50,433 bases of DNA, taken from positions 1 through 50,433 of the forward strand of contig CAKRIZ010000012.1 of assembly GCA_934351445.1 (NCBI GenBank), read 5' to 3'. This document shows, piece by piece, positions 1 to 50,433 of the stretch. Both the position numbers and the translations under genes were made by a program. The DNA comes from an uncultured Eubacterium sp. (GTDB lineage: Bacteria > Bacillota > Clostridia > Lachnospirales > Lachnospiraceae). The notes below the pieces were generated by a model, which saw nothing but the letters and a program-made list of their open reading frames with translations, was not told the origin of the DNA and did not search any database. Each line of letters opens with the position of its first letter. Position 1 is the first letter of the stretch.

Positions 1-23
1 TTCTACTACTTTTAGTATACACA

Positions 24-61
24 AAAAGCTGTAAAATTCAACGTAGATTTTTACAGCTTTT
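24..61 (-). terminator. Hairpin terminator after the GGDEF gene
   Basis: A perfect 13-bp stem (24-36 with 49-61, arm AAAAGCTGTAAAA) encloses a 12-nt loop. On the minus strand the stem ends in a run of T, so it fits an intrinsic terminator for the leftward gene ending at 222. The arms are A/T-rich at both ends, so it could also work on the plus strand. Confidence 0.7.
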
Positions 62-117
62 AATATATTCCAATATTTTCTTGTTCCTTTGTTAACAACA
101 TTTTAACGGTTGCCCCG

Positions 118-179
118 AAATCTGCTACCACCACTGTATCATACGGCATTTTCAGTTCAGGAAATGCCTACCTGTGAAC
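118..179. repeat. Partial copy (right half) of the small mobile repeat
   Basis: These 62 bases match 23466-23527 with one difference (G for A). They contain the hairpin GGCATTTTC/GGAAATGCC and end at TGTGAAC, lacking the last six bases of the intact copy. The bases just to the left (about 103-117, TTTTAACGGTTGCCC) resemble the internal TAACGGATTTTGCCG of the intact copy with a small gap. This suggests an internally deleted, decayed copy rather than a clean half. Confidence 0.8.
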
Positions 180-221
180 CAATGTTTTCACAAGTACAAA
201 TACGCCTGCCGGTGTTTTGCT

Positions 222-1199
222 CTATATGCTGTCTTCCAGGTCTCTTGACTTCTGTAACAGATGATACTTCCGCTTTTCCTCATACATTTTCTCATCCATA
301 TGCCTAAGGAAAGCTTCTGCATCATCTTCTGCTCCAAGCTGTGCATATCCCATGGACACGCTCAGCGTAAATGGTTCTTCCCCAGATTCATTAAACTGCG
401 AGAGATTATGATTGATCTCATCCATGATAGCCAGCACACACGCGGTATCAACACCCGCCAGCAACACAATGAACTCATCTCCCGCATACCGGATTGCCAT
501 TCCTCTATCCGGTATGGATCGAAAGAGTATGTTTCCCATCGTAGTGATTGCCTTGTCTCCCATGTTATGACCAAAATTGTCATTGATAGACTTGAAGTCA
601 TTCATATCCATCATGATTCCATATATAGATATCTTGTCTGTAATTTTCTGTTTGGCAAGCACCGCATTAAAATATCTCCGATTATATAATCCGGAGAGCT
701 CATCCATGTATAGATTTTCAGCATATGACTGCATCTGCACAAAGATCAGTGTAATCGCAGCCAGCAGCCAGGACGCTGTAATTCCATAAAAGATCATTTG
801 GATGAACACTCCTGTCACAGAGAGACAGACGAAATACGTCACCGGGAAAAAACTCAGATTAATCCCCTGCTTTTTGGAGTGCCACACCAGATAGATACTG
901 TATGCAAAATATATCATAATCGACAGATATCCTACCAGTGCACCTCCGGCTCTCTGATACACATTCTCCTCTGATATCCGAAACATAATCCCGGATCCAA
1001 AGAGATTACATAAAACCACAAATACTTCTACCAGCCAGGGAAGTATCAAGAGCGCTAATTTTTGGTGTATTCTCTTATAATTTCGATAAATGCGCAGTTC
1101 CACATACAGACACCACAGCAGACCCAGACTGACTGTACCTATAAAGCATAAGCTGTTAGAAATATAATTCAGCTGCCTGCTAAAAAGCAGGCAGCCCAT
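222..1199 (-). CDS. Membrane-bound GGDEF-domain protein (probable diguanylate cyclase), apparently N-terminally truncated
   Basis: The protein has about five hydrophobic segments in residues 15-156, followed by a GGDEF domain (about 165-312) with DELSGLYNRR at its start and the signature RYAGDEF, where Ala replaces the first Gly of GGDEF. Such domains make cyclic di-GMP from two GTP. In related clostridial proteins, as I remember them, two further membrane helices precede the segment that here starts at residue 12. There is no ribosome binding site before the ATG, an in-frame TGA lies just upstream, and the trpB stop is only 23 bases away. I infer a 5' truncation, so this may be a pseudogene. 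The C-terminal domain itself is intact. Confidence 0.75.
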   Translation of the reverse strand: MGCLLFSRQLNYISNSLCFIGTVSLGLLWCLYVELRIYRNYKRIHQKLALLILPWLVEVFVVLCNLFGSGIMFRISEENVYQRAGGALVGYLSIMIYFAYSIYLVWHSKKQGINLSFFPVTYFVCLSVTGVFIQMIFYGITASWLLAAITLIFVQMQSYAENLYMDELSGLYNRRYFNAVLAKQKITDKISIYGIMMDMNDFKSINDNFGHNMGDKAITTMGNILFRSIPDRGMAIRYAGDEFIVLLAGVDTACVLAIMDEINHNLSQFNESGEEPFTLSVSMGYAQLGAEDDAEAFLRHMDEKMYEEKRKYHLLQKSRDLEDSI

Positions 1200-1222
1200 G
1201 CCATCACATATGTTTCATTTCA

Positions 1223-2605
1223 TTAGAATTCGTTCCCGGGAAATTGGGGGATTCCGTCAAAACCAGCCTGCAGATCCGCATCCGTAGGAATATAATCTGT
1301 CATCAGTCCATCGTGGTACTTCTCGTAAGCTACCATATCGAAATATCCGGTTCCGGTCAGGCCAAAGAGAATATTCTTCGCCTCTCCGGTCTCCTTGCAC
1401 TTCAATGCCTCATCGATCGCTACGCGGATCGCATGTGAGCTCTCCGGTGCAGGAAGGATACCCTCAGACCGTGCAAAGAACTCTGCTGCCTCAAATACCG
1501 AAGTCTGCTCAACAGCGCGTGCCTCCATCAGACCATCATGGTACAACTGGGACAGTGTAGAACTCATGCCGTGGAAACGGAGCCCACCGGCGTGGTTCGG
1601 TGAAGGGATGAAGCCGCTTCCTAACGTATACATCTTTGCGAGCGGGCAGATCATGCCGGTGTCACAGAAATCATATGCAAACTTACCGCGTGTGAAGCTC
1701 GGACATGATGCCGGTTCAACAGCAATAAAGTGATAATCCTTCTCACCGCGCAGCTTCTCGCCCATAAACGGTGCGATCAGTCCACCGAGGTTTGATCCGC
1801 CTCCGGCACATCCGATGATGATATCCGGTGTCACATCATACTTATCCAGGGCAGCTTTCGCCTCGAGACCGATGACTGACTGATGCAGCAGCACCTGATT
1901 GAGCACACTGCCTAATACATAACGGTAGCCTTCGTTGTGTGTCGCTACTTCGACTGCCTCTGAGATCGCGCATCCGAGTGAACCGGTTGTACCGGGATGC
2001 GCTGCGAGGATCTTGCGTCCGACCTCTGTATCCATAGACGGAGACGGTGTCACATTCGCGCCATAGGTACGCATCACCTCTCTGCGGAACGGCTTCTGCT
2101 CATAAGATACCTTTACCATGAATACCCGGCAATCCAGACCAAGGTATGCACATGCCATAGACAACGCTGTACCCCACTGGCCGGCTCCGGTCTCTGTGGT
2201 CACACCTTTGAGTCCCTGCTTCTTCGCATAATAGGCCTGTGCGATCGCGGAGTTGAGCTTATGGCTGCCACTCGTGTTATTTCCCTCGAATTTGTAATAA
2301 ATATGCGCCGGTGTATCCAGTGCCTTTTCCAGACAATAGGCTCTCACCAGCGGAGCCGGACGATACATTTTATAAAAATCTCGGATCTCCTGCGGAATTT
2401 CAATAAATGGGGTTGTATCATCGAGTTCCTGTTCTACCAGTTCCTTACAAAAAACCGGTGCCAGTTCCTCTGCTGTCAGCGGCTGATGCGTTCCGGGATT
2501 TAATAGCGGAGCGGGTTTATTTTTCATATCAGCACGAAGGTTATACCATGCCTTGGGAATCTCATCTTCGCTCAAATAGATTTTGTAAGGGATCTCGTTA
2601 CTCAT
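1223..2605 (-). CDS. trpB: Tryptophan synthase beta chain, TrpB2 type
   Basis: This PLP enzyme joins L-serine (or phosphoserine in some TrpB2 enzymes) with indole to make tryptophan. At 460 residues it is longer than classical TrpB and has the N-terminal extension of the TrpB2 subfamily. Visible motifs are the PLP lysine in SGSHKLNSA (K116), the catalytic glutamate in TETGAGQWG (E138) and the phosphate-binding loop GCAGGGSNLGG (265-275). The start is supported by AGGAGG eight bases upstream. No trpA or other trp gene lies nearby, so it may act alone on free indole. A divergent LysR gene with overlapping promoters is the likely regulator. Confidence 0.93.
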   Translation of the reverse strand: MSNEIPYKIYLSEDEIPKAWYNLRADMKNKPAPLLNPGTHQPLTAEELAPVFCKELVEQELDDTTPFIEIPQEIRDFYKMYRPAPLVRAYCLEKALDTPAHIYYKFEGNNTSGSHKLNSAIAQAYYAKKQGLKGVTTETGAGQWGTALSMACAYLGLDCRVFMVKVSYEQKPFRREVMRTYGANVTPSPSMDTEVGRKILAAHPGTTGSLGCAISEAVEVATHNEGYRYVLGSVLNQVLLHQSVIGLEAKAALDKYDVTPDIIIGCAGGGSNLGGLIAPFMGEKLRGEKDYHFIAVEPASCPSFTRGKFAYDFCDTGMICPLAKMYTLGSGFIPSPNHAGGLRFHGMSSTLSQLYHDGLMEARAVEQTSVFEAAEFFARSEGILPAPESSHAIRVAIDEALKCKETGEAKNILFGLTGTGYFDMVAYEKYHDGLMTDYIPTDADLQAGFDGIPQFPGNEF

Positions 2606-2712
2606 AGTCTTTTCCTCCTGAATTTGTTTATTTTTTTATACATGAGTTTTTGTTCTGACCGGATGTGATGTTTCCTGCATGATCTGAACTGTAACTTCCT
2701 CAACTTTTTCTT

Positions 2713-2741
2713 ATTATCTCACTTGAAAACTCAGTTGTCTA
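2713..2741 (-). promoter_or_regulatory. Promoter of trpB
   Basis: On the minus strand, TAGACA (2741-2736) is followed after 17 bases by GATAAT (2718-2713), each one mismatch from the vegetative consensus. It overlaps the divergent lysR promoter, so regulator binding could affect both directions. Confidence 0.6.
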
Positions 2742-2751
2742 ATAGTAAAAT
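2723..2751 (+). promoter_or_regulatory. Promoter of the LysR-family gene
   Basis: TTGAAA (2723-2728) and TAAAAT (2746-2751) are separated by 17 bases. The predicted start near 2758 lies just before the palindrome at 2763-2777. Confidence 0.6.
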
Positions 2752-2762
2752 ACAAATATATC

Positions 2763-2777
2763 ATAAGTAAAACTTAT
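2763..2777. promoter_or_regulatory. Palindrome, candidate LysR operator
   Basis: ATAAGTAAAACTTAT is a perfect 6-3-6 palindrome with the T-N11-A spacing typical of LysR recognition sites. It lies between the divergent promoters and the lysR start, where autoregulatory sites often occur. Confidence 0.45.
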
Positions 2778-2796
2778 TACAATGAGGGTATGTACC

Positions 2797-3696
2797 ATGA
2801 ATCTGAACCAATTGGAATATTTTGTCAGTGCAGCCGAAAACCTGAATTTTACGAAAGCTGCCAGAGAATGCTTTATCTCACAGACTGCGATCACCCAACA
2901 GATGCAGTCACTCGAAAAGACGCTCGGTGTTCGTCTGTTTACGAGGGATAAACACCACATCGAGCTGACTGCCGCCGGGCAGGTGTACTTAAAAGAAGCG
3001 AAAGTGATCCTGCGGCGCAGCGATGAGGCGATGCGTCTCGCAAGAATGGCATCACAGGGCACCGATGGTGAGATGACGATCGGTTTCATCAGTGGCTTCG
3101 GCCAGAGTGATTGTTACGAAATGCTGCGTGGCTTCCATGATGTGTTCCCCAATATCAAGCTCAAATTCGTGCGGAATACGATGAGTGGTCTGATGGAACG
3201 GCTTCAGCGCAATGAATGTGATCTCGTGTTTTCGGTTCAGCCCCACCAGCGTGATTACGCAGATATGAACCGGCTCTATATCAGAAGCTACCCGCTGTTC
3301 GTCGCGATATCGAACAACCATCCGCTGGCACAGAAACCGGAACTCGCCTGTAGAGAGCTGGAACAGGAATCCTTTATCATCATGCAGCCTGCTGCCAGAT
3401 CCAGGGATGAGATGGAGGAAATGCTATGGGTCTATGAGCGGGGTGGTTTTTTGCCACAGGTTGTAGCTGTTGAGACAGAACCAGAGACGATCATGCTCAT
3501 GGTGGCACTCGAAATGGGGATCAGCCTGCTCCCTGAATATATTGTGCGGCCGTATGCCAAGAACGAGGGACTCGCTATTATTCCGGTCATGAAAGCTGAT
3601 GGCACTGCTGAGACATTAAACTTCGAGATGATCTGGTCAAAAGACAATGCCAATCCTTCAGTGGAGAAGCTGTTGGAATGGTGGAGGGAACAATGA
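2797..3696 (+). CDS. LysR-family transcriptional regulator
   Basis: The protein is 299 residues from the ATG at 2797. It opens MNLNQLEYF, the usual first residues of the LysR winged helix-turn-helix, and GAGGG sits eight bases upstream. The longer frame starting at 2782 would place its own ATG inside that ribosome binding site, so I reject it. The helix-turn-helix spans about residues 1-60 (NFTKAARECFISQTAITQQM) and a periplasmic-binding-like effector domain spans about 88-295. It is divergent from trpB2, so a role in controlling that gene, perhaps sensing an indole- or aromatic-linked signal, is an inference from position only. Confidence 0.92.
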   Translation: MNLNQLEYFVSAAENLNFTKAARECFISQTAITQQMQSLEKTLGVRLFTRDKHHIELTAAGQVYLKEAKVILRRSDEAMRLARMASQGTDGEMTIGFISGFGQSDCYEMLRGFHDVFPNIKLKFVRNTMSGLMERLQRNECDLVFSVQPHQRDYADMNRLYIRSYPLFVAISNNHPLAQKPELACRELEQESFIIMQPAARSRDEMEEMLWVYERGGFLPQVVAVETEPETIMLMVALEMGISLLPEYIVRPYAKNEGLAIIPVMKADGTAETLNFEMIWSKDNANPSVEKLLEWWREQ

Positions 3697-3720
3697 TATT
3701 TCAAACATGATATTTCAAAC
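3693..3720 (+). repeat. 14-bp tandem duplication over the lysR stop codon
   Basis: ATGATATTTCAAAC occurs twice in a row (3693-3706 and 3707-3720). The first copy contains the TGA stop of the LysR gene. Confidence 0.85.
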
Positions 3721-3724
3721 ATAA

Positions 3725-3753
3725 AGCCGCAGACACTTCACGTATCTGCGGCT
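3725..3753. terminator. Hairpin between convergent genes
   Basis: AGCCGCAGA (3725-3733) pairs perfectly with TCTGCGGCT (3745-3753). It lies between the convergent lysR and aldo/keto reductase genes. On the minus strand it is followed by TTTATG, so the T tract is short and termination may be weak. Confidence 0.5.
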
Positions 3754-3784
3754 CTGCGGCACATATGAGTATGATTTTTAACGA

Positions 3785-4813
3785 TTATTTTGCATCCGGG
3801 CAATCGACGATCACGCCGTCCTCATCCCAGAGGTCATGCCAGTCGTTGGCACCTTCCCAGAGGAATACCTGTCCTTTTACGAGACGGTTGTCTTTCTCTA
3901 ACGTAGCGATCTTTGCCATCTCCTCATCGGTCAACGGATCACCGTCACAGGTACTTCTTAGATTGCTCTCATAATTTTTCTCATGTATAGAGAACGGAAT
4001 CGGGATCTGTCCGCGCTGCACTGCCCACTTCAGGGAAACCACTGCCGGATGGCAGTTGTGCGCTGCCGCGATCTCCTGCATCTCAGGTGTCTGCATATCT
4101 GCGATATCCTCAGGCATCATATCGCGCTCCGGTCTCTGCGGCGAACCGATCGGCATATAGCCAACCGGCTGGATCTCATGCGCGATGAGATAGTCGAACA
4201 GCTCCTGCTGCTGGAAGCAGGGATGCAGCTCCAGCTCGCACATGGCGGGCTTGATACGGCACAGCGGCAGCACTGCCTCTAACTTCGGGATCGTCATGTT
4301 GGACATACCGATCTCTTTGACCAGTCCCAGATCTACCAGACGCTCCATCTGTCTCCACGTCGTCATGAAACGCTCTACAGAGAATGGTTTGGAATCCGGA
4401 TTTCTGGAATCTACGTCACATCCCGGTGCATGATAGTTCGGGAACGGCCAGTGAACAAAATACATATCCACATAGTCTAGCTGTAAGTCTTTTAAGCTCT
4501 TGGCGAGTGCGATGAGTACATCACCCTGTCCGTGCATATCGTTCCACACCTTGCTCATGATATACAGTTCCTCCCGCCCGCACAGACCTTCGTCAAATGC
4601 ACGCTTGAATACCTCTCCGATCTGATCCTCGTTGCCGTAGCAGGCAGCACAGTCAAACATACGGTAGCCTGCTTTGATGGCACCATAGACTGCATTGCTC
4701 ACCTGATCGGGAGTGAAGCGGTCAGATCCGAACGTACCCATACCTATGCAGGGCACTTCCCTTCCATTCGCCAGTCTGATCTTCGGCACATCTGCCGGAT
4801 TCACTGCTGTCAT
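3785..4813 (-). CDS. Aldo/keto reductase
   Basis: This NAD(P)H-dependent (beta/alpha)8-barrel oxidoreductase reduces aldehydes or ketones, including aldoses to alditols. The catalytic tetrad is visible as D54 and Y59 (DCAACYGNED), K88 (MSKVW) and H121 (FVHWPFP). The C-terminal cofactor region is present (about 270-285). Its 342 residues are slightly more than the 280-330 typical of sugar reductases because of a C-terminal extension. AGGAGG precedes the start. It is the last gene of the leftward six-gene sugar operon, 23 bases after the PfkB gene. Conversion of an aldose into the polyol used by the operon, or the reverse, is inferred from context. Confidence 0.88.
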   Translation of the reverse strand: MTAVNPADVPKIRLANGREVPCIGMGTFGSDRFTPDQVSNAVYGAIKAGYRMFDCAACYGNEDQIGEVFKRAFDEGLCGREELYIMSKVWNDMHGQGDVLIALAKSLKDLQLDYVDMYFVHWPFPNYHAPGCDVDSRNPDSKPFSVERFMTTWRQMERLVDLGLVKEIGMSNMTIPKLEAVLPLCRIKPAMCELELHPCFQQQELFDYLIAHEIQPVGYMPIGSPQRPERDMMPEDIADMQTPEMQEIAAAHNCHPAVVSLKWAVQRGQIPIPFSIHEKNYESNLRSTCDGDPLTDEEMAKIATLEKDNRLVKGQVFLWEGANDWHDLWDEDGVIVDCPDAK

Positions 4814-4836
4814 TGTAAAATCCTCCTTTTTACTTT

Positions 4837-5769
4837 TTATCTTAGTTTTTTGATTTCTATTTGATCGAAAAGAGCCTTCATATCTTCGGTCTCAAAGTAT
4901 CCGGTCTCCTCCCGCATAGCACTTGCTGCCGAGGTCGCTGATGCGAAACGCAGCGCCTCCTGTGGGGGCATGCCCTGCTCAAAGCTGATCGCAAAGCCTG
5001 CTGTCATGCAGTCTCCACAGCCAACCGTATTGACGGCATCGATCTTCGGCACGACCGCCTGATAGACACCCTCCTCCACAAACATGAGTGAGCCGTCTGC
5101 GCCAAGTGAGATGACCACACGCTCGATCCCGCTTTTCTGCAGCTCGATGCCTGCCTCGATCAGTTCCTCACGGCCTAAAATCTGCTTTCCGGTCAGCAGC
5201 CGGATCTCGTCGATATTTGGCTTGACCATGTTCGGTTTTGCCTTTACAGCTTCCTCTAAGAGCGCTCCACTCGTATCTACGATGATCTTTTTACCTGCTG
5301 CCTTTGCCATCGCTACAAGCTTCGGATACATATCTGTTCCGATGCCTTTGGGAACGCTGCCGGACATCGCTACGACATCGCATTTTGCGAGTAACTGGTC
5401 GAATTTGAGGTAAAATGCACGCTGCTCCTCTTCACTCACGACCACACCCGGCTCTAAAAACTCGGTCTGTGTCTTATTCACCGTATCATAAATGTTGATG
5501 CAGGAACGGCTCTCACCCTTTACCTGTATAAAATCGGTCGCCACACCCTGTTTTTCGACTGCCTCTGTGATATAGGCACCTGCATGGCCGCCGACAAAAC
5601 CGGTCGCGAGCACCTCTGCGCCTGCGATCGCTGCGGTCTTGGATACATTCAGTCCCTTGCCGCCTGCCACATAGGCACATTCCTTCACACGATTGACTTC
5701 ACCGACCTGATAATTTTCTACTACATACCGCTTATCAATCGCGGCATTGAGTGTCACTGTCAGTATCAT
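4837..5769 (-). CDS. PfkB-family sugar-phosphate kinase (tagatose-6-phosphate kinase / 1-phosphofructokinase type)
   Basis: This ribokinase-fold enzyme transfers phosphate from ATP to a ketohexose phosphate, giving a 1,6-bisphosphate. The start MILTVTLNAAID is typical of the FruK/LacC branch. The sugar-binding AGGKGLNVS (35-43) and the PfkB signature NTVGCGDCMTAGF with the catalytic base D253 are visible, with Cys in place of the usual Ala/Ser in the GAGD loop. It starts three bases after the GatD stop. With a GatD-like dehydrogenase and a GatY-like aldolase in the operon, tagatose 6-phosphate is the most likely substrate; fructose 6-phosphate or fructose 1-phosphate are alternatives. Confidence 0.88.
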   Translation of the reverse strand: MILTVTLNAAIDKRYVVENYQVGEVNRVKECAYVAGGKGLNVSKTAAIAGAEVLATGFVGGHAGAYITEAVEKQGVATDFIQVKGESRSCINIYDTVNKTQTEFLEPGVVVSEEEQRAFYLKFDQLLAKCDVVAMSGSVPKGIGTDMYPKLVAMAKAAGKKIIVDTSGALLEEAVKAKPNMVKPNIDEIRLLTGKQILGREELIEAGIELQKSGIERVVISLGADGSLMFVEEGVYQAVVPKIDAVNTVGCGDCMTAGFAISFEQGMPPQEALRFASATSAASAMREETGYFETEDMKALFDQIEIKKLR

Positions 5770-5771
5770 AT

Positions 5772-6827
5772 TTATGCCTCGCTGTCGATTAAGATCTTGC
5801 CCTTTACCGTTCCGGGAACAAGGAATTTTTCAAATGCAGTATCGATCTTGCTCAGACCAATCTTCTCAAAGATGAAGGAATCGTCAAATTTGAGCTCTCC
5901 GGTACCGAAATAGTGTGCTACCAGATCCCACTCATGTCCGGGGAAGGGTGCCGAATAGCTCATCCATGAACCGGTCAGCTTGAACTCTTTACGGTTCATC
6001 TGTTCCCACTCGCTGACGCTAAAGGATAATTCCTTGGTCGGTGTGCCGATAAAGCATACTTCGGCTTTGTTGGCTGCGAGCTTGAATGCCATCTTCATCG
6101 TGATCACATTTCCGGCGGTCTCGAATACATAATCGAAGCCTTTGCCGTCTGTCATCGCCATTGCTTCATCCATGAAGTCCTCTTTTAATGTATTGATGCC
6201 TGCAGTCGCGCCCAGACGCATACCGAGCTCTAACCGCTCATCTACGATATCGAATACAACGACCTTCTTTGCACCGAAAATCTTTGCCCACTGCATGGTC
6301 ATCATGCCGACGGTACCACCGCCAAGGATCGCTACGGTTCTGCCGCCCTTGTAATCAGTGCGTTCCAGTCCATGCAACGCAACGGTTGCGGGCTCGAAAA
6401 ATGCGCCTTTTTCAAAGCTGACAGAATCGTCAAATTTCACTGCATTTGCTTCCGGTACACATACATACTCTGCATAACTGCCAAACGAATGGGAACCAAT
6501 AAAATCATAGTGCTTGCACAGGGAGTAATTACCTTTCTGGCAGTCCTCACATTTCATACAGGGGACGAGTGGAATGCCTGCCACGCGGTCACCCGGCTTC
6601 ACACTGGTGACACCTTCCCCGATCTCTTCTACCGTACCGGAAAACTCATGTCCGAGAACGATCGGTGTGAAATGTGTCGTTCCCTCATTGACACGCGGCA
6701 GATCCGATCCGCAGATACCGGTATATTTTACCTTGATGAGTACCTGACCAGCTGCCGGTGTGGGCTTTTCAATATCCTCATAACGAATGTCCTTTACGCC
6801 ATGTACGACGCCTGCTTTCATTTTCAT
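5772..6827 (-). CDS. gatD: Zinc-dependent polyol-phosphate dehydrogenase, GatD-like (galactitol-1-phosphate 5-dehydrogenase type)
   Basis: This medium-chain dehydrogenase oxidises a polyol (phosphate) to the ketose (phosphate) with NAD. The catalytic zinc ligands C39 (GICGSDLPR) and H60-E61 (GHEFSG) are present. So are the structural zinc cysteines C90, C93, C96 and C104 and the Rossmann loop GGGTVG (169-174). CGSDLPR, YDFIGS and GSWM.YS.P.PG.EW closely resemble what I remember of E. coli GatD, supporting galactitol 1-phosphate to tagatose 6-phosphate. Sorbitol-phosphate or free-polyol dehydrogenases are alternatives. It lies between the FGGY kinase and PfkB kinase genes in the same transcript. 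Confidence 0.83.
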   Translation of the reverse strand: MKMKAGVVHGVKDIRYEDIEKPTPAAGQVLIKVKYTGICGSDLPRVNEGTTHFTPIVLGHEFSGTVEEIGEGVTSVKPGDRVAGIPLVPCMKCEDCQKGNYSLCKHYDFIGSHSFGSYAEYVCVPEANAVKFDDSVSFEKGAFFEPATVALHGLERTDYKGGRTVAILGGGTVGMMTMQWAKIFGAKKVVVFDIVDERLELGMRLGATAGINTLKEDFMDEAMAMTDGKGFDYVFETAGNVITMKMAFKLAANKAEVCFIGTPTKELSFSVSEWEQMNRKEFKLTGSWMSYSAPFPGHEWDLVAHYFGTGELKFDDSFIFEKIGLSKIDTAFEKFLVPGTVKGKILIDSEA

Positions 6828-6903
6828 TGTATGTAGCCTTCTTTCTATTAAAAAAATATATTTGTTGTCTATCTAATCTTCATTATCTTTTTCTGTCCTG
6901 AGC

Positions 6904-8388
6904 CTAATACTTTTTGTTAAAAATCGGTGTCAGCGCCTCCGACAGATCCAGATACATCTGCATGTACTTTTTATATTGCTCATGAGCCTCCATATCCGGC
7001 TCCTGTACACGTGTGATCACGATCGTCTCATCGACTGCCTCCTCAAAGCCTTCATAGACTCCGACGCCGACGCCTGCGAGGATCGCTGCTCCGAGTGTCG
7101 ATGCCGTATCTGAAGTCGGCACCTTGATCGTCTTTCCGGTCACATCTGCCTTGATCTGCGTCCACAGACGGCTGTTGCTCGCACCGCCCATCGCATTGAG
7201 TTCGCCAACCTGTGCACCTGCCTCGGCAGCCACACGCAGATTGTGTTCGAGGGAATATGCCACGCTCTCTAATGTTGCGCGCACCAGATGGCCCTTTGTC
7301 TTATCGAAACCGAGTCCGTAGTAGACACCTTTGGCATCCGGATTCCAGATCGGAGAACGCTCTCCTGCCATATACGGCAGGAAAATCACGCCATCACTGC
7401 CCGGTGCGATGTTCTCTGCAAGTGCCGTCAGGTCATCAAATGACTCATCTGCTGCCAGTTCCTGCCTGAACCAGCGCAGTGTACCGCCGCCACCGACCGT
7501 ACCGCCCTGCAGCAGCCACATACCCGGTACGACATGTGAGCTCAGGATCAGCTTCGGATGTGCCAGTGCATGATCCACACAGATACTCATTCCGCCAGCC
7601 TGACCACCCTGCTCCTGCGTCTGTCCGGGCAGATAAACACCTGCCCCGAGTGTGCCGCACGCGGCATCGAGTCCACCGGCTGCGACCGGGGTGCCTTCTG
7701 CAAGCCCTGTCAATGCAGCAGCCTCAGCAGTCACTTTACCGACAATCTCATGACACCCATACAACTGGGGAACCAGATCTGCAGATAATCCCATATCCTT
7801 TGCCAGTCCCGCATCGACCGTACAGTCGTCCATATGGAAGAAATGGACACCATAGCCCTGCGAGAGATCCATACTCATCACTCCGGTCAGCTTGAGTGCG
7901 ATATAGCTGTTACTCTGCAGGAATTTGTACGTCTTTTTATAGATATCCGGTGCCTGCTCCTTAAACCATAGCATCTTCGGTGTCGTATAACTCGGCAGAA
8001 AATCATTTCCTGCGACCGAGAAGATACGGTCGAATCCGATCTCAGATTTTACCCGGTCACAGATGTCTCTTGCACGTGTATCCATCCAGATCGGTGTACG
8101 CGCCAGTGCATTGCCGTCCTTATCCACAGGGATCGCAGACCAGCTCTGTCCATCGATACCAATGCCGGCGATGTCTGCCGGGGCAATGCCACTCCTGTCC
8201 AGAACATCCCTGATACCATCGCAGATCGCATGCCACCATTCGTCTGCATCCTGCTCCACCCAGCCCGGATGCGGGTAGTAGAGCCGGTACGGCTGATTCG
8301 ACTGTGCCAGCACAGTTCCGCTCTTTTCAAATACCGCCACTTTACAGGCGCTCGTGCCGATATCAATTCCTAATAGATATGCTCCCAT
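6904..8388 (-). CDS. FGGY-family carbohydrate kinase (xylulokinase-like)
   Basis: This ASKHA-fold kinase phosphorylates a sugar or alditol with ATP. The phosphate-1 motif GIDIGTSACK is at 7-16, the conserved GIGIDGQSW near 76-84, and the C-terminal signature GEL.AMGGAS.S.LW.QI.AD is recognisable. At 494 residues it has the normal xylulokinase length. CAGGAG precedes the ATG. Its neighbours (polyol-phosphate dehydrogenase, ketose-phosphate kinase, bisphosphate aldolase) suggest that it phosphorylates a hexitol to a hexitol 1-phosphate rather than xylulose. FGGY enzymes acting on alditols (glycerol kinase, erythritol kinase) are precedents. The true substrate is unknown. Confidence 0.85.
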   Translation of the reverse strand: MGAYLLGIDIGTSACKVAVFEKSGTVLAQSNQPYRLYYPHPGWVEQDADEWWHAICDGIRDVLDRSGIAPADIAGIGIDGQSWSAIPVDKDGNALARTPIWMDTRARDICDRVKSEIGFDRIFSVAGNDFLPSYTTPKMLWFKEQAPDIYKKTYKFLQSNSYIALKLTGVMSMDLSQGYGVHFFHMDDCTVDAGLAKDMGLSADLVPQLYGCHEIVGKVTAEAAALTGLAEGTPVAAGGLDAACGTLGAGVYLPGQTQEQGGQAGGMSICVDHALAHPKLILSSHVVPGMWLLQGGTVGGGGTLRWFRQELAADESFDDLTALAENIAPGSDGVIFLPYMAGERSPIWNPDAKGVYYGLGFDKTKGHLVRATLESVAYSLEHNLRVAAEAGAQVGELNAMGGASNSRLWTQIKADVTGKTIKVPTSDTASTLGAAILAGVGVGVYEGFEEAVDETIVITRVQEPDMEAHEQYKKYMQMYLDLSEALTPIFNKKY

Positions 8389-8446
8389 GTTTTTCTCCTG
8401 ACATGAACTCTCATTTTATACTTATTTTATGATTGCCGATCATCTG

Positions 8447-9466
8447 TCAGCCGTTTTCCAACCGTCTGACGGATTTTCCGACCATCACCTCTGTCTGCAG
8501 ATACAACTCCCGTGGACCATCCTGCATATCCGTATCAGACTGTCCCAGACGCTTTAGGATCGTCTCCGCTGCCTGCTTCGCGATGATCTCTGTCGGCTGT
8601 GTGATGATCGTCAGTGTCGGATGCAGTGCCCTGGCAAACTCACGGTTGTCAAATCCGATGACTGACATCTCATCCGGAATACTGATGCTGCGCTCATTTA
8701 ATACAATCATCGTTCCCATCGTCATCTCATAGTTCGCAGCGAACAATGCCGTGATCTCCGGGTGGTCATCCAGCAGCTGCTCCACACCGGCCACCGCACC
8801 GCGGATCGTATAATCACTGTGGACAACGAGTCCCGGATCAATGGACATACCTGCGGCTTCCAGTGCCATCCCATAGCCCTGATAACGTTCCTTTGCGGTA
8901 TAGATATCCTCCGGTCCTGTAATCATGCCGATCTGTCTGTGGCCATTTTCAATCAGAATATCCACCGCTTTTTTTGCTGCATCCCGGTTGTCCACCAGAA
9001 TACTGTCACAGGATAACCGGGGCAGCTTCCGGTCGATGATGATGATCGGTTTTTTTGCAGCAGCAAACTGCTGCAGATGCGCTCCGGTCGAATCCACCGG
9101 CATATTGATGATCCCATCCACGCGCTTGCGGTAGAGAAAATCTACTGCTTCACGCTCTAGCTTTTTATCCGTTCTGCAATCGCATACAATCGTTGCATAG
9201 CCCTGCTTGCGGAGAATATCTTCCATTCCGGTGATGATCTCCGCACAGAAAATATTATTTAACTCCGGGATCACGACTCCGATCGTGTGTGTACGGTTTG
9301 TCTTTAACCCGCGCGCGACCTCGTTGACCTCAAAGTTCAGCTCCCGGATCGCAGCTTCTATCTTTTCACGGTTTTTCTCACGAACATTACCGCCATTCAA
9401 ATAGGAAGAGATCGTCGCAAGCCCAAGCCCCGTCCGATTCGCAATGTCCTTGATCGTTGCAGCCAT
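8447..9466 (-). CDS. LacI-family transcriptional repressor of the sugar operon
   Basis: The N-terminal helix-turn-helix (ATIKDIANRTGLGLATISSYL, residues 3-23) and hinge helix (EVARGLK) are followed by a periplasmic-binding-like ligand domain (about 58-330). The 339 residues are standard for LacI/GalR proteins. Its ATG overlaps the aldolase stop by one base (TAATG), so translation is probably coupled and the repressor sits inside the operon it likely controls. A perfect palindrome just downstream of the operon promoter (10382-10403) is the obvious binding site. The inducer is probably the operon's sugar or a phosphorylated intermediate (inference). Confidence 0.93.
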   Translation of the reverse strand: MAATIKDIANRTGLGLATISSYLNGGNVREKNREKIEAAIRELNFEVNEVARGLKTNRTHTIGVVIPELNNIFCAEIITGMEDILRKQGYATIVCDCRTDKKLEREAVDFLYRKRVDGIINMPVDSTGAHLQQFAAAKKPIIIIDRKLPRLSCDSILVDNRDAAKKAVDILIENGHRQIGMITGPEDIYTAKERYQGYGMALEAAGMSIDPGLVVHSDYTIRGAVAGVEQLLDDHPEITALFAANYEMTMGTMIVLNERSISIPDEMSVIGFDNREFARALHPTLTIITQPTEIIAKQAAETILKRLGQSDTDMQDGPRELYLQTEVMVGKSVRRLENG

Positions 9467-10317
9467 TAGATTGCTTTGCCGTCACAGCCACAGACTTTCA
9501 TACGGTTCTTTACCAGCTCTGTCACTGCTGTCATGCCTGCCTCACCGAACTTCTTCGGATCAAAGGTGTCCGGCTTTTCTTTATATAATGCCTTGCCGGC
9601 ATCCGTGTATGCCACACGCAGCTCTGTTGCAAAGTTTACCTTGCAGATTCCACGTTTTACGCAGTCCATCACATCCTCATCCGATAATCCGCTGGCTCCA
9701 TGAAGTACGAGCGGTACATCTACAACGTTACGGATCTCTGAGAGACGCTCTTTATCAAGTACCGGAGTACCTACATAGAAACCATGTGCAGTTCCGATCG
9801 CTACTGCGAGGGAATCAATGCCGGTCTTTTCTACAAACTCCTTTGCCTCCATCGGATCCGTATTCGTATCTGCAACAGCCTCGTGGTCATCCTCTTTGCC
9901 GCCGACCTTTCCGAGCTCTGCCTCTACCGGGATGTTGTTCGGATGGGCGACGGATACGACCCTGGCACTCACATCGATATTCTCTTCAAACGGAAGTTTT
10001 GATCCGTCGATCATCACGGAAGTATATCCCTCCTTGATGGCCTGTACAGCCAGTTCAAAGCTGCTGCCGTGATCTAAATGCAGACATACCGGCACGCTGG
10101 CACTTCTCGCTTCTGCTGCGACCATTCCGACAAACATCTCAAGGCTTGCATACTTTACCGTCGAAGGTGTCGTCTGGATCATGACCGGTGCCTTTAATTC
10201 CTCGGCAGCCTTAATGATTGCTTTCACCATCTCCATGTTCTCGGCATTAAATGCTCCGATTGCATATCCACCCTTCTGGGCATCCAGTAACATCTGTTTT
10301 GAAGTAACTAAAGGCAT
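9466..10317 (-). CDS. gatY: Class II ketose-bisphosphate aldolase, GatY/KbaY type (tagatose-1,6-bisphosphate aldolase)
   Basis: This zinc aldolase cleaves a ketose 1,6-bisphosphate to dihydroxyacetone phosphate and glyceraldehyde 3-phosphate. The catalytic aspartate and zinc histidine lie in HLDHGSS (D82, H83). Further zinc ligands are H178 (GTAHGF) and H206 (LHGASGL). The EAELGKVGGKEDD loop and the C-terminal CGCDGKA strongly recall GatY/KbaY, whose E. coli versions end CGCEG, and favour tagatose bisphosphate over fructose bisphosphate. Length (283) is normal for this subgroup. A GAGGAGG site precedes the start. It is the first gene of the operon. Confidence 0.88.
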   Translation of the reverse strand: MPLVTSKQMLLDAQKGGYAIGAFNAENMEMVKAIIKAAEELKAPVMIQTTPSTVKYASLEMFVGMVAAEARSASVPVCLHLDHGSSFELAVQAIKEGYTSVMIDGSKLPFEENIDVSARVVSVAHPNNIPVEAELGKVGGKEDDHEAVADTNTDPMEAKEFVEKTGIDSLAVAIGTAHGFYVGTPVLDKERLSEIRNVVDVPLVLHGASGLSDEDVMDCVKRGICKVNFATELRVAYTDAGKALYKEKPDTFDPKKFGEAGMTAVTELVKNRMKVCGCDGKAI

Positions 10318-10381
10318 CTCTTTTTCCTCCTCATAGGCTTTTTTATCGTGTTATTTTTATATTTCTTAACTTCATTCCTCC

Positions 10382-10403
10382 AAAACCGAAACGTTTCGGT
10401 TTT
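10382..10403. promoter_or_regulatory. Perfect 22-bp palindromic operator (LacI family)
   Basis: The centre ACCGAAACGTTTCGGT extends to a perfect 22-bp palindrome with A4 and T4 ends and a central CG step, the hallmark of LacI/GalR operators. It lies immediately downstream of the operon promoter, at about +6 to +27 from a start near 10409, so bound repressor would block transcription. It also resembles a catabolite-responsive cre site, so CcpA cannot be excluded. Confidence 0.8.
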
Positions 10404-10415
10404 CCTGTTGAAATA

Positions 10416-10444
10416 ATCGTACAATACTTACCGGCCCTTGTCAA
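10416..10444 (-). promoter_or_regulatory. Promoter of the polyol/ketose operon
   Basis: A consensus TTGACA (10444-10439) is followed after 17 bases by TACGAT (10421-10416). The predicted start is near 10409, directly before the palindromic operator. The -10 element lies within one arm of a 15-bp inverted repeat (10412-10426 with 10476-10490). Confidence 0.7.
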
Positions 10445-10519
10445 AGGGTTTTTGCAAAAAATGCAAGTTGGTGAATATTGTACGATTATTCTGTGAAAAT
10501 CATTTCATGTTAACGTTTT

Positions 10520-12907
10520 TTATACAAATCCGAGCGCCAATCCGACCATGCGTACTGCAAATGCCACGACCCACGCGATCAGGCACTGCATGACCACAGT
10601 GACTACTGCCGCACCTCTGCCGCCCATCTCGCGCTTGACCGTCGCGATCGCTGCCACACAGGGCGTATATAACAAAGTAAATACCAGAAATACGACTGCC
10701 TCAAACGTTGTAAACAGGCTCGGCAGCTGTGAAACATTGCCGCCCAGCAAGACGGTCAATGTCGATACGACACTCTCCTTTGCCGTAAATCCGGTCAGCA
10801 GTGCAGTCGCAATCCGCCAGTCCCCAAACCCGAGCGGTTTGAAAATCGGCGCGAGCAGTCCACCAAGCAATGCGAGCAGGCTCTCATCCGCAGATGCAGC
10901 CACATTCAGCCTGAAATCAAATGTCTGTAAAAACCAGATGATGATCGTCGCCAGGAAGATAATCGTAAACGCCTTCTGGATAAAATCCTTTGCTTTTTCC
11001 CAGATCAGCTGTCCGACGCTGCGCGCCGCCGGCAGACGGTAGTTTGGCAGCTCCATGACAAACGGCACCGGTTCACCGGTAAATTTGGTCCTGCTGAGCA
11101 GTAATGCGTAGAGAATCCCACATACAATTCCGGTAAAATACAATCCGATCATTACAACCGGGCGCCACATGCGCGGGAAAAAGGCTGATGTAAACAATGC
11201 ATAGATCGGCAGTTTGGCGCTGCAGCTCATAAACGGTGTGAGCAGAATCGTCATCTTGCGGTCACGCTCGCTCGATAAGGTACGTGTCGCCATGATAGCC
11301 GGTACCGAACAGCCGAATCCGATCAGCATCGGCACGAAGCTGCGGCCGGACAGACCGATCTTTCGCAGCAGCTTATCCATGACAAATGCCACACGCGCCA
11401 TATATCCGGTATCTTCCAGTATGGATAAGAAGAAAAACAGTGTCACAATCGTCGGCAAAAAGCTGATGACACTGCCGACTCCCTGACAGATACCGTCTAC
11501 AACCAGACTATGTACCACCGGATTGACCTGCCACAGCGTCAAGCCTTTATCTATCAGCCCGATCAATGCATCTACGGCAATCGTCATCAGATCCGACAAC
11601 CATGCGCCGATCCATGCGAAGGTCATCGCAAATACGAGTGCCATGATTCCGATAAAACAAGGCAATGCGGTATATTTTCCGGTCAATATCCGGTCGATCT
11701 TCACGCTGCGCTTGTGCTCCTTACTCTCATGCGGACGGACAACCGTCTGTGCACACAATTTCTCAATAAAGTCAAAACGCATGTTGGCGAGCGCCGCTTC
11801 ACGCTCCACGCCGCCTTCTTTTTCCATGTTTGATATGATCGTCTCCAGCGCCTGCTGTTCTTCCTCCGGCAGTTTCAGTGCTTCCAATACCAGATGGTCA
11901 CCCTCCACCATCTTGGTCGCGGTAAAACGCACCGGCAGTCCAGCCTCTTTGGCGAACGGCTCCAACAGATGCGCAGATGCATGGATACAACGGTGCACTG
12001 CTCCGGTCTCGTCTCCTTTGTCGCCTCCGACCGGGCAGAAATCAATGCGTCCCGGTGCTTCCCGGTAGCGTGCCACATGGATCGCATGGCTGATCAGTTC
12101 TTCAATACCTTCATTTTTTGCTGCACTGATCGGTACGACCGGAATACCGAGTATCTGCTCCAGGTCATTGATATAGATCGTACCACCGTTGTCCCGCACT
12201 TCATCCATCATATTGAGTGCCAGCACCATCGGGATTCCCAGCTCCATGAGCTGCATCGTCAGGCACAGATTACGCTCGATATTCGTCGCATCCACGATAT
12301 TGATAATACCATCCGGTTTATCTCTCAGCAAAAAGTCCCGTGTCACGATCTCCTCACTGGAATACGGCGACAACGAATAGATACCGGGCAGGTCTGTCAC
12401 CGTGGCTTCCGGGTGATTGCGGATCGTTCCATCCTTGCGGTCTACCGTGACTCCCGGGAAATTGCCAACATGCTGGTTGGCACCTGTGAGCTGGTTGAAC
12501 AGTGTCGTCTTGCCACAGTTCTGATTACCTGCCAGCGCAAACCGGATCGGCTGATCCTTGGGTATCGCATCCCCGAGCTTATGCTGCTTCCAGTCATCCG
12601 CATTGCCAAGCTCTCCCATACCCGGATGCTCTGCTGCGACCCTGTGCCGCTGCCTGTCAGGTGTGTCCGTATGTGCTGTGACTGTTGCCGGTTCCACCTC
12701 AATCTGATCTGCTTCTGCCAGACGCAGCGTCAATTCGTAGCCACGCAGTTCAATCTCGATGGGATCTCCCATCGGTGCCACCTTGCGCAGGGTCACGACC
12801 GTGCGCGGGGTCAGCCCCATATCAAGCAGATGATGGCGAAGTGCCCCTTTTCCGTTGATCTGTAGGATCTTCGCACTTTTTCCTTCTTTTAAATCGCTCA
12901 GTTTCAT
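10520..12907 (-). CDS. feoB: Fused FeoA-FeoB ferrous iron transporter
   Basis: This inner-membrane Fe(II) uptake protein is 795 residues from the ATG at 12907. GGAG lies eight bases upstream; the longer frame begins with a GTG overlapping that site. Residues 1-75 form a FeoA SH3-like domain (MKLSDLKEGKSAKI). After a linker comes the FeoB G domain with GNQNCGKTTLF (G1), DLPGIYSLSPYSSEE (G3) and NMMD (G4). Then follow the helical insertion and a C-terminal permease core with two Gate domains (about 395-790). In E. coli FeoA and FeoB are separate proteins. No FeoC or Fur gene is adjacent and I recognised no Fur box. Confidence 0.95.
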   Translation of the reverse strand: MKLSDLKEGKSAKILQINGKGALRHHLLDMGLTPRTVVTLRKVAPMGDPIEIELRGYELTLRLAEADQIEVEPATVTAHTDTPDRQRHRVAAEHPGMGELGNADDWKQHKLGDAIPKDQPIRFALAGNQNCGKTTLFNQLTGANQHVGNFPGVTVDRKDGTIRNHPEATVTDLPGIYSLSPYSSEEIVTRDFLLRDKPDGIINIVDATNIERNLCLTMQLMELGIPMVLALNMMDEVRDNGGTIYINDLEQILGIPVVPISAAKNEGIEELISHAIHVARYREAPGRIDFCPVGGDKGDETGAVHRCIHASAHLLEPFAKEAGLPVRFTATKMVEGDHLVLEALKLPEEEQQALETIISNMEKEGGVEREAALANMRFDFIEKLCAQTVVRPHESKEHKRSVKIDRILTGKYTALPCFIGIMALVFAMTFAWIGAWLSDLMTIAVDALIGLIDKGLTLWQVNPVVHSLVVDGICQGVGSVISFLPTIVTLFFFLSILEDTGYMARVAFVMDKLLRKIGLSGRSFVPMLIGFGCSVPAIMATRTLSSERDRKMTILLTPFMSCSAKLPIYALFTSAFFPRMWRPVVMIGLYFTGIVCGILYALLLSRTKFTGEPVPFVMELPNYRLPAARSVGQLIWEKAKDFIQKAFTIIFLATIIIWFLQTFDFRLNVAASADESLLALLGGLLAPIFKPLGFGDWRIATALLTGFTAKESVVSTLTVLLGGNVSQLPSLFTTFEAVVFLVFTLLYTPCVAAIATVKREMGGRGAAVVTVVMQCLIAWVVAFAVRMVGLALGFV

Positions 12908-12943
12908 CGTATTGTTCTCCACTCGGTTTCAACTGTTGTATTT

Positions 12944-12974
12944 ATTCCTATATTGATTCCTATATTGATTCCTA
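12944..12974. repeat. 12-bp tandem repeat between GNAT and feoB
   Basis: ATTCCTATATTG occurs twice in tandem (12944-12955 and 12956-12967), followed by a partial third unit ATTCCTA. It fills most of the gap between the acetyltransferase stop and the feoB start. Confidence 0.85.
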
Positions 12975-13445
12975 CTACAATAATTTTTCCATGCAGGTTT
13001 TGTACGGGACAAGTCCCATTGCATCATAAAACTTCCGTGCGGATGGATTACACTCCCATACATTGAGCGTCACATGATAGCAGCCGCTGTCTCTGGCAAA
13101 ATCGAGTACATAATTATAGATGCGGCTGCCAACCTGCTGTCCACGGATATTCTCGTCCACACACAGATCATCAATATACAGTGTGCGTATCGGCGTCAGG
13201 ACCTCATCATTTTTATGCTGTTCAAACATGCAGAATGCATACCCCATCACCCGGTCTTTTTCATCCACACCTACAAAGACCGGCCGCTCATCATCTGCGA
13301 TGATCGCCAACAACTGGACATCGTTGTACTTTTTCGCATTGCCCTTGAACAGGTCGGGTCTGCCGTTATGATGTACACCGGCGACCTGATACAACAGACG
13401 GTTGATACCGTCTAAATCTGATTGTTTTGCCCGTCTTATTTTCAT
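12975..13445 (-). CDS. GNAT-family N-acetyltransferase
   Basis: The 156-residue protein has the GCN5-related fold. The acetyl-CoA loop is seen in the central part (DENIRGQQVGSRIYNYVLDFA, with the Q/R-x-x-G-x-G/A pattern as RGQQVGS), and the C-terminal strand reads CYHVTLNVWECNPSARKFY. Its ATG overlaps the stop of fliB in an ATGA arrangement, so the two are translationally coupled. The substrate (protein N-terminus, amine or antibiotic) cannot be told from sequence. Confidence 0.88.
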   Translation of the reverse strand: MKIRRAKQSDLDGINRLLYQVAGVHHNGRPDLFKGNAKKYNDVQLLAIIADDERPVFVGVDEKDRVMGYAFCMFEQHKNDEVLTPIRTLYIDDLCVDENIRGQQVGSRIYNYVLDFARDSGCYHVTLNVWECNPSARKFYDAMGLVPYKTCMEKLL

Positions 13446-14566
13446 TTATCTATCCTCCACCACTGATAATGTTCCATTTTTTCCAAATTCGGATCCGAAT
13501 GTTCAATCTCACGTGAAAACCGATACACCAATTCTATGACATCCTCTGTATTCAGATCACGCTCATTTTTGAGCCACCTGGCTGTAAACAGATCATACAG
13601 CAATGCCAGATATGCGACTGCTGTATCCGCCTTATTGTAGATCCTGCCATCATAGACAGCCCCGGCAAAATATGTACTGATAAAATAGACTGCCAGCTGC
13701 TCCAGCTGGATATCCAGCTGTGGGTACTGCGTCCCACACCACTGTGCAAACTCCTCATGCACACGCGCATACCCTGCCGCCCCCTGTACATAGAGCAGCA
13801 TCTGCGTTTCGATCAATAACTGATCCCAGTCATCCCTCAGACGTTCCAGATCACACAGCCTGTAAAAATTTCGTTTTGCAAGTGCATAATTGCGGCTGTT
13901 ATCCGCACGGTGATGTTCCAGATGCTGCATCACCTTTGGCAGCATGATCCCGGACTGCGCCCGACGCAGTACATCATCCGTCTCGAACAGGCATCCATTC
14001 CGGTATCTGCGCTCGAGGTCATGCGCGATCCCGAGTACAAACAGCAGACGCACATCCATATCCAGACTGCGGTTCTGCAGGATATCCAGCATGACCGCCC
14101 GCGCATCACACAGACACTCATATAAAAAATAGTCAAATGCCCCATACTGTTCTTCCCGCGCATCCTCTGTCTCCAGAAAATGCACCGGCTGTGTGCGGTT
14201 CATCAAAATCCGCGCCACCTCAGGGCAGGAAACTGACAATGTAATCTCTCTGACATTTTCGAATTCCTCTGTATGCCGTGGGTAACTATGACAGGTTCTA
14301 CAGAGTGCATCCGGTCCGAGTCCCCGGTACAGCGCACATAGCCCATCCTCGCGCAAAAACGCACATCGCCCGTCCCTACACTGACGAAACGTCCCCTTGC
14401 GCCAGTTGATGTCGCGCAGGAGACGTCTTTTCATTACTTTGGATTGTCGGTAACGCTGCTGTGATTTCGGATCGATCACGATCTCCCACCCTGCACAGCA
14501 CGTATCTTCACAGTCCCCGGCAATACACGAAAACTGTCTGTAATAATCAGGATATACAATCAACAT
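13442..14566 (-). CDS. fliB: FliB-family lysine-N-methylase (flagellin methylase)
   Basis: FliB proteins methylate flagellin lysines. The protein has the family's cysteine clusters near the N-terminus (CIAGDCEDTCCAGW, then CRDGRCAFL and CRTCHSYPR), which probably bind a metal or Fe-S centre. I place the start at 14566 (MLIVYPDYY), where GGAGGA lies seven bases upstream. The longer frame would run into dut without a ribosome site. Length is 374 residues. No flagellar gene is nearby; it sits between dut and a GNAT gene, so its target is either flagellin encoded elsewhere or another protein. Confidence 0.85.
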   Translation of the reverse strand: MLIVYPDYYRQFSCIAGDCEDTCCAGWEIVIDPKSQQRYRQSKVMKRRLLRDINWRKGTFRQCRDGRCAFLREDGLCALYRGLGPDALCRTCHSYPRHTEEFENVREITLSVSCPEVARILMNRTQPVHFLETEDAREEQYGAFDYFLYECLCDARAVMLDILQNRSLDMDVRLLFVLGIAHDLERRYRNGCLFETDDVLRRAQSGIMLPKVMQHLEHHRADNSRNYALAKRNFYRLCDLERLRDDWDQLLIETQMLLYVQGAAGYARVHEEFAQWCGTQYPQLDIQLEQLAVYFISTYFAGAVYDGRIYNKADTAVAYLALLYDLFTARWLKNERDLNTEDVIELVYRFSREIEHSDPNLEKMEHYQWWRIDK

Positions 14567-14585
14567 ATCCGTTCCTCCGACTGTT

Positions 14586-15026
14586 TTAGTTTTTTCCCGT
14601 AGAGCCGAAACCACCACGATCCGCTCCCTCAAGCTGATCTACCTCATCGAAATGGATCTGCGGCTGATTCTCCACAATACGGAACTGGCAGATCCGGTCA
14701 TTGGCATGGACAACTACATCGCGCGTTGCATATGCAGGCCAGCGCCAGATGTCATTTTGTCCGCAGTAGGTCTGGTCGATGATGCCACAGGAATTGGTCT
14801 GCAGCAGGCCGTAATTTTTGAACGTTGAGCTGCGCGGCACAACATGTGCTTCATACCCTTTCGGCAGCTCCATCGACACGCCTAAATTGACCAGTTTGAA
14901 CTCGCCTGCATGAAACTCCACATCCTCTGCCGCACGCAGGTCGATCCAGTCAGATTTGCCGTCTATATATGTCAATTTATCAATCTTATCTGTATGATAT
15001 ACGATCTTTATCGTTTCCTGTCCCAT
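14586..15026 (-). CDS. dut: dUTPase (deoxyuridine 5'-triphosphate nucleotidohydrolase)
   Basis: The enzyme hydrolyses dUTP to dUMP and pyrophosphate, keeping uracil out of DNA. Five motifs of the trimeric family are visible: DLRA (motif 1), PRSS (motif 2), GIIDQTYCG (motif 3), ANDRICQFRI (motif 4) and the flexible C-terminal RGGFGSTG (motif 5). From the ATG at 15026 the protein has 146 residues, the usual size; upstream codons to 15116 look non-coding. It lies between plsY and fliB, spaced 19 bases from the latter's start. Confidence 0.92.
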   Translation of the reverse strand: MGQETIKIVYHTDKIDKLTYIDGKSDWIDLRAAEDVEFHAGEFKLVNLGVSMELPKGYEAHVVPRSSTFKNYGLLQTNSCGIIDQTYCGQNDIWRWPAYATRDVVVHANDRICQFRIVENQPQIHFDEVDQLEGADRGGFGSTGKN

Positions 15027-15119
15027 GTCCTGTGTATCCCCTTCTAAATCTCTTTTCGTCCGGTCATTGCAAAACCGCTCTCTACACCGGTTCTGCCATC
15101 TGCATTCCGCAGTCACCTA

Positions 15120-15764
15120 TTACTTTTTCTGCTTTAACGAAAACTTGCTCTCGGTTCCGTCCATCAGCCGTCCGATATTTGCACGGTGTCTGGCAATACC
15201 GAGCGCCATCACGACTGCCGCCAGTATGTACACCTCGATCAGATCCGCGCCGCCCAGCCCCAACCATCCAAGCTGTCCATAGACAATCATCTGGATGAAG
15301 AAGCTGATACACACGAGAATGGATCCGAGGGACACATACTTTGTGACCGCTACTGTCACGATAAAGATCGCCAGGCAGACCGGCACACAGATCGGACAGA
15401 CTGCTACCATGAGCCCACCCGTACAGGCGATGCCTTTTCCACCTTTGAACTTCATAAAAATCGGAAAATTATGTCCGAGTATGGTTCCAAGTGCCGCATA
15501 ATATTCCAGCACCTTAATATTCAGTGACGCATCCTTATGATAGATCGCCCATACGATCAGTACCGATAACACGACTTTAAATACATCACCCAATAATGTC
15601 AATATTCCCGCCTTGTAGCCGAGATTGCGGTAGGTATTGGTCGTACCTACATTGCCGCTGCCGACCTTGCGCAGATCAACATGCTGTGTCTTTCCGTAAA
15701 AGAAACCGGTGAGGAAATGCCCACAGGCATATCCGATCAATATCGATATCAAACGAGGTAACAT
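15120..15764 (-). CDS. plsY: Acyl-phosphate:glycerol-3-phosphate acyltransferase
   Basis: PlsY acylates glycerol 3-phosphate from acyl-phosphate in the first step of phospholipid synthesis in most Gram-positive bacteria. The conserved GSGNVGTTNTYRNLG and GHNFPIFMKFKGGKG loops and about five membrane helices are visible. I place the start at 15764 (MLPRLISIL), seven bases after the der stop, with the GGAGGAG near the end of der as ribosome site. This gives 214 residues. The der-plsY pair is common in clostridia, where gpsA often follows; here dut follows instead. Confidence 0.94.
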   Translation of the reverse strand: MLPRLISILIGYACGHFLTGFFYGKTQHVDLRKVGSGNVGTTNTYRNLGYKAGILTLLGDVFKVVLSVLIVWAIYHKDASLNIKVLEYYAALGTILGHNFPIFMKFKGGKGIACTGGLMVAVCPICVPVCLAIFIVTVAVTKYVSLGSILVCISFFIQMIVYGQLGWLGLGGADLIEVYILAAVVMALGIARHRANIGRLMDGTESKFSLKQKK

Positions 15765-15771
15765 AAGCAGC

Positions 15772-17094
15772 CTACTCCTCCTTCCGCTCACGGACGATAA
15801 ATTTTAAGGACGTACCACGGAATCCAAACGCATCCCGGATACGGTTCTCCAGATATCTGACATATGAAAAATGTGCCAGCTCCTTATCATTGACAAAGAT
15901 CACAAATGTCGGTGGCTTGACAGACACCTGTGTCACATAATAGATCTTCAGACGTTTTCCTTTATCTGTCGGCGGCTGCTGCATAGCGACTGCCTCTGCC
16001 ACGATCTCATTTAACACACCGGTTGCAATACGCATCGAGTTATTCTCGATGACCATATCGATCATCTCGTATACATTCTGTACACGCTGACCGGTCTTTG
16101 CGGAGATAAACATAATCTCTGCATACGATAAAAAGCTCAGGATCTGGCGGATCTTCTCCGTCTGGCGGTAGATCGTCTTGTCATCTTTGTCTACGGCATC
16201 CCATTTATTGACTACGATGATGATACCTTTTCCACGCTCATGTGCGATACCCGCGATCTTGGCATCCTGCTCAGTCACACCCTCTGTGCCATCGATCATG
16301 AGCAGCACGACATCGGCACGCTCTACCGCTGTCACAGCACGGATGATACTGTAGCGCTCGATCTCTTCCTTAATCTTATTTTTGCGGCGCAGTCCCGCAG
16401 TATCAATAAATACATATTCTTTTCCATGATATCTGACCGGCGTATCGATCGCATCCCTGGTCGTTCCCGCAATATCCGATACAATCACGCGGTTGTCTCC
16501 GGTCAGCCGGTTCACCAGTGAAGATTTTCCGACATTCGGCTTGCCGACCACAGCAATCTTGGGGCGGTCATCCTCCTCATCGAGACCCTTTCGGTCCGGA
16601 AAATGCTTGACAACTTCATCGAGCAGTTCTCCGAGTCCTAACATGGATGCTGCTGAGATCGCAAACGGCTCACCCATTCCAAGGTTATAAAACTCATAGA
16701 CATCCATCGACATATTCTCAAAATTATCGACTTTATTGACCGCTAAGATCACCGGCTTGTGTGAACGGCGCAGCATATCTGCGACTTTTGCATCCGCGTC
16801 CTGCATACCCTGACGTACATCGACCAGAAAGATAATGACATCTGCCGTATCGATCGCGATCTGTGCCTGCTCACGCATCTGCGAGAGGATCACATCGCCG
16901 CTGTCCGGCTCGATACCTCCGGTATCGATCATTGTAAAATTATAATTCAGCCAGCTCACATCCGCATAGATACGGTCACGGGTCACACCCGGTGTATCCT
17001 GTACAATCGAGATACGCGAACCCGCCAGCGCATTAAACAGTGTTGATTTTCCTACATTGGGACGGCCTACCACCGCCACGATCGGTTTACTCAT
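15772..17094 (-). CDS. der: Ribosome-assembly GTPase Der (EngA)
   Basis: Der has two tandem G domains and a C-terminal KH-like domain and acts in 50S ribosome maturation. G1 motifs [12 protein letters not shown] (about 10-21) and [12 protein letters not shown] (about 187-198), both DT(P/A)G switch regions and both NKxD motifs (NKVD, NKWD) are intact. The 440 residues are typical. The start overlaps the upstream DUF512 gene by eight bases, indicating one transcript. Confidence 0.97.
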
Positions 17095-18415
17095 TTTCTC
17101 TATCTCCTATGATTGCATCGAGCAAATCTGCTCCGCTTGATTTTACAATATCTATGGGGACTTGTAAAGTTTTTTCCAGTTCTGTCACCTTCATGTCATC
17201 AAGGAAATCCTGCTCCTCGCTGCGGATGACATTGCACGGCAGCAACAATTTTTCACCCAGCGGAACCACAGACAGCTGTTTTGCCAGATCCTGTCCGGTC
17301 AGGAGTCCCGACACCGTGATGCGCTCCCCGAAAAAGTCATTGCGGATCGCATAGACATGTACGGTCACTTTCGGATATTTTTCATGAAGCTGTCCCATCA
17401 AACGCTCGATCTGAGGTGCTGCCAGACGTCCGGTCGCAATCGCTACCTCGCGGGTATACTCCGGATCTGCGGATGTTCCGTTCAGCGCCTCCGTAAACTC
17501 CTCCCAAAGCAGCCGCAGCATGCCGACACCGTTTTCGAGCTGGATATAGCCGTCGTAGTTATCCTCCGGCGGCAGCGGGCGCTCCGCGAGCAGATACCAC
17601 TCGTCACTCGCATGGATAAAATGCGTGCCATGCGCCTCCATACTCTGCTCCTGACAGCTGTGGATCAGGTCGAGCACGGCGCAGGCATCCTCCTTGGTAA
17701 ACGGTTCTAACGGGTACAGTCCTTCCCGGTACTTAGACAGTCCGACCGGAACGACCGACACACTCTCCATATACGGCTGATACTTCATCAGATCCCGGAT
17801 GCTGCGCGCAAGCTCCGCACCATCATTCACACCTTTGCATAATACGATCTGACCGTTCATGCGGATACCCGCCTCGTACAAAATATCGATCTTTTTTAAC
17901 GCGTCCCCGGCGAACCGATTGTGCAGCATCTCACAGCGGAGCTCCGGGTTCGTTGTCTGCACGGATATATTGATCGGATCAAGCCGGTAACGGATAATGC
18001 GGTCGATATCTTTTTGCTTCATATTCGTGAGTGTCACATAATTGCCCTGCAAAAAGGACAGTCTCGAATCATCATCTTTAAAGTACAGTGTATCCCTCAT
18101 ACCGGGCGGCATCTGGTCAATAAAGCAGAAAATGCATTTATTCGAGCAGGAACGGTAATCGTCCATCAATCCATTCTCAAAAGTGATGCCGAGATCCTCA
18201 TCGATATCTTTCTCGATCTCCAGCTCCCACTGCTCACCATCCGGTTTTTCTACGAGCACGACCAGATATTCATCCTCAACCAGATAATGGTAATCGAAGA
18301 TATCCTCCAACGGCTGATCGTTAATCGCTAAGATCACATCCCCGGGCGCAAGCTCCAGCTCCTCGGCAATACTGCCCGGCGCCACCTGTGCGATCTTATG
18401 TGTCTGTTTGTTCAT
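17087..18415 (-). CDS. DUF512-family radical SAM protein with PDZ domain
   Basis: The protein begins with a PDZ-like domain (about residues 5-65, [19 protein letters not shown]). A radical SAM core with the CSNKCIFCF cluster motif (CxxxCxxC) follows, then the DUF512 C-terminal region. The family is widespread in clostridia next to der, as here. Its reaction is not established to my knowledge; the cluster should bind a 4Fe-4S centre and S-adenosylmethionine. At 442 residues it is full length. Confidence 0.92.
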
Positions 18416-18443
18416 GTTATCTTATATCTCTCCATTCAGCAAA

Positions 18444-18477
18444 AATAACCCCGGTGCCACACGGCACTGAGGTTATT
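18444..18477 (-). terminator. Terminator after the ABC permease gene
   Basis: AATAACC pairs with GGTTATT and an inner GGTGCC pairs with GGCAC around an ACAC loop. On the minus strand TTTTTG follows. It separates the ABC operon from the DUF512-der operon. Confidence 0.8.
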
Positions 18478-18496
18478 CTACCATATTTAATCACGT

Positions 18497-20401
18497 TTAT
18501 TCAACTGATACATTCAGATCTCCGGCATTCTTTACCGCACCGATATCTATCAGTGCCTGAATCAGATGGGTGCATCTGTCATTCAGATATATATTCGTAC
18601 TGTTTGAGACCACACCACCATTGGTATCATAGTAATCCAGCCGGTAACTCATAGAACTGCCTGACGGATAACGGATATCTGCCAGATCCGCTTTGGTCTC
18701 GAACTGGAGATTCAGTTCTGCAGCCACCGACGGCGAGCCATCATCACCTGCAAAAGCTCCTGCTTTCACATCCGCCAGCCATGCCTCATACAGCTTCTGC
18801 AGCTGCCCGGGATCAGAAATATCCGTCTCCGAATCGCCATAATACCAGTTTCCATCCGGATCTACCACCGGCAGGCTGACATACGCATAGGAAGGCTTCC
18901 AATCCAGTTCCTTATAGTTGAGGCCGAGCACACTGCTCAAAAATCCGTCCTCATCCTCGGCAAATGCCTGTAACTGCCCATCCACCTGCTCTGCGTAGCT
19001 CTGATCCTTTGCCATACTGTAATAATTACGCTTTACGGCTTTTCCGTTTTTCATCGTATACTCAATCGACACAGATCCAATATAGGTCTGTTCGATTCCG
19101 TCCGTGGAAGCGGTCTCATTTCCATTCCCATCTGTGTATTTCTTCTGCTCATCCAGATGGTCGACCATAAGCTGGTGAAGCGCTGTCACTTCCCCGATCT
19201 TTTCCGGATCTTCAAAATCGGCCTCATTGCCTCCCCACTGGACACAGACCATCGCTACATTCTCTGCCTGTGGCACATAGCTCTCCACACCGAACACATC
19301 AAAGTGCAGAATCGCTGTAGCGACCAGCATCACTGCCACGCAGGAGACACATTCCACGATCATCCGTTTATGAAAGACGCGGAAACTTTTTTCAATAAAC
19401 ATCTCAGACGCGAAAAATAATGCCACACTAAATAGAATCAAAGCAATCACAAACCGGGCAACCCTTAGGTTCCAGCTGCTATAATCGCTGATGATATAAG
19501 TCACAAACAATGCACAGCCGATACCGCCAACTAAGACTACACCCCAGCGGAATACCGGAGCCGTCCATTTCATCGACAGGAAATCACCGGCGCACTCGAT
19601 CCGTCTGTGCTCATAGATCCACCATGCGAGTACCGCAAATACCACGCCGACCAGCATATATGCCAGCAATACCCCAAATCCCTTGGACCACACTTCTCCG
19701 GTCAGGCTGTTTCTGTCAAAGCCAACCTTGCGGATCAGGTAGAACAACGGAAATAGCGGATGCGCATTTGTCCCGATCAGATTGTCGGACATGCCATAGA
19801 AAAATAATGTACCCATACCATCGATCAGAAACACAGTCACAATGTATAAAAAATTCCAGATCAGATAAAACAGACCCGCTGCCAGTAATTGTCCGGTAAA
19901 CATCACCATCAGCACTGCAAAGCTGTAGAAGAACAACGTCTCACCGGCAGTGACCCCAAACCAGCCCCAGACAATCCATGTCGTATCCGCCGCCCTGCCA
20001 AGAATCACCAGATTGGTAAGCAGTGCTCCCAAAAACTGCGGTATAATGAGTAACAGCAATCCGGATACGTAATTCGTGACATATAACTGCGTCCGCGTCA
20101 CCGGCAGCGTATGGATCATATTTGCACTGCGGCTCTGGTACAGATAACCAAATACCGCGATCGCCATGACGATCGCTGCGAGAAAGATACTGACCGGTTC
20201 TGTCATATCGACAAAATGACTGTATACCAGCGACTCAGCGGTCATGTCGCTGCTATAATAGATCAACCGATTGAACGACGTATAGATCACTAACGGATGC
20301 GCGATAATCAGATAGACCAGATATAACAAAGCAAACGGCCAGAAGCGTGTCAGGTTCTTTTTACATACCGTCGGATTAAAAAAGGAAATCTTTGACTGCA
20401 T
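18497..20401 (-). CDS. ABC-type transporter permease (large membrane subunit)
   Basis: The 634-residue protein has an N-terminal block of about six membrane helices (residues 15-250), more helices near 260-345, and a long C-terminal extracytoplasmic domain (about 370-634) of unknown role. It is cotranscribed with an ABC ATPase and a YtrA-type GntR regulator, as in ytr-like operons that respond to cell-envelope stress. The start at 20401 (MQSKISFF) is set by GGGAGGTG seven bases upstream, which makes the gene overlap the ATPase by 26 bases. The substrate is unknown. Confidence 0.85.
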   Translation of the reverse strand: MQSKISFFNPTVCKKNLTRFWPFALLYLVYLIIAHPLVIYTSFNRLIYYSSDMTAESLVYSHFVDMTEPVSIFLAAIVMAIAVFGYLYQSRSANMIHTLPVTRTQLYVTNYVSGLLLLIIPQFLGALLTNLVILGRAADTTWIVWGWFGVTAGETLFFYSFAVLMVMFTGQLLAAGLFYLIWNFLYIVTVFLIDGMGTLFFYGMSDNLIGTNAHPLFPLFYLIRKVGFDRNSLTGEVWSKGFGVLLAYMLVGVVFAVLAWWIYEHRRIECAGDFLSMKWTAPVFRWGVVLVGGIGCALFVTYIISDYSSWNLRVARFVIALILFSVALFFASEMFIEKSFRVFHKRMIVECVSCVAVMLVATAILHFDVFGVESYVPQAENVAMVCVQWGGNEADFEDPEKIGEVTALHQLMVDHLDEQKKYTDGNGNETASTDGIEQTYIGSVSIEYTMKNGKAVKRNYYSMAKDQSYAEQVDGQLQAFAEDEDGFLSSVLGLNYKELDWKPSYAYVSLPVVDPDGNWYYGDSETDISDPGQLQKLYEAWLADVKAGAFAGDDGSPSVAAELNLQFETKADLADIRYPSGSSMSYRLDYYDTNGGVVSNSTNIYLNDRCTHLIQALIDIGAVKNAGDLNVSVE

Positions 20402-21275
20402 AATCCACACCTCCCAGCTCATAAATAAAGATTTCTTCCAAAGTCAGCGGCAGCACATCCAGCAAGATCGGATTCATCGCTGCCAGCACTCTCTGCGCCT
20501 CCTGCGGCTCACTCTTGACGATCAGCGTATGGACACGCCCTGCAATCGTCTGATGCAGCACCTTGATATGCTCAGGCAGTGCAGACATCTCCCCGTCAAA
20601 TGCGACCTGTACCTTCGTCACGCTGCCCTGCAGATCTGACAATGAGCGCTCGATCAATATCTTGCCATCATTCATAATGCCGACATGGTCGCACACATCC
20701 TCGAGCTCACGCAGGTTATGTGAGGATACGAGTACGGTCGTTCCGTGTTCAGCCACATCGCCCATGATGATACTCCAGATCTGGCGGCGCATCACGGGAT
20801 CGAGTCCGTCTACCGGCTCATCCAGGATCAGCAGCTCCGGTCTGCAGCAGATTGCCAGCCAGAATGCTACCTGCTTTTGCATACCCTTTGACAGACTGCG
20901 GATATTGCGCCTGACATCCACGGCCGGGAAACAATCTGCCAGCGCATGAAACAGATCCATGTCAAACTTCTTATAAATACCCTTGTAAAACTTCATCATA
21001 TCAAGCGTATTCGCCTGCATAAAATAAAAGATATCGTCCGGGATATAAGAGAATTTCTCCTTCACCTTCGGATTCTCATAGACTGGCTCTCCATCAATCC
21101 TGATCTCGCCCAGATCCTGATGGTAAGCACCCGTAATATGGCGGATAATCGTCGACTTTCCGGCTCCGTTCGGTCCGACCAGTCCGTAGATCGCGCCCTT
21201 TGGCACATGCATATTCAGATGGTTCAGCGCGCGGAATCCATCAAAATCTTTTACAACATCTGTGATTTGGATCAT
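20376..21275 (-). CDS. ABC transporter ATP-binding protein
   Basis: The nucleotide-binding domain has Walker A GPNGAGKSTII (about 34-44), the signature LSKGMQKQ (about 133-140) and Walker B LLILDEPVDGLD (about 152-163). The H-loop (SSHNLRE) follows. A C-terminal extension of about 80 residues is typical of ABC-2 type exporters. It overlaps the GntR gene by ATGA and the permease gene by 26 bases, so the three are tightly coupled. Confidence 0.95.
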   Translation of the reverse strand: MIQITDVVKDFDGFRALNHLNMHVPKGAIYGLVGPNGAGKSTIIRHITGAYHQDLGEIRIDGEPVYENPKVKEKFSYIPDDIFYFMQANTLDMMKFYKGIYKKFDMDLFHALADCFPAVDVRRNIRSLSKGMQKQVAFWLAICCRPELLILDEPVDGLDPVMRRQIWSIIMGDVAEHGTTVLVSSHNLRELEDVCDHVGIMNDGKILIERSLSDLQGSVTKVQVAFDGEMSALPEHIKVLHQTIAGRVHTLIVKSEPQEAQRVLAAMNPILLDVLPLTLEEIFIYELGGVDYAVKDFLF

Positions 21276-21646
21276 CGCTCTTCCCCTCCTCCTGCTAATT
21301 CTTCAATCCGTCTGATCAGAGTATCCTTATCCTCTGACAGATACAACAGCTCTCTTACGATTTCATCAAACTCCCTTAACAACTTTTCGTTCCTCCTTCC
21401 GGTCACATCTGCCTGCTCCGCTGCAAAGCTGCCTTTGCCGGATACCGTATAGATGTAACCCTCGCTCTCCAGTTCGCGATAGGCACGCTGGATCGTGTTC
21501 GGGTTGATCGCCAGTTCGCTCGCCAGTTCACGCACACTGGGAAGCTTCTCATCCTTCGCGATCGCTCCTGTGATGACCAGCCGCCGCAGACCTTCCTTTA
21601 TCTGCTCATAGATCGGCTTGGCATCACGGTAGTTCAGTTGGATCAT
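21272..21646 (-). CDS. GntR-family regulator, YtrA type
   Basis: The 124-residue protein has an N-terminal winged helix-turn-helix (PIYEQIKEGLRRLV, then ELASELAINPNTIQRAYRELE) and a short C-terminal helical tail, as in the YtrA subfamily that controls adjacent ABC operons. The start at 21646 is fixed by AAGGAGGAG six bases upstream; the longer frame to 21742 has no support. It is probably an autorepressor of its own ABC operon. Confidence 0.93.
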   Translation of the reverse strand: MIQLNYRDAKPIYEQIKEGLRRLVITGAIAKDEKLPSVRELASELAINPNTIQRAYRELESEGYIYTVSGKGSFAAEQADVTGRRNEKLLREFDEIVRELLYLSEDKDTLIRRIEELAGGGEER

Positions 21647-21768
21647 GCACGCTCCTCCTTTCCATCCTTGTCTTGTTCCTTCACAGCCGCTCAAAACTGT
21701 CCGGAACAGCTTTTGCTCTTCTTCCTTCTTACGCCTGCACAACCAATAGCCGTATTGTGTGTACTAGC

Positions 21769-21789
21769 TGTATTAGTTGTGATAATACA
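21769..21789. promoter_or_regulatory. Inverted repeat, candidate GntR operator
   Basis: TGTATTA (21769-21775) and TAATACA (21783-21789) form a perfect 7-bp inverted repeat with a 7-bp spacer. It begins at the downstream edge of the -10 box of the GntR/ABC promoter, a good position for repression. Confidence 0.5.
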
Positions 21790-21818
21790 CTTATATCACG
21801 TGATGCAGTGATTGTCAA
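21790..21818 (-). promoter_or_regulatory. Promoter of the GntR/ABC operon
   Basis: A consensus TTGACA (21818-21813) is followed after exactly 17 bases by TATAAG (21795-21790). Confidence 0.75.
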
Positions 21819-21863
21819 CTGTTTTTTCAGAAAATGAAAAGAAAATGCAAATAGCGCAAAAAA

Positions 21864-21885
21864 CAGCAGGTCCAAAGACCTGCTG
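21864..21885 (-). terminator. Terminator after aspartate kinase
   Basis: CAGCAGGTC and GACCTGCTG form a perfect 9-bp stem with a 4-nt loop, followed by TTTTTT on the minus strand. The 137 bases between this hairpin and the gene's stop (21886-22022) show only very short frames, one (MMEAGVYH) after a good AGGAGG. Confidence 0.9.
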
Positions 21886-22022
21886 TCTATAAAATGCCAT
21901 CATGTAATTACATCCGGAAGAAAGACATCTCATCTCTAATGGTATACTCCGGCTTCCATCATGCAGTCCTCCTATTCACCACAAAACATGATCTGTCACT
22001 ATGACATAACGCCTGATTCTGA

Positions 22023-23342
22023 TTACAGTTGTGTCTCTACGAAAATATCATAAATCGAACGGATCGCCCGCTCAAAGTCATCATTATGGACACCGATAAT
22101 GATATTCAGCTCACTGGAGCCCTGATCGATCATCTTCACATTGACCTGTGCATGTGCAAGCGCCGAAAAGATCCTGCCTGCTGTACCGCGTGTAGATTTC
22201 ATACCACGTCCTACGACAGCGACCAGAGCCAGTCCTCCCTCGATCTCAATCGTATCCGGCTGTGCATATTTATGGATCGCAGATAATACCTGCTGCTCCT
22301 TGCCCTCAAAATCCTGTCTCTGCACAAATACAGTCATCGTATCGATACCGGAGGGCATATGCTCAATTGAAATATCATTATCCTCAAATGCCTGTAATAC
22401 TTTCCGGCAGAATCCCACCTCAGAATTCATCATATCCTTATCGACATTGACTGCCACAAAATCACGTAAGCCTGCGATACCGGTGATCGTGTATTCCGGC
22501 TGATGGCAGGTGCTCTCAACAATCATCGTACCGGGATCATCCGGCGCATTTGTATTTTTAATATTGATCGGGATACCCTCTTTGCGCACAGGGAAGATCG
22601 CATCCTCATGCAGTACTCCCGCTCCCATATAAGACAGCTCGCGCAGCTCCTTATAAGTAATCGTATGAATCACTGCAGGATTGTCAATGATCCGGGGATC
22701 AGATACTAAAAATCCGGATACATCCGTCCAGTTCTCATAGATCGTTGCATGCACCGCACGCGCCACGATGGATCCTGTAATATCAGATCCACCACGTGAA
22801 AACGTGTGGACGGTTCCATCTTCCTTTGCACCGTAAAATCCGGGAATGACTGCATTCTCACTATGCTCTAAACGCACAGACAGAATCTCATTCGTCTCAT
22901 CTGCGAGGAAATTGCCATTCTGGTCAAAACGGATCACTTCTGCCGCATCGATAAATTCGTAACCAAGATATGCAGCCATGATCATACCATTCAGATACTC
23001 TCCACGGCTCGCTGCATAATCTGTTCCAGCCTTTTCCTTGAAATTCTTTGCAATCGTCTGGAACTCCCCATCCAGGGACAATGTCAGATCCAGTCCCTTG
23101 ATAATCGAATCATAACGATCCCTGATCTTTCCGAGTTTTCCGGAAAACTCTTTTCCCTCCTCTGCGATGCCATAGCACTCGTAGAGCATATCTGTGACCT
23201 TGGTGTCCTTTGCATTCCGCTTGCCCGGTGCGCTGGGTACTACAAATCTGCGTGTTTCGTCTGCGCGGATGATTGCACCTACCTTCTTGAACTGCTCCGC
23301 ACTGGCGAGGGAGCTGCCGCCAAATTTCACAACCTTAACCAT
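22023..23342 (-). CDS. lysC: Aspartate kinase
   Basis: The enzyme phosphorylates L-aspartate, the first step to lysine, threonine and methionine. It starts with the kinase motif KFGGSSLA (about 5-12) and contains SRGGSDITGSI and the C-terminal ACT domains (about 300-439). At 439 residues it is a single monofunctional chain like the clostridial and B. subtilis YclM enzymes, so feedback by lysine or threonine is likely but not visible. GAAGGAG precedes the start. A small mobile element sits 58 bases upstream. I found no lysine riboswitch features in the short upstream region. Confidence 0.95.
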   Translation of the reverse strand: MVKVVKFGGSSLASAEQFKKVGAIIRADETRRFVVPSAPGKRNAKDTKVTDMLYECYGIAEEGKEFSGKLGKIRDRYDSIIKGLDLTLSLDGEFQTIAKNFKEKAGTDYAASRGEYLNGMIMAAYLGYEFIDAAEVIRFDQNGNFLADETNEILSVRLEHSENAVIPGFYGAKEDGTVHTFSRGGSDITGSIVARAVHATIYENWTDVSGFLVSDPRIIDNPAVIHTITYKELRELSYMGAGVLHEDAIFPVRKEGIPINIKNTNAPDDPGTMIVESTCHQPEYTITGIAGLRDFVAVNVDKDMMNSEVGFCRKVLQAFEDNDISIEHMPSGIDTMTVFVQRQDFEGKEQQVLSAIHKYAQPDTIEIEGGLALVAVVGRGMKSTRGTAGRIFSALAHAQVNVKMIDQGSSELNIIIGVHNDDFERAIRSIYDIFVETQL

Positions 23343-23399
23343 TTTCTTTTTTCTCCTTCATATATATCTAAAAATGTTCTTTTCACAAGTCCCTAATAT

Positions 23400-23533
23400 G
23401 TTACTGTTCACTCGTACCTCGTTCCAGTAACGGATTTTGCCGATGCTTCGCATTCCAAATCGGCAAAATCTGCTACCACCACTGTATCATACGGCATTTT
23501 CAGTTCAGAAAATGCCTACCTGTGAACAGTAAC
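23400..23533. mobile_element. Intact MITE-like element with 12-bp inverted ends and 8-bp target duplication
   Basis: The 134-bp element begins GTTACTGTTCAC and ends with the exact reverse complement GTGAACAGTAAC. It is flanked by the direct repeat CCTAATAT (23392-23399 and 23534-23541), consistent with target duplication. It has no coding capacity and folds into three hairpins: GTTACTG/CAGTAAC at the left, ATTTTGCCGAT/ATCGGCAAAAT in the middle and GGCATTTTC/GAAAATGCC at the right. Partial copies lie at 118-179 and 34655-34697 and a related intact element at 50062-50193. An 8-bp duplication and GTAA-like ends recall the IS66 family, a suggestion only. Confidence 0.85.
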
Positions 23534-23592
23534 CCTAATATACTACATTTATCAATAAAAATCTATCCTTTTATCGCAGTTATGGGCAATTT

Positions 23593-24126
23593 TTACAGAA
23601 TATCTTTATCGGGCAGCAAAACAACCTGACCCGCTGCAAGCGACTCGGGCACATTGATAATCCGCTGGTTCTCCGAGCCTCTGAACTTCAGTGATATGTT
23701 CTTTTTTTCTGCCACAAATTCGCCATCGACCAGTACATCTATGAGCGAGAGAATCTCATCTGTGATAGCAGTGCGTGCCGGGCTCTCCTTCCATAGCTGT
23801 TCATCCAGCAGATACCCTGAATAGACCCAGATACTCTTGCCCGGATACCGCTCACGGATCGCCCGATACAGCGGCAGCAGTTCTTGTTGGTTCTCCGGCT
23901 CAAACGGCTCACCACCAAGTACCGTGATTCCTTTGATATAACCGGGTTCCAGCGCCTTCATGATCTCAGATGCCACCACATCCGTATACTCCTCCCCATA
24001 AGTAAAGCTCCATGTCTCCGGGTTAAAGCATTCCCTGCAGTGATGTCTGCAGCCAGATACAAACAGCGACACCCGCACACCAGGTCCGTTTGCAATATCC
24101 GTCTTTTTCAATGCACCATAATACAT
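23593..24126 (-). CDS. nrdG: Anaerobic ribonucleoside-triphosphate reductase activating protein
   Basis: This radical SAM enzyme generates the glycyl radical on NrdD for anaerobic dNTP synthesis. The cluster motif CRHHCRECF (CxxxCxxC, about residues 26-34) and the GGEPFEPEN motif are visible, and ANGPGVR.SLF is typical of NrdG. Length (177) is normal. The nrdD gene is not adjacent in this window; the upstream neighbour is divergent aroF. Confidence 0.93.
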   Translation of the reverse strand: MYYGALKKTDIANGPGVRVSLFVSGCRHHCRECFNPETWSFTYGEEYTDVVASEIMKALEPGYIKGITVLGGEPFEPENQQELLPLYRAIRERYPGKSIWVYSGYLLDEQLWKESPARTAITDEILSLIDVLVDGEFVAEKKNISLKFRGSENQRIINVPESLAAGQVVLLPDKDIL

Positions 24127-24264
24127 TCCTATTCCTCCATCTCTGCTGTTTACTCATTTACAACAGCATTGAAACCACATTCCCACGGACATTTACAGCA
24201 AATGCCATGTCCTGCCCAAAATCGTACCATAAGTATAACGTTTTCGCTGTCCCCATGCAAGCAA

Positions 24265-24293
24265 TTGACAGATATTTTGTTTTCCGCTATTAT
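24265..24293 (+). promoter_or_regulatory. Promoter of aroF
   Basis: TTGACA (24265-24270) and TATTAT (24288-24293) are separated by 17 bases, about 40 bases before the coding start. Confidence 0.75.
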
Positions 24294-24333
24294 CTATGGT
24301 GAAAAATCGCAATAGAATAAGGAGATGTTACAA

Positions 24334-25362
24334 ATGAGTTTTACTTACTTACGCCAGATTCCCTCGCCCGGCGAGATCAAGACACAGTATCCGTTGTCTG
24401 AGCGACTGGCTGCTATAAAACAGGATCGCGACCGTCAGATCAGCGACATACTTACAGGAAAGGACGATCGGTTTTTAGTGATCATCGGCCCCTGTTCTGC
24501 TGACAGCGAAGATCCCGTATGTGAATACGTCAACCGGTTGGCAAAGGTTCAGGAAAAAGTCAAAGACCGCCTGCTGCTCGTTCCCCGTATCTACACAAAT
24601 AAGCCCCGTACAACCGGAGAGGGCTACAAAGGAATCGCTTCCCAGCCGGATCCCGAGAAGGCTCCTGACATGATCGCAGGTCTGATATCCGTGAGAAAGA
24701 TGCATCTTCGCGCGATCAGCGAAAGTGAACTGACCCCCGCCGATGAAATGTTATACCCCGAAAACTGGGAGTATGTATCCGATCTGCTCTCTTATGTAGC
24801 GATCGGTGCCCGTTCCGTAGAGGATCAGCAGCACCGTCTGACCGTCAGCGGCTTTGATGTGGCTTCCGGCATGAAGAATCCTACGAGTGGTGATTTTTCT
24901 GTTATGCTCAATTCCGTATATGCAGCGCAGCACCCGCATCATTTTACTTTCCGTGGTTATGAAGTAGAAACGACCGGAAACCCGCTCACACACGTTGTAC
25001 TGCGCGGTGCCGTGAGCAAACACGGAAATACAGTCCAGAACTACCATTATGAAGACCTGATGCGTCTGTCAGCGATGTACGGTGAACGCGATCTGCTCAA
25101 CCCTGCAGCGATCATCGATGCCAACCACTCCAACTCCGGCAAAAAGTACGAGGAACAGGTGCGTATCGTAAAAGAAGTCGTACACAACCGTCAGATCTCT
25201 GACACCATCAAGACACTTGTCAAAGGTGTCATGATCGAGAGCTACTTAGAGCCCGGATGCCAGAAGATCAGTGATCATGTCTACGGCAAGTCCATCACAG
25301 ACCCGTGTCTCGGATGGGATGATTCCGAAAAGCTGATCTACGATATTGCAGAGTCCTGCTAA
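24334..25362 (+). CDS. aroF: 3-Deoxy-7-phosphoheptulonate (DAHP) synthase, class I
   Basis: The enzyme condenses phosphoenolpyruvate and erythrose 4-phosphate in the first step of the shikimate pathway. Conserved segments include IIGPCSADSEDPVCEY, PRIYTNKPRTTGEGYKG, GARSVEDQQHR and the metal-binding region IDANHSNSGKK, all of the AroF/G/H type. The start at 24334 (MSFTYLRQ) lies nine bases after AAGGAG; the ATG at 24325 overlaps that site. This gives 342 residues. It is one of only two confident rightward genes and stands alone between its promoter and terminator. Confidence 0.95.
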   Translation: MSFTYLRQIPSPGEIKTQYPLSERLAAIKQDRDRQISDILTGKDDRFLVIIGPCSADSEDPVCEYVNRLAKVQEKVKDRLLLVPRIYTNKPRTTGEGYKGIASQPDPEKAPDMIAGLISVRKMHLRAISESELTPADEMLYPENWEYVSDLLSYVAIGARSVEDQQHRLTVSGFDVASGMKNPTSGDFSVMLNSVYAAQHPHHFTFRGYEVETTGNPLTHVVLRGAVSKHGNTVQNYHYEDLMRLSAMYGERDLLNPAAIIDANHSNSGKKYEEQVRIVKEVVHNRQISDTIKTLVKGVMIESYLEPGCQKISDHVYGKSITDPCLGWDDSEKLIYDIAESC

Positions 25363-25408
25363 CCATCTGTAACATTTTACAGAAAACAGTTAAAAACAAA
25401 AGAAAAAG

Positions 25409-25437
25409 CCAGAAGGTACACACATGGTATCTTCTGG
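25409..25437 (+). terminator. Terminator after aroF
   Basis: CCAGAAGGTAC pairs with GTATCTTCTGG (one G-U pair) and is followed by TTTTTTC on the plus strand. Confidence 0.88.
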
Positions 25438-25533
25438 TTTTTTCTTTCGTTTTTATGAACCCTGCGTTTTATGAGTCCTGCATCGATGTATTTTTCACTG
25501 TTACCGTTCTCAGCACGCATTCCTCTCCACAAA

Positions 25534-26418
25534 TCACACCCGCGGATGTGTCTGCTTGTACACTTCCCGGATCGTGCGGTCGGACAACTGCATATAGATC
25601 TGCGTCGATGAGATGTCCGAATGTCCCATCAGCTCCTGTACGGATTTCAGATCCGCACCATTATTCAACAAATGCGCTGCAAACGAATGTCTGATCGTAT
25701 GCGGCGTGATCTCTTCTGTGAGCCCCGCCTGCCTGCCATAATGCTTTAATAATTTCCAGAATCCCTGTCTGCTCATCGGCTCACCGCTGCAATTGGTAAA
25801 CAATAACTGACACGCTTCATTATCCACCAGTCTGGGGCGGCCGCGCTTCAAATATGCATCCAGCGCTTCCCTCGCATTTGAACCAAATGGAATCGTCCGC
25901 TCCTTGCGTTCATCTCTGCAGGTCACATATTCTAACTGAAGATTCACGTCACCCAGCTGCAATGCGAGCAATTCAGATACACGGATACCCGTCGCATACA
26001 ACAGCTCCATCATTGCCTTATCCCGCAGCTCTTTCGGTGTACCGGAAGAAGGCTGGTCAAGCAGCTTTACGATCTGCGCCTGCGAGAGGATCTCCGGCGG
26101 TTTCTTCTCAATCCGCGGCGGTTTGAGCCCTTGCGCCGGGTTGTCCACACGCACTCCCTGCCCACACTGCCATGTGAAAAAAGCCTTCATGCTGGCAATC
26201 ATACGCGAGACCGTTGCCGCCTTACGTCCCTGCACTTCTAATTCATGCAGATATGCCTGCAATACACCCGTATCCACCTGTCCAAAATCATCCATCCCCA
26301 CGCTGTGCATATACACTGTCAGTTTGCATAGATCCTGCGTATATGCTGCCGCCGTATTATCGGATATCTGTTTCTGCTCCTGCATATAACCGATAAATGC
26401 ATCGATTTCGTTCTTCAT
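25534..26418 (-). CDS. xerD: Tyrosine recombinase XerD/XerC family
   Basis: Xer recombinases resolve chromosome dimers at dif. The N-terminal SAM-like domain covers about residues 1-85. The catalytic set is complete: R in TGIRVSE, K in the beta-hairpin region (CRDERKERTIPF), H and R in HTIRHSFA, H in LMGHSD and the nucleophile Y in TQIYMQL. At 294 residues it is a housekeeping-sized protein. The nudF-spoIIM-xerD order matches the B. subtilis region, supporting XerD. Three promoter-like repeats lie upstream. Confidence 0.92.
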   Translation of the reverse strand: MKNEIDAFIGYMQEQKQISDNTAAAYTQDLCKLTVYMHSVGMDDFGQVDTGVLQAYLHELEVQGRKAATVSRMIASMKAFFTWQCGQGVRVDNPAQGLKPPRIEKKPPEILSQAQIVKLLDQPSSGTPKELRDKAMMELLYATGIRVSELLALQLGDVNLQLEYVTCRDERKERTIPFGSNAREALDAYLKRGRPRLVDNEACQLLFTNCSGEPMSRQGFWKLLKHYGRQAGLTEEITPHTIRHSFAAHLLNNGADLKSVQELMGHSDISSTQIYMQLSDRTIREVYKQTHPRV

Positions 26419-26440
26419 GTAACAATCTGCCCCCAGAATA

Positions 26441-26624
26441 TTGACTCGTTTGCACTCATTATATCATGTGCAAAACCAGCACATGACCGACATTCGTCAC
26501 TCGTCAATCATGCAAGCATGTTGACTCGTTTGCACTCATTATATCGTGATTTCATCACTCTATAATTTCGCCGTTCGCCAAATGCAAATAAATTTGCATT
26601 TTTCTCACTTTCGCTCATTATATC
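26441..26624. repeat. Three spaced repeats in the xerD upstream region
   Basis: A perfect 25-bp sequence ending CGTTTGCACTCATTATATC occurs at 26441-26465 and 26521-26545, an 80-bp period. A third partial copy (CTCATTATATC) is at 26614-26624. On the minus strand each contains GATATAATGAG with a consensus -10 box. A 9-bp hairpin (AAATGCAAA/TTTGCATTT, 26580-26601) lies between copies two and three. Confidence 0.88.
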
Positions 26625-26645
26625 AAGCTGTAACAAAAAATGCAA
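26617..26645 (-). promoter_or_regulatory. Probable xerD promoter
   Basis: TTGCAT (26645-26640) and TATAAT (26622-26617) are 17 bases apart, with TGA before the -10 giving an extended -10. The copies of the -10 at 26538-26543 and 26458-26463 lack good -35 boxes. Confidence 0.5.
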
Positions 26646-26672
26646 TTATTATGTAATTTTCTTAAAGAAATC

Positions 26673-27224
26673 CTAAAAAAATTTTAACATTTTCTGCAAA
26701 ATCATAGGATTTACGTAAGATTCGAGTAACATTCCCACACAAAGAATGAAAAAAAGCACCAGCCGAACCGCCATGCCACGCCACAGATCTTTGCGCCGCT
26801 GCTGTACACACAACATGACAAGTCCCAGATATACCGGAATATAACAAATAAACTGCGGCAACAGCGCCACCATACACAAAAGTACACCTCCGGATCCGAA
26901 TGCACTGATCGCCAATACACAAAAATAGCCGTAGGCAAACCCGCTCCATGCAGCAAATCCCATGTAAAACCATTTTCCACCCCGCATCAGTCCGACTGCT
27001 GACAGAAACAGAAAAATGCCCAGACGGTTCACGCACACATTCCACAGTACTTCATAAAAATTAATCTGTGTATACTGAAACTGCTTTAAAAAATAGCGCG
27101 TAAGGCTTCCACTCCCTTGAAAGCCCTCCGCAATAAAAATATTTGCCCCTACGATGCCGAGCAAAAAACAAGCTAAAAATATGAGAAACAGCTGTTGTCT
27201 GACGGATAATTCCCGCGTCTGCAT
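26673..27224 (-). CDS. spoIIM: Stage II sporulation protein M-like membrane protein
   Basis: The 183-residue protein has about five membrane helices and ends with the SpoIIM-like LLESYVNP motif. SpoIIM forms the DMP complex with SpoIID and SpoIIP that drives engulfment during sporulation. The similarity I can see is modest, but the position between nudF and xerD matches B. subtilis and clostridial gene order. AAGGAG precedes the start. Other DUF95 membrane proteins are the alternative. Confidence 0.75.
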   Translation of the reverse strand: MQTRELSVRQQLFLIFLACFLLGIVGANIFIAEGFQGSGSLTRYFLKQFQYTQINFYEVLWNVCVNRLGIFLFLSAVGLMRGGKWFYMGFAAWSGFAYGYFCVLAISAFGSGGVLLCMVALLPQFICYIPVYLGLVMLCVQQRRKDLWRGMAVRLVLFFILCVGMLLESYVNPMILQKMLKFF

Positions 27225-27255
27225 GATTGTCCGTCTCCTTTGAGATTCCTTATCT

Positions 27256-27801
27256 CTAATCTATGCGGTATTTATTTTTGTATGCCATGAGTGCAGCCAC
27301 GGTCTTGGCATCCTGTATCGTACCAGCGTAGATCATCTCGCAGAGTTCATCCAGATCATAGCTTTCGATCTCCACATACTCATCCGGATCGAGATGCTGC
27401 TCGCGCTGCATCAGGTCATGCGCCACGTATACATCTATAAATTCATCGCAATACGCTACGGTTGTGCGCAGTGAGATCAGAAAATCCAGCCGTTCACTGT
27501 GGTATCCGGTCTCCTCTTCTAATTCCCTGGCAGCACAGTGGATCGTCTCCTCTGTCGTATTGTCACGCGCCCCCGCAGGTATCTCTAAAGTGATCCGATC
27601 CAGGGCATTGCGAAACTGGCGTACCATCACAATCCTTCCATCCGGCAATACCGGCACGACTGCAGCCGCTCCCTTTCTGTGATGGATCAGATCCCACTGC
27701 GCCGTCCTGCCATCGGGCATCTGCATCGTATCACTGTAAAAATCGACAATCGCTCCCTGATATTTTAATGTACGGTTTATCCGTTTGATTTTATTTTCCA
27801 T
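27256..27801 (-). CDS. nudF: NUDIX hydrolase, ADP-ribose pyrophosphatase
   Basis: ADP-ribose pyrophosphatase hydrolyses ADP-ribose to AMP and ribose 5-phosphate. The Nudix box is present (GARDNTTEETIHCAARELEEETG, with the metal-binding REXXEE core intact), although it has one extra residue between the first Gly and Glu compared with the textbook spacing. The preceding VRQFR and EIPAG segments are typical of this subfamily. GGAGGG precedes the ATG. It lies 31 bases upstream of spoIIM, probably in the same transcript. Confidence 0.9.
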   Translation of the reverse strand: MENKIKRINRTLKYQGAIVDFYSDTMQMPDGRTAQWDLIHHRKGAAAVVPVLPDGRIVMVRQFRNALDRITLEIPAGARDNTTEETIHCAARELEEETGYHSERLDFLISLRTTVAYCDEFIDVYVAHDLMQREQHLDPDEYVEIESYDLDELCEMIYAGTIQDAKTVAALMAYKNKYRID

Positions 27802-27819
27802 TATAGCCCTCCAATATTT

Positions 27820-27836
27820 GATAGGAATTTCCTATC
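27820..27836. promoter_or_regulatory. Perfect 17-bp palindrome upstream of nudF
   Basis: GATAGGAATTTCCTATC has two 8-base arms around one central base. It lies just before the nudF ribosome binding site and could be an operator or part of the leader. Confidence 0.4.
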
Positions 27837-27846
27837 ATAAAAGTAA

Positions 27847-27875
27847 AAGGCGCTAAGATCACCTCTTAACGCCTT
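27847..27875 (-). terminator. Terminator after rny
   Basis: On the minus strand AAGGCGTTAAGA pairs with TCTTAGCGCCTT (one mismatch) around a 5-nt loop, followed by TTACTTTT. Confidence 0.85.
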
Positions 27876-27908
27876 CAAATCAGTCTCTTGTTCAGATAAT
27901 TGCACGGA

Positions 27909-29465
27909 TTATTTTGCGTAATCCGTAACACGTGATTCTCTGATGACATTTACCTTGATCTGACCCGGATATTCTAATTCAGATTCAATCTGCTTTGAAA
28001 TATCCCTTGCAAGGATAACCATATCAGCATCACTGATTTGTTCAGGAACTACCATAACACGAACTTCCCGTCCTGCCTGAACAGCAAAAGATTTGTCAAC
28101 TCCCTTAAAACCGTTTGTAATATCCTCTAACTGCTGTAAGCGGTTAGAATATGTTTCTAATGTCTCCCGTCTTGCACCCGGACGTGCGGCACTGATCGTA
28201 TCAGCAGCCTGTACCAGACATGCAATCAGAGACTGAGGTTCTACATCACCATGATGCGCCTCAACTGCATTGATAATCAGCGGTGATTCCTTGTACTTAC
28301 GGCACAGATCCACACCAATCTGAATATGTGAACCTTCCATATCGTGATCCACGGATTTTCCAATATCATGTAACAGACCTGCACGCTTCGCAGTTCTGAC
28401 ATCCACACCGATCTCGCCAGCCAGCAGCCCTGCAATCTGAGCCACTTCAATCGAATGCTTCAATGCATTCTGACCATAACTGGTTCTGAACTTCATGCGT
28501 CCAAGCAGACGGACAAGTTCCGGATGGATTCCATGAATACCAACCTCTAATGTGGCTGCCTCGCCTTCCTCACGGATCATGGTGTCGACTTCTTTTTGTG
28601 CTTTCTCTACCATCTCCTCAATTCTGGCCGGATGGATACGTCCATCTACAATCAGCTTCTCCAGCGCGATTCGTGCCACTTCACGGCGAATCGGATCAAA
28701 GCCGGACAGAATGACTGCCTCCGGTGTATCATCAATAATCAGATCTACACCTGTCAGCGTCTCCAGTGTACGGATATTTCTACCCTCGCGGCCAATGATT
28801 CTTCCCTTCATTTCATCGTTAGGAAGCGGAACTACAGAAATCGTAGTCTCCGAAACATGGTCTGCTGCGCATTTCTGAATAGCAGTCACCACATAATCCT
28901 TGGCTTTCTTTCCTGCCTCTTCCTTTGCGCGGGTTTCCATCTCCTTAATGAGTTTTGCAGTGTCAAGTTTTACATCATCTTCAACGGTTTTCAAAAGAAA
29001 TTCTTTTGCTTGTTCGGAGGTCAAACCTGAAATTCTCTCAAGTTCCTGTACTCTCTGTTCATTAAGCTTTGCGACTTCTGCTTTCTGCTTCCTGATCTCT
29101 TCTTCCTTAGCTGCAAAACTTGCCTCACGCCGCTCAATAGCATCGAGCTTCTTATCCAGATTTGACTCTTTCTGCTCAACACGGCGTTCTGCACGCTGAA
29201 CCTCTGATCTGCGTTCCTTGATCTCGCGGTCTAATTCGTTCTTTGTCTTGATAGACTCTTCCTTGACCTCTAACAGAGATTCACGTTTCTTTGCCTCCGC
29301 AGTCTTTACCGCGTCATCAATAATAGACCTGGCGCGTTCTTCTGCCGAACCAATCTTTGAATCAGCCTTTTTCTGCTCTAACTGATTCATGATAACGGCT
29401 GTCACAACTGCAGCAATCACTAAGGTGACCAGAATAGCAACTATCATCGTAACAATACTTACCAT
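27909..29465 (-). CDS. rny: Ribonuclease Y
   Basis: RNase Y is the membrane-anchored endoribonuclease that initiates mRNA decay in many Firmicutes. The protein has one N-terminal membrane helix (about 4-26), a long charged coiled coil (about 30-200), a KH domain ([15 protein letters not shown]) and an HD domain ([12 protein letters not shown] near 360). At 518 residues it is full length. Its ribosome site lies in AGGAGGTGCTCCT, a small hairpin that could partly mask it. Confidence 0.97.
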
Positions 29466-29582
29466 CGCAGGAGCACCTCCTTATTAAGTTTTCATTGTAC
29501 ATATAACAAAAAATTCGTACATCTGTCATAACTACAACATATAAATTTTATCCTTTATTGTACATTATGTCAAGTGTATTAT

Positions 29583-30194
29583 TTATGACAATCTCAGCTC
29601 CCGGCAAATATCTGAACTGCGAAAACCTCTGCGCTGCAGATAACCATACATCCTGCGCTGCTCCCCCTGATCTGCCGTCTTTGGATCATAATGACGCTTC
29701 TGTAATAAATCACGGATCATCTGCGCCTCATCACGCTCATCTTCGTAAGATGCCAGTACCTGATCTGCCAGTTCTCTGTCGATACCCTTCTGCTGCAGTT
29801 CCATACGCAGCTTTCCGCTGCTCTTTGATGCACCCCGCAGACGCACGTAACAGTCTGCATAACGCGCATCATCCACATAATGATAGCTTTTCACATAGGC
29901 AACTGCCTCGTCCACCAGATCTTCCGGATATCCGCTGTCCAATAGCTTTCGCTGCAGGTCACGTTCGGTGCGGTCCATGCGCTCTAACAAATGCATCGCA
30001 CGCTTTTTTGCACGCTTTCCTATCACATCATGACGAATCTGTATGTACTGCTGCTCGCTGAGAACTGCGCCTTCTGACAGCTGCAGTGTGCGCAGTTCTC
30101 CCGGATAGAGACTCCATTGTTCTCCATTATCCAGCTGCACGAGCCGCTTGCCCTTTGTCTGCTGTTCAATGGCTGTAACCATCACATCTGACAT
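29583..30194 (-). CDS. recX: Regulatory protein RecX
   Basis: RecX inhibits RecA filament growth. The protein shows the three-helix repeats of the family (RAMHLLERMDRTERDLQRKLLDSGYPE, VAYVKSYHYVDDARYADCYV, QQKGIDRELADQVL). It starts six bases after the recA stop, with the recA end supplying GGAG, so it is probably translated from the recA transcript. Confidence 0.93.
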   Translation of the reverse strand: MSDVMVTAIEQQTKGKRLVQLDNGEQWSLYPGELRTLQLSEGAVLSEQQYIQIRHDVIGKRAKKRAMHLLERMDRTERDLQRKLLDSGYPEDLVDEAVAYVKSYHYVDDARYADCYVRLRGASKSSGKLRMELQQKGIDRELADQVLASYEDERDEAQMIRDLLQKRHYDPKTADQGEQRRMYGYLQRRGFRSSDICRELRLS

Positions 30195-30200
30195 ATCCGG

Positions 30201-31241
30201 CTACTCCTGCGTCTCTACCGTCTCAGCGGCAGCATCCGGTACTTCTTCTCCGATTCCGTAATGTGCACGTACCTTTGCCTCTATCTCTGCGCAGATATCC
30301 GGATGATCTGCGAGGAACTGCTTGGCATTCTCGCGTCCCTGACCAATCTTATCCCCATCATAGGCATACCATGCACCGGACTTATTCACAACATCAATGC
30401 CTGCCGCCAGATCGAGAATATCTCCCTCTTTGGAAATGCCCTTTCCGAACATAATATCAAACTCTGCCTCACGGAACGGAGGTGCGACCTTATTTTTTAC
30501 AACTTTTACACGTGTATGGTTTCCGATCACCTCGCCAGCCTGCTTGAGCGCCTCCACACGGCGGACATCCAGACGCACGGATGAATAGAACTTCAACGCA
30601 CGTCCTCCGGTCGTTGTCTCCGGATTGCCAAACATCACACCGACTTTTTCACGCAGCTGGTTGATAAAAATGACGATACAATTGGACTTACTGATCACAG
30701 CCGTCAGTTTACGGAGCGCCTGTGACATGAGCCGCGCCTGCAGACCGACATGTGAATCACCCATGTCTCCGTCAATCTCTGCCTTCGGCACAAGCGCTGC
30801 CACAGAGTCCACGATCACGATATCTACTGCACCGGAGCGCACCATCGTCTCTGTGATCTCGAGCGCCTGCTCTCCATTGTCCGGCTGTGAAATGTACAGA
30901 TTGTCAATGTCTACACCGATATTTTTCGCATAGACCGGATCAAGAGCATGCTCTGCATCGATAAATCCGGCAATGCCCCCTGCCTTCTGCACTTCTGCGA
31001 CGCAATGCAGCGCAACGGTCGTTTTACCACTGGACTCCGGTCCGTAAATCTCGATAATACGTCCCTTCGGAAGTCCTCCCAGGCCGAGTGCCAGATCCAG
31101 ACTGAGTGACCCGGTCGGAACCGTCTCCACATTCATAGCTGCTGAAGGATCTCCCAGCTTCATCACCGAGCCCTTTCCATACTGCTTCTCTATCTGTGCA
31201 ATTGCTGCGTCAAGTGCCTTTAATTTATTTTCGTCTGCCAT
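30201..31241 (-). CDS. recA: Recombinase RecA
   Basis: RecA carries out strand exchange and triggers LexA cleavage. Walker A (GPESSGKTT, about 67-75), the Walker B region [10 protein letters not shown], and loop L2 ([25 protein letters not shown]) are intact, and the C-terminus is acidic as usual. The 346 residues are typical. AAAGGAG precedes the start. A LexA box and a near-consensus promoter lie directly upstream. Confidence 0.99.
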
Positions 31242-31303
31242 GATAATCTCCTTTATTTATTTTATGTATGTTAGAATCATTCTCTATGCTTCGCGCCAAA
31301 TAT

Positions 31304-31317
31304 CGAACATCCGTTCG
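31304..31317. promoter_or_regulatory. LexA (SOS) box of recA
   Basis: CGAACATCCGTTCG is a perfect match to the Gram-positive LexA/DinR consensus CGAACnnnnGTTCG. It lies just downstream of the recA -10 box, so recA should be derepressed by DNA damage. Confidence 0.92.
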
Positions 31318-31328
31318 CGTCTATGGCT

Positions 31329-31357
31329 ATAATAATACACTTCATATCAAATGTCAA
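31329..31357 (-). promoter_or_regulatory. Promoter of recA
   Basis: TTGACA (31357-31352) and TATTAT (31334-31329) are 17 bases apart on the minus strand, immediately upstream of the LexA box. Confidence 0.8.
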
Positions 31358-31397
31358 CAGGGAAAATCTGATTCACGGTCGTTAAATATAAAAAGAA

Positions 31398-31414
31398 CAC
31401 CCGAAGAACGGATG
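31398..31414 (-). terminator. Terminator after the acyltransferase gene
   Basis: On the minus strand CATCCG pairs with CGGGTG (one G-U pair) around TTCTT, followed by TTCTTTTTAT. Confidence 0.7.
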
Positions 31415-31463
31415 CCCTCATTATAGCCTGTCCGATCACCTGCGTCAAGCCAGTTCGCAACAG

Positions 31464-32474
31464 TCAGCCCACATCATTCGCCAAGATGCCTGACAACTTC
31501 TGTGACATGATATGAAACAGCCATACCACCACTACTGAAGCTGCCACCAGAATCAGTTCGTAGCGGTACTCACATGTCAGATATCCTGCATATCTCATGA
31601 ATTTACGTATCGTCACATGCACAAGATACAGATCTAAGGAACGTTCGCCAAACCAGTTTAATATGGCTACCGGCCATTTGGATGGAATCCTTGAAAATAT
31701 CCATGCTATAGCTGCACAGCAGCATACATTAAAGGCACCTGTCGTATAACGTGATATAATGAGCGAGGGTGACGGAAGCATCATCAGAAATATCACTGAA
31801 ACAGCCATCAGGATTCCCCATTTCCAATCACTGGAACGTTTTTCATAACTGGATCTTCCGTAAAAGCAGCCTGCCAGAAAGACCGGCACACGCAGCAACG
31901 CGATATTCGTCATATTAAAGATACGATTTTCATAAAGCTCCAGCAGTACTGCCAGAACCGTAAATGCACTGACCATTGTCAGCAGCCGTATCTCTCCGTC
32001 CCATGCATCCCGTGCGCTGTCCACAATCGAAAAGACATACGGATAGATCAGATAGCAGACAAGCATCAGTCCAACATACCAGTACCAGCGGATGCCTCCC
32101 TTGAAAAACGAAAGAAATGTCACGTCCTTACACAGTTTCCAGATACTGGTTTTATTCAGAACCAGATCGTACACTACCCAGGACGGCAGCGCTATCAGCA
32201 CATACGGAATCAGCAGCCTCACCAGTCTCCTGCGATAAAACCTGCCAACATCCGGATTTTTCTTCATTGCATAATACAGTCCGCATCCCGATAAAAAAAG
32301 GAATGCATCTACACTGGAGGAACCAATATAATTCCAAAACCAATAGACCCATCCTCCCATATGCTTGTGATATATGTAACAATCTTCCGTAAAATGAAAC
32401 ACCACGATCAGAAGTGCGGACAATCCCATCAACGCACTTCGGTATTTCGAAATTAATTGCCCTTTTTCCATCAT
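31464..32474 (-). CDS. Acyltransferase family 3 (OafA/WecH-like) membrane protein
   Basis: The 336-residue protein has about ten membrane helices and the family's N-terminal histidine in IVVFHFTEDC, followed by the typical SGCGLYYAMKK and R-rich loop (YRRRLVRLLIPY). Such proteins transfer acyl groups, usually acetyl, to sugars of surface polysaccharides or other exported molecules. The acceptor is unknown. No strong ribosome binding site precedes the start, so expression may be low or coupled to the upstream trxA transcript. Confidence 0.88.
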   Translation of the reverse strand: MMEKGQLISKYRSALMGLSALLIVVFHFTEDCYIYHKHMGGWVYWFWNYIGSSSVDAFLFLSGCGLYYAMKKNPDVGRFYRRRLVRLLIPYVLIALPSWVVYDLVLNKTSIWKLCKDVTFLSFFKGGIRWYWYVGLMLVCYLIYPYVFSIVDSARDAWDGEIRLLTMVSAFTVLAVLLELYENRIFNMTNIALLRVPVFLAGCFYGRSSYEKRSSDWKWGILMAVSVIFLMMLPSPSLIISRYTTGAFNVCCCAAIAWIFSRIPSKWPVAILNWFGERSLDLYLVHVTIRKFMRYAGYLTCEYRYELILVAASVVVVWLFHIMSQKLSGILANDVG

Positions 32475-32533
32475 TTATATATTCATTACAGGCCAGCGAT
32501 TTTCCGCTGACCTGCCCCTGTCCCATAGTTTAA

Positions 32534-32881
32534 TTACGACTCCACCTTCTGGTCACGCAGCACTGCCGCCTGCTGTAACAGATCCAGCACCTCTTCCTTT
32601 GTGATCACACCGATGCTCTTGGCTGCAAACATACCCAGGTTCATCGTCACCAACATCGGTATGCTCATGACCTGATATTTGAGTGCCAGTCCCGGCTGCT
32701 CATCGACATTGACTTTCCCTACCAGATAAGTATCCGCATACTCCTCTGAGATCTGCTCCACGATCGGGCTGAGCATCTTGCAGGGGCCGCACCAGTCTGC
32801 ATAAAAATCGATCAATACCGGTTTTTCGCTTTTCATTACTATCTCATCAAAATTGTCCTCTGTAATCTGAATAACTGCCAT
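32534..32881 (-). CDS. trxA: Thioredoxin
   Basis: The 115-residue protein has the redox active site WCGPC (about 30-34) and the cis-Pro region MSIPMLV, matching thioredoxin. It reduces disulfides, probably with a thioredoxin reductase encoded elsewhere. AAAGGAGG precedes the start. The C-terminal ten residues extend slightly beyond E. coli thioredoxin. Confidence 0.95.
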   Translation of the reverse strand: MAVIQITEDNFDEIVMKSEKPVLIDFYADWCGPCKMLSPIVEQISEEYADTYLVGKVNVDEQPGLALKYQVMSIPMLVTMNLGMFAAKSIGVITKEEVLDLLQQAAVLRDQKVES

Positions 32882-32913
32882 AAAAGATCCTCCTTTTGAT
32901 TGTACCTATCACA

Positions 32914-34518
32914 TTAGTTCCGACCGAATTCGGACAACTGCAATCCCTTATTCCGATCCAGCGTCATGCCGACACTCCATGCATTGACAAATAGCAGCAA
33001 CGGATTTCCCTTGAGATCCATGATCTTTTTCATATCCGAAGTACCGGTCAGGCTGTCCATATCTACCTCTTCCTTATTCGCTATCCAGCGGATATGTTCA
33101 TACGGCAGATTCTCCAATCGGATATCTACATTATACTCAGTTTCCAACCGGAATTTCAAGACATCAAACTGAAGAACACCGACAACGCCGACGATGATCT
33201 CCTCCATGCCGCCCTTATACTCCTGGAAGATCTGGATCGCACCTTCCTGCGCGATCTGGTTGACGCCCTTGACAAACTGCTTGCGCTTCATGGAATCAAT
33301 CAGGCGCACACGTGCAAAATGCTCCGGTGCAAATGTCGGAATACCCTCAAATTCAAACTTCTCTTTTGCAGTCGTGAGTGTATCTCCGATCGAGAAAATA
33401 CCCGGATCAAACAGGCCGATGATATCTCCGGCATACGCCTCATCCACGATCTTGCGTTCCTGTGCCATCATCTGCTGTGGCTGTGACAGTTTGATCTGCT
33501 TGCCGCCCTGCACATGGTACACTTCCATGCCTGCATCGAATTTTCCGGACACGATACGCATAAATGCGACACGGTCACGGTGATTTTTATTCATATTCGC
33601 CTGGATCTTGAAGATAAATCCGCTGAAATCCTCGGAAAACGGATCAATCTGACCAATATTCGACTGTCTCGGCAGCGGCGCATAGGTCATCTGTAAAAAA
33701 TGTTGCAAAAATGTTTCCACACCGAAGTTTGTGAGCGCCGATCCGAAAAATACCGGTGACAGCTCTCCCTTTGTAACGAGTTCCTGATCAAATTCCGCAC
33801 TCGCGCCATCGAGCAATTCTACCTCATCCAATAGCTGCTGCTTATATTCTGCCCCGATCACAGATTCTAATTCAGGCGCGTCGATGGAAATGATCTGCTC
33901 CTCGCCCTCTTTTGTACCTTTACGTGTATCGGAGAAGATACGCACACTTCTTGTCCCACGGTCATAGACTCCCTTAAATCCCTTGCCGGAGCCAATCGGC
34001 CAGTTAACCGGACAAGTCGCGATCCCCAGTTCGTTCTCGATCTCGTCCAACAGTTCGAATGTATCATTTGCATCACGATCCATCTTATTGATAAATGTAA
34101 AGATCGGTATATGCCGCATCACACACACCTTAAACAGCTTTCTGGTCTGTGCCTCGACACCCTTTGAACCATCGATGACCATAACAGCAGAATCTGCCGC
34201 CATCAGTGTACGGTAGGTATCCTCCGAGAAATCCTGATGTCCCGGTGTATCCAGAATGTTGATACAATAATTGTCATAATGAAACTGCAGCACCGATGAA
34301 GTCACCGAAATACCTCGCTGCTTCTCAATCTCCATCCAGTCGGATACCGCATGCTTTGCGGTTGCCTTTCCCTTTACGGAACCTGCTTCATTGATCGCGC
34401 CTCCGTATAACAGAAATTTTTCTGTCAGTGTCGTCTTTCCTGCATCCGGATGGGAAATGATCGCAAATGTGCGTCGTTTTTCTATTTCACTTTTTCTAAT
34501 ACTTGCTGTGTTATCTGC
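32914..34518 (-). CDS. prfC: Peptide chain release factor 3
   Basis: RF3 is the GTPase that recycles release factors RF1/RF2 after termination. The G domain has SHPDAGKTTLTE (G1), QRGISVTSS (G2), DTPGHQDF (G3) and NKMD (G4), and the RF3-type C-terminal domains follow. The start is most likely the GTG at 34518 (VADNTASIRKSE), eight bases after GGAGG. The longer frame opens with a TTG overlapping that site. Confidence 0.95.
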   Translation of the reverse strand, partial: ADNTASIRKSEIEKRRTFAIISHPDAGKTTLTEKFLLYGGAINEAGSVKGKATAKHAVSDWMEIEKQRGISVTSSVLQFHYDNYCINILDTPGHQDFSEDTYRTLMAADSAVMVIDGSKGVEAQTRKLFKVCVMRHIPIFTFINKMDRDANDTFELLDEIENELGIATCPVNWPIGSGKGFKGVYDRGTRSVRIFSDTRKGTKEGEEQIISIDAPELESVIGAEYKQQLLDEVELLDGASAEFDQELVTKGELSPVFFGSALTNFGVETFLQHFLQMTYAPLPRQSNIGQIDPFSEDFSGFIFKIQANMNKNHRDRVAFMRIVSGKFDAGMEVYHVQGGKQIKLSQPQQMMAQERKIVDEAYAGDIIGLFDPGIFSIGDTLTTAKEKFEFEGIPTFAPEHFARVRLIDSMKRKQFVKGVNQIAQEGAIQIFQEYKGGMEEIIVGVVGVLQFDVLKFRLETEYNVDIRLENLPYEHIRWIANKEEVDMDSLTGTSDMKKIMDLKGNPLLLFVNAWSVGMTLDRNKGLQLSEFGRN

Positions 34519-34586
34519 CACGAGAGTTTCCTCCAAATCGGTATGTTTATTGTCTGTTATCTATGATAATATATCCGCAATTACTT

Positions 34587-34615
34587 ATATTATCGGTCGT
34601 ACCGGCATTTGTCAA
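34587..34615 (-). promoter_or_regulatory. Possible promoter of prfC
   Basis: TTGACA (34615-34610) is followed after 17 bases by TAATAT (34592-34587), a good -35 with a moderate -10. Confidence 0.45.
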
Positions 34616-34628
34616 GCAATATCCATAT

Positions 34629-34710
34629 ACATACAAAGACCCGGTAAATACCGGGTTACTGTTCACTCGCAGCTCGTTACAGTAACGGATTTTGCCGGGG
34701 CTTTGTATGT
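34629..34710 (-). terminator. Composite hairpin after spoIIIAH, interrupted by a mobile-element fragment
   Basis: ACATACAAAG (34629-34638) and CTTTGTATGT (34701-34710) form a perfect outer 10-bp stem. Inside is a 7-bp hairpin (ACCCGGT/ACCGGGT, 34639-34656) that on the minus strand is followed by CTTTG. The rest of the interior (34655-34697) matches the left end of the mobile repeat. It probably terminates the spoIIIA transcript. Confidence 0.6.
34655..34697. repeat. Partial copy (left end) of the small mobile repeat
   Basis: These 43 bases match 23400-23442 at 40 positions, including GTTACTGTTCACTCG and the internal CAGTAACGGATTTTGCCG. The right part of the element is absent. The fragment lies inside the hairpin that ends the spoIIIA operon. 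Confidence 0.8.
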
Positions 34711-34712
34711 TT

Positions 34713-35402
34713 CTATTCTGCCTGTGCAATCGGCGTGATCACAATATTTTCCGGTGCGACTTCCGTCTTGCGCGCGACAATATCCTCCACCTGCGCGCGT
34801 TTTGCATCCGTCACTTCACCCATATCCAGCACGACATCTGCACCACCATCCGAGCTCATACTGACAACGACATCTGTAAATCCTTTTGCCTCTAACAGCA
34901 TCTCTGCCGCTGCCTCTTTTTCCGCAATATCTGTCAGTGCGACCATTTTATCTACTGCATCCTGCTTCTGTGCCTCAGAGAGTGATTCACTGTCAATGAT
35001 CGCCAGCAGCCGCTCCTTATTTTCGGAACGCACCTGTTCACGGTTCATCTTCATCTCCACGGCAAAATTCACATTTTCCACCACTGCCCCGGTCAGTACC
35101 GTCTCACCCGGATGCTCCACACTGGTCTCCTCTGTCTGTGCACTCTCATCACCAGCCGCATCCGCGTTCCCATCCGCATCATTTTGTGCGGTATCCAATG
35201 CCGGATCTTCGGTATCCGTAAATATCTCATCACCAAGAAGTGCATCTTCCTCTGAGATATCATACGTTTCCTCCGCTACATCCTGACTCGTTGCTGCGGC
35301 CAGATCACCCTCATTTCCATATGTATAACTCACGTACCCTGCCGCAGCGATCATCAGTGCTAACGCCGTGATGATCATCTGATTCTTCTTAAAAATTTTC
35401 AT
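34713..35402 (-). CDS. spoIIIAH: Stage III sporulation protein AH
   Basis: SpoIIIAH lies in the outer forespore membrane and binds SpoIIQ across the intermembrane space, forming part of the feeding-tube channel. One N-terminal membrane helix (about 10-27) is followed by an acidic low-complexity linker and the C-terminal YscJ/FliF-like domain (about 105-229, with VEMKMNREQVRSENKERL). It overlaps spoIIIAG by 14 bases. AGGAGG lies before the start. As the last spoIIIA gene it is followed by the composite hairpin. Confidence 0.92.
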   Translation of the reverse strand: MKIFKKNQMIITALALMIAAAGYVSYTYGNEGDLAAATSQDVAEETYDISEEDALLGDEIFTDTEDPALDTAQNDADGNADAAGDESAQTEETSVEHPGETVLTGAVVENVNFAVEMKMNREQVRSENKERLLAIIDSESLSEAQKQDAVDKMVALTDIAEKEAAAEMLLEAKGFTDVVVSMSSDGGADVVLDMGEVTDAKRAQVEDIVARKTEVAPENIVITPIAQAE

Positions 35403-36024
35403 GCTCGCTAACCTCCTGCATCGACATCTTGACTATTGTAATCTTATGCGCCTCGAGCGGGAATAATGCCATGACACTCTGCAAAATATTCTGTTTCACC
35501 ATTGAATTGCCCCCACCCTGCGCGACAACGAGCACGCCCTCTACCTGTGGTGTGAGCTGGTTGGATACATAAGGAGTCTCTGCGCTGCCATTTTTCGTAT
35601 AGACAGTGTTCTCCGACGTATCCTCTGCACCTGCAGCTGCATCTGTATCTGATCTATCATCCACACGGCGCGCCGTGTCCTTTTCAACGACCTTTTCCCC
35701 ATGATCTTTGAGTGTGAGCATGACGCGCACACGCCCTGCCCCATCAATCAGCGACAATGTCTCCTCCAGCCGGTGCTCCAGATCCTCTGTAGCAGTCTGC
35801 ACCGCAGTATCAGGCGCAGCTTCTGTCTGATCTCCTGTAGCAGCCCGGTCTGCGGCCGCAGCATCTCCCGACAGATCACCCGGCGCATCCACCGTCTTTC
35901 CAGACGGCAGCGCGATCACCAATAGCAGCAGGCCGACAATGCCAATGATCAGCCAGGTATTTTTATCCTTATACTTTTCCCCATATTTCTCCTTCCAGTG
36001 ATCGATCCATTTTCCACCACTCAT
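35389..36024 (-). CDS. spoIIIAG: Stage III sporulation protein AG
   Basis: SpoIIIAG forms a large ring in the mother cell membrane. The protein has one N-terminal membrane helix (TWLIIGIVGLLLLVIAL), a low-complexity linker and a ring-building domain with RVRVMLTLKDHGEKVVEKD and VEGVLVVAQGGGN, both typical. I place the start at 36024 (MSGGKWIDHW), overlapping the AF stop by ATGA, giving 211 residues; the longer frame from 36066 lies inside spoIIIAF. Confidence 0.92.
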   Translation of the reverse strand: MSGGKWIDHWKEKYGEKYKDKNTWLIIGIVGLLLLVIALPSGKTVDAPGDLSGDAAAADRAATGDQTEAAPDTAVQTATEDLEHRLEETLSLIDGAGRVRVMLTLKDHGEKVVEKDTARRVDDRSDTDAAAGAEDTSENTVYTKNGSAETPYVSNQLTPQVEGVLVVAQGGGNSMVKQNILQSVMALFPLEAHKITIVKMSMQEVSEHENF

Positions 36025-36506
36025 TCCACCACTACCTGTCCTTTCTGTAATCCATATACTTCGCACAAATAGTCCCGCAGCACTTCACCGTCCCCTGTCA
36101 GTCCTTCCTGTATCCGCACCTGCTGCGGTTCATAATTATCATCCAGCGTCACCGTTATTTTCTTTATCTGCAGCAAATGCTCCCTGGCGAGTTCAGCAAA
36201 CTGTTCTTCCATTGCACGCCCATAATGCACACGGTACACCTGCTCCTGCGTCTGCTCCATATGTGAAAAATCGAGCTGTGCCTCCTCCATATCCTGCCTG
36301 AAATTCTCATAGGAGATGCCCTCCTTAAGTGCATCTGCCTGCCCGAACAGCCGGATAAGCGGAGCCATGACCGTGAGTGCAAATACAAGCCCCATGAAAA
36401 AACGGATAAATTTCTTATAAGCTTCACCTGCCGAAAAATACAAGACGATCATCATCAAAAAATACAAGATCAATACAGAGCGGATCCAATCTACGAATGT
36501 CTGCAT
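36021..36506 (-). CDS. spoIIIAF: Stage III sporulation protein AF
   Basis: The 161-residue protein has two N-terminal membrane helices (about 9-28 and 34-53) and a C-terminal cytosolic or intermembrane domain, matching SpoIIIAF in size, topology and position between AE and AG. It is part of the mother-cell-to-forespore channel; its exact job is unclear. Confidence 0.88.
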   Translation of the reverse strand: MQTFVDWIRSVLILYFLMMIVLYFSAGEAYKKFIRFFMGLVFALTVMAPLIRLFGQADALKEGISYENFRQDMEEAQLDFSHMEQTQEQVYRVHYGRAMEEQFAELAREHLLQIKKITVTLDDNYEPQQVRIQEGLTGDGEVLRDYLCEVYGLQKGQVVVE

Positions 36507-36561
36507 GCGGCCTCCTTTTCCGGTTCAGGCATGCGGCCGCCAAATGGGCACCGCATGCACA

Positions 36562-37854
36562 TCATACGCCCGCCCCGGTCGCCATGCACACGACCGTGAC
36601 CGACAAAAACAGCATCAGAATGGCAGTGACTACGAGCTTCGCGTAGAGCAATCCGGTCTTTGCCAGAGCATCGAGTACACCGGAAATCCGTTTATCTGTC
36701 ACCGGTTCCGATACAGCCGCCAGTATCCGGTAGACGAGTGTCAGCACGGCAATCTCCAACAGCGGCTTTGCACACAACAATACCAGCACAACCACCGCAG
36801 TCGCTCCCACGCTGTTCTTAATCAGAATACCGGTGCCCAGAAGGAGTTCGCTCACACTGTTCATAGCTCCGCCAAGACCCGGGATGACCCCGATCGTGCG
36901 TATTGCCGCACTCCTGCGCAGTTGATCGACCGCCGGGGCAATCAGCCCCTGGATCAGGTTCAGTCCCAGTACAAATGCTATCAGTATTTTCTGTGCACAG
37001 AGTACGCCGCTCTCCAGCAAATGTGCCATACTCGAAAAATGTTCTTCCTTCCATGTATAATTTGCAAACTGTGTCACTAAATAGATAAATACAAGCGGAA
37101 ACAACACTTTTTGCAGCAGATTCTGGACGAGATACAGCACAAGCAACAGGATCTCATAGGTCAGGCTCGCAGAATTGACACCGGATGAAAACACCATCGC
37201 CATACAAAACACCGGCTGGATGAGCATTGTAAACTCTGTGATCCGGTCCAGACAGCGATAGGTCACTTCCTGCATGGATGCAAATACGCGCAGGGCGTTG
37301 TATAAAAACAAAAAATAGACAGCCAAAAAACTCATGTCCGATAAAAACGCATTGGAAAAAATCCCGGTAATCCCCTGCAGCATCGCAAATGCCAATAACA
37401 GCACCAGCATCTGTACCAGATAGCCACGGTTCGTATGTACGACGCCAAAGCAATGATTGACCAGCCAGTTCCACACCGTCTGTCCGTCCGGTTTCGCGTC
37501 CCCATGCAACAGATTCTGCAACAATTGCAGAAAACTGATATCCATATCTGTCTCATCGCTCTGCTCCTGCAGGAAAGCATCCAGATCATCCGTCTGCAGT
37601 TCCCCCAGCAGATCATCCGTCAGCCCATCCGCCTGATCAATAGCCGCATCTCCTGCCAACGTTCCCGGCTCAGAACCAGTCTGTTCCGCTGCGATTCCGG
37701 TTTCCGTATTTAGGAACACCGGAATAATCATGGCAGTAATTATGCACATGCATAATTCAATGATAAATCGTGTTCTGTACCCGCATCGTTTCAGATGCCT
37801 TCCCTTGTCCGCAGCACGCCATTCCGATTTCACTTTTATTTTTTTATCTCTCAT
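36562..37854 (-). CDS. spoIIIAE: Stage III sporulation protein AE
   Basis: SpoIIIAE is the large polytopic membrane subunit of the SpoIIIA complex. The 430-residue protein has an N-terminal signal-like segment (about 28-50), a soluble acidic region and about eight membrane helices from residue 140 on. VIPGLGGAMNSVSELLLGTG and the C-terminal LAKTGLLYAKLVVTAILM are typical. Its start overlaps the spoIIIAD stop by ATGA. Confidence 0.95.
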   Translation of the reverse strand: MRDKKIKVKSEWRAADKGRHLKRCGYRTRFIIELCMCIITAMIIPVFLNTETGIAAEQTGSEPGTLAGDAAIDQADGLTDDLLGELQTDDLDAFLQEQSDETDMDISFLQLLQNLLHGDAKPDGQTVWNWLVNHCFGVVHTNRGYLVQMLVLLLAFAMLQGITGIFSNAFLSDMSFLAVYFLFLYNALRVFASMQEVTYRCLDRITEFTMLIQPVFCMAMVFSSGVNSASLTYEILLLVLYLVQNLLQKVLFPLVFIYLVTQFANYTWKEEHFSSMAHLLESGVLCAQKILIAFVLGLNLIQGLIAPAVDQLRRSAAIRTIGVIPGLGGAMNSVSELLLGTGILIKNSVGATAVVVLVLLCAKPLLEIAVLTLVYRILAAVSEPVTDKRISGVLDALAKTGLLYAKLVVTAILMLFLSVTVVCMATGAGV

Positions 37855-38237
37855 GTCACCACCGTGGCTATCAACTGCAAAAAGGCTTCAATCACCGGAA
37901 GCGCCAACAGCAGGATTGATATTTTAGAAAACATCTCGATCTGGGAGGCAATCGTTGCATAACCGGCATCCTTACACAGGCTGACTGCAAATTCTGCTAC
38001 ATAGGTGATGCCTATCATTTTTAAAATCGTGCGGAAATAGCCGACATCCAGCGTTGCCAGTTCGCGCAGTCTGCCAACAGATTCCAACAGGATCGAGAGT
38101 CTGCCCAGCACACTGAAAAAGATACAGACACAGACAACGATACTGATCAGGATACCGAATTCCGGCCGTTCTTTTTTTAATACGGTTGCAAGCAATACAC
38201 CGGCTACCGCCAGCAACGACATCTGTACTACATTCAT
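37851..38237 (-). CDS. spoIIIAD: Stage III sporulation protein AD
   Basis: The 128-residue, four-helix membrane protein matches SpoIIIAD in size and contains YFRTILKMIGITYVAEFAVSLCKDAGY, a characteristic segment. It overlaps spoIIIAE by four bases and follows spoIIIAC after nine bases. Confidence 0.94.
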   Translation of the reverse strand: MNVVQMSLLAVAGVLLATVLKKERPEFGILISIVVCVCIFFSVLGRLSILLESVGRLRELATLDVGYFRTILKMIGITYVAEFAVSLCKDAGYATIASQIEMFSKISILLLALPVIEAFLQLIATVVT

Positions 38238-38246
38238 ACACCCGCC

Positions 38247-38441
38247 TCACAGTTCAAATAATGTCTGCATTGTCACAAACAGCTCATAGATATATGGCAC
38301 GACCCACAGCAGTACGAGCACCAGCCCCGCCAGACTGATGAGAAACGCATGCTCCTCGCGCCCGCTGTGTTTGAGTACCTGTCCGAGAATCGTGACGAGA
38401 ATACCGACTGCTGCTATCTTGAATATCATATTTACACTCAT
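38247..38441 (-). CDS. spoIIIAC: Stage III sporulation protein AC
   Basis: The 64-residue protein has two membrane helices separated by a short polar loop (LKHSGREEHAFLI), the normal form of SpoIIIAC. It starts only 15 bases after the spoIIIAA stop, leaving no room for the spoIIIAB gene that is usually found here. Confidence 0.94.
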   Translation of the reverse strand: MSVNMIFKIAAVGILVTILGQVLKHSGREEHAFLISLAGLVLVLLWVVPYIYELFVTMQTLFEL

Positions 38442-38456
38442 ATATACCCCTTAGCC

Positions 38457-39410
38457 TCACTGTGTACCTGTAATCAGTTCCATACGGCTGTCATAGACAC
38501 GCATGCTGCGTTGTCCACGTACATCCTTTTCCAATACCACAAAACGACCGATCTCACCTTTTCCGCTCCAGTTAAAAAATCCACAGATGTGCTGCAGGCT
38601 CTCGACCGACTCACCATGCACCGTCCCGATCAGGCGGCAGCCACTGTGGAACGCACGTGTCACAGCCTCAAAATCATCCTTTGCCCCCAGCTCGTCAACC
38701 GCGATCACCTGCGGAGACATCGAGCGCAGCAGCATATAGATTCCCTCACTTTTACCGGCTCCCTCTAACACATCTGTGCGCGGTCCGAGATCGTTCTGCG
38801 GAACACCCAGATAACCGGCGCCCAGCTCCGAACGCTCGTCCACCACACCGACCTTCATACCCGCATGCGCAGTATCACCCTCTGACAGAATGCGGACCGC
38901 ATCCCTCAGATAGGTCGTCTTGCCAATACCCGGCGGGGATAAAATCAATGTATTATAGATCCCACACGCATCCCGCACCGCATTCACAAGCGCCTGTGCG
39001 CACCCCTTCCTCTCACGTGCAATCCGGATATTCAGAAAATAAATATGCTGCAGGCGCACAATATGCCCCTGTTGCAGCGCCACCTCTCCTGCCACACCGA
39101 CACGATGCCCCCCGCGCAAGGTCAGATAGCCCATGCGCAGTTGTTCCTCATAGGCATAGATCGAATAACTGCATAAAAAACTGACCATCTCCTCAAGATC
39201 CTCACTGCGCATCCGGTAGGCATCCTGCAGCCGTCCACTCAGCCTGCCGCCCTTTTCATCAAAAAAAATCTCCCGATCACCATATAGGAACATCAGTGGT
39301 TGTCCCACCCGCACACGGATCTCCTCCAATGTGCCCTGGTCGATATCTGCCTGCCGCAGTTTCTCACGCATATGTAATGGAAATAATCTGAGCAACTGTT
39401 CCTCCAACAT
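38457..39410 (-). CDS. spoIIIAA: Stage III sporulation protein AA (ATPase)
   Basis: SpoIIIAA is a secretion-type ATPase thought to power the SpoIIIA channel. Walker A SPPGIGKTTYLRD (about 158-170) and a Walker B region with IAVDELGAKDDFEA are present. The start at 39410 (MLEEQLLRL) follows GGGGGGA; the longer frame from 39437 lies in the palindromic leader. Length is 317 residues. It is separated from spoIIIAB by three unrelated genes or remnants. Confidence 0.95.
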   Translation of the reverse strand: MLEEQLLRLFPLHMREKLRQADIDQGTLEEIRVRVGQPLMFLYGDREIFFDEKGGRLSGRLQDAYRMRSEDLEEMVSFLCSYSIYAYEEQLRMGYLTLRGGHRVGVAGEVALQQGHIVRLQHIYFLNIRIARERKGCAQALVNAVRDACGIYNTLILSPPGIGKTTYLRDAVRILSEGDTAHAGMKVGVVDERSELGAGYLGVPQNDLGPRTDVLEGAGKSEGIYMLLRSMSPQVIAVDELGAKDDFEAVTRAFHSGCRLIGTVHGESVESLQHICGFFNWSGKGEIGRFVVLEKDVRGQRSMRVYDSRMELITGTQ

Positions 39411-39411
39411 A

Positions 39412-39460
39412 AAAATCCCCCCTTGTCCATACATCACTATATGAACAAGCGGGGGATTTT
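39412..39460 (-). promoter_or_regulatory. Palindromic leader copy A: possible sigma-E promoter and RBS of spoIIIAA
   Basis: About 50 bases form a near-perfect hairpin with arms AAAATCCCCC and GGGGGGATTTT. The same sequence recurs upstream of spoIIIAB (42074-42120). On the minus strand it reads TCATAAAA, 13 bases, CATATAGT, resembling sigma-E -35 and -10 boxes, and then the GGGGGGA ribosome site of spoIIIAA. It could also act as a terminator for the ATPase gene ending at 39465, or mask the ribosome site. Confidence 0.6.
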
Positions 39461-39464
39461 ATGA

Positions 39465-41063
39465 TTATTTTTTTAATTTTTCTATGACACATTGATGTTC
39501 TTTTGTCTTCCTGTCATAACTGATACCGATCAGTAAGATATTGCCCGTATAGGCTTCCAGCACAGATGGATATTTTTTCTCTTTGATCTGCATAAGCGCA
39601 GTCTGTGCATTTTGATTCCATTTTAATTCTATCAAAAGCGCCGGATAATCATCCACATACTCTGTTTTCGGAAGGAAAACAAAATCCGCAAATCCACGAC
39701 CGCTTGGCAATTCTCTGACTGGTTTGAAATAATACTGCATCGTACTCAGATACGCGATGGTCAACACACTGCTGAGCGAATTTTCATCATGATACTGGAT
39801 CACCGATGCATATTCTGCATGTATTTTCTCGATACCCACTGCAACCGCATGTGCATCCATATCTAATGTTGCATCCAGTAATGCCTCCGATTCTCGCTGA
39901 AAATCCAGTAGTTCATTCCACTTTTTCCTGCGGGTCGCCGCTGCGAATTCCTGCCGGATCTCCTCATTCGGAATAAAGGCGGTCTGATGCTTCTGATCAT
40001 ACGACAAATAGCCCAGATGGATCAGTAATGTCAATATGTCATCCTTGTCCGCAAAGCTGACCATGTCATTCTGAAAGGAGCTCACATATACCGGCACCTG
40101 CGCACCGGACAGCATCTCTATGATGGATGTCTTCAGACCATCAAAATCTCTGTTAATAAACGGAACGATCGTCTCATAAGTACCCGTCATAGACCAATAG
40201 CTCTGAAAATTCCCCTCCTGCATCAGACACACAACCGCGTTTGGATTATATACATAAAGATCACCAAGCCGGTAACCATCATACCATCGTTTCACTTCCC
40301 GGAAATCTTTCCGGTATTTTTGGCAGAGCACTTTTACTTCATCCTCCGTGAAGCCGATATACGGAGCCATCACTCCCGGACTCACCATCGTATATTGCGA
40401 AAAATTATTAAGCGCAGACTGGGTATGCACTTTTTTGATTGGTAAGATTCCAGTCAAATAAGCAAGCTGTATAAACTTTGTCGGCTCAGTACCTTTAAAC
40501 ATCCCCCGTAGAAAATTGATATACTCCTCCTGCACACCCTGACTAGCTTCCTCATCACGAATCAACGCATCCCACTCATCTATAATTACAATAAACTTTG
40601 TTCCTGTAGCTGCATGAATGCAGGACATCGCTCCATATGCAGTCTGTGTATCATCCGGGATGTCTGACGGATACAGTTCCTTCAATTCCTTAATCATCTG
40701 ATCATTGATATACGCAACGGTCTGCTCTGCTCCCTCAGCGTCCATACAACACCACTGTACATCAAAATGAATCACATCATACCGATTCAGGTTCTTTTCA
40801 AACGAAGCATCCGCACTGATCTCCAGACCGGAAAACAATTCTATCGAATCACAGCCTTTGCTATAATAGGCAGTCAGCATGTCTGCTGTGATCGATTTTC
40901 CAAAGCGGCGCGGCCTGCTGTTGCAGATCAGTGCCTGTTTTGTATTCATAACCTTGTTCGTATATGCGATCAGCCCTGTTTTATCCACATATATCTCAGA
41001 ATTCAAAGCGACCTGAAATGCACTGTTATCCGGATTGACAAATCTACCCATTCGATGCTTCAC
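39465..41063 (-). CDS. AAA-ATPase with C-terminal PD-(D/E)XK nuclease domain (DUF1703 family)
   Basis: The 532-residue protein has an N-terminal AAA-ATPase domain with a P-loop variant (NSRPRRFGKSI, about 48-58) and Walker B (IVIIDEWDAL). A C-terminal PD-(D/E)XK-like domain has FADFVFLP and LIELKWN (E-x-K) near 465-490. Such genes occur in many paralogous copies in gut Clostridia and Bacteroides; a role in mobile-element biology or defence is suspected, not shown. It interrupts the spoIIIA locus and sits directly behind a truncated HEPN gene. AAGGAG precedes its start. Confidence 0.9.
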   Translation of the reverse strand: MKHRMGRFVNPDNSAFQVALNSEIYVDKTGLIAYTNKVMNTKQALICNSRPRRFGKSITADMLTAYYSKGCDSIELFSGLEISADASFEKNLNRYDVIHFDVQWCCMDAEGAEQTVAYINDQMIKELKELYPSDIPDDTQTAYGAMSCIHAATGTKFIVIIDEWDALIRDEEASQGVQEEYINFLRGMFKGTEPTKFIQLAYLTGILPIKKVHTQSALNNFSQYTMVSPGVMAPYIGFTEDEVKVLCQKYRKDFREVKRWYDGYRLGDLYVYNPNAVVCLMQEGNFQSYWSMTGTYETIVPFINRDFDGLKTSIIEMLSGAQVPVYVSSFQNDMVSFADKDDILTLLIHLGYLSYDQKHQTAFIPNEEIRQEFAAATRRKKWNELLDFQRESEALLDATLDMDAHAVAVGIEKIHAEYASVIQYHDENSLSSVLTIAYLSTMQYYFKPVRELPSGRGFADFVFLPKTEYVDDYPALLIELKWNQNAQTALMQIKEKKYPSVLEAYTGNILLIGISYDRKTKEHQCVIEKLKK

Positions 41064-41086
41064 TCCTTCTTTTCCGGTTCTAGGAT

Positions 41087-41218
41087 TTATTTTGCAAAAA
41101 AATCCGCTTGTTTTCCATCACCGTCATAATCATCTGCCGGATTCGCCGTCAGACTTTTTTTCAGATTATCCAGACACTTACAATATGAATGATAGCGGTT
41201 AATAAATTTGTTTTCCAT
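41087..41218 (-). pseudogene. Truncated HEPN (HI0074-family nucleotidyltransferase-substrate-binding) gene
   Basis: A 43-codon frame begins at ATG 41218 inside the end of the MNT gene, in another frame, with GGAGG about eleven bases upstream. Its first 31 residues (MENKFINRYHSYCK..., DNLKKSLTANPADDY) look like the N-terminus of HI0074-family HEPN proteins, which are about 130-145 residues and pair with MNT. After DDY the frame runs into unrelated sequence (DGDGKQADFFAK) and a stop. About two thirds of the gene are missing, and the ATPase gene begins 23 bases further on. I infer a deletion or insertion that removed the HEPN body. Confidence 0.75.
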
Positions 41219-41480
41219 ATTTATCGATATCCTCCAGCAAATATTTATTTAAGATATGATCATATTCAAACAGATCTATTTTTCTCAGAGTCTCAATCGT
41301 TGCGATATCATCCTCCAGCCGCATCATATCTGCACACCCATACACGACAAAATCGATATCACTGGTCGGCAATGCTGTTCCTGTAGCAAATGATCCAAAC
41401 AGCGATAAATGCTGTACCTGATTCTTTTTGCATATATCTGTGACTCTCTGTATGATCTCATCAATCGGCATGGTATCCAT
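41199..41480 (-). CDS. MNT-type minimal nucleotidyltransferase, partner of a lost HEPN
   Basis: The 93-residue protein has the MNT active-site pattern GSFATGTALPTSDIDFVV (G-S then D-x-D), like the small nucleotidyltransferases of HEPN/MNT toxin-antitoxin pairs, which AMPylate and silence their HEPN RNase. It is full length for the family and has AGGAG before its start. Its HEPN partner is reduced to a fragment overlapping its 3' end. It lies between spoIIIAB and the AAA-ATPase gene. Confidence 0.88.
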   Translation of the reverse strand: MDTMPIDEIIQRVTDICKKNQVQHLSLFGSFATGTALPTSDIDFVVYGCADMMRLEDDIATIETLRKIDLFEYDHILNKYLLEDIDKYGKQIY

Positions 41481-41551
41481 GTATTTCGCTCCTATCCGCT
41501 TATGTTATACGTGATTAGTATACTTCATCCGGCTCAAACCTGCAACGATTT

Positions 41552-42073
41552 TCAGAGCAGGAGTATAATCACAAAGATTCCTGCCAGCATCGTTCCGTAA
41601 CGGTTTAGCCTGCGCCTGCTCACAAGGCTCAGTTCATAATCCTTCGTCAGCCCCGCCAGCCGCTTCTGATAGGCTGCAAATAATTCCACCTTCAGTTCGA
41701 CATGATCCATCCGCAGTACCTCTCCGATCTCCGATAATAGCTGCAACTGCGCATCGTCCAATAAAAACAAATTCCGATCCGCCTCGGTCTGTGTCCGCCA
41801 AATTGCCGATACATCACCGCTATCCTGCCGGATCAGCTTTTCCTGTACATGTTCGCATAATTCCCGGTAGGGATGTCCCACATTTGCTGCGCAATGCTCC
41901 AGCACAACCGACAACGGAAACCGCAGCCGGCATATCTCATTCTGCAACAGTGTCAGAAAAAATGCGAGCTCGTCCAACTGTCTTTTGTGCTCTGCGAACT
42001 CCCACTCTTTGGATAATACAAAACCGGTACATGATAGCAGGATACATCCTGCTCCCAGCAACTTTAAAGCCAC
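41552..42073 (-). CDS. spoIIIAB: Stage III sporulation protein AB, displaced from its usual position
   Basis: The protein has one N-terminal membrane helix (LKLLGAGCILLSCTGFVL), a helical soluble domain (FLTLLQNEICRLRFPLS.V) and a C-terminal helix (YGTMLAGIFVIILLL), the form of SpoIIIAB, an inner channel component resembling GspF fragments. The GTG at 42073 follows the GGGGGGA site and yields 173 residues beginning (V/M)ALKLLGAG, as in B. subtilis. It lies upstream of spoIIIAA rather than between AA and AC, with MNT, HEPN remnant and AAA-ATPase genes between. Confidence 0.88.
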   Translation of the reverse strand: MALKLLGAGCILLSCTGFVLSKEWEFAEHKRQLDELAFFLTLLQNEICRLRFPLSVVLEHCAANVGHPYRELCEHVQEKLIRQDSGDVSAIWRTQTEADRNLFLLDDAQLQLLSEIGEVLRMDHVELKVELFAAYQKRLAGLTKDYELSLVSRRRLNRYGTMLAGIFVIILLL

Positions 42074-42120
42074 AAAATCCCCCCTGTCCATATATCACTA
42101 TATGAACGAGAGGGGATTTT
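42074..42120 (-). promoter_or_regulatory. Palindromic leader copy B: possible sigma-E promoter and RBS of spoIIIAB
   Basis: This is the second copy of the leader at 39412-39460, about 90 percent identical. On the minus strand it reads ACATAAAA, 13 bases, CATATAGT (sigma-E-like) and then GGGGGGATTTT directly before the GTG of spoIIIAB. The arms pair into a long hairpin. Because it is palindromic, the plus strand also shows a GGGGATTTTTATG arrangement leading into a short frame at 42122-42265. Confidence 0.6.
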
Positions 42121-42360
42121 TATGTCTGATCTATTTACTTTTGAATTCAAAGCTTCATTGATCATCTGTAAGACAGACCCTGCAAAGTCCATGCTATTGC
42201 ATACAAAGCAGTTCAACCTTGCCCTTTACCAAGATGAGCTCAGTCGATTATCTGCTCGGACGCACTAATGTAAAACAGATGAATAAAGAGTCCTGATCCG
42301 TGAAAGTCCGCTTACCGGCAACTTCTGGCGTCTTTCAAATATATCGCAGGCATACAAAAA
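42121..42360. other. Intergenic stretch between the spoIIIAB leader and the rpsU terminator
   Basis: No recognisable gene is present. A 47-codon frame on the plus strand (42122-42265, MSDLFTFEFKASL...) has an RBS-like AGGGG that belongs to the palindrome. A minus-strand frame (42064-42192, MDFAGSVLQMINEALNSK...) runs into spoIIIAB without a ribosome site. Either could be a decayed gene; I recognise neither. Confidence 0.4.
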
Positions 42361-42384
42361 ACCCCGGAGCAAATGCTCCGGGGT
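42361..42384 (-). terminator. Terminator after rpsU
   Basis: ACCCCGGAGC and GCTCCGGGGT form a perfect 10-bp stem around a 4-nt loop, followed by TTTTTG on the minus strand. Confidence 0.93.
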
Positions 42385-42408
42385 TTCGTCGCTCATAACC
42401 AATTCAAA

Positions 42409-42585
42409 TTAGTTATATTTACGCTTTCTAGCTGCTTCAGATTTTTTCTTGCGCTTTACAGAGGGCTTCTCATAATGCTCTCTCTTACGAATCTCCTGCT
42501 GAATACCTGCCTTTGCGCAGTTTCTCTTAAATCTGCGTAAAGCGCTATCTAAAGTCTCGTTCTCTTTAACTGTAACACTAGACAT
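42409..42585 (-). CDS. rpsU: 30S ribosomal protein S21
   Basis: This 58-residue basic protein begins [21 protein letters not shown] and ends in a lysine- and arginine-rich tail ([13 protein letters not shown]), matching bacterial S21 in size and sequence. It joins the small subunit near the anti-Shine-Dalgarno region. It has its own promoter and terminator and a GGAGG-rich leader. Confidence 0.97.
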
Positions 42586-42661
42586 TCTTACACCTAACCT
42601 CCCTCCAGTTGTGAATTGTGCATATCAACTGTAAGGTCATATCCTAATTGCACTGCAAATA

Positions 42662-42689
42662 ATTATACCAGATATTTTCATTTCGTCAA
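42662..42689 (-). promoter_or_regulatory. Promoter of rpsU
   Basis: TTGACG (42689-42684) and a consensus TATAAT (42667-42662) are 16 bases apart on the minus strand. Confidence 0.8.
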
Positions 42690-42719
42690 GATTGTTTCCC
42701 GAAAAATTTCATCCGGTTT

Positions 42720-45380
42720 TTATTTAATCTGTCCGCTCAGCGCGTTGACTGCTTCTGCTAACGCATCATCGACACCAGCCGGATTCTTGCCGCCTGCCTG
42801 TGCCATATTCGGGCGTCCGCCGCCGCCACCACCTACGATCGAAGCGATGCTCTTGATCAGATTACCTGCATGTGCACCTGCCTTCTGTGCCTCGTCAGTA
42901 GCCATCGCTACGAGGTTGACCTTTCCATCTGCTACGGATGCCAGCAAAATCACGCCCTCACCGAGCTTGTTTTTGAGCTGGTCGCCCAGATCACGCAGAC
43001 CATTCATGTCCACACCTTCCAGCTTGGTCGCTAAGAACTTCACGCCCTTCACATCCTGCACCTGATCCATGACATCGCCGAGTGCATCCTTTGCAGCCTT
43101 AGACTTCATAGATTCAATCTCTGCATGCAGTTCCTTGATCTCTGCCTGTAAATGTGTGATCTTCTCTATCACACCTGCGGGGTTTGTCTTTAACAGCTTT
43201 GCTGCTTCTTCTAACTGCTTTTCGATCTCATCATAATATGCAAATACATGATCTGCCGTGATCGCCTCGATACGGCGCACACCTGCAGCCACACCGGACT
43301 CGGAGATGATCTTGAATGCCTTGATATCTGCAGTATTCGCTACATGTGTACCACCACATAATTCCTTTGAGAAATCTCCCATAGATACCACGCGGACACT
43401 CTCACCATATTTCTCACCAAACAATGCCATCGCACCGGACTTTTTCGCCTCATCCACACTCATGACCTCTGTCACAACTGGAAGTGCCTCATTGATCTTG
43501 GCATTTACGATATCTTCTACCTTCTGCAGTTCCTCAGGTGTCATCGCAGAGAAATGAGAGAAGTCAAATCTGGTACGCTCCGCATCCTGATTCGAGCCCT
43601 TCTGTTCTACGTGTGTACCGAGTACTTCACGCAATGCTTTCTGTAATAAATGGGTTGCAGAGTGATTTTTGCAGATCTGTGCCCTGCGTGCGGTGTCTAT
43701 CGCAAGTGTCGCCTCATCACCAACCTTGACCATACCCTTGGTACAGGTTCCGACATGCCCGATCTTGCCACCCTTTAACTTCATGGTGTCAGTTACGGTA
43801 AACTCACCTTCTGCAGTCGTGATCACACCGGTATCACCGATCTGTCCACCCATCGTCGCATAAAAAGGAGTCTCATCCACAATCACAGTACCATTCACGC
43901 CTTCTGTCAATGCCTCTGCCAGCTCTGTCTCGGTCGTGAGTACTGTAATCTTAGACTTTGTGGTTGTATGGTCATATCCTACAAATGAGGATGTAATGGC
44001 AGGATCGATCTCATCATAGACCGTCGCATCCGCACCCATGTAGTTCGTCTCCTTGCGGGCTGCACGGGCTTTCTCCTTCTGCTCCTTCATGCATGCATCG
44101 AAGCCATCCTGATCGAGTGTATAGCCCTTCTCCTCTAAGATCTCGGCAGTCAGGTCTACCGGGAATCCGTAAGTGTCATACAGCTTGAATGCATGTTCGC
44201 CGGAAAGTGTCTTCTCTCCTGCTGCCTGCATCTGGCTCTCCATATCCGCAAGGATCTTCAAGCCCTGGTCGATCGTCTTGTTAAACTGCTCCTCTTCCTG
44301 TGTGAGCACCTTGAAAATAAAGTCCTTCTTCTCCTCAAGCTCCGGATAACCATCCTTGCTCTCGCGGATCACGGTCGCAGCGAGATCTGCCATAAATGTT
44401 CCCGGAATGCCGAGCATTCTGCCGTGTCTTGCCGCACGGCGGATCAGCCGGCGGAGTACATAACCGCGTCCCTCATTCGTCGGCATGACACCGTCAGAAA
44501 TCAAAAATGTGGTCGAACGGATATGGTCAGTGATCAGACGGATGCTGACATCATCGAGCGCATCCTGCTGGTACGTCTTACCGCACATCTGGCAGATATG
44601 GTCGCGGATCGCCTTCATTGTATCGATATCAAACACGGAATCCACATCCTGCATGACAACTGCCAGACGCTCCAGTCCCATACCGGTATCAATATTTTTA
44701 TTTTCCAACTCTGTATAACCGCCATGACCGTCACCGTTGAACTGTGTAAATACGTTGTTCCATACTTCCATGAAACGGTCGCAGTCGCAGCCTACCTTAC
44801 AATCAGGCTTGCCGCAGCCGTATTTCTCACCGCGGTCGTAGTAGATCTCGGAACACGGTCCACACGGTCCTGCGCCATGCTCCCAGAAGTTATCACATTC
44901 TCCGGTCTCAGGATCGCGGTAGAAACGTGTGATACGTTCCGGAGCTACACCTACCTCTTTCGTCCAGATGTCAAATGCTTCGTCATCCTCGCCATAGATG
45001 GAAGGATACAGACGATCCTCCTCCAGTCCGAGTACTTTGGTCAAAAACTCCCACGACCATGCAATCGCCTCATGCTTGAAATAATCTCCGAACGAAAAGT
45101 TACCCAGCATCTCAAAGAACGTCAGATGTCTGGCTGTCTTTCCCACATTCTCGATATCACCGGTACGCACACATTTCTGACAAGTCGTCACACGTCTGCG
45201 GGGTGGGATCTCCTGTCCGGTAAAATAAGGCTTTAACGGTGCCATACCTGCATTGATCAGCAACAGGCTGTTGTCGTTATGCGGAACGAGGGAAAAGCTC
45301 TTCATCGCCAGATGTCCCTTGCTCTCAAAAAATTCCAGATACATTTTGCGCAATTCATTTACGCCATACTTCTTTTTCAC
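42720..45380 (-). CDS. alaS: Alanyl-tRNA synthetase
   Basis: AlaRS charges tRNA-Ala with alanine. The catalytic domain (about 5-240, with RKMYLEFFESKGH and NDNSLLLINAGMAPLKPYFTGQ), the editing domain zinc motif (HSATHLL and later CGGTHV) and the C-terminal Gly-rich domain (GGGGGGRPNMAQAGG) are all present. The start is most likely the GTG at 45380 (VKKKYGVNELRK), eight bases after GGAGG; this gives 886 residues. No T-box antiterminator motif was found in the upstream 158 bases. Confidence 0.97.
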   Translation of the reverse strand: MKKKYGVNELRKMYLEFFESKGHLAMKSFSLVPHNDNSLLLINAGMAPLKPYFTGQEIPPRRRVTTCQKCVRTGDIENVGKTARHLTFFEMLGNFSFGDYFKHEAIAWSWEFLTKVLGLEEDRLYPSIYGEDDEAFDIWTKEVGVAPERITRFYRDPETGECDNFWEHGAGPCGPCSEIYYDRGEKYGCGKPDCKVGCDCDRFMEVWNNVFTQFNGDGHGGYTELENKNIDTGMGLERLAVVMQDVDSVFDIDTMKAIRDHICQMCGKTYQQDALDDVSIRLITDHIRSTTFLISDGVMPTNEGRGYVLRRLIRRAARHGRMLGIPGTFMADLAATVIRESKDGYPELEEKKDFIFKVLTQEEEQFNKTIDQGLKILADMESQMQAAGEKTLSGEHAFKLYDTYGFPVDLTAEILEEKGYTLDQDGFDACMKEQKEKARAARKETNYMGADATVYDEIDPAITSSFVGYDHTTTKSKITVLTTETELAEALTEGVNGTVIVDETPFYATMGGQIGDTGVITTAEGEFTVTDTMKLKGGKIGHVGTCTKGMVKVGDEATLAIDTARRAQICKNHSATHLLQKALREVLGTHVEQKGSNQDAERTRFDFSHFSAMTPEELQKVEDIVNAKINEALPVVTEVMSVDEAKKSGAMALFGEKYGESVRVVSMGDFSKELCGGTHVANTADIKAFKIISESGVAAGVRRIEAITADHVFAYYDEIEKQLEEAAKLLKTNPAGVIEKITHLQAEIKELHAEIESMKSKAAKDALGDVMDQVQDVKGVKFLATKLEGVDMNGLRDLGDQLKNKLGEGVILLASVADGKVNLVAMATDEAQKAGAHAGNLIKSIASIVGGGGGGRPNMAQAGGKNPAGVDDALAEAVNALSGQIK

Positions 45381-45411
45381 AGTGTTTCCTCCAGTCACAC
45401 GTATATATTTA

Positions 45412-45536
45412 TAATTGTCCAGTGCTATCAGCATAAAGCCTGTATTGTGACAGCTCAGCCCACGCCGTTCCGGGACACGCCTGAAGGCGTTTTCCCACTG
45501 CTATGCAGTCAACTTTGCGCATAATCCGGACAATTA
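45412..45536. repeat. Hairpin-rich segment bounded by a 9-bp inverted repeat
   Basis: TAATTGTCC (45412-45420) and GGACAATTA (45528-45536) bound a 125-bp non-coding segment with internal hairpins (CGCCT/AGGCG; ACTGC/GCAGT). Size and layout resemble the mobile repeats elsewhere in the window, but the sequence differs and I see no flanking target duplication. It lies in the alaS upstream region and may instead be leader RNA structure. Confidence 0.4.
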
Positions 45537-45538
45537 CA

Positions 45539-45688
45539 CTACTGCTTATCCTCCGCAGTCCCGGCAGCCATCTTTGCATCCTTGCGCTCACGCAGCTTTT
45601 TTCCTGCGAATACGCCACCTACACCGACTGCTGCCAGTATAACCATGATAATTACATATTGTAAAAAGCTCCCAAAAATCGCTACCAT
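45539..45688 (-). CDS. Small single-pass membrane protein, unknown function
   Basis: The 49-residue protein has one hydrophobic helix (FLQYVIIMVILAAVGVGGVFAG) followed by a charged tail (KKLRERKDAKMAAGTAEDKQ). The start at 45688 is set by AGGAGG seven bases upstream. I do not recognise the family. It lies between tetR and alaS, with the 125-bp inverted-repeat segment following it. Confidence 0.7.
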   Translation of the reverse strand: MVAIFGSFLQYVIIMVILAAVGVGGVFAGKKLRERKDAKMAAGTAEDKQ

Positions 45689-45884
45689 CGTAAAACCTCC
45701 TATTTTGTCTCTACGCGGCACAACCGGACACCCCGGCCGTGCAACCACGGATAATAGTTATATATAGCGTATCAAATTATAAACGATTTGAGGCCGATTT
45801 TCAATATCTTTCCGTAGCTTTCTTCTTTCAATCTTTCTTCGTGAAAGGCACAATAACCAGTACATCGCTTCCATTTGCTATGTG

Positions 45885-46535
45885 TTAGTTCCGGCATCTC
45901 ACATAATTTAATATCATCTCCTTCAGCAACAGCAGCTCCGGTGTGTAATCCTTATTATCCTGTGCGCCCCAGATGAAGCCACCGGCGTAATGTGCGCAGA
46001 CTGCCATCATCGTATGTACCGTCACACGCATAAACTCCTCCTCCGGTATGTCAGTCCGAAAGGTGTGATCCTCCTTCGCCTTCTCATACATCAGATGTAA
46101 TCTGGTGTTTGCAGAATACAAGGATGCATGATAGTCTGTGAACTGGTCACTCCCGCATTTCTCATGTGTGACATAATGGTTGAAATTGTCGTTATATTGC
46201 AACAGATCCTTACGATTCTGATACATTTCAATATAACTATCGAGTGTAAATATAAAACGGTCAATCGCAGGTATCTCCCCGATCGATGAGATCGGGCGTC
46301 TGGCATCTAAATCGTCCAGATATTCCTTCCACTTTGCAGCACACACAGCAATGACCAGTTCCGTCTTATTCGCATAACACCGGAACAGTGTTGCCCTGCC
46401 GACACCGGCTGCCTCTGCGATCTCGCTCATGCTGACCGCCTCTATCTTCTTCTCTACAAAAATGCGGAACGCCGTATCTATAATCCGCTTCAGCCGGTCA
46501 TTTTCTTTTTTTATCTGCTTGTCTGATTTACTCAT
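45885..46535 (-). CDS. TetR/AcrR-family transcriptional regulator
   Basis: The 216-residue protein has an N-terminal helix-turn-helix (IIDTAFRIFVEKKIEAVSMSEIA, then GVGRATLFRCYANKTEL, about residues 16-60) and an all-helical ligand-binding C-terminus. No efflux or enzyme gene lies directly beside it, so its target is unknown; autoregulation is likely. Confidence 0.92.
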   Translation of the reverse strand: MSKSDKQIKKENDRLKRIIDTAFRIFVEKKIEAVSMSEIAEAAGVGRATLFRCYANKTELVIAVCAAKWKEYLDDLDARRPISSIGEIPAIDRFIFTLDSYIEMYQNRKDLLQYNDNFNHYVTHEKCGSDQFTDYHASLYSANTRLHLMYEKAKEDHTFRTDIPEEEFMRVTVHTMMAVCAHYAGGFIWGAQDNKDYTPELLLLKEMILNYVRCRN

Positions 46536-46562
46536 TCTTATCCCCTTTTGATACCATATGTT

Positions 46563-47039
46563 CTATTGCAGTTCCACATCATCAAGCAGATCACTGCCGT
46601 CCGCAGCCCCTGTCGCGAGCTGGTCGCAGCGCTCATTCTCCGGGTGTCCGTCATGTCCTTTGACCCAGATATATTTCACCTGATGCGGCTGCATGGCCGC
46701 GAGCAATGCTTTCCACAAGTCTATATTTTTGACCGGCTTTTTGTCAGATTTTACCCAGCCTTTTTTCTGCCAGCCATCAATCCAGTGCTGGTTGAACGCA
46801 TCCGTGAGATATTTGGAATCCGAATACAGATCCACCTCACAGGGACGGTTGAGCTGCTGCAGGCCACGGATCGCCGCCATGAGCTCCATACGGTTATTCG
46901 TCGTCTTTTTATATCCGGCGGACAGCTCCTTTTCATGTACTTCCCCACGGCTGTCTACATAGCGCAGGATCGCGCCGTAGCCACCGGGCCCGTCCGGATT
47001 GCCACGCGCTGCCCCGTCTGTAAATATTGTTACTTTCAT
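46563..47039 (-). CDS. rnhA: Ribonuclease HI
   Basis: RNase HI removes RNA from RNA-DNA hybrids. The catalytic carboxylates are visible: D8 ([15 protein letters not shown]), E50 (NNRMELMAA), D72 (LYSDSKYL) and D near 138 (NERCDQLA), with the catalytic His in VKGHDGHP. Size (158) matches the E. coli enzyme. Confidence 0.96.
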
Positions 47040-47105
47040 GGTTTCTCACTTTCTCCCGGATTCTGATACAAAATCCATACAAAATTACTCCGCAATGGGA
47101 TTTTC

Positions 47106-47858
47106 CTACTTCAACTCCTCAAAATACTGGTTCTCATGCGTAATGCGCATGATGCGTCCGGTAAATGTCGGATTGGCAATCCGGCCCAGATACTCATCGA
47201 TCACGCCGAACTCCTGCCAGCAGTGCATCGGAAAGACATATTTTGCAGACACATTTTTCAGAAAATAATCAAAGCCCTTGAACTTATGCTGCGCCAGTCT
47301 CGGATCGAGCACGACAAATGCTGCGTCAAAATACGTGTCTGCCATCAGACCGATCTGGTGCTTATAGACACGCTCAATCTTACCATTGATCAGATCACCC
47401 GCGCCTTCCCATTTCCAGTTATTCAGATCGCCCGCATGGTAGATGTGCCGTCCATCTGCCTCGACCGCAAATGCTACACCGGCATCCGTGGACAGATACG
47501 TGTGCACCTTGACATCATCAATCAGATAGTCCTCGCCATGTGTGACGTAGGTGATCTTCTCACGGATGGACGGATCGATTCCATGCTTTTGCAGAAAATT
47601 CGGACTGAGCTTCGCATCTTTTGAAATGATATAATGGATATTCTCATAACGCTCCGCGAAACGGTAGATATCCATATCAAAGTGATCCTGATGCTTGTGG
47701 CTCGCAAAAAAATACATCGGAGTATCCGCATCATAAATCGGCAGCTTGCCACCAAAATGATAACCGTTCACACGATTGCCGTTAAAATAATCAAATACGA
47801 GCACTTTCGTGTCGAGTTCCACCACGAAACAACTGTGATGAATAAATAATACGTTCAT
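47106..47858 (-). CDS. Metallo-beta-lactamase-fold hydrolase
   Basis: The 250-residue protein has the MBL metal-binding motif HKHQDHFD (H-x-H-x-D-H) and further ligands in YHAGDLN and MHCWQ. It belongs to the short UlaG/YycJ-like group of MBL proteins; the substrate cannot be told. It lies 67 bases upstream of rnhA and 14 bases after the deaminase gene, so it is probably cotranscribed with punA and mtaD. Confidence 0.88.
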   Translation of the reverse strand: MNVLFIHHSCFVVELDTKVLVFDYFNGNRVNGYHFGGKLPIYDADTPMYFFASHKHQDHFDMDIYRFAERYENIHYIISKDAKLSPNFLQKHGIDPSIREKITYVTHGEDYLIDDVKVHTYLSTDAGVAFAVEADGRHIYHAGDLNNWKWEGAGDLINGKIERVYKHQIGLMADTYFDAAFVVLDPRLAQHKFKGFDYFLKNVSAKYVFPMHCWQEFGVIDEYLGRIANPTFTGRIMRITHENQYFEELK

Positions 47859-47872
47859 AAATTCCTGTCCTC

Positions 47873-49177
47873 TTATTTCATTCTTCCGATGATCTCATTT
47901 GCCTTTGCATAGATCTCCTTCGGATCAAAGCCGATGGCAAAATTGCCGTTTTCATAGAGAATCCGTCCATTGACCATCGTCAGTACTACATTCTGTTTGC
48001 TGCCGCTGTAGACGATATTTTTCACCAGATTGTTCTCCGGCTGCATGTTTGGCTGCATCAGGTCGATCAGTATCAGATCTGCCTTTTTACCGACCGCCAG
48101 ATCATCGCAGTCACCCAGTCCCATTGCGCGCGCACCGGCTGTCGTCGCCATGTAGAGCACTTCATTCGCAGGTACCGCTGCCGCATCCATATCCTTTACC
48201 TTTGCCAGTGCAGTCGTCAAAAACATCTCGCGGAACATATCCAGACAATTGTTGCTCGCAGGCCCATCTGTACCAATCGCTACCGGAATACCCTCTGCGA
48301 CATAGCGGCTGACCGGCGCGATGCCACTCGCCAGCTTCAGATTCGATGCCGGGTTTGTCACTGCCGTAAGTCCGCGCTTTTTAAAGATCTCAAAATCCGT
48401 ATCATCCATCCATACGCAGTGATAGCCGCCGCCGCCATATTCATACATGCCAAGTGCATCCGTAAGCTGCGTCGGCGTCTTGCCGTATCGTCCGATACAC
48501 TCCTCGACCTCGAGCTTCGTCTCAGAATTGTGCAGAAATACCGGTGATTTTAATTTCTGTGCGAGTGCTGCGACTCCCTGCATCAGTTCGGGTGAAGTCG
48601 TATACTCCGCATGGAATCCCACGATAAAGCTCGTGAGGTCACTCATCTCATTGACGATGTGGTAGTTTTCCTCCATGAGTTCTACCGTGCCGCCATAGTT
48701 ATTGAGTCCACTCGTCTGTACGGTACGAAATCCCGTGTCTACCGATGCCTTTGCATCCACCGGCGGGAAAAAGTACATATCAAAATTAGATGTGATACCG
48801 CTCGTCAGATATTCCATGATACCTAAAATATTCAGCCAATAGCAGTCGTCCTCCGTGAGCTGTCCCTCACGCGGAAACACCTGCTCATTCAGCCAGTTCT
48901 GTAACGGCAGATCATCCGCATAGGAACGCAGGAATGTCATCGCCGTATGCGTATGTGCATTCTTAAATCCTGACATAATAAGCCTGCCCGCAGCATTGAT
49001 CTCGCGATCCCACAAAATGACTTCACCGGGCAGTAATACATGGCTTGTATCACTGCCATCACCAATATAGGCGATCTCATTGCCGCGCACCCACAGCTCA
49101 CCTTCTATGATCCGGTATTCATGCGCCGCATCATCCTTCAGACAAAGAATCTTCGCATTAAAAAAACGTATATTCAT
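47873..49177 (-). CDS. mtaD: Amidohydrolase, 5-methylthioadenosine/S-adenosylhomocysteine deaminase family
   Basis: This metal-dependent enzyme deaminates MTA or SAH to the inosyl forms. The metal motif NAHTHTAMTFLR, the AEYTTS segment, HNSETKLEVEECI and GTDGPASNNCLDM match the MtaD/SsnA branch. Length 434 is normal. It lies directly downstream of purine nucleoside phosphorylase, which could cleave the resulting inosyl nucleoside, suggesting a salvage pair. Guanine deaminase or chlorohydrolase relatives are alternatives. Confidence 0.87.
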   Translation of the reverse strand: MNIRFFNAKILCLKDDAAHEYRIIEGELWVRGNEIAYIGDGSDTSHVLLPGEVILWDREINAAGRLIMSGFKNAHTHTAMTFLRSYADDLPLQNWLNEQVFPREGQLTEDDCYWLNILGIMEYLTSGITSNFDMYFFPPVDAKASVDTGFRTVQTSGLNNYGGTVELMEENYHIVNEMSDLTSFIVGFHAEYTTSPELMQGVAALAQKLKSPVFLHNSETKLEVEECIGRYGKTPTQLTDALGMYEYGGGGYHCVWMDDTDFEIFKKRGLTAVTNPASNLKLASGIAPVSRYVAEGIPVAIGTDGPASNNCLDMFREMFLTTALAKVKDMDAAAVPANEVLYMATTAGARAMGLGDCDDLAVGKKADLILIDLMQPNMQPENNLVKNIVYSGSKQNVVLTMVNGRILYENGNFAIGFDPKEIYAKANEIIGRMK

Positions 49178-49198
49178 GAAATCTGTTCTCCTTTGATT

Positions 49199-50032
49199 CT
49201 ACAGTGTTTTTGCTATATGTTTGATCGTCTCGGTCAAAAGCTGCTTGAACATCGGAGCGACTGCATCCGCGGTCTCCGTGATCTCCGCATGTGTAAGCGG
49301 CTTCGGCGAGATACCTGCTGCCAGGTTGGAGATGCAGGAAACACCGACAACCTTCATGCCCATATGCTTTGCTGCCTGTGCCTCACATGCCGTAGACATG
49401 CCGACTGCGTCTGCACCCATCGCACGGCACATATTGATCTCTGCCGGAGTCTCATAAGCCGGGCCGGTGAGCTGGATATATACGCCCTCTTTCAAATGAA
49501 TGTCCAGATCGCAGGCTGCCTTTTTCACGATCTGCTGCAGATCCTCATCATAGATATGACTCATATCAGGAAACCGCGTTCCCAGTTCCTCAATGTTCGC
49601 ACCGATCAACGGTGACGGAACAAAGCAGGAAATATGATCCTTGATCAGCATGAAGTCTCCTGCATGGAAGCCCTGTCTGATACCACCGGACGCATTCGTC
49701 AGAAACAGTACTTTTGCGCCCATCATCTTCATGAGTCTGGTCGGCAGTACAACATCGGTCATTGAATAGCCCTCATAATAATGCACGCGGCCCTGCATGA
49801 TCACGACCGGCACACCCTCTACATATCCGAATACAAAGCGCCCCTTGTGCAGCGGTACGGTAGACACCGGGAATCCCTCAATATCCTTATAATCAAGTGT
49901 CGCTACGACCTCAATCTGATCGGCATAGTCACCGAGACCGGAGCCTAAGATCAGCGCTATCTCCGGTGTAAAATCGACCTTTGCTTTGACACTCTCATAA
50001 CATTTCAACAGTTTTTCATATACTTCGTTCAT
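49199..50032 (-). CDS. punA: Purine nucleoside phosphorylase, class I trimeric
   Basis: The enzyme cleaves (deoxy)inosine and guanosine with phosphate. ILGSGLGDYAD (phosphate loop), GRVHYYEGY, TNASGGI and GPAYETPAEI with the base-binding ADAVGMST are typical of the trimeric family. The start at 50032 (MNEVYEKLLKCYE) follows AAGGAG by eight bases; the longer frame runs into the mobile element. The length is 277 residues. Its leader of about 236 bases contains the intact element at 50062-50193. Confidence 0.95.
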   Translation of the reverse strand: MNEVYEKLLKCYESVKAKVDFTPEIALILGSGLGDYADQIEVVATLDYKDIEGFPVSTVPLHKGRFVFGYVEGVPVVIMQGRVHYYEGYSMTDVVLPTRLMKMMGAKVLFLTNASGGIRQGFHAGDFMLIKDHISCFVPSPLIGANIEELGTRFPDMSHIYDEDLQQIVKKAACDLDIHLKEGVYIQLTGPAYETPAEINMCRAMGADAVGMSTACEAQAAKHMGMKVVGVSCISNLAAGISPKPLTHAEITETADAVAPMFKQLLTETIKHIAKTL

Positions 50033-50061
50033 TTTCGTTCTCCTTATACCAAATTTACTTC

Positions 50062-50193
50062 GTAACTGTTCAGTACCCTCACAGTTACGATGCAAAATCC
50101 ATGAGAATCGGCTTCTCCGATGGGATTTTGCACTCCTGAATCACTTTCTTACGCCCTCAGCAGTAAATGCTTCGGGCTGTGCTGAATAGTTAC
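50062..50193. mobile_element. Intact MITE-like element in the punA leader
   Basis: The 132-bp element begins GTAACTGTTCAG and ends CTGAATAGTTAC (11 of 12 paired; 13 of 15 if extended). It is flanked by the direct repeat TTTACTTC (50054-50061 and 50194-50201). Like the copy at 23400-23533 it has a left hairpin (GTAACTG/CAGTTAC) and a middle hairpin (GCAAAATCC/GGGATTTTGC), and it has no coding capacity. The ends are similar but the interior differs, so the two are related members rather than recent copies. Confidence 0.85.
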
Positions 50194-50274
50194 TTTACTT
50201 CAATGTTAAATCTTCTACATTGACACCCATTGAAGGAAGAGTTCTTCCATCCTTCCACCGCCTTCCTACCGATT

Positions 50275-50303
50275 AGTATAGCGGATTTATGAAACAGTTA
50301 CAA
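50275..50303 (-). promoter_or_regulatory. Promoter of punA
   Basis: TTGTAA (50303-50298) and TATACT (50280-50275) are 17 bases apart. Transcription from about 50268 would carry the mobile element in the leader. Confidence 0.6.
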
Positions 50304-50362
50304 GCCACTCATTTTGTTTTTACATATGGAAATATGGATGAATTTTGTGCACATTGATAAAA

Positions 50363-50379
50363 AAGTGTCTCCGACACTT
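50363..50379 (-). terminator. Terminator of an upstream leftward gene
   Basis: AAGTGTC and GACACTT form a perfect 7-bp stem with a 3-nt loop, followed by TTTTTTATC on the minus strand. It should end a leftward gene that lies beyond the right edge of the window. Confidence 0.75.
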
Positions 50380-50384
50380 CAACT

Positions 50385-50413
50385 CCCCTGCCCCTCATTC
50401 ATGAGGGGTGGGG
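50385..50413 (+). terminator. Second, plus-strand oriented hairpin
   Basis: CCCCTCAT and ATGAGGGG pair around TC, with outer CCCC and GGGG, followed on the plus strand by TTGTTTTTTTG. No rightward gene lies directly upstream, so it may simply strengthen bidirectional termination. Nothing else is recognisable in 50204-50274 or 50304-50362. Confidence 0.6.
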
Positions 50414-50433
50414 TTGTTTTTTTGTTCTTTTTC

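Follow-up and report, generated by a model that had tools for sequence, protein, structure and literature searches.

spoIIIAB upstream of spoIIIAA with a spoIIIA leader copy of its own: a gene order probably due to duplication and complementary loss

The window, by which we mean the whole stretch of 50,433 bp that was analysed, carries a complete spoIIIA set, with all eight genes from AA to AH present. Read along the minus strand, the order is alaS, rpsU (the identities of both are supported by Pfam), AB, an MNT-type nucleotidyltransferase gene, a 43-aa open reading frame, a nuclease gene, AA and then AC to AH. The features of the locus are as follows.

42074..42126, minus strand: leader copy before AB, with ACATAAA, 14 nt, CATATAGT (42097-42104), a palindrome and a ribosome-binding site
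41552..42073, minus strand: spoIIIAB, relocated (PF09548, 5.9e-28), with a GTG start at 42071-42073 and a TGA stop
41199..41480, minus strand: MNT-type nucleotidyltransferase gene, MntA-like antitoxin (PF18765, 1.4e-13; PF01909, 4.6e-11)
41086..41218, minus strand: 43-aa open reading frame without a domain match, called a "HEPN remnant" in the preliminary description
39465..41063, minus strand: AAA-ATPase_like/PDDEXK_9 gene, the nuclease gene (PF09820, 9.8e-28; PF08011, 2.1e-8)
39411..39464, minus strand: leader before AA, with TCATAAA, 14 nt, CATATAGT (39436-39443), a palindrome and a ribosome-binding site
38457..39410, minus strand: spoIIIAA (PF19568, 7.6e-96), with an ATG start and a TGA stop
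38442..38456, minus strand: the 15-nt gap between AA and AC, reading GTG AGG CTA AGG together with the end of AA (compare ATG AGG CTG AAG at the AB start of the relative L003)
38247..38441, minus strand: spoIIIAC (TIGR02848, 7.3e-22)
37851..38237, minus strand: spoIIIAD (PF06686, 9.8e-29; TIGR02849)
36562..37854, minus strand: spoIIIAE (PF09546, 4.6e-83)
36021..36506, minus strand: spoIIIAF (PF09581, 1.3e-18)
35389..36066, minus strand: spoIIIAG (NCBIfam TIGR02830, 1.7e-29; at 102.6 bits below the curated cut-off of 147.7), without a match in the Pfam scan
34713..35402, minus strand: spoIIIAH (PF12685, 1.7e-56)

The preliminary description of this DNA had placed AA and AC 15 bases apart with no AB in between and a full AB 2.1 kb upstream of AA, and domain scans and coordinates bear out both statements: 15 nt separate the stop of AA from the start of AC, and the start of AA follows the stop of AB after 2141 nt. 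The match of AB to PF09548 is full length (profile positions 1-170 of 170; 98.4 bits vs a curated cut-off of 32.5), and its score for the NCBIfam equivalog TIGR02833 is below the cut-off (50.2 vs 146.5). The place between AA and AC, which AB does not occupy here, is a habit of the SpoIIIAB family and stands outside the definition of the protein. A tblastn search of the 50-kb window found no second AB or AA, and Rfam gave 0 matches at gathering score over the window. Among viral contigs, AB had no relative. As to the genes between AB and AA, Pfam confirmed the MNT gene and the AAA-ATPase/nuclease gene of the preliminary description, but for the supposed HEPN remnant (41086-41218) Pfam returned nothing at E values of 1 or less. 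The MNT gene itself lies below the NCBIfam cut-off (NF047752, 34.4 bits vs 60).

The gene order of the window is derived, because AA and AB are adjacent in nearly all genomes scored in the genus, the family and the class. Seven relatives found by an AA scan of genome contigs (L001 to L007; 76-84% identical) all have AA-AB-AC-AD-AE in order, and in the genus of L001, AB comes directly after AA in 10 of 10 genomes. In the family survey (397 genomes, 258 of them with an AB match), the 115 genomes present in both match listings of 150 matches each were scored; among the matches listed, AA and AB are adjacent in 114, and the remaining one is broken by a contig end. Both genes were found in 91 of the 128 genomes of the class survey, and 88 of these 91 have them side by side. 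The exceptions are G513, where a contig end truncates AA, and G526 and G580, where AA lies on another contig. The conservation of the AA-AB order that the preliminary description had stated is therefore borne out, and the comparison of the locus across related genomes that it had proposed as a check did not turn up the same order in many relatives; an ancestral order is rejected by all three surveys. Among the genomes surveyed, a move of AB alone, with AA next to AC, is seen only in this window.

A few genomes with unusual matches deserve mention. In G526 and G580 (L049 to L052; 2 of 91 class genomes), spoIIIAA stands apart from AB-AC-AD-AE, so the operon can split; these two were rejected as further moves of AB, as it is AA that moved and AB-AC-AD-AE stay together. 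Multiple AB matches in family genomes were likewise dismissed: in G108 the gene is split over two contigs, in G328 it is frame-broken and in G292 the additional matches score below the cut-off. In G603, a partial AB lies at the start of a contig and AA gave no match at 1e-20; in G487, the second AB is on a contig of 3.7 kb, where it stands between an AA fragment and an AC. In G534, a second AB-like gene (L053, 4184-4696, minus strand; contig C90) lies on another contig than the canonical operon and adjoins a small open reading frame that is AC-like by eye.

Both AB and AA are preceded by the same leader. A direct repeat of 69 nt (77% identical) precedes AA (39413-39481) and AB (42074-42142), and the 53-nt leader cores align at a score of 36, compared with a mean of -5.3 (standard deviation 3.5, maximum 8) in 1000 shuffles; the similarity of the two leaders is beyond chance. 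The leader is composed of TCATAAA or a similar sequence, 14 nt, CATATAGT, ATGGACA(A)GGGGG and a T run, which the start codon follows. In L001 to L007, the same leader sequence is found immediately 5' of AA, and the promoter form with the 14-nt spacing is shared by both window leaders and by all 10 genomes of the genus, there before AA. Nine of these ten promoters have CATATAGT and that of L034 has CATACATT, which we take to fit the sigma-E -10 consensus; in L033 the promoter is 69 nt from AA. By eye, the left arm of the leader mirrors the ribosome-binding site in L001 to L007 and in both window copies, and the palindrome of L032 and L034 is poor or missing. The 50,433-bp window contains CATATAGT twice, each time at a leader.

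Both window leaders have the ATA-type -35, the fixed spacing and the CATA-type -10 by which a sigma-E promoter is predicted. Furthermore, the AA leader contains GGACAAG, which presumably resembles a SpoIIID site, and the AB leader contains GGACAGG. Sigma-E dependence and SpoIIID repression of spoIIIA are reported for B. subtilis and C. difficile (PMC517825, PMC3789822): the sigma-E promoters of C. difficile carry ATA as their -35 motif, and its spoIIIA depends on sigma-E and is repressed by SpoIIID (PMC3789822), and in B. subtilis the -35 element of spoIIIAA is covered by SpoIIID (PMC517825). The leader thus fits a sigma-E-type promoter, given the ATA -35 motif of the C. difficile promoters and the sigma-E dependence of spoIIIA there, and transcription of AB by sigma-E may be expected from it. 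That the leader resembles such a promoter is a point that the preliminary description did not contain. Divergent from the palindromic AB leader is an open reading frame of 47 residues (42122-42265, plus strand) with a purine-rich site, for which Pfam gave no match at E up to 1.

Where does the leader of AB come from? Aligned with the AA leader of the window, it scores 36, and with those of eight relatives (L033 and L034 not among them) 13.5-30.5. Moreover, GTTCATATAG is common to the two window copies and absent in the eight relatives compared. The GTG start of AB occupies the position that the ATG of AA has in the other leader, and the stop codon of the nuclease gene directly abuts the -35 element of the AA leader. 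The second junction lies between AA and AC. In L001 to L005, the stop of AA overlaps the start of AB (TATGAG, give or take a base), and in the window the stop of AA is followed by GGCTAAGGGG, so that GTG AGG CTA AGG reads M-R-L-R; 27 of 59 AB proteins outside the clade of the window AB start with M-R-L-K. The gap between AA and AC may therefore keep what looks like the first four codons of AB, which is suggestive and not proof, because just 8 nt can be compared beyond the stop, 6 of them equal in L003. This putative scar falls on the place required for the ribosome-binding site of AC.

The best explanation, and in our view probably the correct one, is that a leader-AA-AB segment was duplicated and complementarily reduced, with AB working under its own sigma-E promoter. 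According to this model, the segment at the head of the spoIIIA operon would have been doubled. The upstream copy would have lost AA exactly between leader and AB, whereby AB would start at the place of the AA start codon and use the ribosome-binding site of AA; the downstream copy would have lost AB except for about four codons left between AA and AC. The mother cell would then produce AB from a separate sigma-E promoter, 2.1 kb upstream of the remaining genes, and AB would still take its usual part in a working SpoIIIA-SpoIIQ channel. Duplication and loss is the best-supported route because both genes carry the same leader, which belongs to AA in the relatives, because the AB leader is closest to the AA leader of its own genome and because the gap between AA and AC keeps a scar resembling the AB start. 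This is what remains of the postulated doubled segment: two leaders, one AA, one AB and a short AB-like scar. The duplication and complementary loss put forward in the preliminary description are hence well supported but not proven; the doubled leader, the match to the genome's own leader and the scar speak for them, but a duplicated intermediate was not found in any genome surveyed. Which copy is where is suggested by two genomes: in L034 (G009), about 100 nt separate the coding end of rpsU from the AA leader, in L007 rpsU lies 1.3 kb before AA, and in the window it is the AB leader that adjoins rpsU. Leader-AB may therefore stand at the old head of the operon, with leader-AA as the downstream copy.

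It is also imaginable that AB alone was set behind a separately duplicated leader by cut-and-paste or recombination and that a double AA-AB never existed. Indeed, only the leader is doubled now, AA and AB are single and the search for traces of a second AA gave none. However, such a path requires, besides the move itself, that the leader was copied separately and joined to AB precisely, and the AB-start-like scar after AA fits a simple deletion of AB from one of two copies; we regard a move of AB alone as unlikely.

The AB proteins of other organisms suggest that the joining of leader and AB may be old. A protein search with AB gave 67 hits, and in a tree of 72 rows (three partial hits were left out) the window AB and the 12 nearest clusters (64-99% identity) form one clade with a support of 100/100. 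Four of these 12 clusters, P0001 (99% identical to the window AB, not identical; 47 member sequences), P0003 (83%) and P0007 and P0008 (70%), have N-terminal residues encoded by the leader; their N-termini MDRGDFV, MDRGDFL and MIYGQGGIF match the leader read through. Such N-termini are found in 0 of the 59 other AB hits, and the remaining 8 clade clusters start at AB itself and are silent on what precedes it. With leader-encoded residues in 4 of the 12 nearest clusters and in 0 of 59 others, the leader-AB arrangement appears not to be confined to one assembly, which the preliminary description could not have told from this sequence. Because these N-termini are found in AB clusters down to about 70% identity, the fusion of leader and AB would be at least as old as the split of AB proteins that are about 70% identical, or would have arisen twice. 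The join differs by one codon between sub-clades (MALK or LTLK vs MLK or LLK), and two captures could account for this. Taken together, the proteins suggest that the capture of AB by the operon promoter is old and common to several species, in which AB may also be separated from AA.

The AA proteins point in the same direction. In the AA tree, the window, P0068 to P0075 and P0091 form one clade (100/97; P0109 and P0111 were left out). All nine hits of this clade end in Q, and 30 of 44 hits end in L, an end that is dictated in L001 to L007 by the overlap with the AB start. The AA tail of the window recurs in P0068, which has 46 members. An error in assembly, to which one might ascribe the unusual order, is unlikely, indeed very unlikely: the junction of AA and AC is known from this window alone, but leader-fused AB occurs in the other clusters named above, the AA tail recurs and the join of AA and AC disrupts no gene and provides a ribosome-binding site in a good position. 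Quite improbable, too, is a capture of the promoter in place, in which the other clade members would have a leader inserted between AA and AB (AA-leader-AB-AC) and the relocation in the window would be a later, local step. In favor of it, the leader-encoded N-termini tell that AB follows a leader and not where AA is. However, the AB leader of the window has rpsU upstream of it and not AA, and the AA proteins of the clade have lost the tail by which AA normally overlaps the start of AB, even if one protein from outside the clade, P0090, likewise ends in Q. As a minor observation, P0002 looks like a mosaic, either from recombination between two AB types or from a mixed assembly: its N-terminal third is like an MLK-type AB (P0010) and the rest is nearly the window AB.

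The relocated AB looks maintained, with no decay specific to AB. In 56 AB sequences outside the clade, 74 columns show a conservation of at least 95%; the window AB and P0001 keep 63 of these, fewer than the 11 other clade members, which keep 64 to 69. The dN/dS of AB (NG86) is 0.12-0.19 against three relatives, at a dS of 1.6-2.7, which is near saturation. Its stem in the tree is long (0.59), and an acceleration of AB after the move was considered and dropped, as the ratio of dN between the window and L001 to dN between L001 and L005 puts AB (2.4x) with AD (2.4x) and AA (2.2x); AE, AF and AC have 1.9x, 1.7x and 1.5x. The same data bear on a foreign AB from another genus that landed upstream and replaced the native gene. 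AB is more diverged than AA (55-62% vs 80-83% identity to L001 to L005), which together with the long stem would speak for a foreign gene, but AE (62-64%) and AF (55-65%) are about equally diverged, the dN ratio of AB is similar to those of AA and AD, the AB and AA trees both put the window clade beside the same relatives and the leader is the native one; a foreign origin is thus hardly credible. A simple scan found no terminator-like site on the minus strand between AB and the MNT gene, and therefore, read-through from AB into the MNT gene might be possible.

Spore formers are held to be recognisable by the order of their spoIIIA genes, and AB has left this order here without being lost. Gene order has been used to find spoIIIA orthologues (PMC7924749), and an annotation based on it would miss the relocated AB. 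The operons of B. subtilis and C. difficile resemble that of the window in having all eight genes and a sigma-E-like promoter at the head, and the window differs in that AB is alone upstream of AA, behind a second leader copy. The split spoIIIA of the clostridial genomes G526 and G580 also has one gene apart from the rest, but there it is AA that left, and AB-AC-AD-AE are together. Tandem duplication with differential loss is a known route of gene-order change. The window resembles it in the complementary single copies after a doubled regulatory segment and differs in that no intermediate is observed. The locus offers a natural test of whether AB has to be produced beside the ATPase AA or whether production in one cell, controlled by one sigma factor, is enough. 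Furthermore, a doubled promoter and a small scar may here still record how an operon was rearranged. In the literature searched, which was part of what is in print, no earlier report of a moved spoIIIAB was found.

The preliminary description also had selfish genes settling between AB and AA, which is partly supported. MNT and nuclease genes are indeed present, but the HEPN gene is unsupported and the nuclease gene probably stood upstream of spoIIIA already; it need not have settled later, because its nearest homologue (86%) precedes the canonical AA-AB-AC operon in L001. The next best homologue among the 10 genus genomes (70%) lies elsewhere in the same genome. The G+C content of the nuclease and MNT stretch is 0.39-0.46 and that of AA 0.48-0.56. 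MntA/HepT type VII toxin-antitoxin systems are comparable in the presence of an MNT gene, but the one in the window is below the MntA cut-off, and no HEPN partner was found with Pfam.

The upstream side of spoIIIA is highly variable, with the nuclease homologue in L001, a PDDEXK_9 remnant in L005 and RelB and PIN genes in L002. L002 gives a clear case of an insertion with a long target duplication at the spoIIIA locus: just upstream of spoIIIA, two direct copies of 459 bp (486-944 and 1842-2300; 90% identical) of the end of the neighbouring gene enclose genes for RelB (1094-1399) and for a PIN-domain protein (1396-1827). Such insertions were reportedly described by Nobusato et al. in 2000, a study cited in PMC3874152. 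The window is similar in that selfish genes lie between two copies of a host segment, as they do in L002 at the same locus, but the window copies are reduced to complementary halves, the insert may predate the duplication and the segment found on both sides is the leader only, compared with 459 bp in L002. For the window, such an insertion as the cause is a hypothesis, and it stays one because the nuclease gene may have been in place before AB moved. We would go one step further only tentatively, and with more doubt than belief: gut Lachnospiraceae of this clade may share a rewired SpoIIIA channel, in which AB, behind a duplicate of the operon promoter, would be an independent sigma-E unit with its own timing and dose, born of a selfish module that inserted at a hot spot upstream of spoIIIA and doubled the head of the operon, after which AA and AB were lost reciprocally. 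In L005, the PDDEXK_9 remnant (9644-9910, plus strand; 5.6e-6) directly precedes the spoIIIA leader, a position suggesting that this nuclease family has visited spoIIIA more than once.
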